DNA of 58,552 nucleotides, from contig JAQVYB010000006.1 of the NCBI GenBank assembly GCA_028708815.1, positions 1 to 58,552 of the forward strand, written 5' to 3'. The notes below the pieces were generated by a model, which ran no database searches, was not told the DNA's origin, and saw nothing but the letters and a program-made list of their open reading frames with translations. Numbering within the stretch: position 1 is the stretch's first letter; each line of letters opens with the position of its first letter. The translations under genes and the position numbers were made by a program. Shown piece after piece: positions 1 through 58,552 of the stretch. The DNA comes from Kiritimatiellia bacterium (GTDB lineage Bacteria > Verrucomicrobiota > Kiritimatiellia > RZYC01).

Positions 1-483
1 GCAGATACGTTTTATGCGACGCTGGCGGCCTTCGGCATGTCCATTGTGCTGAGCTATGTGGAGCAGCACGTTCTCTTTTTCAGAACACTCGGGGCCTTGT
101 TTCTTTTTGGTTTCGGACTCTGGTTTCTGTTGCGTACGCCGCGTCAGAAAAACCTGGAGGAAAACGGTTCCACTTATGTGGCGCATTTCTTTTCGACCCT
201 GCTTCTGACGCTGACCAATCCGATCACCATCTTTGCGTTTGTTGCGCTTTTCACGGCATTCGGGATGGCGAATCCGCGGGCGTATAATCTCTCGCCGGGT
301 TATCTGGTGCTGGGTGTTTTTTCCGGATCGGTTCTTTGGTGGCTGTTGGTATGTCTGGTGTGCAATTGTTATCGGAACGAGCTGCGGCATCCGAATGTAC
401 GGTTGATCAACCGGGTGCTGGGGGTGGTGTTTATGGTTTCCGGGTTGGTCACGATTTTTATTGTGCGGATTTTCCCGCTCTAG
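1..483 (+). CDS. LysE/RhtB-family transporter, 5'-truncated by window edge
   Basis: Frame is open from base 1 (ADTFYATLAAFGMSIVLSYVEQH...) through the listed ORF; hydrophobic protein with LysE-like 'TLTNPITIFAFVALF' segment. Confidence 0.75.
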   Translation, partial: ADTFYATLAAFGMSIVLSYVEQHVLFFRTLGALFLFGFGLWFLLRTPRQKNLEENGSTYVAHFFSTLLLTLTNPITIFAFVALFTAFGMANPRAYNLSPGYLVLGVFSGSVLWWLLVCLVCNCYRNELRHPNVRLINRVLGVVFMVSGLVTIFIVRIFPL

Positions 484-544
484 GAATGCTTCGGCCTTGG
501 CGCGTGGGCTGGATTCGGTTGCGTCACTCCAGCATCCGGCTGCA

Positions 545-1147
545 TCAGTCCCTTTTTTTGAAGGAGCAGCGTCCGATAGGCCGATCCATGAACAGCAGTT
601 CAAAATCGCTTTTTTCCTGAGGTGGCGGCTCGTAGGGGGTGGCTTCCTCAAACCGTGCATCCCGGCGCAGAAGGTCGCGGACTTCTTCAAAATACGGCAG
701 GTGATCGGTGGCGAAGTTCAGGCTGCCTCCGGGCAGGAACGTGTCGGCCATGGCATCCAGAAAAGGCGGGTCGAAGAGACGGTTGTCATGATGCTTTTTT
801 TTGGGCCAGGGATCGGGGAAGAAAAGGTAATAAGTGGAAACGGAATTCGATGGAATAAGGTGGGTCACCGTGTAACAGGCATCCATACGCAGGAGTCGGA
901 TGTTGGTGAGCTGGCGGCGCACGGCCTTTTTATCGATCTTCCGGATACGGCGGAGCATGCGGTCGACCCCGAGAAAATGAACGTCCGGATGAGCGGCGGC
1001 GTGTTCCAGCAGAAAGCGCCCCTTGCCGCAACCGACATCCACTTCGAGCGGGCGCTCGTCGGAAAACAGATCGGATACGGAAAAGGGGTAGAGCCACTGG
1101 TCGGGGATGAATCGTACCGAGGCGGAGTGGGGTTGGTCTGTTTTCAT
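545..1147 (-). CDS. trmB: tRNA (guanine-N7-)-methyltransferase
   Basis: VDVGCGKGRFLLEHA, FFPDPWPKKKHHDNRL and FATDHLPYFEEV motifs typical of TrmB. Confidence 0.93.
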   Translation of the reverse strand: MKTDQPHSASVRFIPDQWLYPFSVSDLFSDERPLEVDVGCGKGRFLLEHAAAHPDVHFLGVDRMLRRIRKIDKKAVRRQLTNIRLLRMDACYTVTHLIPSNSVSTYYLFFPDPWPKKKHHDNRLFDPPFLDAMADTFLPGGSLNFATDHLPYFEEVRDLLRRDARFEEATPYEPPPQEKSDFELLFMDRPIGRCSFKKRD

Positions 1148-1333
1148 GCCTGTTATCCTTCGGGGAATGCGTGTTCAAAAGGCTTTTTCTCTGTTTTCTT
1201 TTGCAGCGTCAAGCCAACGCTTTCTCCATACGGGATATTCTGTGGTTGAGGGAGGAATATTCCCGTATACAGAGTTGGCTATAGCTGCTAAATTGCCCCC
1301 TTTCAAGAAAACAGCGGATAATCGGGAGAGTTT

Positions 1334-2497
1334 GTGGCGGTAAATCAGTTAGAACGGATTGAACAGTACTTTCTGGGAGTCATCAATGAACGTCGAAAGA
1401 CGCGCAGTGCGACGGCCTGGCGGTTGGTGCTGGTGACGCTTTCCCGTTTATTTGGCGCGATTGTTCAACTCCGGCTGTATTTGTATGCGCACCGCCTGTT
1501 TCGTCATCACACGCTCGGGTGCCAGGTGGTCAGCGTGGGGAATCTGACGGTGGGCGGCACCGGAAAAACGCCGATCGTGGAGATTTTTTCGCGTTCATTG
1601 CAGCAGAGTGGTCGCAAGGTGGCGATTCTCAGTCGGGGGTATAAAAAGAAGAAGCCGCCCCTGATGATTCGCCTGCGCAACCGGTTTCGGCATGGACTGG
1701 GCAAGAGCCGTCCGCCGCTGGTGGTTTCGGATGGGAAGCGCCTGCGTCTTGGGTCGGCGTTGAGCGGCGATGAGCCCTACATGCTGGCCGCCAACCTGCC
1801 GAATGTGGCCGTGCTGGTGGATAAGGACCGCGTCAAGTCCGGGAAGTACGCTATTCAGGAGCTGGGGTGCGATACGTTGGTGCTGGATGACGGGTTTCAG
1901 CATCTGCGCCTGAAGCATTGGGTGGATATTGTGCTGGTGGACAGCACCAATCCCTTCGGCAATGGGCACGTGCTGCCGCGCGGGCTGCTCCGCGAGCCGA
2001 TCCGCAACATCAAACGGGCGAGTTTTATTTTCATCACCAAGTGCCATGGCCCGCAGGATGAGCTCAAGAAAAAGCTGCGCGAGCTGAATCCGGTGGCGGA
2101 AATTTCGGAGTGCCGTCATTGTCCCCGCTATCTCGAAAATGTCTATACCGGTGAGCGCAGGCCGCTGGAATTTCTGGAAGGGAAAAAAGTGGCGGCGGTT
2201 TCCGGTATAGCGGCTCCAAAGGGGTTCGAGGCGGAGCTGGTCAAATACGGCGCCCAGGTGATTCATCACAAATGCTATGCGGACCATCACCGCTACACCC
2301 AGAAAGAGATGCTCGACCGTATCAACAAGAGCATTGATCGCGGCGCGAATATGATCGTGACCACGGAGAAGGACGCCGTCCGGTTCCCGCGCATTCGGCG
2401 TAATGATCTGCCCATCTATTTTTTGCGGGTGGAGATCGAACTGCTCAGCGGGCAGGAGGACTTTGATGCCTGTATACGGCGTATTTGTTTTCGATAA
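1334..2497 (+). CDS. lpxK: tetraacyldisaccharide 4'-kinase (GTG start)
   Basis: VSVGNLTVGGTGKTPIVE Walker-type motif, LDDGFQHLRL, TTEKDAVRFP typical of LpxK. Confidence 0.94.
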   Translation: MAVNQLERIEQYFLGVINERRKTRSATAWRLVLVTLSRLFGAIVQLRLYLYAHRLFRHHTLGCQVVSVGNLTVGGTGKTPIVEIFSRSLQQSGRKVAILSRGYKKKKPPLMIRLRNRFRHGLGKSRPPLVVSDGKRLRLGSALSGDEPYMLAANLPNVAVLVDKDRVKSGKYAIQELGCDTLVLDDGFQHLRLKHWVDIVLVDSTNPFGNGHVLPRGLLREPIRNIKRASFIFITKCHGPQDELKKKLRELNPVAEISECRHCPRYLENVYTGERRPLEFLEGKKVAAVSGIAAPKGFEAELVKYGAQVIHHKCYADHHRYTQKEMLDRINKSIDRGANMIVTTEKDAVRFPRIRRNDLPIYFLRVEIELLSGQEDFDACIRRICFR

Positions 2498-2512
2498 GGC
2501 GGGGTGGACGTC

Positions 2513-3505
2513 ATGAACCATCTGTTGATTTGCGGGGTGAACTGGATTGGGGATGCTCTCATGAGCATGCCGGCACTGCAAACGTGGCGGGAGCGGCATC
2601 CCGCCGCGCGGCTGGAGCTGCTGGTTAAGCCGGCACTGCTTCCGCTTTGGTCGCTGCACCGCGCGCCGGATGCGCTGCACCGCCTGCCTCCTGGAACGAT
2701 CGGCGTGTGGCGGGCGGCGTCCGCCCTGCGCCGGGAGCGTCCGGAAGCCGCCTGCATATTTCCCAATTCGTTTCGGTCGGCCCTGATTCCGTGGTTGGCC
2801 GGCGTGCCGAGGCGGATCGGTGCACCGGGGCATCTCCGCCGCCTGCTGCTTTCAGAGATTCCGGCGGTCGGGCCGGCCACGGGGCCGCATCAGGCTTATG
2901 AATATTATCACCTGCTCTCGGAAACCCCGCCCGAGGTCCTGCCCGCGCCGCTTCTTACGCTTCCGGAGCCGCTTCAGGCGTGGGCGTTGCAGCAGGAGGC
3001 GACCCTTCCGGGGCCTTGGATGGTCTTTCTTCCGGGCGCGGCGCGCGGGCCTTCGAAGCAATGGCCCGAGGCCCATTGGATCGAGCTGGGTCGCCACATG
3101 CAGGGAGCGAATGGCGTCGGCACGCTGCTGGTTCTGGGCTCGCCCGGCGAGGCGGCGTTGTGCGGGCGGATTGCGGAAGGGATCGGCGGGTGTGCCGTCA
3201 GCCTGGCCGGTCAGACGGATATTCCGCAGTGGGCGGCTCTGATGAGTCGGAGCCGGCTGGTGGTGGCCAACGACAGCGGCGGCATGCATCTGGCCGCCGC
3301 CGTGGGTACGCGTGTGTTGGCGCTTTTCGGCATCACGGATCCGGAAAAGACGGGCCCGCTCGGGCGCCGATGCCGGGTGATCCAGAAGAGCGTCACGCGC
3401 CAACGCGATATCCCGCGGGACTGCCCGGAGGCCCGTGCCGCTCTCGCGGCCATCCTGCCTGCCGAGGTGGAAGAGCAGGCGCTCGATATGATGGGGATTG
3501 CATAA
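2513..3505 (+). CDS. waaF: ADP-heptose:LPS heptosyltransferase II-like (GT9)
   Basis: NWIGDALMSMPAL N-terminus, VVANDSGGMHLAAAVGTRVLALFG; located after lpxK. Confidence 0.85.
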   Translation: MNHLLICGVNWIGDALMSMPALQTWRERHPAARLELLVKPALLPLWSLHRAPDALHRLPPGTIGVWRAASALRRERPEAACIFPNSFRSALIPWLAGVPRRIGAPGHLRRLLLSEIPAVGPATGPHQAYEYYHLLSETPPEVLPAPLLTLPEPLQAWALQQEATLPGPWMVFLPGAARGPSKQWPEAHWIELGRHMQGANGVGTLLVLGSPGEAALCGRIAEGIGGCAVSLAGQTDIPQWAALMSRSRLVVANDSGGMHLAAAVGTRVLALFGITDPEKTGPLGRRCRVIQKSVTRQRDIPRDCPEARAALAAILPAEVEEQALDMMGIA

Positions 3506-3536
3506 AACCGGGTTGATTTAAGGCGGGCCTTCTGTT

Positions 3537-4406
3537 ATGGGGAAGCCCGCAGAACAGAAAAACAAGCCACGAAAGAAACCGGATCGAGTGAACGCGGAAA
3601 ACAAAATATCGGCCTGCATAACGGCCTGCAACGAAGAAGACAAGATCGGGCGCTGTCTACGGAGCCTGACCTGGTGCGATGAAATCATCGTGGTGGACAG
3701 CTTCAGCTCCGACCGCACCATCGAGATATGCCGTGAATTCACGGACCGCGTTTATCAGCATGAGTGGCTCGGTTACATCGGGCAGAAAAATCTGATTCGC
3801 AACATGGCGGTGAATCCCTGGGTGTTTTTTCTGGATGCCGATGAGGAGGTTTCGCCGAAACTGCGGGCCTCGATTGAGAAGATTTTCAGCAGGAACCCGC
3901 GCGACTATGTTGGTTATCAGTTTCCGCGCATGGTGTATTATCTGGGCAAATGGATTCGCTATGGTGAGTGGTATCCCGACACCAAGCTGCGGCTGTTTCT
4001 CAAGGACCGCGGGAAAAGCGCCGGGCGTGAACCGCACGATCACGTGATTGTGGACGGCCCCGTACGGACGCTCACGGCCCCCATCTATCACTATACCTAT
4101 GACAGCATCAGCGATCATCTGGCCACGATGAACCGCTTCTCCTCCATTACTGCGCGTGAGAAATATCGTGAAGGCATCCGGTTTCAATGGGTGGATATTC
4201 TCTTCCGGCCGTGGTGGCGCTTCTGCAAGGCCTATTTTTTCAAGCGGGGGTTTGTGTGTGGGCGTCACGGCATTCTGATTGCCACCATCAGTTCCTTTGC
4301 GGTGATGATGAAGTATTACAAACTGTGGGAAATTGAGCACAATGCGGCTCAGGATCCCGATTATCTGAAAGAGGCCGGGATCGAAGAATCACCCGGAAAC
4401 CCGTGA
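3537..4406 (+). CDS. family 2 glycosyltransferase (WaaE/KdtX-like)
   Basis: ISACITACNEEDKIGRCLRSLTWCDEIIVVDSFSSDRT ... FFLDADEEVSP GT2 motifs. Confidence 0.88.
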   Translation: MGKPAEQKNKPRKKPDRVNAENKISACITACNEEDKIGRCLRSLTWCDEIIVVDSFSSDRTIEICREFTDRVYQHEWLGYIGQKNLIRNMAVNPWVFFLDADEEVSPKLRASIEKIFSRNPRDYVGYQFPRMVYYLGKWIRYGEWYPDTKLRLFLKDRGKSAGREPHDHVIVDGPVRTLTAPIYHYTYDSISDHLATMNRFSSITAREKYREGIRFQWVDILFRPWWRFCKAYFFKRGFVCGRHGILIATISSFAVMMKYYKLWEIEHNAAQDPDYLKEAGIEESPGNP

Positions 4407-5986
4407 AGCAGGAAAAGGTCATACGTTCGGCAGGTGTGGTGGGCTCCTTCACGACGCTTAGCCGCGCCCTGGGGTTGGTCCGCGACGTGGTGATGGCGGG
4501 CTTTTTCGGCACTTCTCTCTCGATGTCGGCCTTTGTGGTGGCCTTCACGATTCCCAACCTGTTTCGGCGTCTGTTCGGGGAGGGGGCTCTTTCGGCGGCG
4601 TTTGTTCCGGGTTTTGTGGAGACGCGGCGCAACGTGGGGGATGGTGCGGCGTGGGCGGTTGCCCGGAGGGTCATCACGCTGATCGTACTGCTGTTGCTTT
4701 GTTTTGTGCTGGCAGGCGAACTGGTGATTTCGCTGCTTCCGGATGTGGTTGCGCTCAGTGCGAAGAATCTTCTGATTCTGCGCCTGCTGAGCATCATGCT
4801 GCCCTACATGCTGTTTATTTGTCTGGCGGCGCTTTCTATGGCCATTCTGAATTCCTTTGGTCATTTTGCGGTGCCGGCGGCGACGCCCTGCGTTTTGAAT
4901 GTTGTTTGGGTGTTGGCGACGCTGATTTTCCTGCCGTTTATGCACGGGCCCCTCGAATCGAAAATCTTTGTGGTGGCCTGGGCGATTCTGGTGGCGGGGG
5001 TGGCGCAGTTGTTTTTTCAGTATCCCATGCTGCGCCGATTCGGTTATCAGCCCGGCCTTTCCTTTGACTTTTCGGATGCGCGCGTGAGGCGCGTGCTGAT
5101 GCTTATGGGGCCTGCCGCCGTGGGTATGGCGCTGACTCAATTCAACGTATTGGTGGATCGTGCGCTTGCGGCCTGGGTCGGGGCGTGGGCGCCCGCCGCG
5201 CTGTATTTCAGCGAACGGTTGATCTATTTTCCGCTGGGGATTTGCGGGACGGCGCTGGGCACGGTGCTGTTGCCCGTCTTTTCCAGACACGCCGCCGACG
5301 GACAGTTTCTCACCATCAACAGTACCATTAATCAATCGCTGCGTACGCTGCTCTTTCTGATGATCCCGTCTGCCGTGGGGTTGGGCCTTCTTGCGCAGCC
5401 GATCATTGAAAGCATTTATCAGTGGAGAGAATTCACCGCTGAATCCACCTGGTTCACGGCGGTTGCGCTGCAGTGTTATGCGCCGGGCCTGATTGTGTTC
5501 AGTCTGTCCAAAGTGTTTGTGCCGGCCTTTTTTGCGCTGCAGGATACGAGGACGCCCGTCCGGGTCGGTATGGCGACCGTGTTGTTGAATTTGCTGGCCA
5601 ATCTGATTTTCATTCTGACGCTTCCGGTTCGTTACAAGCATGCGGGCATTGCGCTGGCCACCGTGCTGGCGGAAACCGGTTATGCGGTGGCGTTGGCCTG
5701 GATTCTTCAGCGGCGCATTGGCTCGCCGGGTTGGCCGCGCATTTTTCGGAGTCTCGGGAAGGTGTTGCTGATTTCCGGGCTGATGGGCGTGGTGGTGTGG
5801 TTCGGCGCACGCTGGATTCCGGAGTGGCTTGCAACGATGGGCAGCCTATCGGAAAAATTCAGGCAGATTGCCACAGTGGGAGGGAGCATCCTGATTGCGG
5901 TGCCCGTTTATTTGCTGCTGGCTTTGGTTGTGCGCTGCGAAGAACTGCAGTTTCTCCTGGCCGCCATGAGGCGGCGGGCGAAATAA
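4403..5986 (+). CDS. murJ: lipid II flippase MurJ/MviN
   Basis: SFTTLSRALGLVRDVVMAGFFG and multi-TM MviN architecture; 4-bp overlap with upstream GT2. Confidence 0.93.
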   Translation: MKQEKVIRSAGVVGSFTTLSRALGLVRDVVMAGFFGTSLSMSAFVVAFTIPNLFRRLFGEGALSAAFVPGFVETRRNVGDGAAWAVARRVITLIVLLLLCFVLAGELVISLLPDVVALSAKNLLILRLLSIMLPYMLFICLAALSMAILNSFGHFAVPAATPCVLNVVWVLATLIFLPFMHGPLESKIFVVAWAILVAGVAQLFFQYPMLRRFGYQPGLSFDFSDARVRRVLMLMGPAAVGMALTQFNVLVDRALAAWVGAWAPAALYFSERLIYFPLGICGTALGTVLLPVFSRHAADGQFLTINSTINQSLRTLLFLMIPSAVGLGLLAQPIIESIYQWREFTAESTWFTAVALQCYAPGLIVFSLSKVFVPAFFALQDTRTPVRVGMATVLLNLLANLIFILTLPVRYKHAGIALATVLAETGYAVALAWILQRRIGSPGWPRIFRSLGKVLLISGLMGVVVWFGARWIPEWLATMGSLSEKFRQIATVGGSILIAVPVYLLLALVVRCEELQFLLAAMRRRAK

Positions 5987-6002
5987 CAAGGCTTCAAATG
6001 AA

Positions 6003-6039
6003 GCGGCCCCGCGGGACGGTTCATGTCCCGCGGGGCCGC
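6003..6039. terminator. bidirectional hairpin terminator between convergent murJ and leuA
   Basis: Perfect 15-bp stem GCGGCCCCGCGGGAC / GTCCCGCGGGGCCGC with 7-nt loop. Confidence 0.75.
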
Positions 6040-6059
6040 CGAATGTTCTCTCCCGGCAT

Positions 6060-7634
6060 TTACGCCTTTTTGCGCGGCTTCCGTTTGGCCGGCTTTTTCC
6101 GCGCGGCCATACCCCGATTCACCAGGTGGCGGTTCAGGGCGTTGAGATAGGCCTTGGCGCTGGCTTCCACCACGTCGGTGCTCGATCCTTTGCCGGGGAC
6201 GGTTTCGCCGGCAAAGCGCACGGATACGGTGGCTTCGGCCATGGCATCTTTTCCTCGGGTGATGGCATGCAGGGCGTAATCAAGCAGTGTGCCCTGAACG
6301 CCGGTCATCCGGTCCATGGTTTTCAGCGCGGCATCCACGGGCCCGTCGCCGCAGGCGGCGTCCTGAAGGGTTTCCTCTCCCTTCTGCAATTGGACCGTGG
6401 CAGTGGCTACGGTATCGCTGCCCGCGCTGACGTGCAGGTATTGCAGGGTATAGGCGCTGGGCACATCCTGCAGCATGTCCTGCACGATGGCGATCAGATC
6501 ATCGTCATAAACGGCTTTCTTCTTGTCGGCCAGTTCAATGAAGCGGTTGTAGGCCAGTTCGTTTTCCGCATCGGTCAACTTGAAGCCCATTTTGTTCATG
6601 TGTACGCGGAAGGCGTGGCGGCCGGAATGTTTTCCCAGCACCAGTTCGCTTTCCGGGATGCCGACATCCTGCGGGCTCATGATTTCATAGGTGCTGCGCT
6701 CTTTCAGCATGCCGTCCTGATGAATGCCCGATTCATGGGCGAAGGCATTTGCTCCGACCACGGCCTTGTTTCGCTGGATCATCATGCCGGTCAGTTGGGA
6801 AACCATGCGGCTGGCGCGAAAGATTTCTTTGGTTTGGATGCCGGTGGTGACGCCCAGTTCATCCTTCCTCAGGCGTATGGCCATGGCGATTTCCTCGAGG
6901 GAGCAGTTTCCGGCTCGTTCGCCAAGGCCGTTAATGGTGCATTCCACGCCGCGTGCGCCGTTCTGGACGGCGGCCAGCGAGTTGGCCACGGCCAGACCGA
7001 GATCGTTGTGACAATGTACGTGAACGATTGCCTGGCCGATGTTCGGGACATGCTCGAAAAGGTAGCCGATCAGGCGTCCGAATTCGGAGGGGATGGCATA
7101 GCCCACGGTATCCGGTATGTTGATGGTCGTGGCGCCGGCATCAATGACCGCGCGGGTAATTTCCGCGAGAAATTCCGGTTCGGTTCGGGAGGCGTCTTCG
7201 GGGCTGAACTGCACGTCGTCCACGAAGGAGCGGGCATATTTCACATGCTCGACGGCCTGGCGCAGAATTTCGTTCTTGGCCTTTTTCAGTTTGAATTCAC
7301 GGTGAATGGCGGAGGTGGCCAGAAAGGCGTGAATCCGCGCACGGTTGCCTGCAGGCATGACGGCTTCGGCACAGCGCTCGATGTCCTTTTTCAGGCAGCG
7401 TGCCAAACCGGCAATGCGCGGCCCCTTGCTTTGTTCGGCAATGGTTTTGACGGCCTCGAAATCGCCCGGGCTGGCGATGGGGAAGCCTGCTTCAATCACA
7501 TCCACCTTCAGTCGCTCGAGTTGGCGGGCGATCTGTATTTTTTCACCCAGCCGCATGCTGGCGCCCGGGCATTGCTCGCCGTCGCGCAGGGTGGTGTCGA
7601 AAATAATAACCCGATTTTTGTCTCTTGCTTTCAT
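6060..7634 (-). CDS. leuA: 2-isopropylmalate synthase
   Basis: VIIFDTTLRDGEQCPGASM; ATIHVHCHNDLG-type motif (IVHVHCHNDLGLAVANS); HESGIHQDGML; GKHSGRHAF; start chosen at MKARDKNR within the longer ORF. Confidence 0.95.
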   Translation of the reverse strand: MKARDKNRVIIFDTTLRDGEQCPGASMRLGEKIQIARQLERLKVDVIEAGFPIASPGDFEAVKTIAEQSKGPRIAGLARCLKKDIERCAEAVMPAGNRARIHAFLATSAIHREFKLKKAKNEILRQAVEHVKYARSFVDDVQFSPEDASRTEPEFLAEITRAVIDAGATTINIPDTVGYAIPSEFGRLIGYLFEHVPNIGQAIVHVHCHNDLGLAVANSLAAVQNGARGVECTINGLGERAGNCSLEEIAMAIRLRKDELGVTTGIQTKEIFRASRMVSQLTGMMIQRNKAVVGANAFAHESGIHQDGMLKERSTYEIMSPQDVGIPESELVLGKHSGRHAFRVHMNKMGFKLTDAENELAYNRFIELADKKKAVYDDDLIAIVQDMLQDVPSAYTLQYLHVSAGSDTVATATVQLQKGEETLQDAACGDGPVDAALKTMDRMTGVQGTLLDYALHAITRGKDAMAEATVSVRFAGETVPGKGSSTDVVEASAKAYLNALNRHLVNRGMAARKKPAKRKPRKKA

Positions 7635-8038
7635 GGTTGAATTCCTCTGGTTTTTCTGTTGGTTGATTAAGTTAAAAATACGGAAAGACATGATGCGTAC
7701 ATCCGTCAAGGGAAGGGGCGGGCCCAACGCGGCGGCGTTGGAAAGTGGTGAAGGAAGTTCAACCCTTTCAAGCCGTCATCGCGCGGGCCCTGCGAAGGGA
7801 GAGCCCGGAGACCGGCAGCGGCAGTAGGACCGTTGCCAAAAATACACTGGCGATGACTCGGCTGAATTTCATGCCGCGCAGCTTAGTGAACCGGGCGGGG
7901 GAAAGTCAACCCTTTATACAACCCGTCAGGATGGCGGGGATGCATCTGCGATTCACCGCCCCCTTTTCCAATCAGACGATGGGCCGTTCCGGGAGCGTCA
8001 ATGGTCTGATGGGCCGGTTGTGCGGGATCGCGTTGGAA

Positions 8039-8839
8039 TTATTCTGTTGGGCCGGCCTGTATCAGCGGTGGATGGTTTTCCAGCTGCACGTCGCGGACGC
8101 GCAGGCGCGTCTTGCTGCGCGAGGGGTAGGAATGCACCCCAATGTCGCCTACGGTCCAGAAAGCATCCACTTTTTTCAGGGTCTGAATCTGGAGTTTTTT
8201 GAGCAGGGCGCCTTCGGCGTCGAATCCCTGGGCTTCGAGGAGGGCGGAGGAATTTTGATCGATCCAGAGGCGTACGGAGTCGTAAGTTCCGGCGTCGGAG
8301 GAGGCGTCGGGCCGGACTTCGAGAATGACGCAGGGGCGGTTGAGTTTGTTTTCGTGCCCGGCAATGGAGACGTTCGGCCACCAGAGAAAGTCCATGGCCA
8401 GGTCGGCCCAACTGAAGTCGAGCCCCTGAATGGGGGCGGTGGGATCATGGAGTGCTGCGGCTTCGGAGTCCTTTCCGGAGAAAAGCGCGTATTGAGCCGG
8501 TGCGTTGGGCGGGCGGGTGATGACGAGGCGTTCGAGTGGTTCGCCGAAGGCGTCGGAGAGGACGTAGAGGGCGGTGCCGGTGGGCGCGGAGAGATCGAGG
8601 GTGAATTCGAGGCGACGGGTCAGCAGGATGTCGCCGCGCCTGTTTTTGGCGGTGAGATCACCGTCCACCTGCAGGGGGCGATCCGGAAAATTGCGGCGGA
8701 CGTCGCGCAGGATATTGGTTGGATCGGGTCGGTCGTCGGGCATATCCGTGATCCACTGCGCGCGGGATGATTGCCCTCCCGGGAGAAGGCAAAGCAAGAG
8801 ACAGGCTGTGCAAAGGTATTTCAGAGTCATGGCAGGCAT
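8039..8839 (-). CDS. LolA-like / outer-membrane lipoprotein-sorting-type secreted protein
   Basis: N-terminal signal peptide (LCTACLLLCLLPGG) and LolA/DUF-type beta-rich sequence (GLDFSWADLAMDFLWWPN... PCVILEVRP ... VRLWIDQ). Confidence 0.6.
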   Translation of the reverse strand: MPAMTLKYLCTACLLLCLLPGGQSSRAQWITDMPDDRPDPTNILRDVRRNFPDRPLQVDGDLTAKNRRGDILLTRRLEFTLDLSAPTGTALYVLSDAFGEPLERLVITRPPNAPAQYALFSGKDSEAAALHDPTAPIQGLDFSWADLAMDFLWWPNVSIAGHENKLNRPCVILEVRPDASSDAGTYDSVRLWIDQNSSALLEAQGFDAEGALLKKLQIQTLKKVDAFWTVGDIGVHSYPSRSKTRLRVRDVQLENHPPLIQAGPTE

Positions 8840-8923
8840 ACTTCTAGCTTTCACGCCGCCGTTTTGCAACGGGTTTTGCGGGTTATTGAAGAAAAGACGA
8901 ATGCGGGGCGGCGGAGCCCGCGC

Positions 8924-8952
8924 TTGACAATGCTCCCCGTAAACGTGTTAAT
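8924..8952 (+). promoter_or_regulatory. sigma70-like promoter for the methyltransferase gene
   Basis: TTGACA (8924-8929), 17-nt spacer, GTTAAT (8947-8952). Confidence 0.45.
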
Positions 8953-9023
8953 CCCGGCTGCTTTCCCTGCCGGAGTTGGGAATGCCGGGTGCAACATTCA
9001 GTACGAAACAATCGGGTAACGAC

Positions 9024-9791
9024 ATGAAAATTGAAGTCAACGGGAATGGATTTCTGGTGGACAAGGTATGGAGCGATGCGGAGGTATCGGTCATGCAGGC
9101 GGAGATGGACAGCTGGAAGAGTTTTCGCTACCACAACGTGGTGATTACGGACGCGGCTGGAAAAACCGTGAAGTCGGGCGGGACGAACGATCCGCACGTG
9201 GTGCTTCCGGGGTTGGATCATTTTGGATTTCCGCAGGATTTGACAGGCAAGACGGTGCTGGATGTCGGTTGCAACAGCGGTTTTTATTCGATGGTGGCGA
9301 AGTTGCGCGGTGCAAGCCGGGTCATGGGTGTGGATGTGTCGTCGCTCTACACGGATCAGGCATCCTGGCTGCGTGACGTGCTGGGTTTCTCTCCTGAGGA
9401 GATGACGTTTCAGGCGATGGACGGTGCGGCACTGGAGGCGATGCAGGAGCAGTTTGACGTGGTGATCAATCTGGGGGTGATTTATCACATCGAGAATCCG
9501 ATGAACTATCTGCGTTCGGTGGCATCGGTGACGCGCGGGATGATGCTGTTGGAATCAGAGATGCTGCTTGATCCGGTGGTTTCGGAATATGCGTGGTTCA
9601 TCGAAAAAGAATACGGTTGTGACCCGACGAACTGGTGGATTTATGGGCCGAAGTGTTTGGAAGGGATGGCGCGCGCGGCGGGGTTCAGTCGGGTTCAGTT
9701 CAATGGTTTTCTGTGGCGTCCCGAGCCCGGAACCAAAACCCCGGATGGCTTTCAGCGCCAGGGGCGCGGCGTGCTTTCCTGCTGGAAATAG
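9024..9791 (+). CDS. SAM-dependent methyltransferase, CmoB/DUF1698-like
   Basis: FPQDLTGKTVLDVGCNSGFYSMVAK and FDVVINLGVIYHIENPMNYLRSV motifs. Confidence 0.75.
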   Translation: MKIEVNGNGFLVDKVWSDAEVSVMQAEMDSWKSFRYHNVVITDAAGKTVKSGGTNDPHVVLPGLDHFGFPQDLTGKTVLDVGCNSGFYSMVAKLRGASRVMGVDVSSLYTDQASWLRDVLGFSPEEMTFQAMDGAALEAMQEQFDVVINLGVIYHIENPMNYLRSVASVTRGMMLLESEMLLDPVVSEYAWFIEKEYGCDPTNWWIYGPKCLEGMARAAGFSRVQFNGFLWRPEPGTKTPDGFQRQGRGVLSCWK

Positions 9792-9819
9792 CCCGACCGT
9801 ATTCGGCCGCACGCCGAGC

Positions 9820-9950
9820 GCAATCCGTCGGACTTCAGGACGCTTTATACCCGACCATCATAGTCGTCATTGGGTTGTGCGACCTTTGTTCATGATTTCG
9901 ACAAATTGTTTGTCAAACACAACAGCGTATTCGCTGTTGTTAGCTGGCAG
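9820..9950. repeat. ~131-bp dispersed repeat, copy A
   Basis: Begins GCAATCCGTCGGACTTCAGG and ends GCTGTTGTTAGCTGGCAG; same ends found in reverse complement at 18063-18192. Confidence 0.75.
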
Positions 9951-9977
9951 GATGGCGGGCCAAAGCCCGACAGCCTG

Positions 9978-11423
9978 CTAGGCCGGTTTCGCCTTTCCGC
10001 GGCGCTGCTCGAGTTCGGCCCGTATTTCGTAGGCCCGCGTTTCCGTGATTTCGTAGGTGGAAACGGCGGCGATGGCCAGGAGGGCGCCGAGAACCGGTAC
10101 AATGACGTAGGCCAGACGCAGCCCGAAAAGGGCGCCGGGTGTTTGCACGGCGATGTTCTGATCGAATCCAACGAGCCGCAGAATCACGCCGCTGAGCAGG
10201 CCGGCAAAGGCGAGGCCGAATTTGACCATCCACCAATAGATGGCGCCGAAGGTGCCTTCCCGGCGTCCGCCGGAGCAGAGTTCATCGTAGTCGCAGACGT
10301 CGGCAGTCATGGACATCATGAGGGTGAAGAGCCCGCCGATGCCGAAGGCGAAGAAGGGCAGGGGAAGAAACATCAGGAACGGCTGGCCGGGCTTGAAGCA
10401 CCACCAAAAGAGGATGTAACCCACGATGGAGATGCTTTGCGAGATCGTGAAGGCCGTTTTCTTTCCGAGCTTCTGCGACATAAAGGTGACGATCGGTATG
10501 ACGAGGAAGGTGGTGGAGAGGGCGCTGACGGTGCCGAACCAGGCCGGCCAGTTGCCGGCGGCGGCGGGGTCGCCGCCGTACATGTGGTACACAATGATGA
10601 ACCAGGAAAAGGCCGCGACGGTGTTGAATCCACTGAAGACGAGGAAGGTGGCCGCACACAGCTTCAGGAAGGGGCGGCAGGTGAATGTGTCTTTGAAGCC
10701 GCGGCCAAACGATGTGAGATTGTTTTTCATATTGGCGAGGTTGAGCTTCTGCAGACTTTCGGGCGGAACCTGGTAGCGGGTACGGCAGAGGAGGGCGGGA
10801 ACCAGGGCCAAAACCATGCAGAGCAGACCTACCCAGACGGCCAGACCACGCGCGCCCGCCGCAGGCGAGTCGAAGAGTTTCGGATTGTAGAGAATGACCC
10901 AGAACCAGGGAGCAATGACCCAGGCCCACTGACCAATCCACTGGGAAACGGCCATTAAGCGCGTCCGCTCGTGAAAGTCGTTGCTCATTTCATAGCCCAA
11001 CGCCACATACGGCGTGGCGAAAATGGTCAGGCCGACATAGAAAACGAGGGACCAGCTCAGGAAGTAAATGAAGTTGTACATCTCACTGTTTTCGGCATGG
11101 ACCTGCCACATGATGATGTAGGTGACACCGGTCATGATCGCGCCGATGAAAATGTACGGCCTGCGGCGCCCCCAGCGCGATTTGGTGTTGTCGGAGATGA
11201 ACCCCATGATCGGATCCGTGACCGCATCCAGAATTCGGGGCAGGAAGAAAATAAGCCCCCAAAGCAGCGGGCTCATGCCCAGTCCCTGAATGAGAACGAC
11301 CATGAAGACGCCCATGGCGGCGGGAAACAACTGATTGCCCAGCATACCGACGCCAAACGCGGCTTTTTTCCCAAACGGGATGATGTCTTCCGGGGCGGTG
11401 GCATGATGAGCTGGTTTTGTCAT
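9978..11423 (-). CDS. MFS/GPH-family sugar:cation symporter
   Basis: FLPRILDAVTDPIMGFISDNTKSRWGRRRPYIFIGA is characteristic of the GPH (MelB/XylP-like) family. Confidence 0.9.
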   Translation of the reverse strand: MTKPAHHATAPEDIIPFGKKAAFGVGMLGNQLFPAAMGVFMVVLIQGLGMSPLLWGLIFFLPRILDAVTDPIMGFISDNTKSRWGRRRPYIFIGAIMTGVTYIIMWQVHAENSEMYNFIYFLSWSLVFYVGLTIFATPYVALGYEMSNDFHERTRLMAVSQWIGQWAWVIAPWFWVILYNPKLFDSPAAGARGLAVWVGLLCMVLALVPALLCRTRYQVPPESLQKLNLANMKNNLTSFGRGFKDTFTCRPFLKLCAATFLVFSGFNTVAAFSWFIIVYHMYGGDPAAAGNWPAWFGTVSALSTTFLVIPIVTFMSQKLGKKTAFTISQSISIVGYILFWWCFKPGQPFLMFLPLPFFAFGIGGLFTLMMSMTADVCDYDELCSGGRREGTFGAIYWWMVKFGLAFAGLLSGVILRLVGFDQNIAVQTPGALFGLRLAYVIVPVLGALLAIAAVSTYEITETRAYEIRAELEQRRGKAKPA

Positions 11424-11657
11424 GAAAGAATCCCTTTCGTACGGTTTTTACAAGAACGAACTAGTACTACCCTAGAATTGTCAACCCGGGCAAGCGGAAA
11501 GTGTTTTTATCTTTCAAAAGGGGGCTTGCCTGGTTGAATCTGTGGGCCACTCTTCCTGCTTCGCGGTTGACAGTTGCGCGGTGTGTCTCTAAAAAAAGGC
11601 CGTTCAGGAAAGTTCCGGCAGATGGAAACGCGGTTAAAGGAGAGGATACCCCGTATT

Positions 11658-12185
11658 ATGGTCAAAAAAAAGGCATGGGTGGCGATTGTCATGGGCAGCG
11701 AATCGGATTGGACGGTGATGCAGCATGCCGTGAATACGCTGAAGGAATTCCACATTCCTCTGGATGTGCGTATTCTCTCGGCCCATCGTACGCCGGATGA
11801 AGCGGCGGTCTTTGCGCGGGAGGCCCGGCAGGCGGGGGTGCGGGTCATCATCGCCGCAGCGGGCATGGCGGCTCATCTGGCCGGAACCATGGCGGCGCAC
11901 AGTACGCTGCCTGTGATCGGGGTGCCTCTGAAGGGCGGCGTACTGGAAGGGTTGGATGCGCTGCTTTCAACCGTTCAAATGCCCGGTGGCGTACCGGTGG
12001 CCACGATGGCGCTGGGTAAGGCGGGCGCGGTGAATGCCGCGCTGTTTGCCCTGCGGATTCTTGCGCTGAGCGACGACGAATTGGCCAATAAACTGAACCG
12101 CCACACGGAGAATCAGCGGGAAAAGGCGCTGAAGGCGGATGAGGCGCTGCAGCGCGAACTCGCGGTGGAGAAATCCGATGCATAA
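11658..12185 (+). CDS. purE: 5-(carboxyamino)imidazole ribonucleotide mutase
   Basis: VAIVMGSESDWTVMQHA, SAHRTPDE, AAAGMAAHLAGTMAAHS; start chosen after AGGAGAGG. Confidence 0.95.
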   Translation: MVKKKAWVAIVMGSESDWTVMQHAVNTLKEFHIPLDVRILSAHRTPDEAAVFAREARQAGVRVIIAAAGMAAHLAGTMAAHSTLPVIGVPLKGGVLEGLDALLSTVQMPGGVPVATMALGKAGAVNAALFALRILALSDDELANKLNRHTENQREKALKADEALQRELAVEKSDA

Positions 12186-13416
12186 GGCGTTTTGGTGTCT
12201 GCTTGTCGGTTCGGTGGTGATGCCGGCGGTTGTCTTTGGCACGGTAGCGCCTGTGGGCTCCGCTGCGGGTTCTCTGGAGCGTGGCCTTGACGAGGTGGTG
12301 TCGGTATTTAATGAGCGGGCACTGCACGTGGATGAGCCGCTTATGCTGGGTGGTGCCGTGGAGGGGATGCTCAAGGCGGTGGATCCGAACGGGGCGTTTC
12401 TTACGCAGCAGGCGTTGGAGGAAATGACACACAAGCGAAACGGAACGTTCTACTCCGCCGGAGTTCGGCTTTGTTTCACGGGGGAGGCGGTGACGGTCGA
12501 GGCGCTGATTCCGGGATCCCCGGCGGAACAGGCGGGCCTGTTGCCCGGCGACGGGATCGTGCGCGTGAAGGATCAGGCACTCGATGGATTGATCCCGCCT
12601 GAAATCATCAGTCTGTTTCGCGGAGAAGGCCCCGACGAAGTGGAGGTTGTTTTTTTGCGCGGGGGAGAAGAACATACGGCGACGTTTCAGCTTGCGCCGG
12701 TGCAGTTGTCCTCGGTTGAATTTGTCGAATATTTCCCGGAAGACCTGGTGTATGTGCGGTTGAACGGATTTTTCGCGTCATCGGGCGGGGAACTTCCGTC
12801 GCTTCTGAAGGCATGGAAAGAGCAGCGGAAGTTCGGGGTGATTTTGGATTTGCGCAATGCTTCGGGCAGCGACATGGATTCGGTCAATATCCTGGCCAAT
12901 GCCCTGGCGCCGCCCCGATCGCGCCTGTATGGCTTTCAGGATAAAAGCGGACGCTGGTTGCAGGAGGTCATTTCAGACGAATCCGAACGCCTCTCGCTTC
13001 CGATGATGGTGCTGGTCAACGGGGAGACCTCCGAGGCCTCCGAATTACTGGCGGCGGTCTGCAAAAATGCCCTGCGGGGATGCATGGTGCTCGGCGCCGA
13101 GACGTCCGGCGCGCCGATGGTGCGCGAGGCTGTTCCTCTGTCCGATGGCCGCATGCTCTACCTCGCCACGCGTCTGCTGGTGGCCGGCGAGAAGGGGCGC
13201 TACGATGGGCGCCAAGGCGTGCAGCCGGACATTACCGTGTCCGACGACTGGTACGCGGGCGGCTACGAACCCGAGTTGACGGTTTCCCTGCTGGAAGAAG
13301 AGAAGGAAGACAAAGCCCTGCGCGAGCGTGTGCGCGGAGACGGCCCGTTGAGTCGGGCGACGGATCTGCTGCTCGGGCTCAAGGCGCTGAATCTCCAGGC
13401 CGTCGGCACGCCATGA
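12178..13416 (+). CDS. S41-family C-terminal processing peptidase with PDZ domain
   Basis: PDZ segment (VEALIPGSPAEQAGLLPGDGIVRV) and tail-protease segment (LVNGETSEASELLAAVCKNALRGCMVLGAETSG). Confidence 0.85.
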   Translation: MHKAFWCLLVGSVVMPAVVFGTVAPVGSAAGSLERGLDEVVSVFNERALHVDEPLMLGGAVEGMLKAVDPNGAFLTQQALEEMTHKRNGTFYSAGVRLCFTGEAVTVEALIPGSPAEQAGLLPGDGIVRVKDQALDGLIPPEIISLFRGEGPDEVEVVFLRGGEEHTATFQLAPVQLSSVEFVEYFPEDLVYVRLNGFFASSGGELPSLLKAWKEQRKFGVILDLRNASGSDMDSVNILANALAPPRSRLYGFQDKSGRWLQEVISDESERLSLPMMVLVNGETSEASELLAAVCKNALRGCMVLGAETSGAPMVREAVPLSDGRMLYLATRLLVAGEKGRYDGRQGVQPDITVSDDWYAGGYEPELTVSLLEEEKEDKALRERVRGDGPLSRATDLLLGLKALNLQAVGTP

Positions 13417-14006
13417 TCACAATCGATCCGAATCAGCCCGATCACCGTGCGCTCGAACGGGCGGTGGATGCCCTTCGGCGTGGTGGGCTCGTTTTGCTTC
13501 CCACCGAAACGGTATATGGCCTTGCCGTCGATCCCGCGCAGCCTGCCGCTCTGGAGCGGCTTTATGCCGCCAAAGGGCGCGACGCCCGCAAACCGCTGGC
13601 CTATTTCATTCACGAACAAAAGCAGGCGGTGGCCCTCGGCGCCCGTTGGATGCGCGCCGCCGCGCGGTTGGCCGATGCCTTTTGGCCCGGACCCTTGACG
13701 CTCGTGCTTCCCGCCGAAACCGGAGAGGGCTTCCTCGGCTTCCGTATGCCGGATTACGCCCCTGCGCTTGAACTCGTCCGCCGATTCGGACCCATGGCCG
13801 TCACCAGTGCCAACCGAAGCGGAGAAAAGGAAATCCTCACGGCGCAGGACGCCAGGGACCTCTTCGGCCCTCTGATTGAGGTCTATCTCGATGCCGGGCC
13901 CTCGCTTGGAACGATCCCGAGTACCGTCGTCCAGGTGATGCCCGACGACTCGATTCGCCTGCTGCGCGAAGGAGCCATCCCGTCGGATGCGGTTTTCCAC
14001 GCATAA
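13413..14006 (+). CDS. L-threonylcarbamoyladenylate synthase (Sua5/YciO/YrdC family)
   Basis: GGLVLLPTETVYGLAVDP, RDARKPL, FWPGPLTLVL, TSANRSGE; ATGA overlap with upstream gene. Confidence 0.93.
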   Translation: MITIDPNQPDHRALERAVDALRRGGLVLLPTETVYGLAVDPAQPAALERLYAAKGRDARKPLAYFIHEQKQAVALGARWMRAAARLADAFWPGPLTLVLPAETGEGFLGFRMPDYAPALELVRRFGPMAVTSANRSGEKEILTAQDARDLFGPLIEVYLDAGPSLGTIPSTVVQVMPDDSIRLLREGAIPSDAVFHA

Positions 14007-14107
14007 AAAACCGGACGGCCTTCCATTGGTCGCTCTCTGCATTTGGTGGAAAAAAACACGTGGATTGTGCCTGTTCGGCAACGACTCTCCGGCGCGGGTG
14101 CGCCCTA

Positions 14108-15145
14108 TTACCAGGGTTCGGGTTCCGGTTCGGATTCGTGGAGACTCTCGGAGGGGGGAACGAGGAGTTTGAGCTGCTGTTTGAGGAGATCGACGCCTTC
14201 GCCGGCTTCGGCGGAGATGGAAACAGGGGTTTCACCGGTGGCTTCGATAAAGGCTTTGTAGTTGTCCCAGGCTTCGGGGAGATCCATTTTATTGGCCACA
14301 AGGAGGTAGGGCCGCGCATCGAGTTCGTGCCGATAGAGGCGCAGTTCCTTGCGCAGGTTGATGTAATCTTCCGCCGGGTCGCGCCCGTCCACCCCGGCCA
14401 TATCCAGAATGAAAATGAGAAAGCGGGTGCGTTCAATATGCCGCAGAAAGGCGTGTCCGAGTCCGATGCCTTCGTGGGCGCCATCGATGAGGCCGGGAAT
14501 ATCGGCAATGCGCAGGGAGGTGAAATCGTCATACATCACGGTGCCGATAATGGGATTAAGGGTGGTGAAGGGATAGGGCGCAATCTTGGGGTGTGCGTTG
14601 CTGAGTTTGCTGATGAGAGTGGATTTTCCGGCATTGGGATAGCCCACGAGGCCGACATCCGCCACGAGTTTGAGTTCGAGCTGGAGGGTTTTTTGTTCCC
14701 CTTCTTCGCCGGGCGTACATTCTCTCGGAGCTTGATGGGTGGATGTTTTGAAGTGGCAGTTGCCCAGGCCGCCGCGCCCGCCTTTGGCCAGCATAAACTG
14801 ATCGCCCGAATGCAGTACCTCGCCGACGAAGCCGCCCTCGTCATCGTACACCATGGTCCCGGGTGGAACCTTGACGTAGAGGTCGTCGGCATTTTTCCCG
14901 TGGCATTCCCTGTTCATGCCCGCTTCGCCGTTCCTGGCGCGTTGATGCGGCACGTAGACAAGGTGGAGCAGGGAGTCGAGATTTTCATCCGCGAGAATAA
15001 ATACGTGCCCGCCGCGCCCGCCGTCGCCGCCGTTTGGCCCGCCGTAGGGGATGAATTTTTCACGTCGGAAAGTGGCCGCGCCATTGCCCCCGCGTCCGGA
15101 GGAAACGTAGATCTTCGCCCGATCCTTGAATGCCTTGCCCTTCAT
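14108..15145 (-). CDS. obgE: GTPase ObgE/CgtA
   Basis: FKDRAKIYVSSGRGGNGAATFRREKF Obg fold; GYPNAGKSTLIS; ADIPGLIDGAHEG. Confidence 0.96.
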   Translation of the reverse strand: MKGKAFKDRAKIYVSSGRGGNGAATFRREKFIPYGGPNGGDGGRGGHVFILADENLDSLLHLVYVPHQRARNGEAGMNRECHGKNADDLYVKVPPGTMVYDDEGGFVGEVLHSGDQFMLAKGGRGGLGNCHFKTSTHQAPRECTPGEEGEQKTLQLELKLVADVGLVGYPNAGKSTLISKLSNAHPKIAPYPFTTLNPIIGTVMYDDFTSLRIADIPGLIDGAHEGIGLGHAFLRHIERTRFLIFILDMAGVDGRDPAEDYINLRKELRLYRHELDARPYLLVANKMDLPEAWDNYKAFIEATGETPVSISAEAGEGVDLLKQQLKLLVPPSESLHESEPEPEPW

Positions 15146-15161
15146 ACCACTCTCCCCATGC

Positions 15162-15190
15162 AAAAAAAGCGGGCCGATTAGGGCCCGCTT
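15162..15190 (-). terminator. intrinsic terminator/attenuator-like hairpin between rpmA and obgE
   Basis: On the minus strand: AAGCGGGCC-(6 nt)-GGCCCGCTT followed by a T-tract, ending ~16 nt before the obgE ATG. Confidence 0.7.
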
Positions 15191-15227
15191 CAAAAACAGT
15201 TAAACCGTGTTGTTTCGTTGCCGCGTG

Positions 15228-15482
15228 TTATGCCGTAACGGCTTCACGCACATTCACCCGCCGTCCGTCGCGATCAAACTCCACCACGCCGTCTTTCAGC
15301 GCGAAGAGCGAATAGTCGCGTCCGGTGCCCACGTTTTTACCTGCATGAAACTTGGTGCCGACCTGGCGCACCAGAATGCTTCCGGTGGTCACGGTCTGGC
15401 CGCCGAAGCGTTTAACACCGCGCCGCTGCCCATTGCTGTCGCGTCCGTTTCTGCAACTGCCTTGTCCCTTTTTATGTGCCAT
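15228..15482 (-). CDS. rpmA: 50S ribosomal protein L27
   Basis: [31 protein letters not shown]...[19 protein letters not shown]. Confidence 0.97.
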
Positions 15483-15516
15483 ATCAAAACTCCCTTCAAG
15501 CCGTCGATTGCGATGC

Positions 15517-15840
15517 TCAGGCGCCGCAGATCTCCGCGATTTGAACTTTCAACAGATCCTGACGATGCCCGACCTTGCGTTTGTAGCCTTTGCGCCGTTT
15601 CTTTTTGAACGCGATCACTTTTTTGCCGCGGAATTCATCAAGTACGGTTGCCTTGACTACCGCACCACTTACGAGCGGAGCGCCAACCGTCAGCGAGGTC
15701 CCATCGGAAACCGCGAGAACATTCGAAAACTCCACCGAAGCGCCGGGCTCGGCATCGTCCATCAGTTCAATGTCCAGAATGCTGTCTTTTTCCACCCGGT
15801 ACTGCTTTCCACCGGTTTCTATTACCGCATATGCTTCCAT
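15517..15840 (-). CDS. rplU: 50S ribosomal protein L21
   Basis: [22 protein letters not shown] ... [21 protein letters not shown]. Confidence 0.96.
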
Positions 15841-15912
15841 AATAATCCTGCTTTCCATCACCATGCCATAACGGCGGAGGTTATCTCTTTCATCTCAACA
15901 AAAGCGCCGGGG

Positions 15913-15941
15913 AAAATACGAGAGAAACCCGGGTGTGTCAA
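15913..15941 (-). promoter_or_regulatory. sigma70-like promoter of rplU-rpmA-obgE
   Basis: Minus-strand TTGACA (15936-15941), exactly 17-nt spacer, TATTTT (15913-15918). Confidence 0.7.
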
Positions 15942-16020
15942 CCTTTTCCCCGGGTCTTTTTGTACGGCACCGCCCCGGACCGGGGTGACGGGGTGGTCGC
16001 GTTCGCCTGTTTTAGGGGGT

Positions 16021-17244
16021 TTAGAAGGTCAATTTGGCGCGTTGCAGGCGCGTTTTGAGTTCGTTGATGACGCGTTCGTCATCGTCCTGGCCGGCGGATT
16101 CAAAGGTGGCGGAGAAGCGGAGGTAGGGGCCGGCATCATCCCACGGTACGGTGGAGATGGACTGCTCGCGAATTAAATACTGCGAGGCGGCCTCGGCGTT
16201 TTCGAAGGTCGCGCCCTCTGCGCCTTTGGGCGCCCGGACATACAGATAAAACGAGCCGCCGGGCATGTGGACGTTGAATCCGACCTCTTTCAGGCAGGCT
16301 GTCAGCTTGCGCAGGCGTTGTTCGTAGTGGTCACGGATGGATTCGGAAAGGGCCTGATCGGCAATGCCCGCGCAGGCGGCCTTCTGGATGGCTTTGAATT
16401 GGCCGGAGTCGATATTATCTTTCACGGCGGCGAAGGCCTGCACCGCCTTGGCACTTCCGGCCACGAACCCGAGCCGCCAGCCGGTCATGTTGTAGCTCTT
16501 GCTCATGGAATGCAGTTCGATGGAGCATTCCTTGCCGCCGGGACGCGACAGGATGGACATGCGCGGTCGGTCGTAGATGAGTGTGGCGTAGGCGGCATCC
16601 TGGGCAATCAGGATGTTGTGCTGCTGCGCAAAGGCGATCAACTCATCGAAAAACGCCTCGTTCGGGGCGGTGCCGGTGGGATTGTTTGGATAGTTCACAT
16701 AGATCAGTTTGGCCTGCGCGGCGTCCTTTGGGTCGATGCTTTTCAGGTCGGGGAAGAAGCCGTTTTTTTCAAGGAGGGGGAGTTTGACCACGCGGCCGCC
16801 GAGGTAGGTGGTGTGTGTGGCCATCACCGGGTAGCCGGGCACGGTGGTGAATTGGACATCTCCCGGGTTGATGAAGGCGAGGGGCAGCATGGCCAGCGCC
16901 GGTTTCGAGCCGATGCTGTGATTGATCTCCGTGGCGGGGTCCAGATCGGTTACGCCGAAAAATCCCCGCATGTAGTCGGCGGCCGCCTGCTGAAATTCGG
17001 CAATGCCGTTATCCGCATAGCCTCGGTTGGTGGGAGCATCCACCTCGCGTTTCAGGGCTTCGCGGATGGGGGCCGGCGCCATTTGGTCGGGCTCACCCAC
17101 GCCGAAATCGAGCATTTCCACCTCGGGCCGTGCCTTGCGTGCAGCCGACTTGGCGCGTTTGATTTTCTCAAATTTGTAAATTTCATTGGAAAGGCCGAAC
17201 TGTTCTCCGCCGATCCGTTGCGCGAATAATTTCTGTAGTTCCAT
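16021..17244 (-). CDS. dapL: LL-diaminopimelate aminotransferase-like class I/II aminotransferase
   Basis: [45 protein letters not shown]. Confidence 0.85.
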
Positions 17245-17408
17245 GGTTCATCTCCTCTTTTTCCCGGTGTTCAAATGCGGCGAACCTACACAAAAAATGG
17301 ACCCGCTGCAAAAACGAAGCGGAAAATAATTTATCGTGCGTTCACCCGCAATGCGGACGCACTGGAGGGCACGGAGAATACGGAAAAACAGACGGCCCGG
17401 TTGAACGG

Positions 17409-17484
17409 AAAAAAGACGAATTTTGGACAAAAAAAGGGAAAAACGGGCAAAAACCATCAAAAAATGGTCAAAACGAGGGGAAAA
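17409..17484. other. phased A-tract array (predicted intrinsically curved DNA)
   Basis: A-tracts begin at 17409, 17419 (AATTTT), 17429, 17439, 17449, 17459, 17470, 17481. Confidence 0.75.
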
Positions 17485-18062
17485 CCACTCATCTGCCCTG
17501 TTTTTCACTAATTCGGGAGCGGCATGGGCCTCCATGCCAGAAAGGGTGTGAAAAAAAGCCGCGAAAGAACGCAGGGAATGCAAGAGAGATTCTCACGCGA
17601 AGCCACGAAGGAAGAGCGGGTGGTGGAAATTTATTCATATTAACCACCCGTTCCTTTCAGTCACTGGAGATCTCAGAGAACACGGAGCAGAGAGCAAGCG
17701 GGAGCGCCCGCGGCCCGCGGGCACCTGGCATGTAGGGGAATTATCCCAATGAATGAAGAAAGCAACGAATAACATCTCCGACAAAATCATGCCGATTGAG
17801 AGAAGCAAGACGCCTTTAACCGGATATTTTGGAGGGCGGCAGGCCTCTGCCGCCTAAAAGGCGCGTGAGCCCATACTTCGCGCAAGGCTTCGTATGACAA
17901 GCTGCGCGCCGTCCAGAAGAGCAAGAGTTTGCCTTGAAGAAAATACCGAGTGCTCACGAAAGATCCGGAAGAACCGAACAATAGGTTCTCTCAGGCGCTG
18001 AAGAGCGCAGGAAGGAATGCCTGGTTGGTCGAACCGTTTACCTGCTCGTTCAAGAAGCCGGG

Positions 18063-18192
18063 CTGCCAGTTAACAACAGCGCAAACTATTGTTTGCATTA
18101 AGCAATCCGTCATGATGTCCAGGATAGTATCACAATCCACATTGTTGAGCATGGTGGTCGGGTATCAGAGCGCCTGAAGTCCGACGGATTGC
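18063..18192. repeat. ~130-bp dispersed repeat, copy B (inverted relative to copy A)
   Basis: Reverse complement begins GCAATCCGTCGGACTTCAGGCGCT and ends GCTGTTGTTAACTGGCAG; also contains an internal 10-bp perfect inverted repeat GCAATCCGTC/GACGGATTGC (18102-18111 / 18183-18192). Confidence 0.75.
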
Positions 18193-19088
18193 TAGGGGCC
18201 GGTATGCACATACGGAAAGTCGTAATGCGCCAGGTCCGGCGTACTGATCAATGGGCGGTATCCAAGGCGTTGGAGCCGGTGATATACGGCGGTGGCTTGT
18301 TCCGGATCCGGCGGGACCACATAATCCAGCGCAAAAACAGGCAGCCCGGCATGTTGAACCGCCTCCAGTTTTTTTTCGATCCAAATGCACTCATCGGTGG
18401 TGAGCATACGCGATTGCCCGTGCTTGAAATCCATGGTCGAACGAACCCCTTCCACCAGAACCCCGTCAATTTGCGGGGTTATCAAGGGAAGAATATCAAA
18501 GCCGCGGTTCACCAGAATCACCGCATCCGGCCAGCGGTTGCGCAGCGTTAAAACGAGTTCGGCCATGGCCTCTTTCACGCCGGCGAATGAGACGGGGTCG
18601 GATTGCAACAGCGTTTCCGCCGTATCCAGGGTATCGAGCATAAATCCATCATAGCCGGCGGCCATCAGGCGCGGGGCGACCTCATCGGTCACCAAGCGGC
18701 GCCATTCCTTACTGCGCACATCCACCAAATGATCGCCGGCCCAATCCGGATTGCTTCCAAGCACCCACGATTTATTGCGAATGCCCTGCCAATACATGCG
18801 GAAATCTTCTGCCTCACCCACGCTGAGATAGGCCAGGCAGAGCCGTTTGTTTTTTTCCTCTTTGGTCAGTGGGCCCAATTCATCCGCATCCAGAACAAGC
18901 AGCTCAATCAAGGGGTTTGCCGTCAGTACGTCCCGGTCATTGCCGTAGTAGCAAAGCCAGGCTTTTGCTGCACGCGCCTGCCGTCGCGGCCCCGCATCCG
19001 GATCCCCGCCCCGTAAGACGGTACAACCCAAACTGATGAAACAGCACAACGGAACCAAACAGAGTCGACGGACTGATTTTCTATTCAT
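18192..19088 (-). CDS. GH114-like (TM1410/endo-alpha-1,4-polygalactosaminidase-type) lipoprotein
   Basis: Lipobox-like FISLGC; CYYG...LLVLDADELGPL, AYLSVGEAEDFR, GYDGFMLDTLDTAET motifs. Confidence 0.75.
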   Translation of the reverse strand: MNRKSVRRLCLVPLCCFISLGCTVLRGGDPDAGPRRQARAAKAWLCYYGNDRDVLTANPLIELLVLDADELGPLTKEEKNKRLCLAYLSVGEAEDFRMYWQGIRNKSWVLGSNPDWAGDHLVDVRSKEWRRLVTDEVAPRLMAAGYDGFMLDTLDTAETLLQSDPVSFAGVKEAMAELVLTLRNRWPDAVILVNRGFDILPLITPQIDGVLVEGVRSTMDFKHGQSRMLTTDECIWIEKKLEAVQHAGLPVFALDYVVPPDPEQATAVYHRLQRLGYRPLISTPDLAHYDFPYVHTGP

Positions 19089-19111
19089 TTATGAATTCCT
19101 GATGGTCTGCT

Positions 19112-19546
19112 TCATTCTTCCATGCCGTTCTGATCATATGCTGCGACGGCCTCTTTCAGCGTATCCAGAAGAAGCGTGTCATTCATCGGCTTGTGTAAAA
19201 AGGCGTAGGCTCCCAGGCGTGTGACCAGTCGTTGCGCGGCTTCATCGGCATATCCGGTAATGAAGATAATGGGTATTTGCGCGCCTTGATAGGCCAGGTA
19301 GGTTTGCAGATCAGCCCCACTCATCCCATCCATCCGCATATCCAGAATCAGACATTTCGTTTCGTGAATCGCATGAGATTCAATAAAGGCGGCCGCGGAG
19401 GAAAAGGCCGCCACGTTATAACCCGATGTCTTCAGCAGGCGTTCCAGGGCTTTGCGGACGGACTCGTCGTCGTCCACCAACGCGATTTTCGCGCCGTCCA
19501 ACCGCTTGTGCCCGGGGTTTACCTGCATAGCTCCACCTCCTTTCAA
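19112..19546 (-). CDS. single-domain response regulator (FixJ/CheY-type receiver)
   Basis: IALVDDDESVRKALERLLKTSGY, LILDMRMDGMSGADLQ, FITGYADE; no output domain. Confidence 0.85.
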   Translation of the reverse strand: MKGGGAMQVNPGHKRLDGAKIALVDDDESVRKALERLLKTSGYNVAAFSSAAAFIESHAIHETKCLILDMRMDGMSGADLQTYLAYQGAQIPIIFITGYADEAAQRLVTRLGAYAFLHKPMNDTLLLDTLKEAVAAYDQNGMEE

Positions 19547-19688
19547 CTCTCAAAGTATAATGAGGGGGTTGCGGGAAAACAAGCCGCAAGTACCGATTGA
19601 GCGCCACGCAAAAACGCTGTTCGCCCTGCTTGACCGGCAGGCGTATGATGCTTACGATACGGACAGACCTATTTACCGGGAAGGCCCT

Positions 19689-22169
19689 ATGGAAAGAGAA
19701 GACAACGAGAACGACAACACAGAACCTGTGGATGTGATTCAGCCGTCCAACGGGGAGCAGGCGGAATCCAATCTGGTATTGGCTCGTCAGGCCTATCCGT
19801 CGTATTTGCCCATTGTGCCGGTTTATCATCGCCCATTATTTCCGAAGATGCAGATTCCCATGCTGATCGGCGACGATCATCTGAAAGCGATGGTTACCGA
19901 GCGGCTGAAGGGCGAATCCCGCCTGATCGGGGTGGTGTTGGTTAAGGAGCAGTCCGAACCCGAAGGCAGTCTCGTTGCCGGATCGGACTTATATTCCACC
20001 GGGGTGTTGGCGGAGGTTCTGGAAGTGGTCCATCCCGCGCCGGCCCTGCCGATGCATCTCATGCTGTCGGTGCTCGAACGATTCCGGATTACGGACGTGA
20101 TACAGGAAAAGCCCTATATCGTGACCACCGTGGAATATGAGCTGGAAAGCAACATGACCGTGAACGATGAACTGAAGGCCTATTCGCTGGCCATCATCCG
20201 GAGCATCAAGGATCTTGTGCAGTTGAATCCGCTCCACAAAGAAGAATTGAGCATCTTTCTTTCCATTTCCTCGTTGAACGATCCCGGACGCCTCGCCGAT
20301 TTTGCCGCCGCCCTGACCACGGCGGATGGAAAAGACCTGCAGGAAATTCTCGATACGTTCAGCATACGCCTGCGCATTAAAAAGGTTCTCGAGTTGCTGA
20401 AAAAAGAGATCGATATCTCCCGCATTCAGGCCAAAATCAACCGAAGCATCGAGGAAAACCTCACCAAGCAGCAACGCGAATTTTTTCTGCGCAAGCAGCT
20501 CGAGGAAATCAAAAAAGAACTGGGCATTTCCAAGGAAGGCAAGGAGACGGAAGTCGAGCGGTTCGAAAAACGCATGCAGGAATTGAAGTTGACGGATGAG
20601 GCCCGGGAGCGCATCGACGAAGAAATGGAGAAATTCAAACTCCTGGAACAGCATTCGCCCGAATTTACGGGTACGCGCAATTATCTGGAATGGCTGACCG
20701 GCCTGCCCTGGGGGATTCATACGAAAGACCGCTGCGATGTGACCAAGGCCGCCCGGACACTGAACCGCGATCACTACGGGCTCGACGATGTGAAGGAGCG
20801 TATTCTTGAATTTCTTTCCGTGGGCATGATGAAAGGAAGTATTTCCGGCACGATTCTGTGTTTTGTGGGTCCGCCGGGGGTGGGTAAAACGTCCATCGGC
20901 AAATCGATCGCCCACAGCATCGGACGGAATTTCTACCGCTTTTCCGTTGGAGGAATCCGGGATGAAGCCGAAATCAAAGGTCACCGGCGCACCTACATCG
21001 GCGCGTTGCCCGGAAAATTCGTTCAGGCGATCAAGACCTGCAAAAGCCAAAACCCGGTGATCATGATTGATGAAATCGACAAAATCGGAGCGAGCTATCA
21101 GGGCGACCCCGCTTCCGCGCTGCTCGAGGTGCTGGACCCCGAACAGAACTGCGAATTCCTGGATCACTATCTGGATGTCCGTTTCGATCTTTCCAACATC
21201 TTCTTCATCTGCACCGCCAATCAGCTTGATACCATCCCGCGCCCCCTCCTTGACCGTATGGAAGTCATCAAGCTGGCGGGCTATATCCTCCAGGAAAAAC
21301 TCCAGATTGCCCGACGCTTTCTGATTCCAAAACAACTCAAGGAACATGGATTGACCAAGGCGGAATTTTCCATTACCCCGAAGGCGCTGCGCAGCATGAT
21401 CGATGGATATGCCCGGGAGCCCGGGGTGCGCGGCCTCGAAAATCATATCCGCAAGCTCATGCGCAAATCCGTCAAACGCATTATGGAAGGAAAGGGGCAA
21501 ACCGTACGAATCGACGAAAAAGACCTGCCCGACCTGCTGGGCAAGCGCCTGTTTACGGATGAACAATATTTCAAAAAGCCGAATCCCGGCGTCGTGACGG
21601 GCCTGGCCTGGACCAGTATGGGCGGCGATACGCTCTTTATCGAGGCCGCGCGCGTCGAAACGGGACGCCCCGGCTTCAAACAGACCGGACAACTCGGCGA
21701 TGTGATGGTGGAATCCTCCGAAATTGCCCACACCTATGTCCGCTCTCTGCTGAGCGCCTCGGAAGAAGCGCGAACGTTTTTCCGCCGGAACTACATTCAC
21801 CTGCATGTGCCGGCGGGCGCCACGCCCAAGGATGGCCCGTCGGCGGGCATCACCATGGCCCTCGCGCTGTATTCTCTGGTGGTGAACCGTCCAATCAAAT
21901 CAGGATTTGCCATGACCGGAGAATTGACCCTCACCGGGCTTGTCATGCCGATCGGCGGCGTGAAGGAAAAAACACTCGCGACCCGTCGCGCCAAGATCAA
22001 AAAACTGATTCTTCCGAAAAACAATCAACAGGATTTTGAAGAGCTTCCCGCTCACGTGCGCAAGGGCCTTCAGGTACATTACGTGGAGTACTTTGAGGAT
22101 GTTCTGGACATCTGTCTCCCGGGCTGGAAGTCGGACGGGTTTTCGCCTGCCGTCCCGCTTCGTCAATAA
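19689..22169 (+). CDS. lon: ATP-dependent protease La (Lon)
   Basis: FVGPPGVGKTSIGKSIA, VIMIDEIDKIG, PKDGPSAGITMALAL catalytic Ser motif. Confidence 0.97.
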   Translation: MEREDNENDNTEPVDVIQPSNGEQAESNLVLARQAYPSYLPIVPVYHRPLFPKMQIPMLIGDDHLKAMVTERLKGESRLIGVVLVKEQSEPEGSLVAGSDLYSTGVLAEVLEVVHPAPALPMHLMLSVLERFRITDVIQEKPYIVTTVEYELESNMTVNDELKAYSLAIIRSIKDLVQLNPLHKEELSIFLSISSLNDPGRLADFAAALTTADGKDLQEILDTFSIRLRIKKVLELLKKEIDISRIQAKINRSIEENLTKQQREFFLRKQLEEIKKELGISKEGKETEVERFEKRMQELKLTDEARERIDEEMEKFKLLEQHSPEFTGTRNYLEWLTGLPWGIHTKDRCDVTKAARTLNRDHYGLDDVKERILEFLSVGMMKGSISGTILCFVGPPGVGKTSIGKSIAHSIGRNFYRFSVGGIRDEAEIKGHRRTYIGALPGKFVQAIKTCKSQNPVIMIDEIDKIGASYQGDPASALLEVLDPEQNCEFLDHYLDVRFDLSNIFFICTANQLDTIPRPLLDRMEVIKLAGYILQEKLQIARRFLIPKQLKEHGLTKAEFSITPKALRSMIDGYAREPGVRGLENHIRKLMRKSVKRIMEGKGQTVRIDEKDLPDLLGKRLFTDEQYFKKPNPGVVTGLAWTSMGGDTLFIEAARVETGRPGFKQTGQLGDVMVESSEIAHTYVRSLLSASEEARTFFRRNYIHLHVPAGATPKDGPSAGITMALALYSLVVNRPIKSGFAMTGELTLTGLVMPIGGVKEKTLATRRAKIKKLILPKNNQQDFEELPAHVRKGLQVHYVEYFEDVLDICLPGWKSDGFSPAVPLRQ

Positions 22170-22255
22170 CAGGGCGTGCGCCGGTGCGGTATGAATGATT
22201 GAAAAGAGGCCGTGGAGGCCGATCTCCCGCCCGCATGTTGCGTCCTTGTGCGGTT

Positions 22256-22303
22256 TTTCCAACCATTGGAAACTTTCCGCACGATTTTTCCAACCATTGG
22301 AAA
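22256..22303. repeat. two-copy 31-bp-period palindromic repeat (TTTCCAACCATTGGAAA)
   Basis: Copies at 22256-22272 and 22287-22303, period 31 bp; same family as 29016-29124. Confidence 0.85.
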
Positions 22304-22307
22304 AAAG

Positions 22308-22335
22308 GGGGGACGGGCGAATTCGCCCGTCCCCC
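22308..22335. terminator. bidirectional terminator between convergent lon and chemoreceptor
   Basis: Perfect 28-bp palindrome GGGGACGGGCGAATTCGCCCGTCCCC-type; T-rich tract follows, A-tract precedes. Confidence 0.75.
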
Positions 22336-22356
22336 GAGTTGTTTTTTATGCAGGGA

Positions 22357-25300
22357 TCAGTATTTGCCGAATTCCTGGTCATCCAGGTTGATGATGTCCT
22401 GCTGATTCACCGGCTTGGAAGCAGGCGTGCCGCCCCAGCCGTCCTTCGCTTTTTTCGGGGGCTTTGCGGGAGCGTTTTCGGCCGGCTTTTTCGAGGACGT
22501 TGCGCCGCCCAGTCTTGCCTGCTGTTTTTGCGAGAGTTTGAACTGCTGCACAAGGCTCTGAAGTTCGCCGGCCTGCGAGGCCATTTCCGTTGCGGCGGAT
22601 GCGGTCTCTTCGGCGGTGGCGGTGTTTTGCTGCGTCACGGTGTCGATCTGTGAGAGACCCTGGCTGATCTGGGCGACTCCCTGAGCCTGCTCATTCGAGG
22701 CGGCGGCAATCTCTCCCACCAGGTCTGACGTTTTGACAATACCGTCCTCAATTTCCTTGAAGGAAGCAGCCGCTGTTTCGGCCACCTTCATGCCGGTTTC
22801 CACCACGCCGCCGGAGTGTTCGATCAGGTCCGCCGTTTCTTTGGCGGCCTTGGCGCTGCGTCCGGCCAGATTGCGCACTTCGTCGGCCACTACGGCAAAG
22901 CCCTTGCCGTGGCGTCCGGCGCGGGCCGCCTCAACGGCGGCATTCAGTGCGAGCAGGTTGGTCTGGAAGGCAATGTCATCAATGACCTTGATGATCTTGG
23001 CAATCTGCTCGCTGGACGAGTTGATCTCCGCCATGGATTTGTTCATCTCGGTCATGTGTTTGTTTCCAACGGTGGCCGATTCACGCACATTGAGCGTGAG
23101 GGCATTGGCCTGCTGGGCATTTTCGGCGTTCTGTTTGGTTTGTGAGCCGATTTCGGCCATGGAGCTGGTGATTTCCTCCAGGGAGGAGGCCTGCTCGGTG
23201 GCGCCCTGCGACAGGTTCTGGCTGCCATCGCTGATTTGTTCTGCTGCGGAAGTGACCTGGAGGACGGCCTGTGCCACCTGTTGGAGGGCTTCATCGAGGC
23301 TGCGTATGGTTTGGTTCACGCTGTCTTTGAACTCGCCGAGTTGTCCCTGATAGCTTCCCTGGATGGCGTGGGTCAGGTCGCCTTTTGCGGCGGCCTCGAG
23401 CACGTCGGCGGCCTCATTCAGCGGCATCACCACGTTTTCGAGCATGAAGTTGATGCCTTCCACCAGTTTTTGGAACTCACCCTGATGCTTGGCGGAGTCG
23501 ACCCGTTCGTTGAGATTGCCCTCGACGGCGCTCTCGGAGAGCTGGGCCACATCCTGCACTACGCTGCGGATGGACGTCACCATTTGTTGCAGCGCCTGGC
23601 CGAGTGTATCCTTGTCGGAAGCAATTTTCACTTCGTTGGTGAAGTCGCCCCTGGCAATGGCCGTGGCGAGGGTCGCTTTTTCGGCCAGCCCGTCTTGCAG
23701 TTGCTTCACGGCTTCGTGGATACGGTTGAAGATGCCCTGCGTCTGGCGGGTATCCTCGTCGCCCTTCTGTACCTCATAGTGGGAGGCAACATCCCCCAGC
23801 GCCATGGCTTCCATGTGGCCGACCAGTTTGCCGACTTCCTCCTGCTGGTAGTCCCCGATTTTTTCGGTCAGGCGGGCCGCCTTTTTCACGACGGTCATAT
23901 CCTGAACAATTTCCAGTACGCCCACGACTTGTCCCTGATTATCCTTCAGCGGTACGCCGGAGTAATCAATATCCAGATCCAGCCCCGACGGATGGGCGTC
24001 TGTTTCACTGCGAACGACGGTTTGTTTTTCCATCGCCTGCGCACAGGCGCATTGTTTCGACTGGCAGTCGGAGGTTTTGAAGCAATCGTAACAGTGTTTG
24101 CCGACCAATGCTTCCGGGGTGGATTGGAGCAGGCCCGCACCGGCCTTGTTCATGAATTCAATGCTAAACTCCTTGTTCATGGTCAGCACCGGCAGCGGAA
24201 TCTGATCAATAAAGCCCACGAGGGTATCCGTCACCTTGTTCACATCGGTCAGCATGGCGGCATAGGCGCCTTGGAATTGGGCGGCCTGTCCGCGCTCGGA
24301 GAGGGCTCCGCGCTGGGCGGAGGAGGCCATGCCCGTGATTTCGGCGCGCAGGCGGGAGAAGACTTCCAGAATGGCCATGAAGGCCGCCCCCACCTCGGCG
24401 AGTTCATCCTTGGAATCCAGCGCGAGCTGTACATCGAACTGGCCATCCTTCACCTTGTTGGCGCCGTCCACGAGTTTACGGGCCCCCTTGGCGATGCGGC
24501 TGCTGACCCACAGCCCGATCAAGGTGGCGCCTATTAGCTGAATGATCGCAGCGATTAAAATCTGTACCACCACCCCGCGTTTCAGCGTGGCAGATTGCGC
24601 CTCCATGGCATAAACCGGTGCCATTACCTCGTCGAGGGGACAGGTCACCATGACCTCAAACTGTTGTTTCCCAGCCCGGACCGGTGCGTAGGCCACTCTT
24701 TTGTATACCCCTTCAAACTCGTATTCTGCCACACCTGCTTCCCCTTTCAGAATATGTGCGTTCAACAGGTCCGCCAGCGCACCGTATTTCGGGACACTGA
24801 CATTCACATTATCCGCTAAAGAGTATTTCGGGTGGGTCACGAGCACCCCGTCGGAATTCAGGAGGGCAGGATAGCCCGTCTTGCCATACACAATATCTTT
24901 GAAGAGGGCATACATGATTCCCCAATCCAGGTTCACGGCCACGATGCCTTCGATCTTGCCGTTCACAAAAAACGGGGTGACGGCACGAATCTCCGGTTTG
25001 CCGGTGTTGACGGCAATTTCCAGCGGCGAGAAGACAATCTCTCCTTCTTTGGCCTTCAGCCCCTCCTGAAACCAGGCGGTATCCTTGCGCGAAATCAGGT
25101 TTTTGTTCAGCACGCCGTTCTTTAGTTTGATGATTTCCAGGCCATCCTTTCCAATCAGGCGTATCTGCGGATAGATATGAACCGGCTTGCCGTCCACCTC
25201 GATGATGGAGGTCTGATAGCGCATCTCCAGATCTTTTTCCAGAATCTGCATGCTGTTGGCGGCCGCTTCTTTGTTCATTTCATCCCAATAGCCGCTCGCA

Positions 25301-26499
25301 CACACCAGCCAGTCCCAGGATTTGAAATAGGTGTAGAAAATGAATTTCTTTCGGCCTTCAAGGAGGTAGCTGACTTCGGAAACGCCCTCGGTATTCAGGT
25401 TGTTGAGCGCCTCCTGGAATTCCTTGATATGGAGGTCCTCGATCGTGTTCTTACCTACCAAGTCGGCGCGCGGATGTACCAGGTAATCCCCTTTGGAATC
25501 CATGACAAACACATAGCCCGTATCGCCGATCTTGGAGCCCAGCAGAGCTTTTTTGAGCACTTCATTATCCTGCTCGGGAATGCCGACATACAAGACGCCG
25601 ATGACTTCCTTCGCAGCGTTGTAGAGGGGGGCATAGGCCGTTACATACCAGGCGTTGACCACAAAGGCCCGCCCGAGAAAGGTTTCGCCGGCCAGAACGG
25701 TTTTCACGACGGCATTTTCCTTGCCGTCGTTTTTCGCGGGAATATAGGTGCCCACCGCGCGTTCTCCATCGAGTTTTTTCACGTTGGTGGCGATGCGCAG
25801 CATGTCGCCCTGCTCGTTCATCCGTTGGAAGATGGTGCAGGTGCCACCCACCAAGGCCGTTACTTCATCCACCAGGGCCGAAGGCTTGTCGAAGGAGCTG
25901 TTCTTTTTGACGGGCGTTCCGCCTACCAGCAGCGTGGGCAGGGCGATTTTGTCTTTCTTTTTGGTGAACTGATTTACGGCCTCCCATTTTTCTGTGGAGG
26001 TGGCGGACAGGGACGCGCCCCCTGCTTTTTTAAGCAGATCCTGCGCCACATTCAGGCTGCTCTGCATGGTTTGTTCGAGCAGTTTCTGCTGGGTTTCACA
26101 GGTGTTAACCAGGCCATCGATCAGCCGGGTCACATCCCGTTCGACCACCCCGTTCCACAGCTTGTTTTCACCTGCCAAGGCGGAAACATAGTCTTCAATC
26201 GCGGGAGAGGCCGCCAATTGGAGAACCGCTTCGCTGGTTCCGTCCAGCACGGTTTGTGCCGCAAGGGCTTCGGCTGCGGCCCCTTTGCCCAGCAATTCAT
26301 TGATCTGGTCGGTCAGTGCCGAGGTGGTGGTTTCTGCTGTTTGTGCACTGTAGCGATTGATTCCCCAGAGGGCGATAAAGCTCAGTATCGCAATGGAGAG
26401 CACAACCAGCGCCACTGTGGTGAGTGTGATTTTCTTGCCAATACGCATACCCGACTCCTTATTCTTGTTTTTTACTGTTTCCCCGGCACAGATGAACAA
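22357..26499 (-). CDS. methyl-accepting chemotaxis protein with very large double-Cache sensor region, HAMP, Cys-rich PAS and MCP signalling domain
   Basis: C-terminal [10 protein letters not shown]...[43 protein letters not shown] hairpin tip; Cache segments [19 protein letters not shown] and [18 protein letters not shown]. Confidence 0.93.
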
Positions 26500-26608
26500 C
26501 TGCGTGACACAACATTGCTGTCAGACGCGTGAGCCCAATATAATAAGGATTCAAGCGAAAACCGTCAAACGGTATTCGTCATGATCTGCTGAAGGATTCG
26601 CCTGGTGA

Positions 26609-27844
26609 TCAGGCCGCAGGTCTTCCGGATGCTGCCGCCTGGTTTATTTCGAGGCCAAGCAGGAGGTGCAGCAGATAGATAAGCACCGCTCCGTTTGCCC
26701 CCAGGATGACCCCGATAACATATCCTGGAAACAAGTGAGAGATCAGCATGGAAACGCCGAAAAGCACGGAAAGAAGGCTCATAAAAAGTTGCGTGGCATA
26801 GAGTTTTTTCAGCAATCCGGGAAGGGCGGGGGCGTGCTCCTTTTTAGATGCGTACAGCGTCCATGTCGTCTTTCCAAGCATGAGACCGCCGCCGAAGATA
26901 TTTAATGCGGCGATCAGTACGGTTAGCACTGGAACCAGCACATTCGGGACCACGCAGGAGATGATGCCCAGACCCCCGAAAAGCAGCCCGCAACCCAGCG
27001 TCAGCCCTGTACGGGGAAAGGGGCCCAGCGGGGTTTCGCCAAACGCAAGCATTTGAACGGCAAAGAGCACCATTAAAAGGCCCAGTTGCGCACTTCCCGA
27101 AAAGGGAAGCAACCCCAGGCTCACCGGAACCAGCAGAACGCCGAGTAGAATCATGAAAACACCGGTAATCAGCAGTACGGCGTGAGCCGGTGCAAGAGCT
27201 CCCTTGGCTTCGTGGGCCAACTGCGACTCGGGGTGGGCGATATAAAGTGTATGCAGTACCCAGGCCAAATACAGTAGGGCCACTCCGTAAAACAGTGAGA
27301 CCGCGCCGAATGGCGATATCGAAAGAAAGCGGGGTCGCAGCAGGGCAACCCCCGTGAAAAACGACAGCGCATACACCAGTCCACATGCCCAAATCAGATG
27401 CCGAAAAATACCCCCGTAGCGCCGCCAGGTTCGATATTTCTCTTTGGCCAGCATCATTTCCAGCAGAAGAAAAGCTCCGCCGGGCATCAGGCATACCACG
27501 AGCAGCAGCCGCGGAAATTCCCCCAAAAGGTTTGGAATAAAACACGTGATGATGCCGATGGCGGCCAGAGCGGTTCCCGCCGTGAGCAGGGGCTTTGATT
27601 TACCCACGCATCCAAACGGCGTTTCGCCAAGAACAACCATCTGGAGTGCCACCATAAAAAGAAGCACCCCATAGAGGCCCTTTTCGTAAAAGGGGAGTCG
27701 GCCCGCCGAAATGAAAAAAGACAACATTCCGACCAACAGCATGGCCACTCCGGCCAGAAGCAGAAGAACCACCTGCAACGGGAGTTCTTTCTTTTTCAGC
27801 AGGGACATGTCAGTAGTATGTTCCCTTGGTTTTGTAGTTTTCAC
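26609..27844 (-). CDS. uncharacterised multi-pass membrane protein with internal duplication
   Basis: Two halves with matching ALQMVVLGETPFG.../AVQMLAFGETPLG... and GIITCFIPNLL/GIISCVVPNVL. Confidence 0.7.
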   Translation of the reverse strand: MKTTKPREHTTDMSLLKKKELPLQVVLLLLAGVAMLLVGMLSFFISAGRLPFYEKGLYGVLLFMVALQMVVLGETPFGCVGKSKPLLTAGTALAAIGIITCFIPNLLGEFPRLLLVVCLMPGGAFLLLEMMLAKEKYRTWRRYGGIFRHLIWACGLVYALSFFTGVALLRPRFLSISPFGAVSLFYGVALLYLAWVLHTLYIAHPESQLAHEAKGALAPAHAVLLITGVFMILLGVLLVPVSLGLLPFSGSAQLGLLMVLFAVQMLAFGETPLGPFPRTGLTLGCGLLFGGLGIISCVVPNVLVPVLTVLIAALNIFGGGLMLGKTTWTLYASKKEHAPALPGLLKKLYATQLFMSLLSVLFGVSMLISHLFPGYVIGVILGANGAVLIYLLHLLLGLEINQAAASGRPAA

Positions 27845-28616
27845 GGCGTTGCGCGGCCATGTCGCGAATCATTTGATCGTACGCAGGCCGGTTGGTTCGG
27901 TAGAGCTGATCCAGTGCCCGGGCCGATTCCGGAAGAACGATCAGCAGCGTCCGCTTTTCTACGGCGTCAAGCAGTTCCGTAATGGCCTCATCCACGCTGA
28001 TGGCCTGGGGTGGCGGCGGCAAATCGCCGTAAATGGGCGTCTTAATATCGCTTGGACAAAAAACGCTGAAGTGCAGTCCCTCGCATTCCAGTTCATACTG
28101 CAGGCTTTCGGTCATGGAGATGATCGCGCTTTTGCTCGCGCCGTAGATGGGCTGATAGGGAATGGGGAGGAGCCCGGCGAGAGAGGCGGTGTTTACAATA
28201 TGGCCAAACCCCTGCTTGCGCATAATGGGTATTGCCGTATACGTGCCGTACACCACCCCCATGAGGTTAAGGTCCAGCACCTTCTTCCAAATCTCAAACG
28301 TAGTTTGCTCGACGGGTATGGTGGCCCCTGCTCCGGCATTGTTAAACACAAAATCAAGATGCCCCTCCAACGCTTCGGCTGATTGAATCAGCGTCTTGAC
28401 CTGTTTTTCTTCCGTCACATTCGTCAGCACGGGAAACACCCGTTCCGGATAGGTCTGCCTGAGGCGCTCCGCTTCCCGCATCAGCGGCCCCTCCGAAAAA
28501 TCCCCCATGAAAACACCCCGAGCCCCCCGGCGAAGCAAATGTTCCGTGATGCCAAGCCCAATGCCCGATGCCGCCCCCGTAACAACCGCCACAGTATTCT
28601 CAAAAACAGTGCTCAA
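27810..28616 (-). CDS. SDR-family short-chain oxidoreductase (probable TTG start)
   Basis: AVVTGAASGIGLGI, FVFNNAGAG, YGASKSAIISMTESL; overlaps the 5' end of the adjacent membrane-protein ORF. Confidence 0.85.
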   Translation of the reverse strand: MSTVFENTVAVVTGAASGIGLGITEHLLRRGARGVFMGDFSEGPLMREAERLRQTYPERVFPVLTNVTEEKQVKTLIQSAEALEGHLDFVFNNAGAGATIPVEQTTFEIWKKVLDLNLMGVVYGTYTAIPIMRKQGFGHIVNTASLAGLLPIPYQPIYGASKSAIISMTESLQYELECEGLHFSVFCPSDIKTPIYGDLPPPPQAISVDEAITELLDAVEKRTLLIVLPESARALDQLYRTNRPAYDQMIRDMAAQRRENYKTKGTYY

Positions 28617-28985
28617 AACAAAGTTCCTTTCCGGTTGATTGCCGTTTGCCTTCCACGCCTTGCTTATACAGAAACAACCCTCTTGGCGCAAGATGATTGG
28701 GGCGGCGGGTGCCGGGAGTTTAAGATTGGCTCGCAGAGCCAACGCTGCAAGGCGCGATGATTGATGTGCGGTTGGCTTGATTCATATCCATGTGTTGCAA
28801 ATTACCCGATCGCGCACGGAACTGAAACCCGGCGCGACAGGACCCGTTCGATGACTTGGCGCCTACGAAAAAGGCTTCGCTTGCGACGTGACAGAGAGCG
28901 GCTGGAACAGTAAACTACACGGCACTTTGGGCTGAGCGTTTAATTACACTGGTTCGTCGGGATTGGCGGGCAGGAGGGGCGGGTT

Positions 28986-31900
28986 GTGACTAAAAAATTA
29001 ATGGCATTTTCGAATTTTCCAATCGTTGGAAACTTTTTTGGCGATTTTTCCAATCGTTGGAAACTTTTTCAGCAACTTTTCCAACCATTGGAAACTTTTT
29101 TGGCGATTTTTCCAATCATTGGAACTTTTACTTTGCTTTGTTTTTTGGCGGCATCGTCGTCTTTCGGGGCGGATGGGGATCCGGTGGATGCGGATACGGT
29201 GTATGGGCCGGTGCGCGGGGTGGAGGAATACGGGGTTCAGAATTTCAAGGGGATCCCATTTGCGAAACCACCGGTGGGTGAATTGCGCTGGGCGGCGCCG
29301 CAGGTGCCGGAGGGGTGGACGAATACGGTGGTGTGTACGAATTATTCGGCGGGGTGTCCGCAAGTTTACATGGAGTATGTGAGTCCGACGAATGGCACGG
29401 ATGAGGACTGCCTGTATTTGAATGTGTGGTCGAAGGTGGGGGCGACAAATCGTCCGGTGATGGTGTGGTTGTATGGCGGTGGTTTTTCTGCGGGGGGCAG
29501 TTCGCTGCCGAGTTATGACGGGACATTCCTGGCGCTGAAGGATGTGGTGGTGGTTTCGTTTAATTACCGGTTGGGGGTGCTGGGCTTTCTGATGACCGAT
29601 GAGTTGTTCGCACGTGAAGGAGCCAGCGTGGGCAATGCGGGGTTGCTGGATCAGATTCTGGCATTGGAATGGGTGCGGGATAATATCGCGGCGTTTGGTG
29701 GGGATCCGGACAATGTAACGCTGTTTGGTCATTCGGCGGGAGCGGCAAGCGTGAGTCATATGCTGGTGGCGCCGCAAGCGAAGGGCTTGTTTGACAAGGC
29801 GATTTGTCAGAGCGGTTCGGTGCCGTCGAACCCGTTTGAATGCGACAGTGGTTCGTGGACGAATGCGATGTTGAAGGGGGAGGCCCTGATGGTGGCACTG
29901 GGTGTGTCATCCCTGGATGAATTGCGTATGGTTCCGTCGAGTAATGTGGTGGAGGCGGCGGAGTATCTGCTGAATACATTCTGGCTGCATTATGGTCCAA
30001 TGATGGATGGGGAGGTGGTGCGCAGTGATTTTCGGTCGCTGTTCGAGGGGGATGATTACCTGATGAGTCCGGTGCCCCTTTTGACGGGCGTGACGGGGAA
30101 TGATGGTCTGGGGGCGGGGTTGCCGGTGTCGAATGTGGCGACGTATGCGGCGTGGGTGGCGGATTGCTTCAAGTCGAATGCTGCGGCGGTCTATGCGGCG
30201 TACCCGGCGACGACGGATGAGGAGGCGGTGGCGCTGCAGGCGTATGTGGGGACGCTGGCGGTTTTTGCGGAGCCGCACCGGTTCATGGCGCGTGCACTGC
30301 GTGATGCGGGGCAGCCGGTTTATTTTTATCATTGGGATTATCTGCAGCCGACAGTGGAATGTGAGTTGTATGGGGCGTATCATTCCGTGGAGTTGCCTTA
30401 TGTGTTTAATAACATGCTGTTGGAACCGACGTTTACCAATCGTGATTACATTCTGGCGGATCAGATTTCAGATTACTGGGTGAATTTTGCAACGACGGGA
30501 GATCCGAATGGGGCCGGACTGGATGCGTGGCCGCAGTTCGGGTCGAATGAGACGGCCTTGGTGGTGGAAACGAATGCGTCGTATTCCACGGTGACGAACT
30601 GGAACGAAACGGAAGTGGATTTCTTTGAGAGCGTGTATCCGCGCAGGGACTATGATGGTCCGTTGCAGTATACGAATACGATTGCGCAGGCGCGTGCGGG
30701 CATTGCGACGTTGATGGCGGAGAATAATATCCCGGGTTGCACGGTGGTGCTGGTGGAAAGTCAGCGCGTGGTGTGGGCGGAAGGGTTCGGATTTGCGGAT
30801 GTGGCTGCGCAAACACCGGTGACGACGAATACGGTGATGCCGATCGGGTCGGTGTCGAAAATGCTGACGGCTCTGATGGCGTTGCAGGTAGTGGATGAGG
30901 GTGCGTTTGATCTGGATGCGTGCATTACCAATTATGTGGATGATTTTTCGATGCTGGGCCGTTTTGCGGGGCAGACGAATGGTTGGACGATTCGGACGAT
31001 GCTGGATCATCATGCGGGCTTGCCGGGGGATATGTATAACGGGGCGACGGGTGCGGGCACGAATTACTGGTCGGGCTATACGCAGTGGTTGATTGATTTG
31101 TTTCATGAGGACTATCCGCTGTATCCGCCGGAAACGATCTCCAGTTATTGCAATAGCGGGTTCAATGTGGTGGGTGAGGCGTTGGGACGTCATTACGGGG
31201 TGGATTATACGGTGCTGGCGGTGACGAATTTGTTTTTGCCGCTGGATATGCCGTATTCTTCGTTTCTGCCGACGGATCCGCTGATTGCCGCGAACATGAC
31301 AACGACTTACAATCATGATGGATCGCCGGCGATTCCGATGACCATCAATATGCCGGCGACGGGCGGCGCCTTTTCGCGTCCGCTGGACATGGCAAATGTG
31401 ATTAAGATGCTTCTGGCGGATGGCATGTTCGGGGGCAGTGAATATTTGTCGACGAATGCCTTGGCGCAGTTCGGCACCTTCACGCCGGGTGCGCTGGATG
31501 TGGATAATTTCTTTAAGCCGGGGCTGGGCTTAGACTCGGTGGATAGTCCGGTGATGAGTTATGCGGGACGCTGCTGGTTGAAGAACGGGTCAACAGGAAA
31601 AGCCGAGGCGCTGTTTGAAGTGCTGCCGGATCAGCAACTGGGCGCCTTTGTGAATATCAATTGTGCGAATGACACCACGTTTGAAATCCTGAATATTGTG
31701 CTGACGAATGCGATCTTCGAGAAAAGCGGTTTGGTGCGTCCCGTGGTGACGCCGCTGCCGGATGTTGCAGAAACAAACTGGTCGTTGGCTGAGTTGCAGG
31801 CGATTGAGGGGCATTATGTGACAGGGAGTGGCGTGAACCGGTTTGTGGCGGAAGCGGATGGCTCGTTGACATTGTACGAAAATGCGCAAAGCAGCAGTCC

Positions 31901-34900
31901 GGTGGTGACGACCAATTATCGCCCGCATGTGAATGGGCGCTTCTATGTGCCGGGGGCGAGCGCGCAGCAGTTGTTGTTCACGAATAAGGGGGGCGAGGAT
32001 GTGATTGTTCGGTATGGCAGCAGCGGCAGTTACAAAGATGAGGTACGTGCGGGGGGCTATGTGGAAGCCCTGTATGGCACGCGCTATGAGCCGCCGGTGA
32101 TTTCGGAAGCCTGGTCGAATCGTTGCGATACATTCTGGCTGGCGGATAACTTGATGTATAACGATTTCTTCATGGCGGAAGGCCAGCCTAATGGCTGGTT
32201 GCTCAGTACGGAAAATGGTTTTCTGACGATTGAAGGAAATGGATATGGGGTGTTGGTTCCTTCGAATGATTCGCTGGCGTTTGTGCAGGGCTATTCCACG
32301 CGCGGGGATAGCTGTGTGCGAATGGAAACGAATGCGGCGGGCAATGAAGTTCTGTGGTTCGGCGGCTATCGCTGTATGCGTCTGGAGGATCTTCCGGCGA
32401 TCACGAATGGCGGCACGGAGAGTGTCTCACTCGTAATGCATACGAATGCGATGCTGGTTTGCCCTGCGTCTGGTGTGGGTTCTCGGATGTCGGTGGTGCT
32501 GGGGTCGAATGCGCGGGATGTGGTGGTGCATGTGGTGAGTCTGGAATCCGCATCGGTGGTGGCGGTGGGTACGGGCAGTGTGGAATGGGTGTGTGATTCC
32601 ATGCCGGCCATTATCAGTTTGAGTTCGCCGGATGCCGTGACGGTCGATGTGAAGGCGGTGGATACCACGTACCTGCGCCAATGCATGCAGCAGACGCTGC
32701 AGCAGTATCCGCAGGTGCCGGGGTTCAGTGTGAGTGTGCAGGAGCCGGGTTTTGGGCCGTTACTGGTCGCGGAGGGGTATGCACAAGTGGACCCGCCGAC
32801 GAGTGGCGGTAATGTGGCATTGGGGGTGGATGATCACTTTCATATCGCCAGTATTTCTAAAACCTACACGGCTGCCGGCATTTTCCTGCTGCAGGATCGC
32901 GGTCTTCTGAACATGACCAATACGGCGGCGGAGCTGGCGCCGGAATTGATGGTGCCGCGCGGAGATGAGATCTCCTTGTCGCTCTTGCTGGAGCATCGCA
33001 GTGGCTTGCCGGATGGGAACAATACGCCGTGGATTGATGGTAAACTGATCGAGGATCCCTTTTTAGAATTTTCAGTGGAGGAAATTGTGGCGGTGGCGTC
33101 GAACATGTATCCGAACCTGATGTTTGAGCCGGGGAGTGATTTTTCTTACACCGATACCGGCTTCAACATTCTGGCGCGCATCATTGAAAATGTGAGTGGC
33201 ACGAATTATCAGGCGTTTATCCGCAATGAAATTCTGGCCCCGCTGGGATTGATGAATACGTTTGTTCCGCTAAACAGTGAGTCGAATGTCCCGGCGCCGG
33301 CGGTGCATGCCTACGAGGTGCATGACGGAGTGTACCAGGATCGCACGGATTATTGTCCATCGGTGGAATTCGGCTGCGGCAGTATTCAGTCTACGTTGAG
33401 CGATTTGAATTCGTTTATGTATCAGCTCTTTTGCACCACCAATTTGCTGCGCGATGCATCGCGGGAGCAAATGATGAGCAATGTGACATCCCTTGGTTTT
33501 TCGGATTACGGGCGCGGATGTGAAAATGATTTTGATTTTGGGTGGGGTCATAACGGGGCGATGTGGGGTGCGCTGAGTCGGTGTAACGTGGATACGAATA
33601 CCGGGGTGGTTGCGTCTTCGATGATGAATTTTATGTATGATGAGAATGATCCGGATAAGTTCGCGAACTGCTCCTATACGATGCAGAGCGCGATGGGCGT
33701 GGCAAAGAATCTGTTGGGTTATCCTGCCGACCTGTTTGGTCAGACCGAACCCATGGTCAATGTGCGTCAGCCGTTGGTGCGTCAGGGTGATTCGGTGAAT
33801 ATCATGCCGGTACGGTTGAATTTTGTGACGAACTGGGTGATCAGCGGATTGCCGGAACCTTTGGGCTATGATGCCGCCAGCGGAGCGATTACAGGAGTCT
33901 GTGCGGCATCAGGGGATTTCCCCCTGACTCTGGTGGCTGAAAATGCGTATGGTATCACCACCAATACACGGGTGTTATCGGTGGCGCTGGGCTATACCAA
34001 TACCATGGCCCAGGCGCAGGCCGCCATTGAGTTCGCGTATGACATGAATGAGTTTAAGGGGGGAAGCTGGGTGCTGGTGGATGAGAATGGCATCGTGTGG
34101 TCGGGGGGATACGGTTGGGCGAATCACGAGGAGACGACCCCGGCGACGGCGGACACGGTGTATCGCATTGGATCACTGTCTAAATTATTCACCACGGTGG
34201 CGACGCTGCGGGAGTATGATCGGGGCCATCTGACGCTGGATGCGGCGGTGTCCAATTATATTGATGGCTTTGAACTGAATGTCCGTCCGGACACCAATCT
34301 GCCGCCGATCAATTACACCAACAATCCGATTACGGTGCGGTCGCTGCTGAATCATTTGTCCGGTATGCCCAGCACCTACATGCGCCATGCGATGACCACC
34401 TCGCCCACGCTGGATGGTTTTTTCCCAACCTATCTGATGGAAATGATGCTGGGGGTCTACACGGATTTTGCCTGTGCGCCGGTTGATTTCTTTGCGTCTT
34501 ATAACAACAATGGATTTCAATTTGCGGAATATCTGATTTCGCAGGTAACGGATGATTCGCTGGAAACCTATGCGCAGACGAATCTGTTCATGGCGCTTGG
34601 AATGAATCGGACAGGTTTTGATATGGATGCGGCGGCGATTACGAATACGCTGGCGGAGTCGTTTGATCGGGAACTGAATCCGATGCCGAAGGAGTATGTG
34701 AACTGCCTGGGATCGGGCGGCGCGTTGAGTTCGGCCCATGACATGGGCGCTTTTATCAGTATGCTGCTGAATCGCGGGGCGTCGGACTATGGGCCGGTGC
34801 TTCTGACCAATACCGTGCTGGAAATGATGTCGGATCAAACCACGGGCATGGTGCTGCAGGTGGGTAATAAATATTTTGCCACGGGCCTGGGCTGGGATTC

Positions 34901-37900
34901 GGCGCTGCTGCCCAGCTTTGAGTATGCGGGAGGGGGCTGTGAAAAGAACGGAGAGACCACGACGTTTGCGGCGTATATTGCATTGGCGACCAATCAGCAT
35001 CTCGGCGTGTTCGTCGTGAAAAACTCACCGGAGGCCCGCAATATTACCGAGCTGGCGAAATACATTCTGGAGGCGGCCATTGAGGAAAAAAGCGGTTTGG
35101 CAAAAACCAATGAGGCCGTTATTCCGCCCTCACCGTTTGTTGGTGATACGCAGACGAATGTGGATGCGCTGGCGGGGTATTATGTAAACAATGCCGGCGC
35201 GGTGCGCCTGAAAGCAGGGACAAACTGTTTGCTGTATGGCGGTGCCCCGCAGTACTTGCGGGCGGATGGATGGTATGGTGCTGCAACGAATGCGGACTTC
35301 CTGATTGGGTTCACCAATGTGCAGGGGCACCTGTTTACTAAATTGCGGATGGAGTATGAGGGTTATATTGAATCGGCGGTAACCGGTGAGCGGTATGATC
35401 CGCCGGTGATGACCAATGCCTGGACCAATCGGATTGATCAGTCATGGCTGATTCAGAGCCTGCCGAGTGTTTCCTACATGCGTACGCACCCGGGCAGTCT
35501 GATTGCACGCACCTGGATGACCAACGGCATGCTGATGTTCACGGTGCCCTCCATTCTGCTGGATGATTACTCGTTTGGAGATTACGGGATGAATGATTTT
35601 GTCATCGAGCCTTTTGATGATGACATGGCGTTTGTGCAGGGAGCCGGCGGAAAGATGCCGTGCTGTGTGCGCGGGGATAATGAGACCCTGGTGGCGGACA
35701 GCTATTACTGGCAGAATGTGGCGGCGATCCCACACATCGCCATGGGCGCCCCGACCAACTATGCGCCGTATCCGCTGGTGACGGATTGGTTTGCGTTTGA
35801 TGCCGTGGCGGGCACGGAGTACTTCCTGAATCTGGGCGGCAGCGTGACGGGTTTGTTCCTGCTGGTGGATGCAGACGGGCGTTATCTGGGTGATGGTTCA
35901 CAGGAAACCGTCCTGCGCTGGACGTGTCCCTCCTCGGGCGTGTATTACGCGGGTGTGAATTTTCCGGAAGATGCGCCTGCGGAAGTCACCGTGCAGTTCT
36001 ATAACTACACCAACACCATTGCGCACATACGGAGTTGGATTGAAGAGGCGATGACGAATGAAGGCGTGATGGGTGTTTCGGTGGCGCTGCTGGATGATCA
36101 GGAGATCGTCTGGGCGGAAGGATTCGGCTATGAAGACCCGGCAGTCGGCAAAATGATGTCGACGAATTCGGTGTTTCATATCGGGTCGGTTTCGAAAGCA
36201 TTCACGGCGGCTACGGCGTTACGCTATTTGGATCGCGGAGCCTTTGCACTGGATGACGCGGTGACCAATATTGTGCCGACACTCCGTTGGCGTGAACGGT
36301 ACGGTGCGACGAATGTGGTCACGGTGCGCCATCTGCTGGATATGTATTCGGGGCTTCCGGGTGATCTGCTGCGCGGTGGTTTTACCACGGTGCCGCGCGA
36401 CATCGGTTATGCGAATGTGACGAACGACCTGGCGAACACCTGGCCGATTTATCCGGTGGATTACATGTGGGATTACTGCAATGCGGGCTTTGTGTTGATG
36501 GAAGGGATTATTGAAGCCGTCGCGAATACCGGTGCGATCGTTCGCAGTTTCGCGGATATTGCGGATGATGAGCTGTTGGAGCCACTGGGTATGGAGGCCA
36601 CATCGTATCTGTGCGATGAAGCGGAGATCAGTAACAATCTGACGGTGGCCTACTCTGAAAGCGGCGAACGGATGCCGCCGGAGTATATTAATATTTATGG
36701 CACGGGAAGCATGTATAGCCGCCCGACAGAACTGGCCAGGTTCATGGCGATGATTTTTGCGAACGGCGGGCATATCCTGGAGCCGAATACGGTGCGCGAA
36801 ATGACATCGCCGCAGGGAACGAATGCCGTGTTCTTTGATTACTGGGATTATGTGCCGGGGCTGGGTTGGGATTCGGTGTCGTGTGCGCAACTGGATTATG
36901 CCGGTCGCAACTGTTCCAAGAGCGGTGGAACCCTCACGGAAACAGCGATGATTCACCTGTTGAATGAGCATGGACTGGGCGCGGCGCTTTGTTCGAGTAC
37001 ACCGTCGGGCATTCCGTCGGAGGGTGCCATTGAAATGCTGCGGTACGCGTTGCTGGATAAGGAAGGCGTAATGTGGCCGACGAACATCATCACCCTGCCG
37101 ATGGCCACGCAGACCGTGAGTCAGGCGGAGCTGGATGCACTGGAGGGTATTTATGTCGGTGGCGGTGGATACGATAAGGTGGTTGCACGTGAGGGATATC
37201 TCGACATGCAGATGCTGGTAGGTTTTGACGGTCCGGAGGTCACCAATATTACGCTGAGAACAAACGGCTGGTTCGTCAGCGGTTCTGCAAACTCCGCCGT
37301 TTCATTCACGAATGTGGCGGGTCGGCAGGTCATGCTGACGCACCAGTTGGTGGAGGACGGTACGATTACGTCTCATTCGATGCGCGGTGATTTATATGAT
37401 CCGCCGGCGATCCATCCCGCGTGGACGGCACGCACGAATGAGTTGTGGTATGTGCAGAATGAGGATGTCTACAGTTATATGCCCCTCTCGGGAACGACGC
37501 CGCAGATTCAGTTGTCCATTTCGGATGGGGTGTTGATGATGGCGGGCGGGTTGACGGGCGTAAAGGTGCTGGTGGCCACCAATGATTCACAGGCCTGGGC
37601 TTACGGGCTGCATAACCGGGTGGATTCGTGTGTGCAGGTGCTGACGAATAACGGGAACGAAGCACTGCTTTATGCCGGTTACATCTTCAGTCGCGTGGCG
37701 CAGATGGAGACGGGCAGCGTGACCGGATCGATCGATGCGGCCGGGAACTCAGGACGTTACGAAGTGCAATTGCCTGATGCCGGCGTGGCGGGCGGGGTGA
37801 CGGATGTGGTCTATGAAGTGACACTGTCCGGCGCACCGACGAACTTCGTGCTGCGGATTTATGGAAGTGACGGGGCCCGGTTGCAGGATGAACGGACCGG

Positions 37901-39557
37901 CGATGGGCTGCTTTATCTGCAAAGCGGCGGCGGAACGCACTATCTTTACGTGCAGCCACTGCCGGACGGCGTGCAGACCGGACAGTATGTGCTGACCTTT
38001 GATTGCCCGGTGCTGCTTCGTGATTTGTCGATGAATAACGGTAAGGTCTCGCTGGTATGGCAGGGGGAAACCAATACGACGTTTACGCTCGAATCGGCGC
38101 TGCGTCTGGATGTGACCAATGCGTTTCTGCCGGACATCACAAATATCGTCCCGGTTGGACCGTTGAACTCGATTACGAATGACATCGGACCCGATAAAAG
38201 CAGGTTCTATCGTGTGATTGAAGAAGCGGATAACTATTCCAATCGCTATGGCCGGATCGTTTTGATTTCCGATATGCATATGAGTCCGTTTGCGTCTTCA
38301 TTTATTGTGGGGCAGTTGCTGGTGTCGGATGTGACGGAATGGGATCTGGTCTTGCAGTCGGCCACGAATGGATACTACACGGAGGACGCCACACAGGCCG
38401 GGTATCCACCCACGACGCCCATGATGTATGCGTCCGCGCTGACCAATGCGTATGCGGCCTGTCCGCGTCCGGATGCGGTGATTATGCCCGGTGACTTCGT
38501 CTATTACTATTTCGAGAATTTCTACAACCAGATTACCGGGGATCCCAATACCAACAACTGGAAAATCCTGCTTCTCAAGATGTATGAATATGCCCTGCTG
38601 AAAGTGAACCAGACCTACCCGGGCGTACCCGTTTATTTTGCATTGGGGAATGATGACACGTTTCTGGCCGATTACGACATTGACGTGGGGGATGCCTTTC
38701 TGGCGGAAACCGCCCCCCTGTTCCACAGGATGGGCTTGAGCAACGTGACGGACTACACCTCGTTTGCGGCCACCTATACCAACGGCGGAAATTATTCCGC
38801 TCCGTTTATCGGCGGTGAACTGGTGGTGTTGGAAACATCCTTCTTCAGCAGCAAATATCCGGGCGGAATGGCCGAAGCAAGCAATCAACTGGCGTATCTT
38901 GACGCACGCTTGTCCGATTGTACCGCACAAAGCAAACCGGCATGGATTCTGATGCATATCCCGCCGGGCGTGGATGGATTTGCCACCTGGCGGGAATGGC
39001 GAAACGGAAATACCAACACCGTGGTGTCCGACTGGAAAGAGCCGTTGGTGAGGCAGTTTAACCAAATTATAGCTGATTATCGTGACACGGTAAAAACGAT
39101 TATCTGCGGCCACTACCATGAACGCAGTTGGCAAATGGCCAATGATCCGGCCACATCGAACGTTACCGTGGGGATACAGGTGATGAACGGGATGCTGGCC
39201 AATCACGGCAACAACTCAGGTTTTACGGTAATGACCTTCGATCGTAAGACGCTGGAACCGATTAGAGAATACTCTTACAACCTACCGAATAGTTATGCCG
39301 GAAAAACCGGTCCGGCCCTGTGGAATGACCGCTTCAGCATGAATGAAGGTTTCGGCATCGACGACCTGTCGGCGGCAAGTTTGCTTTCGGCCTGGAGTAA
39401 TATGGCCTTGGCGGGATCGGCCGGTTATGATTACTATAACCAGCAATACAGCGGAGGACGTCAGCCGTATCTGATGAGCAGTAACAGCTGGCCAGTGTAC
39501 CATGGGCTGATTCGCTGGATTGAGGAAGATCAATTTTTGGAGAATGTGGTGCCGTAG
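28986..39557 (+). CDS. giant secreted multi-enzyme: carboxylesterase type B + four beta-lactamase/S12-like serine hydrolase domains + calcineurin-like phosphoesterase (3523 aa)
   Basis: GTG start after AGGAGG; EDCLYLNVW and FGHSAGA (Ser at 29733); four SxxK motifs (30849, 32850, 34173, 36186) each followed by a Y-x-N/D-type motif; ISDMHMSP, ALGNDDTF, ICGHYHERSW phosphoesterase motifs; single uninterrupted frame. Confidence 0.93.
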   Translation: MTKKLMAFSNFPIVGNFFGDFSNRWKLFQQLFQPLETFLAIFPIIGTFTLLCFLAASSSFGADGDPVDADTVYGPVRGVEEYGVQNFKGIPFAKPPVGELRWAAPQVPEGWTNTVVCTNYSAGCPQVYMEYVSPTNGTDEDCLYLNVWSKVGATNRPVMVWLYGGGFSAGGSSLPSYDGTFLALKDVVVVSFNYRLGVLGFLMTDELFAREGASVGNAGLLDQILALEWVRDNIAAFGGDPDNVTLFGHSAGAASVSHMLVAPQAKGLFDKAICQSGSVPSNPFECDSGSWTNAMLKGEALMVALGVSSLDELRMVPSSNVVEAAEYLLNTFWLHYGPMMDGEVVRSDFRSLFEGDDYLMSPVPLLTGVTGNDGLGAGLPVSNVATYAAWVADCFKSNAAAVYAAYPATTDEEAVALQAYVGTLAVFAEPHRFMARALRDAGQPVYFYHWDYLQPTVECELYGAYHSVELPYVFNNMLLEPTFTNRDYILADQISDYWVNFATTGDPNGAGLDAWPQFGSNETALVVETNASYSTVTNWNETEVDFFESVYPRRDYDGPLQYTNTIAQARAGIATLMAENNIPGCTVVLVESQRVVWAEGFGFADVAAQTPVTTNTVMPIGSVSKMLTALMALQVVDEGAFDLDACITNYVDDFSMLGRFAGQTNGWTIRTMLDHHAGLPGDMYNGATGAGTNYWSGYTQWLIDLFHEDYPLYPPETISSYCNSGFNVVGEALGRHYGVDYTVLAVTNLFLPLDMPYSSFLPTDPLIAANMTTTYNHDGSPAIPMTINMPATGGAFSRPLDMANVIKMLLADGMFGGSEYLSTNALAQFGTFTPGALDVDNFFKPGLGLDSVDSPVMSYAGRCWLKNGSTGKAEALFEVLPDQQLGAFVNINCANDTTFEILNIVLTNAIFEKSGLVRPVVTPLPDVAETNWSLAELQAIEGHYVTGSGVNRFVAEADGSLTLYENAQSSSPVVTTNYRPHVNGRFYVPGASAQQLLFTNKGGEDVIVRYGSSGSYKDEVRAGGYVEALYGTRYEPPVISEAWSNRCDTFWLADNLMYNDFFMAEGQPNGWLLSTENGFLTIEGNGYGVLVPSNDSLAFVQGYSTRGDSCVRMETNAAGNEVLWFGGYRCMRLEDLPAITNGGTESVSLVMHTNAMLVCPASGVGSRMSVVLGSNARDVVVHVVSLESASVVAVGTGSVEWVCDSMPAIISLSSPDAVTVDVKAVDTTYLRQCMQQTLQQYPQVPGFSVSVQEPGFGPLLVAEGYAQVDPPTSGGNVALGVDDHFHIASISKTYTAAGIFLLQDRGLLNMTNTAAELAPELMVPRGDEISLSLLLEHRSGLPDGNNTPWIDGKLIEDPFLEFSVEEIVAVASNMYPNLMFEPGSDFSYTDTGFNILARIIENVSGTNYQAFIRNEILAPLGLMNTFVPLNSESNVPAPAVHAYEVHDGVYQDRTDYCPSVEFGCGSIQSTLSDLNSFMYQLFCTTNLLRDASREQMMSNVTSLGFSDYGRGCENDFDFGWGHNGAMWGALSRCNVDTNTGVVASSMMNFMYDENDPDKFANCSYTMQSAMGVAKNLLGYPADLFGQTEPMVNVRQPLVRQGDSVNIMPVRLNFVTNWVISGLPEPLGYDAASGAITGVCAASGDFPLTLVAENAYGITTNTRVLSVALGYTNTMAQAQAAIEFAYDMNEFKGGSWVLVDENGIVWSGGYGWANHEETTPATADTVYRIGSLSKLFTTVATLREYDRGHLTLDAAVSNYIDGFELNVRPDTNLPPINYTNNPITVRSLLNHLSGMPSTYMRHAMTTSPTLDGFFPTYLMEMMLGVYTDFACAPVDFFASYNNNGFQFAEYLISQVTDDSLETYAQTNLFMALGMNRTGFDMDAAAITNTLAESFDRELNPMPKEYVNCLGSGGALSSAHDMGAFISMLLNRGASDYGPVLLTNTVLEMMSDQTTGMVLQVGNKYFATGLGWDSALLPSFEYAGGGCEKNGETTTFAAYIALATNQHLGVFVVKNSPEARNITELAKYILEAAIEEKSGLAKTNEAVIPPSPFVGDTQTNVDALAGYYVNNAGAVRLKAGTNCLLYGGAPQYLRADGWYGAATNADFLIGFTNVQGHLFTKLRMEYEGYIESAVTGERYDPPVMTNAWTNRIDQSWLIQSLPSVSYMRTHPGSLIARTWMTNGMLMFTVPSILLDDYSFGDYGMNDFVIEPFDDDMAFVQGAGGKMPCCVRGDNETLVADSYYWQNVAAIPHIAMGAPTNYAPYPLVTDWFAFDAVAGTEYFLNLGGSVTGLFLLVDADGRYLGDGSQETVLRWTCPSSGVYYAGVNFPEDAPAEVTVQFYNYTNTIAHIRSWIEEAMTNEGVMGVSVALLDDQEIVWAEGFGYEDPAVGKMMSTNSVFHIGSVSKAFTAATALRYLDRGAFALDDAVTNIVPTLRWRERYGATNVVTVRHLLDMYSGLPGDLLRGGFTTVPRDIGYANVTNDLANTWPIYPVDYMWDYCNAGFVLMEGIIEAVANTGAIVRSFADIADDELLEPLGMEATSYLCDEAEISNNLTVAYSESGERMPPEYINIYGTGSMYSRPTELARFMAMIFANGGHILEPNTVREMTSPQGTNAVFFDYWDYVPGLGWDSVSCAQLDYAGRNCSKSGGTLTETAMIHLLNEHGLGAALCSSTPSGIPSEGAIEMLRYALLDKEGVMWPTNIITLPMATQTVSQAELDALEGIYVGGGGYDKVVAREGYLDMQMLVGFDGPEVTNITLRTNGWFVSGSANSAVSFTNVAGRQVMLTHQLVEDGTITSHSMRGDLYDPPAIHPAWTARTNELWYVQNEDVYSYMPLSGTTPQIQLSISDGVLMMAGGLTGVKVLVATNDSQAWAYGLHNRVDSCVQVLTNNGNEALLYAGYIFSRVAQMETGSVTGSIDAAGNSGRYEVQLPDAGVAGGVTDVVYEVTLSGAPTNFVLRIYGSDGARLQDERTGDGLLYLQSGGGTHYLYVQPLPDGVQTGQYVLTFDCPVLLRDLSMNNGKVSLVWQGETNTTFTLESALRLDVTNAFLPDITNIVPVGPLNSITNDIGPDKSRFYRVIEEADNYSNRYGRIVLISDMHMSPFASSFIVGQLLVSDVTEWDLVLQSATNGYYTEDATQAGYPPTTPMMYASALTNAYAACPRPDAVIMPGDFVYYYFENFYNQITGDPNTNNWKILLLKMYEYALLKVNQTYPGVPVYFALGNDDTFLADYDIDVGDAFLAETAPLFHRMGLSNVTDYTSFAATYTNGGNYSAPFIGGELVVLETSFFSSKYPGGMAEASNQLAYLDARLSDCTAQSKPAWILMHIPPGVDGFATWREWRNGNTNTVVSDWKEPLVRQFNQIIADYRDTVKTIICGHYHERSWQMANDPATSNVTVGIQVMNGMLANHGNNSGFTVMTFDRKTLEPIREYSYNLPNSYAGKTGPALWNDRFSMNEGFGIDDLSAASLLSAWSNMALAGSAGYDYYNQQYSGGRQPYLMSSNSWPVYHGLIRWIEEDQFLENVVP
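29016..29124. repeat. four-copy 31-bp-period palindromic repeat (TTTCCAAYCRTTGGAAA) inside the start of the giant ORF
   Basis: Copies at 29016-29032, 29047-29063, 29078-29094, 29109-29124. Confidence 0.92.
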
Positions 39558-39815
39558 AAGAGAAATAGGGAGGGCGATTTCTGCCTGACTTCGCACTGTG
39601 CGCATGCAGCATGACATGACGAAAAGTCAGCCGGGAATCGTACTTTGCCAAGGCAACGTAGGACAAGTGGTCGGCCTACTGGTGGGATTCGTCGGACGGG
39701 GTCGGTTTTTTGATTATCTAAAATAGAACATGTGATAAACAGGATGGACCACGAGGTGACTTTTGCGGATGATTTCAAAACAAGAGTTGAATTACCGTAG
39801 CGAGGGAGGCTTCTA

Positions 39816-40124
39816 ATGACAACCTTATCACCGGGAGCCTTTTTGGGAATTGCCATTTCTGCGGTGGCCTTGCTTGGAAGTTTGATCGGCACGCTCTCGG
39901 TCATATTTTCTGCACCGGGGAAAGGGGAGCGTACCTATCTTGCGATGGGGTACCTTGTGCTCTGGTTGCTGGCCTTCGGATTTCTTGCTCTTTGTTTCCT
40001 GCTGCCTTCTCCCTGGGCGCATGTTGCGCTGGTCGCCTTCTTTGTGGTTATTCCGGTTGGAGCATTCCGTATAACGATGAAATCGCAGATTATTCGTAAG
40101 GCGGAATCACTGAAGAATTCATAG
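39816..40124 (+). CDS. small membrane protein, uncharacterised
   Basis: 102 aa, three hydrophobic segments, GGGAGG ~8 nt before ATG. Confidence 0.55.
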   Translation: MTTLSPGAFLGIAISAVALLGSLIGTLSVIFSAPGKGERTYLAMGYLVLWLLAFGFLALCFLLPSPWAHVALVAFFVVIPVGAFRITMKSQIIRKAESLKNS

Positions 40125-40393
40125 AACGGTGCTCCACGCTTCGTCAACCTCATGAATCGCGGGTAAATTATATATCCTGTTCTCATCCAAGAGAATATGA
40201 AGATATTCTGCCGGAAGACGCATGAACTCCAGTGCGATATCGCCGAGACATAACGGTGTATTTTCAGTCTCGGATCATCGGCAGTGCGAACGCATACCGC
40301 TTTTTTCTGCAAAAAGGGCCTTAACAACTCCGGTCCCGCATGGTACAGAATGAATCATTATAAAATGGGACCGGTCCACTATTAATCAAAAGG

Positions 40394-43300
40394 ATGAATA
40401 TGAAGGAAGTAGTTAGATATTGCATATATATAATGGGGTTAATATGCGTTTTTGGAGCGCATGGGAATCTGCTGGACAATCCGGGGTTTGAGGGACCGGT
40501 TTCAACCAATGCGGCAGATGATCAGAGCAATTGGTATACGGAGCAGCCTGATTCCACGCAGGCCAGTAATTGGCAGCAGCACTCGGGAAGTCAGGCACTG
40601 CTTGTGAGAGGAACCTGGGGCGGTACGCCGGCGTCTGGTGGTTTTGAACAGAAGGTTTCGGTTGTTGCCGGGAGTGAATACGGCCTGAATTTCTATTATT
40701 ACTGGGATAACGGCTTCACCTCTTTACAGCACGATGTGGTCGTTGAGTGGCTGGACGATTCCGATCAGGTGCTGGAGAGCCTACGTCATGAAATGGATAT
40801 AGGCGATCCAGGTGTGGGGTGGGCGTTTGGAGGCTGGCACAAATGTACTGATTTTGCGCTGAAGGCTCCGGCGGGTTCTGTACGAGCAGAGATTCGGTTT
40901 GAATGGAGCGGTATTAGTACGTATGGCACATTCTATGTGGATGATGTGGATTTTTCAGATTCGGTCGTTGTTTGTTATGACGAGGATTTTTCTGTAACAG
41001 GCGCCGGGGATTATGCCTTTGATTTTGATTATGCCTGGTTGAGTGATTTCAGTGCCACGGCCAGTCAGCTTGAACTGATTTGGTCAGGTGAAACGGGTGA
41101 ACTTGGAAAAGAAACCTACTCCATAAACCAGGTTGGTAATGCGGGAATCCTGCACTCATCCGGGTGCTATTTTCTGTTTGCGCCTGCGGGAGCAACGACC
41201 CTGCAGGTGCGGGTGATTTCCTTGAATCTGAATGATGCCTCCAATCTGCTCGTGTCCAACACCGTGCTGACCGAGGTTTCAAGCAACTGTCGCGAGTTGA
41301 AGAATAACAGTTTTGAGAGGCCCTTTAACGGGAGTTCTCTGGGCAACTGGGTAGTGGCTGGAACCTGTGAACGGGGAACAAGAGTGGTTCTTCATGGTGA
41401 TGCTGCACTGCAATTCTCCAGCTCGGTCGGATCGGTTCGTCAGGTGGTGGGTGTTGTCGAAGGAAATACCTATGAACTGGTCTTTCAACATGTGCGGGAC
41501 GCCGGCCCCATGAATCGGACCAACCGTGTGCAGGTGCTGTGGTTGACGGCCCTTGAGGGGGGGGCAGTGATATCGAATGATGACTCGGATATTGGATGCC
41601 CCGCCGAAGGATCCGACTGGCAGCGCGTGATGCTGGGTGGATTGACTGCTCCTGCGGGAGCGGTGGCGGCGGAGATCTTTATGGAGAGTTCTGCCTCGGC
41701 AGGAAGTGCAGCATACTTTGTGGATGATATGTTTTTCCGAGAACCCGCGAACTTCTTCCATCGAAGCACGACCAACATACTGGATTTGGCCGGAAATCCA
41801 TTCATGATTCGCGGTTTGGCTTTGAGTGGGTGGTTTTTTCCTGAAGCATATATGTTCGGCATTGATCAGGGAAACGGCGGGCATATCAACAGCTACACGC
41901 AGATCCGCAACCGTTTTGAAGAAATTCTGGGGTCGGAGGAGCAATCGGAGCTATTCTGGGATGCCTACACAACGAATTTCCTGACCGAAGCCGATGTGGC
42001 TTTGGTTGCTTCCAAGGGGGTGAACACCGTTCGCCTTCCGTTCAATTTTCGCGAACTAAGTCCTGAAAACAATGAAGGCGCGTATCGAATGAAAGGCTTT
42101 GAACAGCTGGATCGCGTCATTGAATGGTGCAAAAATCAGGGGGTCTACGTCATTCTTGATATGCACTCCTGCCCGGGAGGAAACGCGCCGGTGAATTCGG
42201 GGGACAGCGAGTATGTCTATTATAATTCGGACTGGGGCAAGGAGGCCATGAAGGCTTGTCTGTGGCGGTTTGATGATGACTACAATGACATGACCGGCCG
42301 TACCCCGGAATCCAATGTCGAGCGCACGGCGGCCATTTGGCGGTTCATTGCGGAACGGTATCGCAACGAAACTCAAATTTTGGGCTATGAGTTGATCAAC
42401 GAGCCGTTTCTGGATGGTTCGGATGATCAAGTGGGTCCGACGTATCACATTAACTCTACCAATTTTGAGGGGCAGGTGATTCGTGATGCCTTCGTGAAAG
42501 TTTCGGATGCCCTGCGCGAGGTGGACGATCGACACCTGTTCTTTGTGGAGGGAGATATGTTTGCTGAGTGGTGTGATAATTTGATGCCGCGTTGGGATGA
42601 TAACATGGCCGTGGCCTTTCATCGGTACTGGAAGACGAATGCGACGGATTGTCTGAATGATTATATTGAACTGCGTGATACCGAGCAGGTTCCCCTATGG
42701 CTGAGTGAGTCGGGGGAGAACTCCAATCCGTGGTGCCGTGAGTTGTGGGAACTTTTGGAAGAACACAACATCGGTTATACGTGGTGGACTTGGAAAAGAA
42801 TGGGTGGCACATACGGAGGTTTCATAGGTGAACTGCCGTCCAGTTTTGAATACTGCATCAATAATCTGTGGAACGCAGCCGTGGATGATCGTTTGTTCGA
42901 AGCCGGTTTGTTCGATACGGCTGCCGCGCTGAACACCGAGCAGTGCGAAGAGCAGGCGGGCTATTTTGCCGCCCTGTTCGAGCCGTGGTTTAGTACGGAA
43001 ACACGGCCGTTTCGATCGCATGTGATCCCGGGCTTGATTCACTTCGTGGATTATGATGTGGGAAACTGGAGCAATGCCTATTACGACACCGAATATAAAT
43101 CGGATTCCTTTTGGAATCCCACCGATTACAATGAAGGCAAGGTTTACCGTAACGATGGAGTAGACATCTTCACGTCGTCTGAAGGATGCGGCTATGTGGT
43201 GGAATATGTGGCGGATAATGAATGGCTGAAATATACTCTCGACCTCAAACATCCAGGCATTTTCGATATCAATGTGCGCGTAGCCAGTGACGTGGATACG

Positions 43301-43867
43301 GCCCAGCTTCAACTCTTGCTGGATGGTGCACCCATCACTCCGATACTCGATGTGCCCGATTCAGGCGGGTGGAGCGTCTATACGGATCTGAATGCCACCA
43401 CGGAGATTGCCCTTTCCGCCGGAACGCATGTTCTGGAGTGCCGTTTTCCCAAAGGTGGCGTGAACATAAGCAGTGTCGAATTTCAACTTAGCGAATCAGG
43501 TTATGTGGATTATGACGCCGATGATATGGATGATCATTGGGAAATTGCCTGCGGGGGCGACTTGTTGCCCGCCGATGACCGGGACCATGATTTAATGAGC
43601 AATGTGCAGGAGTACTATGCGGATACTGATCCGACCAATGGCGCTTCGCGGTTATGTGTTGACGTATCGGTGAATGGAAGTGACCTGATCGTAATGGTGC
43701 CGATCAGTTCCACCCAGCGGGTCTATTCTGTTGAATACAAAATGAAGCTGTCCGATTCTCAGTGGATTGATCTTGTTTCGAACCGGATCGGAAGTGGCGA
43801 CGGATTGACGTTGATGCAAACCAATTCATTGAACGGATATTTCCGAGTCAAAGCGGGAACGCCTTAA
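40394..43867 (+). CDS. modular secreted GH5-like glycoside hydrolase with N-terminal CBM-like domains, CBM6-like domain and Ca-binding/TSP3-like C-terminus
   Basis: LLDNPGFEGP (CBM4/9-like) start; NTVRLPFNF, VILDMHSCPGG, GYELINEPF (acid/base NEP), PLWLSESGE (nucleophile), CBM6-like YVADNEWLKYTLDLKHPGIFDINVRVAS, DYDADDMDDHWE...DHDLMSNVQEYYADTDPTN. Confidence 0.88.
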   Translation: MNMKEVVRYCIYIMGLICVFGAHGNLLDNPGFEGPVSTNAADDQSNWYTEQPDSTQASNWQQHSGSQALLVRGTWGGTPASGGFEQKVSVVAGSEYGLNFYYYWDNGFTSLQHDVVVEWLDDSDQVLESLRHEMDIGDPGVGWAFGGWHKCTDFALKAPAGSVRAEIRFEWSGISTYGTFYVDDVDFSDSVVVCYDEDFSVTGAGDYAFDFDYAWLSDFSATASQLELIWSGETGELGKETYSINQVGNAGILHSSGCYFLFAPAGATTLQVRVISLNLNDASNLLVSNTVLTEVSSNCRELKNNSFERPFNGSSLGNWVVAGTCERGTRVVLHGDAALQFSSSVGSVRQVVGVVEGNTYELVFQHVRDAGPMNRTNRVQVLWLTALEGGAVISNDDSDIGCPAEGSDWQRVMLGGLTAPAGAVAAEIFMESSASAGSAAYFVDDMFFREPANFFHRSTTNILDLAGNPFMIRGLALSGWFFPEAYMFGIDQGNGGHINSYTQIRNRFEEILGSEEQSELFWDAYTTNFLTEADVALVASKGVNTVRLPFNFRELSPENNEGAYRMKGFEQLDRVIEWCKNQGVYVILDMHSCPGGNAPVNSGDSEYVYYNSDWGKEAMKACLWRFDDDYNDMTGRTPESNVERTAAIWRFIAERYRNETQILGYELINEPFLDGSDDQVGPTYHINSTNFEGQVIRDAFVKVSDALREVDDRHLFFVEGDMFAEWCDNLMPRWDDNMAVAFHRYWKTNATDCLNDYIELRDTEQVPLWLSESGENSNPWCRELWELLEEHNIGYTWWTWKRMGGTYGGFIGELPSSFEYCINNLWNAAVDDRLFEAGLFDTAAALNTEQCEEQAGYFAALFEPWFSTETRPFRSHVIPGLIHFVDYDVGNWSNAYYDTEYKSDSFWNPTDYNEGKVYRNDGVDIFTSSEGCGYVVEYVADNEWLKYTLDLKHPGIFDINVRVASDVDTAQLQLLLDGAPITPILDVPDSGGWSVYTDLNATTEIALSAGTHVLECRFPKGGVNISSVEFQLSESGYVDYDADDMDDHWEIACGGDLLPADDRDHDLMSNVQEYYADTDPTNGASRLCVDVSVNGSDLIVMVPISSTQRVYSVEYKMKLSDSQWIDLVSNRIGSGDGLTLMQTNSLNGYFRVKAGTP

Positions 43868-43912
43868 GGTGGAGCAAGCTGTCGGACGTTGACTTCACCG
43901 AAGCGGTGTTGA

Positions 43913-44737
43913 TCAGGACAACGACAGTCCAAAGCCGTTAAACAGCTCCTTGATGCGGAGCCACTGCTCGGGCTGTGTCAGGCGGTTAATGTCTTCGGGC
44001 GGCACTTCAATGCGGGCGGTCGGGCCCGTCATGCGTACGCGGCACACGGGAAAGCCCATGGCATGCAAGCTCTTTTCGGCGAGGTCCGCGGTGTGCAGAC
44101 GCTCGGGGGTGAGTTCCTCGTTATAAGGGAAGCGGGTGGCCAGGCAGGAGGACGGGGGCCGTGCCCAGTCCGTCAGGCCGAGATGCCGAAGCCCCTCCTT
44201 GATTTCTGCTTCAAATAAGCCGGCCTCGCGCAGCGGTGAAAAAACATGTAATTCTTCGAGGGCCCTCATGCCGGGGCGCTCCTCCGGGCGGTCGCCGGCG
44301 TGCGTGCCGTCGGCCAGGCGCGCGCCGGCCTTTCGCGCTTCTTCGAGCAGGATGGAAAAGAGGTGGCGTTTGCAGTGATAGCAACGATCGGCGGCGTTGT
44401 GACGCACGTTGGGCAGGTCGAGGGGGTTGACGGGCCGTTCGCGGTGTTCCGCAGAGAGGCGTTTGCAAAGACGGCGTGCAAAGATCAGGTCTTCGGATGG
44501 GAGCAAGGGGGAACTGATCGTCAGGGCGAGAGGCGTGGAGAGTTTTTTGGAGGCATGAGCAAGAACGGATGCCGTCAGTAAAAAAGCGCTATCCTGTCCG
44601 CCGCTGAAGGCGATGGTCAGGGGCGCGGCGTCTTGGAGCAGGCGCAAGAGGTGATTGACCTTCGTTTGCAGGGGTGCGGGCCAGGGGCGCGCCCAGGCTT
44701 CGGCCACGCTCCATTGCGATGGGTCGGGATTCACCAC
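43913..44737 (-). CDS. larE: ATP-dependent sacrificial sulfur transferase LarE-like
   Basis: IAFSGGQDSAFLL PP-loop, CYHCKRHLF, PPSSCLATRFPY. Confidence 0.88.
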   Translation of the reverse strand: MVNPDPSQWSVAEAWARPWPAPLQTKVNHLLRLLQDAAPLTIAFSGGQDSAFLLTASVLAHASKKLSTPLALTISSPLLPSEDLIFARRLCKRLSAEHRERPVNPLDLPNVRHNAADRCYHCKRHLFSILLEEARKAGARLADGTHAGDRPEERPGMRALEELHVFSPLREAGLFEAEIKEGLRHLGLTDWARPPSSCLATRFPYNEELTPERLHTADLAEKSLHAMGFPVCRVRMTGPTARIEVPPEDINRLTQPEQWLRIKELFNGFGLSLS

Positions 44738-45708
44738 GGGGTCTCCTGAGCATCCTGAATTTCCATGAGTTGTTTTTCCATTTCATGAACTTCCTGTCGC
44801 CAGAAGTTATGTGAGCCCCAGTCGGGTGCGAGGCGTGCGAATCCGCCATCGGCAGCCTGTCGGGCGCACCAGGCGGTGTAATGCACATACCGCATGGCAC
44901 GCAGGGCCTCGATCAGACGGAGGGAGGCATAGTCAAATTCCAGAAAGGTTTCATAGCCATCGAGGAAGGCGTCGAGTTCGGAGCGGGCATCCTGAATGCG
45001 TCCGGGTAGAAGCATCCAGAGGTCTTGTACGGGGGGACCGATGGCCAGGTCGTCGAAATCAATGATGTAGAAGGTACCGTCCCGGCGGTCAATCAGGTTC
45101 TGGGCATGACAATCGGCATGAATACGCTGCATGGCGACATCATCGAAGAGCGGCGCGGTTTCGCCGATCATGTGTTGCACGATATCTTCATACGCGGTGC
45201 GCAGGTCGGTTGAGACGCAGCCGGATTGGAGGATGTCTTCCAGTTGTTGCGTGGTGGATATTTCCGGATGCATGGTGATGCGGTCGCGGGGCATGTGCTT
45301 TGCACCCACTTGGTGCGTGCGTGCGATGAGGCGTCCGAGTTGTTGCCACTGTTCGGAGGAAGGTTCATCACAGACCCGCCCCCCTTTTCGAGGATAAACG
45401 GCGTAAAACAGTCCCTCGGACTCAATCAGTGTGTTTCCTGTCGGATCGGAGAGCGGGGCGATGACAGGGATGTCGTCAGCCTGTAGTTCCAGCATGAAGT
45501 CGTGTTCATCCTGAAGCGCGTCCCGGCTCCAGCGTCCGGGACGGTATACCTTGATGATAAAGGCCTCGCGTTCGTCCGTTTGCACTTCGTAGACGCGGTT
45601 GATGTAGGAGTTGAGCGGGCGGCAATGATTGGCACAGCGGCGGCCCAGGGCCTGCTCGGTCAAATCCAGCACGAGGTCGGGGGTCAGGTCGGAGAAGGAG
45701 TGATTCAT
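44731..45708 (-). CDS. SrkA/YihE-like aminoglycoside-phosphotransferase-fold kinase
   Basis: INRVYEVQTDEREAFIIKVYRPGRWS, RIHADCHAQNLIDRRDGTFYIIDFDDLAIGPPVQDLWMLL. Confidence 0.85.
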   Translation of the reverse strand: MNHSFSDLTPDLVLDLTEQALGRRCANHCRPLNSYINRVYEVQTDEREAFIIKVYRPGRWSRDALQDEHDFMLELQADDIPVIAPLSDPTGNTLIESEGLFYAVYPRKGGRVCDEPSSEQWQQLGRLIARTHQVGAKHMPRDRITMHPEISTTQQLEDILQSGCVSTDLRTAYEDIVQHMIGETAPLFDDVAMQRIHADCHAQNLIDRRDGTFYIIDFDDLAIGPPVQDLWMLLPGRIQDARSELDAFLDGYETFLEFDYASLRLIEALRAMRYVHYTAWCARQAADGGFARLAPDWGSHNFWRQEVHEMEKQLMEIQDAQETPW

Positions 45709-46181
45709 AGAATCGGTGGCTCGGGGTTCCGTTTTTTGGCGTCCGGCTGGTTCAGCATGGCCTGGGCTTTGTCGCGCCCCTCTTCGACCTGCAGGTTGAT
45801 TTTCTTCCGGCTGCGCACGGCTGATTCAATGCGTTCGATGTTGTTGACGCTTTGGGTCAGCTCGTTTTTCATTTCCGTGAGGACGGCGTTGACGTTGGCG
45901 TCGAAGGAGTCCATGGCGCCGCCGAACTCTTTGCGGAAGACATCGCGCAGGTAGCGGTTGAGGTCGTCTATACGGCGTCCGATTTCTTCGGATTTCCGTT
46001 GGCTTTTTTCAGCCATTTCGATGGCGCGTTTGGAGGATTCGAGAGAGATTCGGCGCATCAGGTGGATGACAAACAGGGTCAGAATCAGGAGGAAGAGCAG
46101 CATCCATAAGAGGATTTCTCCGGTGTTGGTTTGCAGGTGAATCATGAGCCCTTCATAGCCGGATCTCAGTGCATTAATCAT
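45705..46181 (-). CDS. single-TM coiled-coil protein, uncharacterised
   Basis: N-terminal TM (ILLWMLLFLLILTLFVIHLM) then charged helix; 4-bp overlaps with neighbours suggest an operon. Confidence 0.65.
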   Translation of the reverse strand: MINALRSGYEGLMIHLQTNTGEILLWMLLFLLILTLFVIHLMRRISLESSKRAIEMAEKSQRKSEEIGRRIDDLNRYLRDVFRKEFGGAMDSFDANVNAVLTEMKNELTQSVNNIERIESAVRSRKKINLQVEEGRDKAQAMLNQPDAKKRNPEPPIL

Positions 46182-46383
46182 GTGGTTCCTCCCCGTCGGG
46201 ATTGTTTGAGACGCCGTGCATACGAAAGCCGTAGGCCATGGCGAGGTTCAGATATATTGTTTTTCGGTCATCGGGCTGGCGTTCCAGCCATTGGGCAAAA
46301 ACCTCATGTTCGGCGGCCTCCGGGTCTACCGGGTCGCCTTCTTCCTGCTCCGCCTGTTTTCTGAATAGGCTCAACATATTCAT
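46174..46383 (-). CDS. small hypothetical protein (69 aa)
   Basis: Overlaps next operon gene start by 8 bp; no recognised domain. Confidence 0.5.
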   Translation of the reverse strand: MNMLSLFRKQAEQEEGDPVDPEAAEHEVFAQWLERQPDDRKTIYLNLAMAYGFRMHGVSNNPDGEEPHD

Positions 46384-46444
46384 TTCTCCCCGATGGCCCG
46401 GTTACGGCGGGCGGGGCTTTAAATCGGCACGTCCGGCGCTTCTG

Positions 46445-47320
46445 TTATTTTTCCGGCAGCAAATCCAGCGCACGCAGCGTGGCCGCGAGCTTTTCCTTTT
46501 TTGCTTTATCCATGGCACACAAGGGCAGGCGGTATTCTTCCTCGATGAGCCCCATCATGGCCAGTGCGGCTTTTACGGGTACCGGATTGGTTTCAATAAA
46601 GAGGTCGCAGAAGAGCGGATAATATTTTCTATGCAGGGCGACGGCCTCGGCCATCTGGCCTTCGAGAATGCTGTGCACCAAATCGCTGACCGGCTGGGGC
46701 ACCACATTACCTGCCACGCTGATAACACCTGTGGCCCCTACGCACATCATCGGCAGTGTCAGGGAGTCGTCACCGCATAACACAACGATGTCACAGACAT
46801 TCAGAATTTGCGATACGCGGTCCACGCTGCCCCCCGCCTCTTTGATGGCGACGACGGAGGTGTGTTTGGCCAGGCGCTCGACCGTATCAATGCCGATCTC
46901 GAGGCCGGAACGGCCCGGCACATTATAGAGCACGACGGGCAGACCGAGATCCGCGATGGTGCTGAAATGGCGATAGAGCCCTTCCTGACTTGGTTTGTTA
47001 TAGTACGGTGTAACCTGCAGCGTCCCATCGACGCCGGCATCTTTGGCGCGCAGGGTCAGATCAATTGCTTCGGACGTGCTGTTGGCGCCGGTGCCCGCAA
47101 CGACTTTAACGCGTCCTTCGCAGGCCTCCACGGTGAGTTCTATTACGCGGATATGCTCCTTGGTGTCCAGAGTGGGTGATTCGCCCGTGGTGCCGACGGG
47201 CACGATGCCGTCCACGCCGCCCTCAATTTGGCGCTCGATCAATTCTTTGTATCGTCCGTAATCCACGTCCCCGTTTCGATCAAATGGAGTGACAATCGCG
47301 GTATATGAACCTTCAAACAT
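46445..47320 (-). CDS. dapA: 4-hydroxy-tetrahydrodipicolinate synthase
   Basis: GSYTAIVTPFDRNGDVDY, GTTGESPTL, YYNKPSQEGLYRHF, LYNVPGRSG, IKEAGG. Confidence 0.96.
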   Translation of the reverse strand: MFEGSYTAIVTPFDRNGDVDYGRYKELIERQIEGGVDGIVPVGTTGESPTLDTKEHIRVIELTVEACEGRVKVVAGTGANSTSEAIDLTLRAKDAGVDGTLQVTPYYNKPSQEGLYRHFSTIADLGLPVVLYNVPGRSGLEIGIDTVERLAKHTSVVAIKEAGGSVDRVSQILNVCDIVVLCGDDSLTLPMMCVGATGVISVAGNVVPQPVSDLVHSILEGQMAEAVALHRKYYPLFCDLFIETNPVPVKAALAMMGLIEEEYRLPLCAMDKAKKEKLAATLRALDLLPEK

Positions 47321-47487
47321 GGATACTCTTCCCTTCTGCTTCGTAATGACGCCCCTTGAAAGGCCTTTGTTCTTTATCCTCAACTGATGGGCTACATCAT
47401 AATACCCCCCTTTGGATTCGTCATTAAAAAACATGAAAAAGGTTGTGCCTTGTCTTTTGGGTGGTGGTGATTTATCATGGATCCCTT

Positions 47488-48453
47488 ATGCAGGCCGTCT
47501 CATATCGTGCGATTTGTTCAGAGGCTTGGGGCCGAACCAGGCAGCTCCTTTTTCGTCCGTTTAATCTGACCATCTGGATGGTGGTGGGGTTTGGCGCCTG
47601 GCTGGCGGCACTCGGCGAGCAGGGGGGCTCTTTTGGTTTTAATTGGCCCTTTTCTTCCGATCAGAATATGGATCCCAGGGAGATGACCGAGCGCGTACTG
47701 CAATTTATTGTGGATCACGTCCTGCTGGTGACCGTTACGGTGAGTGCGGCCCTGCTGATTCTGGCGCTGGTGACCACGGTGATGCTGTGGCTGAGTTCGC
47801 GGGGGAAGTGCCTGTTTGTGGAGCAGGTGGTCTCGGAAAATCCAACCGTTCAGGAGGCCTGGGGCAATCAGCGTGCGCACGGGTACTCGGTCTTTTTGTG
47901 GCGGATTGCCTACCTGACCATCGTATCGCTGCTGTTGATGTGTTTGTTCGGTGCCGGTGTGTTTCTCGTGCTTCCCTGCTTCCTGGAGGGGGCGCTGCTG
48001 CCGACGCCCCTGCTGTTGCTGGTGCTGCTTGGTTTTGTGGTGTTACTGGTGCTTCTTCTGATGGCGGTGGTTTCCACTTTTCTGAATGATTTCGTGATTC
48101 CGATCATGCTCCTGCGCGACGAAACGGCGGTGCGGGCCTGGCATACGCTGCTGCGGCTTTTTTATTCGCGCGTTTGGGTGTTCGTGGCCTACTGTTTTGT
48201 CAAGACGGGTCTGGTGCTGCTTTTCGGCGTGGCCTTTCTTACGGTATTTTTCCGGACGTGCTGTTTGTTCTGTGTGGGAGGCGTACTGCTGGCCATTCCC
48301 TATATCGGCACCGTCGTGCTGCTGCCCTACCACGTCTTTCTGCGTTATTTCAGCCTGGCCTTTCTGGCCTCCATGGGGCCGGAATGGGACCTGCTGCATA
48401 CGCCGGATTCGCCGGATGAAGAGATTGGTCGGGCAGACGAAATCACTCCCTGA
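47488..48453 (+). CDS. uncharacterised multi-pass membrane protein
   Basis: Six or so hydrophobic segments; start chosen at MQAVSYRAICSEAW. Confidence 0.65.
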   Translation: MQAVSYRAICSEAWGRTRQLLFRPFNLTIWMVVGFGAWLAALGEQGGSFGFNWPFSSDQNMDPREMTERVLQFIVDHVLLVTVTVSAALLILALVTTVMLWLSSRGKCLFVEQVVSENPTVQEAWGNQRAHGYSVFLWRIAYLTIVSLLLMCLFGAGVFLVLPCFLEGALLPTPLLLLVLLGFVVLLVLLLMAVVSTFLNDFVIPIMLLRDETAVRAWHTLLRLFYSRVWVFVAYCFVKTGLVLLFGVAFLTVFFRTCCLFCVGGVLLAIPYIGTVVLLPYHVFLRYFSLAFLASMGPEWDLLHTPDSPDEEIGRADEITP

Positions 48454-48548
48454 TTTCGGTTTTTTGATGGTGGATATCCTCGCGAGCCGGTTCTTTCCGA
48501 GCCTGACCGTTGGGCGTTGAATGCAGGCCTACCCGATAGATTCCGGGC

Positions 48549-50177
48549 TTATTCAGCAGGCTGGTAGAACGCTTCCCCGTCATCGCTGACCCATAGCGTG
48601 TAATACACCGTAACGCCGGATACCAGGCCCGTATCGATGCAGGACAACCCCTCGCCCTGATAGACCTCTCGCCCGTCGTCCAGCGTGGTGGGATAAGACG
48701 CCGTAGAGGCGCGGACCAGCACGGCCTTGTTGGTGTAGCCGCACGTGTTCGGGTCCGGCCAGCGCAGGGCGATGGCGTCGGTCAGGGCCACGGCGGAAAG
48801 ACTCACGGGCTGCGGCTGATCGGGGAAGACCACATATTGCATGGTGGACCCCCAAAGGGATGACGCGGGAAGCGATACGCTGGAGGACTGGCGCGGTTTG
48901 ACCCAGCCATCCACCTCATTCACGGTGACCGTATACACACCCGCCGTCAGGGGCACGACTTCTGCGGATCGGTACCCTTCGGAATCGTTGGCCTTCCACT
49001 CCGCGTAGTCTGTCAAATTGGTGACATCAGGCAGTATCCGGACCGCGCAGGGATATTTGAGCACGATGGGATTGGTCGTGCCGGCGGTCAGCCGAAGCGA
49101 CACCGATTGTACGCCGCCGGACGGCCAGGCGTTGATCGCCGAATCCAGACTCAGCTTTACCTGAACATTGTCCCCGTCCACCATGTTGCCGTCATATCGA
49201 TAAAACGTGGCGACCCAGTTCATGTCCGGCAGATTGCTGATCAGTCCGTTACACGCGCTCAGCGTAAGCTCGTGGGTTTTGGCGGAATCATAGGCATGCT
49301 CCACGCGGACGAAGGTGGAGGTTTCATACATAGCCACCAGATCGCCGTACCAACTGTAATCCGGGATCGATATAGGCGGGCAGATTCCCGTGTCATGCGA
49401 GAGCTGGATCGTTTTGTTATTAAACGTAATGTCCCGAATATCATGCGTGGATACTTCAAATTGGCCGTTCTGCGAGAATCCATCGTTGAAAAAATTGCCG
49501 TCATACAGCGATCCGACATAACGGTGCGAGGCATCCATGTCGTCGTACCAGTCCGGCAATCCTCCCGACAGGTTATCCGCCACATACATGGACGAGATGC
49601 CCAGTACGCTCCACTGATTGGCCAGCGCCGGGTGCATCGCCACCGAAGGGGTCACGGCACGTCCACTCGCATTGGTCACCATCACATCCATACGCATCGC
49701 CGACTGCGAGCCCACCGCTGGTTCCAGAAAAGCCGTCGCCGTTATATTAAACCGATCACCGCAGAGGGCGTTGTTCGTATAGGAAAGACGCACCTCCAAC
49801 TCGTTCTGCTCATTCACCCCGTCCACCGTGAACGAGACCGCGCGCGAATTCTCGCAGGCCTGCCCCGTGCTGCTCCAATAGCGAAACATCCGGTAGGAGG
49901 TGCCGAAGGTATTGGACGGACTCACCTGCCGGAAAAAGCCGTCGGTGAGAAAAACCCACATTTGTGGAAAATGACCCGGCGACACCTGATGATAAACCAT
50001 CAGCGCATTGCCGTATTTCATTCCGCCCGGATAATAGATGGGACAGTTTCCGGTGCCGGGCGTACCCGTGCCGGAGATGTCAATGCGCCAGTCTCCCGCC
50101 TGCCAGTCCGTGGCCCGCGACCAGACACACAGCAGAAAGAACAGGAGAAAAGAAAAAAGATGTAATCGGTTGCACAC
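48549..50177 (-). CDS. secreted protein of unknown function with FN3-like C-terminus
   Basis: Clear signal peptide (LHLFSFLLFFLLCVWSRA); body not recognised; C-term ALTDAIALRWPDP...SGVTVYYTLWVSDDG FN3-like. Confidence 0.7.
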   Translation of the reverse strand: MCNRLHLFSFLLFFLLCVWSRATDWQAGDWRIDISGTGTPGTGNCPIYYPGGMKYGNALMVYHQVSPGHFPQMWVFLTDGFFRQVSPSNTFGTSYRMFRYWSSTGQACENSRAVSFTVDGVNEQNELEVRLSYTNNALCGDRFNITATAFLEPAVGSQSAMRMDVMVTNASGRAVTPSVAMHPALANQWSVLGISSMYVADNLSGGLPDWYDDMDASHRYVGSLYDGNFFNDGFSQNGQFEVSTHDIRDITFNNKTIQLSHDTGICPPISIPDYSWYGDLVAMYETSTFVRVEHAYDSAKTHELTLSACNGLISNLPDMNWVATFYRYDGNMVDGDNVQVKLSLDSAINAWPSGGVQSVSLRLTAGTTNPIVLKYPCAVRILPDVTNLTDYAEWKANDSEGYRSAEVVPLTAGVYTVTVNEVDGWVKPRQSSSVSLPASSLWGSTMQYVVFPDQPQPVSLSAVALTDAIALRWPDPNTCGYTNKAVLVRASTASYPTTLDDGREVYQGEGLSCIDTGLVSGVTVYYTLWVSDDGEAFYQPAE

Positions 50178-50227
50178 AAAGGGAAGCGTACCCCGGTGGT
50201 TCTTCTCTGTTTACTCTTTCATACCGA

Positions 50228-51652
50228 TTATTCCCGCCGCAGCGCCCCCCGGCCTTTCGCGCGCACGGCTCGCGCGTAGAAGAGCAGGGGCAGGGCGGTG
50301 AACACGATGAGGCCTGCAAGTAGAAACAGGACATAGTGGGCGGCCGCAAAGGGTCCTTCCCGGCGCACAGAGATCGGCGGAATGAAGCCTACGATGATAA
50401 CGAAAAGACTGGTCAGCAGGGCGATGCCGCCCACCAGCCAGACGCCTGTCTTTCCGCCGGGAATCCTGTATTTCCGATCCACATTGGGGTGCGTATAGCG
50501 TAGGCGTATGACGGCGGCAAACAGCAGGATATAGGTGACCAGATACAGCTGAACCGCCAGCGCGCTCATGAGCATAAAAGCACTGCTGACCGATGGCATG
50601 ATCAGGATCACGCAGGAAAGTGCCGAGGAAAGGACGGCCTGTGTGATCATAATGCCGGAGGGCATCCCGTTGCGGTCGATCCGTTCCCAGCGCGGAGGCA
50701 AGTAGCCTTCCTGTGCAACGGCCAGCATGCCCTTGGCCGGCCCGGCCATCCAGGTGATGACCATGGTGAGCGCGCCATAGGCCATCAGGAGGCAAACCGG
50801 CGCGGTCATCCAGGATTCGTTGTGCAGGTGGAAGAGTGCATCAAACGCCTGGCATACGCCTGCGCTCAGACTTAGATGCTCCGGCGGAATGACCAGCGCA
50901 ATCGCAAGCGAACCGAAGACGGACAGAATGATAATCAGGGCACAGGCTCCGAAAATCGCACGTGGATAGGTGCGGGCCGGATTTTTGACATCATTGACGT
51001 GCGAGGCCGACATTTCCATGCCGACAAACGAGATCAGCATCGCGGCCAGGAGCATGAGTTGGTCCAGATTGTGCAGATCCGGGAGCAGGGATTTGGCGGT
51101 GAACGGGATGGCCGGAATATCGCCGGAGGCCATGCGATCGGCTCCCAGCGCAATAATCACGGCGCCGGGAATGATGGTGCCGACCAACACGCCCGATGAA
51201 CTCAGAAAGGCCGACCACATCATGCCCCGAAAGTTCAGCCAGGTACCGAGCCAGAGGGCGGCCCAGATCACCCCGAGTACGAAGACCTTGTTTTCTGCCA
51301 GCTCGGGCTTGAAAGTGTAGGCTAAGGCCGAGGCTGCAAAGGCGAGTACGCTCGGAAACCAGGGCAGGTTCTCCACCCATTGCATGAAAATGGCCAGAAA
51401 CCCCCATTTTGGTCCAAAGGCCTCTTTCACCCAGAGGTAGACGCCTCCTTCACCCTGCCAACCCGAGGCCAACTCGGCGGAAACCAGCGCCGAAGGGATG
51501 AAGAAACACAGGGCCGCCAGCGTGATATAGGCAATGAGGGCGTAACCGTATTCCGCCAGTCCCGGCAGGGTGCGCAGGGAGAAAACCGCCGCCACATTGA
51601 TCATCATCAGCGTGAATACGCTCAGCTTGCGCGGGCCACCGGGTTTTTTCAT
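50228..51652 (-). CDS. APC-superfamily amino-acid antiporter, GadC/YjeM-like
   Basis: LMMINVAAVFSLRTLPGLAEYG, GEGGVYLWVKEAFGPKWGF, FVGMEMSASHVNDVKNPARTYPRA. Confidence 0.85.
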   Translation of the reverse strand: MKKPGGPRKLSVFTLMMINVAAVFSLRTLPGLAEYGYALIAYITLAALCFFIPSALVSAELASGWQGEGGVYLWVKEAFGPKWGFLAIFMQWVENLPWFPSVLAFAASALAYTFKPELAENKVFVLGVIWAALWLGTWLNFRGMMWSAFLSSSGVLVGTIIPGAVIIALGADRMASGDIPAIPFTAKSLLPDLHNLDQLMLLAAMLISFVGMEMSASHVNDVKNPARTYPRAIFGACALIIILSVFGSLAIALVIPPEHLSLSAGVCQAFDALFHLHNESWMTAPVCLLMAYGALTMVITWMAGPAKGMLAVAQEGYLPPRWERIDRNGMPSGIMITQAVLSSALSCVILIMPSVSSAFMLMSALAVQLYLVTYILLFAAVIRLRYTHPNVDRKYRIPGGKTGVWLVGGIALLTSLFVIIVGFIPPISVRREGPFAAAHYVLFLLAGLIVFTALPLLFYARAVRAKGRGALRRE

Positions 51653-51673
51653 ATTCGGTTTGCCTTATAATGC

Positions 51674-52975
51674 TCAGACCGTCTTTTCGCGTCCTGCGAA
51701 GATCAGCGAGTATGCGCCCATGACCACCAGCACCAGGACCACGACCAGCCACATTTCATCCAGCGTGGCCGAGACAAAGGCGGAAATGATAAAGATCGAG
51801 GAGAGCAGAACGATCAACAGGTCGGCAATGGATTTTTTCCCATCCATCTGGTTTTTCTTCAACAGAGCAATGCCGGACCAGAAGTAAGGGAAAAGCAGCA
51901 GGAGCACGGAAATCGTCACGGTGATGTTGAAGGCCGCCGCGATATTGCTTCCCAGCATCATCAGGATCAATTCGATCACGGTCATAATCACGCCGTTGAT
52001 GACCAGCCCTTTGCTGTTGATGCCATGCTTGTTGGTGTAGGCGTACGCCTTGGGAAGGTAGCCATGATCGGCACTGGTTTTGGCGGCGCTGGCGGAGGAC
52101 AGGTTCCAGACCAGGAAGCTGGCGATGCAGGCGATGGACATCACCAGAGAAACCGCATCACCCACAATGGTGGAGTGGAAAATTTTCTGCATCGACATCG
52201 CGAAGGAGGCCGGCGCATCCTGAATGGCTTTAGCCGGGAACATGCCTTCAATCACCGTGGTCGAGGCGATGTAGATAATCGCCACGATAATGAAGCCCAC
52301 GATGGTGGCGAGCGGAACAATTTTCTTTGGATTCCGAATCAGTGCGCTGTTGGTGGCGACGCTTTCCACGCCCACAAACGCAAAGATCAGTACCGCAAAG
52401 CCTGACATTACCGCCTTTCCGTTGGATAGGCCGCTCACATTCCAGTTCGCCTTGAATTGGGTGGGGCTGAAGTCAATCCAGCCGGCGAGACCGGTCAGAA
52501 TAACGGAAATCAGCAGCATGGTGACCGTGATGGATACCACTTTGGTGATGATGCCCACGCCCCTCAGCGACATTGCAATAAACACCCAGATCAGGATGAT
52601 GACCGTCAATCCAAGCACCACGGAATGATTCAGGGCCGGGACGAACATGTTCAAATAGCCCAGCCCCGCAATCAGAATGGATACGTTGGAAATCAGATTG
52701 CCATACACATAAAAGAAACCGCTCTTCGCGCCCAGCAGCGGATTTACATAGGCTGCCAGCGCGGTCGGACTCGGATCTTCGAAGCGAGTGCCCGCCCGCA
52801 CATAAACAAGGGTGAGAAAAAGAGCGCCGAGGGTCACCAGCAGAAAGGAGACTGCCGTGATGGCTCCCGTGGCCGCCAGTTGCTGCGGCAATGCAATCAC
52901 GCCGCTTCCCGCCAGACTCGATACAATCAGAAAAACCGCGCCGATCAATCCGAGTTTCTTTCCTTCGTTGCTCAT
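51674..52975 (-). CDS. APC-superfamily basic amino-acid antiporter, AdiC/PotE-like
   Basis: FLIVSSLAGSGVIALPQQLAATG, WNVSGLSNGKAV, FVGVESVATNSALIRNPKKIVPLAT. Confidence 0.85.
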   Translation of the reverse strand: MSNEGKKLGLIGAVFLIVSSLAGSGVIALPQQLAATGAITAVSFLLVTLGALFLTLVYVRAGTRFEDPSPTALAAYVNPLLGAKSGFFYVYGNLISNVSILIAGLGYLNMFVPALNHSVVLGLTVIILIWVFIAMSLRGVGIITKVVSITVTMLLISVILTGLAGWIDFSPTQFKANWNVSGLSNGKAVMSGFAVLIFAFVGVESVATNSALIRNPKKIVPLATIVGFIIVAIIYIASTTVIEGMFPAKAIQDAPASFAMSMQKIFHSTIVGDAVSLVMSIACIASFLVWNLSSASAAKTSADHGYLPKAYAYTNKHGINSKGLVINGVIMTVIELILMMLGSNIAAAFNITVTISVLLLLFPYFWSGIALLKKNQMDGKKSIADLLIVLLSSIFIISAFVSATLDEMWLVVVLVLVVMGAYSLIFAGREKTV

Positions 52976-53083
52976 GCCTGCTCCTTTATTTTTGCACGAT
53001 TCGGAGAGATTTCAGAGTTCTCCAAAATCGGGGTCAATCGGTATCATCTGTGGGCCGCGTTTTTCGATCTCGATTCCGCGGAA

Positions 53084-55387
53084 TCACCCTTGTTTTACGC
53101 ACATGGATTTAAAGAACTTTTTGCCGTCCCGCTCGATGCGTTCGACTCCGTGAATGTCGCTCTCATAGCCCGGGAAGGTGTTTTCAAAGTCCTGTCGCGT
53201 TTGCAGATATTCAAAGATGGCGGCAGCCTTTTCATTCAGGATCTCGCCACCCATGATGACCGGAATGCCGGGGGGATAGGGGACAATCATGACGGCGGGG
53301 ATGCGCCCCATCATGTCGGTCAGTTCCACGTATTCCACGTTTTTGCGAACGACGGCATGGTAGGCCTCCGAGGGCTTCATGGCCTGATCGGGAATCACCT
53401 GGAATGCGGCCTGCATTTTGTCGAGAATGTGGCTGGTTTTGAAGTAATCGTGAATTCCCTGACAGTGATCTTTCAGTCCGACCTCTGCGTAGGCTTCCGG
53501 CCAGCTCTTGGCCATTTCGGGGAATACGCTTCGCAGCGGTTCGTTGCGGTCGTAGCGTTCCTTGAACTGCAGCAGTGCCGCGAGCAACGATCCCTGTTTG
53601 GCTTTGGTGGTGCCCAGCGAGTTCAGCAGCAGGAAGGAATAATAATCCGTTTTTTCGCAGACGATGCCGTGATTGATCAGGTAATTCGTCACGACCGTGG
53701 CGGGGATGCCGATGGGCTGCATCACGCCCTGATCGCTGAGGCCCGGCGTGGTGAAGGTCAGCTTGATCGGATCAAGCATCACGTAATCGTCTTCGATGTC
53801 GTCAAAGCCGTGCCAATTGTCGGAGGCTTTGAATACCCAGGGGTGTTGATGGCCGGCGAGATAGTCCGTCGGAACGTCCTCGAATTTCTTTTCGACGCCG
53901 TCCTGTTCCACGCGGCGCGGCTGCCACATTTCGAAGAACCAGTCGTTTTCAGCCTGCATTTCCTTGTGGATACAGGCGACCTTCTTGCGCAGATCAATGG
54001 CTTGATGAATGATGTCGTCCATCATGATCTGGCCGTTGTCATCCATCATTTTAGTGGCGACATCCAGCGAGGCGATCATGCTGTACTGCGGCGAGGTGGA
54101 CCCGTGCATCATGTAGGACTCATTGAATTCATCGTGTTCGACTCTGACATGACTGCCGTGGCGGACATGCAGCATCGAAGCCTGCGAAAACGCTGTCAGC
54201 AGTTTGTGTGTGGAATGCGAACAGAAAATCGGCGGGTGCTCATCGTTGACATCGTCGTCCGCCATGCCGAAGTGCCCCTTGTAAATCGGATGGAATCGCG
54301 CGTAGGCGTACCACGCTTCGTCAAAGTGCAGGTTCTCCACGCTCTTGCGCAACTGACTCTTGATGTTGATCACATTGTAGCAGAGCCCGTCGTAGGTGGA
54401 GTTGGTCAGCGCCGACATTTTGACCGGGTTTCCTTTTTCCGAGTCGGGGATCAGTTTGCTCTCGCGGATTTTCCGCTGGATGGTCTCCTCGGTGAATTCC
54501 GACAAGCGGCACGGCCCGATGATGCCGCGTTTGTTTCGTCGCGGAACCATGTAGACCGGGAAGGCATCGGTAATCACCATGGCGTAATTCAGCGACTTGT
54601 GGCAGTTGCGGTCCACGAAAGCGATGTCATCGCGCACCAACTGACTGCGCCAGATGATTTGGTTCACATTGGAAGTTCCATTCAGCACGTAATAGGTCAT
54701 GTCGGCGCCGAAGACGCGGGCGGAGTTTTTCTCGGCATCGCCTACTACGCCGTTGTGATCCAGCAGGGATCCCAGCTCCGGTACGGAGATGGAAAGGTCG
54801 GCGCGAAAGACATTTTCGCCGAAAAACTTGTGCATGGCGACACCCGCCGGGCTGTGCAGGAAGCCTTCCCCGCCCATGTGGCCGGGCGTATGCCAGGCGT
54901 ATTTATATTCCAGCGAATACTTCACCATTTCGCCGAAAAAACGCGGATATACACCCAGCACATATTCCACGAGATGCGTTTCAATGCGTCCGGCCAGAAA
55001 CTCGGTGGTGTCGGCGGTTTTCCAGAGACAGTCCTGAATTTTCTGGAGTACGCGCGTGGGAATATCCGCCGTGGCCAGGCGGTCGGTGAGGAGGACGACG
55101 GGTATTTTTTTGTTTCGTTTGCGCACTTCTTCCAGCAGCGCTTCGGGATCCATTTCTTCCTGCTGGCCTTCCTGCTGGATATCCCAGTCGATCACCACGG
55201 CGCCGATATCGGAGCGCGAGCGGAAAATTTCAACGGCGTCTTCGTAGCTGAATGAAGGGAGGACGGAGCATTCCTCCACGTTTTCGAGTTCCTCTTTGAG
55301 CTCGCGCAAACGGAACCCCTCGTCGTTGCGGGCCTCAAACTGTCCGGAAACGATCATAATCGGCCAACAATGCTTCGTAATTTTCAT
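53084..55387 (-). CDS. adiA: biodegradative arginine decarboxylase-like (Orn/Lys/Arg decarboxylase, PLP)
   Basis: NCHKSLNYAMVITDAFPVYMVPRRNKRGIIGP, STYDGLCYN, HFDEAWYAYARFHPIY, HSTHKLLTAFSQASM, PYPPGIPVIMGGE; overall resemblance to E. coli AdiA; start chosen at MKITKHCW. Confidence 0.85.
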   Translation of the reverse strand: MKITKHCWPIMIVSGQFEARNDEGFRLRELKEELENVEECSVLPSFSYEDAVEIFRSRSDIGAVVIDWDIQQEGQQEEMDPEALLEEVRKRNKKIPVVLLTDRLATADIPTRVLQKIQDCLWKTADTTEFLAGRIETHLVEYVLGVYPRFFGEMVKYSLEYKYAWHTPGHMGGEGFLHSPAGVAMHKFFGENVFRADLSISVPELGSLLDHNGVVGDAEKNSARVFGADMTYYVLNGTSNVNQIIWRSQLVRDDIAFVDRNCHKSLNYAMVITDAFPVYMVPRRNKRGIIGPCRLSEFTEETIQRKIRESKLIPDSEKGNPVKMSALTNSTYDGLCYNVINIKSQLRKSVENLHFDEAWYAYARFHPIYKGHFGMADDDVNDEHPPIFCSHSTHKLLTAFSQASMLHVRHGSHVRVEHDEFNESYMMHGSTSPQYSMIASLDVATKMMDDNGQIMMDDIIHQAIDLRKKVACIHKEMQAENDWFFEMWQPRRVEQDGVEKKFEDVPTDYLAGHQHPWVFKASDNWHGFDDIEDDYVMLDPIKLTFTTPGLSDQGVMQPIGIPATVVTNYLINHGIVCEKTDYYSFLLLNSLGTTKAKQGSLLAALLQFKERYDRNEPLRSVFPEMAKSWPEAYAEVGLKDHCQGIHDYFKTSHILDKMQAAFQVIPDQAMKPSEAYHAVVRKNVEYVELTDMMGRIPAVMIVPYPPGIPVIMGGEILNEKAAAIFEYLQTRQDFENTFPGYESDIHGVERIERDGKKFFKSMCVKQG

Positions 55388-55651
55388 GCGCTGCTCCTTC
55401 GTTACAACTGGTGCTTCCGTTCTTAAAAAAACCAAACGCTTACAGTTACAGGGTGCGCCAACACACCATGAAAGTCAAGTGTCTCGATTGGCAGACGGGT
55501 GGACGCCGCGGCCCCTCTTTTTATGAATTCCTTCCTTCAGGAGGGCAGATCAAAGCCCGTCATCCTGCCGGTGTGCGTTATTGCATTTCCCGTCTGATTC
55601 CTATATCTTCGCCCGATTCTGAAATAAACCAACGACAGCAAAGGTGCGACG

Positions 55652-58180
55652 ATGAATGAGAAATATCCCTTTTCGGAAATTGAACCCAAATGGCAGCAGT
55701 ATTGGTCTGAAAACCGGCTGTTCAGCGTGGATACGCAGGACGCCACGGACAAATATTACTGCATGATGATGTTTCCGTACCCTTCGGGCACCCTGCATGT
55801 GGGGCACGGGCGCAACTACATCATTGGCGATGCCGTGGTTCGCTACAAAAAAATGCGCGGCAAGCGAGTATTGGCTCCCATGGGTTGGGATGCCTTCGGC
55901 CTTCCGGCCGAAAATGCCGCGATTAAAACCGGCACACACCCGCGCGTGAGTACGCTCAATAATATTGCCGTCATCAAAAAACAACTTGCGGACTGGGGCT
56001 GCTGCTATGACTGGGATCGCGAGGTCACCTCCTGCCTGCCCGACTATTACAAGTGGACGCAGTGGCTTTTCCTGAAGCTCTACGAAAAAGGGTTGGCCTA
56101 CAAATCGAAGGGCAATGTGAACTGGTGTCCCTCGTGCGCGACGGTGTTGGCCAACGAACAAGTGGTGGATGGGCAGTGCGACCGCTGCTCCTCAACCGTC
56201 GAGCAAAAAGCCCTCGAACAGTGGTTTTTCAAAATCACCGATTACGCCCAGCGCCTGCTGGATGATCTGGACCTGCTCCCCGGCTGGCCCGAGCGCGTGA
56301 AAATCATGCAGCGCAACTGGATTGGACGCAGCGAGGGCGCCCGCATCGAATTCGGTCTCGAGCCGCGTACGGACGAGCGCGCAGACTCCGCCGCCTCGGT
56401 CCCCTGCTTCACCACCCGGACCGATACGATTTACGGCTGCACCTACATGGTCCTCGCACCCGAATATCCGCAGCTTGCCGAGATGGTGGCCGGGCTTCCC
56501 GAAGAGGCCGCCATCAAGGCCTATCAGGAGTCCGTTAAAGGCCTGACCAATATCGACCGCGCCTCGGATACGCTCGAAAAAAACGGGGTCTTCACCGGGC
56601 GCTTTGTGATCAATCCCTACAACGGACGCCGCATCCCGCTCTGGGTGGCGGATTATGTGCTGATGGAATACGGTACCGGCGCCGTTATGGCCGTACCCGC
56701 GCACGATACCCGTGACTGGGCGTTCGCGAAGAAGTACGACCTGCCCATCGAAATTTCCATTCAGAATCCGGAGCAGACCCTGAAGCTTGAAGAGATGGCG
56801 GATGCGTACACCGGCGATGGCGTGTGCGTGGATTCGGGCCCCTTCACCGGTCGGCCCAACCGCGAGGCGATCCCCGCCATGATCCGCCATGCCGAAGAGC
56901 AGGGGTTTGGCAAGGGCACCGTTCACTTCCGTTTGCGCGACTGGCTGATCAGCCGTCAGCGCTACTGGGGCGCGCCGATCCCCATGATCTACTGCGATGC
57001 CTGCGGCCTGGTCCCCGTACCCGAAAAGGATCTGCCTGTGCTGCTGCCCGACGATGTGGCCTTCAAGCCCACCGGTGAATCGCCGTTGCGTGCCCATGAA
57101 GCCTTCATGAATGTGCCCTGCCCGGTCTGCGGAAAACCCGCGAGGCGCGAGAGCGATACCATGGATACCTTCGTGGATTCCAGTTGGTACTTCTTCCGCT
57201 ATCTGAACGCGCGTGATGAAACGAAGGCGCTCGATAGCGAGGCCTGCGACAACTGGCTCCCCGTGGATCAATACATCGGCGGCATCGAACACGCGATTCT
57301 TCATCTGCTCTACGCCCGTTTCTTCACCAAGGCGCTGAGTGACATCGGTCTGATTCATTTTGATGAACCCTTCGCGCATCTCTTTACCCAGGGGATGATC
57401 TGCAAGCGCAGCGAAAAGGACGGCCAGCTCTACAAAATGTCGAAATCCAAAGGCAACGTGGTCAGCCCCACCGAACTGATCCGCGAATACGGCGCCGACA
57501 CCGTGCGCGTTTATACCCTCTTCATCGGTCCGCCCGAAAAGGATGCGGAATGGAATGATCAAAGCGTCGAAGGCGCCTTTCGCTTTCTGCGGCGCATCTG
57601 GCGCTGCGTGCACGATCACCGTGAGCTTCTGCTTGCGGCCCCGAAGACCCGCCCGGAGGTGGCCGACCTGGAGCCGGCTCTGCGCGATCTCTACCGCCAA
57701 ACCCATGAATCCATCCGCCAGATCACCAGTGATCTCGAAGGCGATTTTCATTTTAATACAGCCATTGCGCAGATCATGAAGCTGATGAACGCCGTGGAAG
57801 CTGTCACCGTGAATGCGGAGAGCAGCGCGGCGGCACGTGCCGTCTTCCGTGAAACGGTTGAAAGTGTGGTGTTGCTTCTCTCTCCGTTCGCCCCGCACAT
57901 GGCCGAGGAACTCTGGATGGAGCTGGGCCATCCGCCCAGCATCCTGAATGCCGCGTGGCCTGAAGTGAACGAGGCTGCGCTCAAGCGCGATCGGGTGGAA
58001 CTCGTGCTGCAGGTGAACGGCAAGGTGCGCGGGCACGTCATGGTCAGTGCCGAGGCCGACCGCGAAACGCTCGAACGCGAAGCCCTGAATGATCCCGATG
58101 TGCAGCGCTGGACCGAAGGCAAGACCATCCGCAAAGTCATTGTGGTGCCTGGCCGCCTCGTCAACATTGCTGTTTCATAA
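55652..58180 (+). CDS. leuS: leucyl-tRNA synthetase
   Basis: [16 protein letters not shown] (HIGH), [11 protein letters not shown] (KMSKS), [11 protein letters not shown]. Confidence 0.97.
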
Positions 58181-58198
58181 CCCGGAGCATTCTGCGGC

Positions 58199-58552
58199 AT
58201 GGCCGAACGCAAACCCATTCGATTGCTTGATGATACGGTAATCAACAAAATTGCCGCAGGCGAGGTGGTGGAACGTCCGGCCTCGGTCATCAAGGAGCTC
58301 ATGGAAAATGCACTCGATGCCGGCGCGACGCGCATCGAGGTGAGCGTGGTGGAAGGTGGGCGGCGCCTGATGCGTGTGGAGGATAACGGCTGCGGCATGA
58401 CGCGCGATGATGCGCTGCTTTCCGTGGAACGCCATGCCACCAGCAAGGTGCGCGACATGCACGATGTGGAAAGCGTCACCTCCATGGGCTTTCGCGGCGA
58501 AGCCCTCGCCGCGATTCCCTCGGTCTCCCGTTTCACGCTGCGTACGCGCGTG
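58199..58552 (+). CDS. mutL: DNA mismatch repair protein MutL, 3'-truncated by window edge
   Basis: [38 protein letters not shown] ... [15 protein letters not shown]. Confidence 0.95.

Follow-up and report, generated by a model that had tools for sequence, protein, structure and literature searches.

A conserved open frame predicted to hold six hydrolases on one exported chain in a Kiritimatiellia bacterium

The stretch of DNA analyzed here, called the window, comprises 58,552 nucleotides of a Kiritimatiellia bacterium whose genome is a 4.0 Mb draft in 272 contigs. On its forward strand, a single open frame runs without interruption from a GTG start at 28986 to a stop ending at 39557 and encodes a poly-hydrolase of 3523 aa (~384 kDa, pI ~4.4). 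Its modules follow one another in the order esterase, S12a, S12b, S12c, S12d, tail, and phosphoesterase, all on the forward strand. A preliminary description, made from the letters of the window, had proposed this frame, the list and order of its domains, and the positions of four SxxK sites. The frame is as described, Pfam profiles (COesterase, four matches to PF00144, Metallophos) bear out the domains and their order, and the four sites at 30849, 32850, 34173, and 36186 are exact. Elsewhere in the window, the reverse strand carries a 1380-aa chemoreceptor with Cache, HAMP, PAS, and MCP signaling domains (22357-26499), upstream of the frame, and a GH114-family glycoside hydrolase gene (18192-19088; PF03537).

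The first 62 residues (28986..29171), ending in ...TFTLLCFLAASSSFGA, form a putative signal peptide region, as indicated by hydropathy and by the N-terminus of an orthologue. This is the sole strongly hydrophobic segment of the protein, and hydropathy reveals no convincing transmembrane segment outside the N-terminus. The earlier idea of a secreted array holds, with export predicted from the N-terminal hydrophobic segment. With its repeats, the putative signal peptide is abnormally long. Four palindromic repeats with a 31-bp period (29016, 29047, 29078, and 29109; together 29016..29125) and the pattern TTTCCAAYSNTTGGAAA lie inside it, and the stretch that they encode follows the n-region MTKKL and precedes the hydrophobic core. 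A Shine-Dalgarno AGGAGG, read directly at 28972..28977, lies 8 nt 5' of the GTG, so the repeats are translated, as FPIVG/FSNRWK/FQPLE/FPIIG.

The 31-bp palindromes are reminiscent of Rickettsia palindromic elements. The TTTCCAAYSNTTGGAAA pattern has 278 forward-strand sites genome-wide, against 0 for a reversed-pattern control, and a second repeat site in the window lies at 22256-22303. Of 20 further repeat loci sampled in the genome, some fall within open frames and some outside. Several of the sibling giants described below carry similar repeat-derived peptides near their start (FPIIG, FSNHWK, FQSLE). At another locus (L089; G000:C45:2950-4150), two repeat units occur in an open frame resembling fumarase/aspartase (..FQSLENKWADFPIIGKTELMDAVPMTLG..), which may mean that they were inserted in frame into a core enzyme.

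The first catalytic module is a type-B carboxylesterase (29193..30623; PF00135 E 6e-109) with Ser250, Asp373, and His466. The COesterase profile matches aa 70-546 with 365.7 bits, against a cut-off of 27, and spans model positions 6-514 of 515; the nearest solved structure is p-nitrobenzyl esterase 1qe3 (E 6e-75). The Ser-His-acid triad is complete: Ser and His lie in GHSAGA and AYHSVELP, and the acid is an Asp that two relatives keep.

A search with PF00144 returned four separate stretches (total E 2.7e-165) with per-domain E values, in order, of 1.5e-45, 4.0e-34, 4.7e-37, and 6.6e-49 and scores of 156, 117, 127, and 167 bits, all above the cut-off of 27 bits. S12a, S12c, and S12d are ~560-aa repeat units in which a beta-rich domain of ~190 aa sits behind an S12 core, and they share ~29-33% mutual identity over ~600 aa. 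The S12a core occupies 30663..31718 (SVSK 30849; YCN; KNG) and its C-terminal beta-rich domain, putatively lipocalin-like, 31770..32366. S12c has its core at 33987..35084 (SLSK 34173; YNN; KNG) and its beta-rich domain at 35139..35702, and S12d at 36000..37055 (SVSK 36186; YCN; KSG) and 37107..37679, respectively. S12b (32688..33641; SISK 32850; YTD; HNG) is a divergent DD-peptidase-like catalytic domain that lacks the C-terminal domain seen in the other three, and a sequence search finds its nearest relatives among alkaline D-peptidase and DD-carboxypeptidases. All four units possess SxxK and K/HxG, and the Tyr motif is YxN in S12a, S12c, and S12d and YTD in S12b.

The best sequence matches of S12d are the Lip3 DL-peptidase (9sn1, E 1e-26), Pab87 (2qmi), and IS11 (7spn). 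The same three entries came out on top in a fold search with an AlphaFold model of the unit, which was used solely to back up the sequence matches, the model being of low confidence (mean pLDDT 45, pTM 0.47). For that reason, calling the C-terminal domain a lipocalin relies on weak homology. S12a, S12c, and S12d would be nearest to S12+lipocalin enzymes, and their C-terminal domain may be lipocalin-like, with the eight-stranded beta-barrel of IS11 and Pab87. In IS11, an S12+lipocalin esterase acting on polyesters, the C-terminal lipocalin domain forms a lid over the catalytic cleft (PMC9972953).

Behind S12d, a linker/tail module (37689..38225) that forms the C-terminus of several shorter relatives leads to an acid-sphingomyelinase-like metallophosphoesterase (38253..39122; PF00149) and a weakly matched ASMase C-terminal region (39162..39446; PF19272). 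The Metallophos match (aa 3090-3379) scores 21.6 bits, barely above the cut-off of 21.5, and the ASMase_C match (aa 3393-3487) is slightly under its cut-off; the nearest protein is SMPDL3B (E 9e-13, ~290 aa). The metal-ligand motifs DxH, GD, GN, H, and GHxH are all there, as DMH, GD, GND, MH, and GHYH. The His of GNH[DE], which is catalytic in ASMase, is absent from all four readable chains, which have D or N instead (GNDD in the window and GNND in three relatives). A predicted structure of tail and phosphoesterase, from an alignment of only two sequences, has a pLDDT of 34 and was set aside. Two points of the preliminary description are modified by these results. Its statement that all putative catalytic motifs look intact applies to the main motifs in every module, but the esterase acid is Asp and the phosphoesterase reads GNDD. 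The four beta-lactamase domains that it listed are indeed S12 cores, but they are not all bare, as S12a, S12c, and S12d also bear the beta-rich domain.

A related MAG from another genus of the same family (G001; RZZM01000104.1) contains an intact 3848-aa orthologue with identical module order, the same catalytic motifs, and 66% overall identity. Its record is labeled Spartobacteria bacterium isolate INTA.AUR.068, with an NCBI placement in Verrucomicrobiota. Between esterase and S12a, the orthologue has ~330 extra residues that are missing in the window chain, with an InlB-like B-repeat as the sole recognized feature. NG86 estimates gave dN of 0.10-0.48 and dS of 0.56-2.4, with dS near saturation and not computable for S12d. 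Wherever computable, dN is well under dS, and the window chain is under purifying selection. At synonymous sites, no module has diverged less than the esterase (dS 0.56 for 29193-30623 versus L025, and at least 0.97 for the other modules). On these crude dS estimates, it may have a separate and more recent history, by exchange or acquisition.

The full six-module chain was seen in the window genome and the RZZM01 MAG only. Among 149 genomes of the class, 92 have S12 domains, and the matches listed are mostly short frames, whereas 13 of the 388 phylum genomes have unit-d matches at E<=1e-30 and 4 of 289 have phosphoesterase matches. A widespread annotated family was rejected on these last two counts and on a genome-contig scan that returned the RZZM01 MAG alone.

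Parts of the chain survive in shorter proteins. S12d-tail-PDE forms a protein of 1222 aa (G185), and S12a-S12b-S12d-tail one of 1931 aa (G059), an arrangement also present in G024 with S12b divided over two frames. S12a-b-c occurs with FG-GAP repeats (2091 aa; G001), and G002 has both CE-insert-S12a (1589 aa) and S12a-c-c'-d-PDE with one in-frame TAA. Single S12 units exist as their own genes of ~800-990 aa. In a maximum-likelihood tree, units from different genomes cluster by type, with a, b, c, and d apart; most of these groups are strongly supported, and some inner forks are unsettled. Grouping by type, together with the surviving shorter arrangements, suggests that the chain grew stepwise from single-enzyme genes, by fusion and duplication. 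Because the tail ends several of the shorter proteins, the phosphoesterase most likely joined a C-terminus that was already there.

The same genomes encode sibling giants of 1471-2956 aa in which S12 units are joined to M28, S41, and TAP-like alpha/beta hydrolases, and in G024, G185, and G002 genes for such giants are close neighbors and read in the same direction. Giants of 2348-2956 aa at three loci (L028 1084-9849, L030 4816-13683, and L033 4024-11067) join on one chain an S12-type domain, an S41 peptidase, one or two S12 units, and a TAP-like alpha/beta hydrolase. A further frame, cut by a contig end (L002 2576-6988; G000:C156), has an M28 peptidase and two S12 domains.

The architecture of the window protein is firm, as are its main motifs, the conserved order, purifying selection, and the surviving intermediates. 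Taken as a whole, the locus probably encodes a single exported chain of six tethered hydrolases, of stepwise origin, that may scavenge envelope or plant-polymer debris. Six hydrolases would be held on one exported chain after duplication of the S12 + beta-domain unit and step-by-step fusion of genes. Each module is predicted from its sequence to keep its own active site and to act independently as a tethered enzyme. The first would cleave carboxylic esters and the last phosphate esters or diesters; S12a, S12c, and S12d would be built like Pab87, the Lip3 DL-peptidase, and the IS11 esterase, and S12b would resemble DD-carboxypeptidases. Together, the modules could strip acyl esters, D-amino-acid peptides or esters, and phosphate groups from part-degraded debris. 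Envelope or mixed debris is favored because the modules have relatives acting on esters, D-amino-acid peptides, and phosphate esters and because the siblings carry peptidases; taken alone, this choice of substrate is tentative and argued by analogy. The preliminary description had proposed a covalent esterase array. The linked array stands, but its restriction to esterases fits less well, as S12b is nearest to DD-peptidases and S12d to a DL-peptidase as well as IS11-like esterases, and most of the sibling giants in these genomes are fusions with peptidases.

The esterase and S12 modules might instead form a deesterification array that strips acetyl, feruloyl, and other hemicellulose esters for an adjoining enzyme, a reading that we find rather doubtful. 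A co-directional neighbor gene, considered as context only, encodes a GH5 protein with CBM6/35 (40394..43867, forward strand) and keeps a plant-polymer role open. The nearest solved relatives of this neighbor are GE32, a putative beta-xylosidase, and the CelC endoglucanase, with the family-6 module proteins 2y8k/5g56 for its CBM. That IS11, an S12+lipocalin esterase, hydrolyzes polyesters is also consistent with deesterification. However, an 836-bp gap separates the GH5 gene from the poly-hydrolase frame, and the orthologue contig ends before the position of the neighbor. Moreover, S12b is DD-peptidase-like, it is not obvious what a phosphoesterase would do on xylan, and the siblings pair S12 with peptidases instead. 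The S12 fold, the many sub-threshold matches to NCBIfam class C beta-lactamase models, and the likeness of S12b to DD-carboxypeptidases could also point to beta-lactam resistance or to a PBP-like protein of the cell's own wall metabolism. Such a role is improbable, as the NCBIfam matches among those listed are all under curated cut-offs (e.g. bla_class_C, 165 versus 415 bits) and a fused esterase and phosphoesterase are unfit for a resistance enzyme.

Other explanations question the single chain itself. Clear module boundaries, and relatives with the same modules as separate or shorter genes, would suit a polyprotein precursor cut after secretion into 35-65 kDa enzymes. This seems unlikely: an unsystematic look between the units noticed no conserved cleavage motif, and the conserved order is equally explained by fixed tethering. 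The preliminary description had also raised mis-assembly, and a chimeric read-through of tandem single-enzyme genes might be suspected in a 272-contig draft, some of whose relatives contain breaks (the in-frame TAA in G002 and the frameshift in G024). Yet in an independent MAG from another genus the module order recurs in an unbroken 3848-aa frame of diverged sequence, and the S12-to-PDE linkers align across junctions. The fusion is real by this comparison, and we regard an assembly artifact as extremely improbable.

The tethered chain may also be one case of something broader. It is conceivable, and offered here as speculation, that these bacteria have a lineage-specific class of "poly-hydrolases," exported giants that arose as S12 units were serially fused and shuffled with esterase, phosphoesterase, M28, S41, and TAP-like modules and that take apart one complex polymer in the manner of a covalently linked disassembly line. 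If so, such chains would keep enzyme stoichiometry fixed and need no scaffold of the cellulosome type. The fusion order can be reconstructed because intermediates survive in relatives, and the benefit of tethering is directly testable because every module has a mutable nucleophile or metal site. As a caution, automated annotation will label giants of this kind "serine hydrolase" or "beta-lactamase."

Extracellular enzymes that combine two or three catalytic domains have been described from bacteria, and the window chain is apparently an undescribed variant of such multicatalytic exoenzymes. Literature on giant Kiritimatiellae proteins and on multi-S12 proteins yielded no match to the six-module architecture. 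A conserved chain of six hydrolases, with three unrelated folds and four beta-lactamase-fold serine hydrolases, appears to be undescribed in the literature searched.

Individual modules have close counterparts. The esterase is homologous over its full length to p-nitrobenzyl esterase 1qe3 and other type-B carboxylesterases, with like Ser and His motifs; the acid is Glu in p-nitrobenzyl esterase and Asp373 here, where the module is also joined to S12 units. IS11, Pab87, and Lip3 have an S12 core with SxxK and YxN followed by a C-terminal domain, as in the window chain. Each of these enzymes stands alone, whereas the window chain joins three such units and S12b, and the third motif is KxG in S12a, S12c, and S12d in place of His299 in IS11. 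The phosphoesterase shares metal-binding motifs and an ASMase_C-like tail with SMPDL3B and acid-sphingomyelinase-like phosphodiesterases. Unlike SMPDL3B, which has GNHD, it reads GNDD (GNND in relatives) and is the C-terminal part of a giant chain. Fusion of serine beta-lactamase domains has a precedent in LRA-13 and related class C-class D bifunctional beta-lactamases, in which two such domains are joined (PMC5967600). LRA-13 has two domains, both beta-lactamases, and neither the esterase nor the phosphoesterase of the window chain. In size and setting, the window chain resembles the giant extracellular proteins of PVC bacteria, which PMC12057145 discusses as very large predicted extracellular catabolic proteins and which come from the same superphylum.
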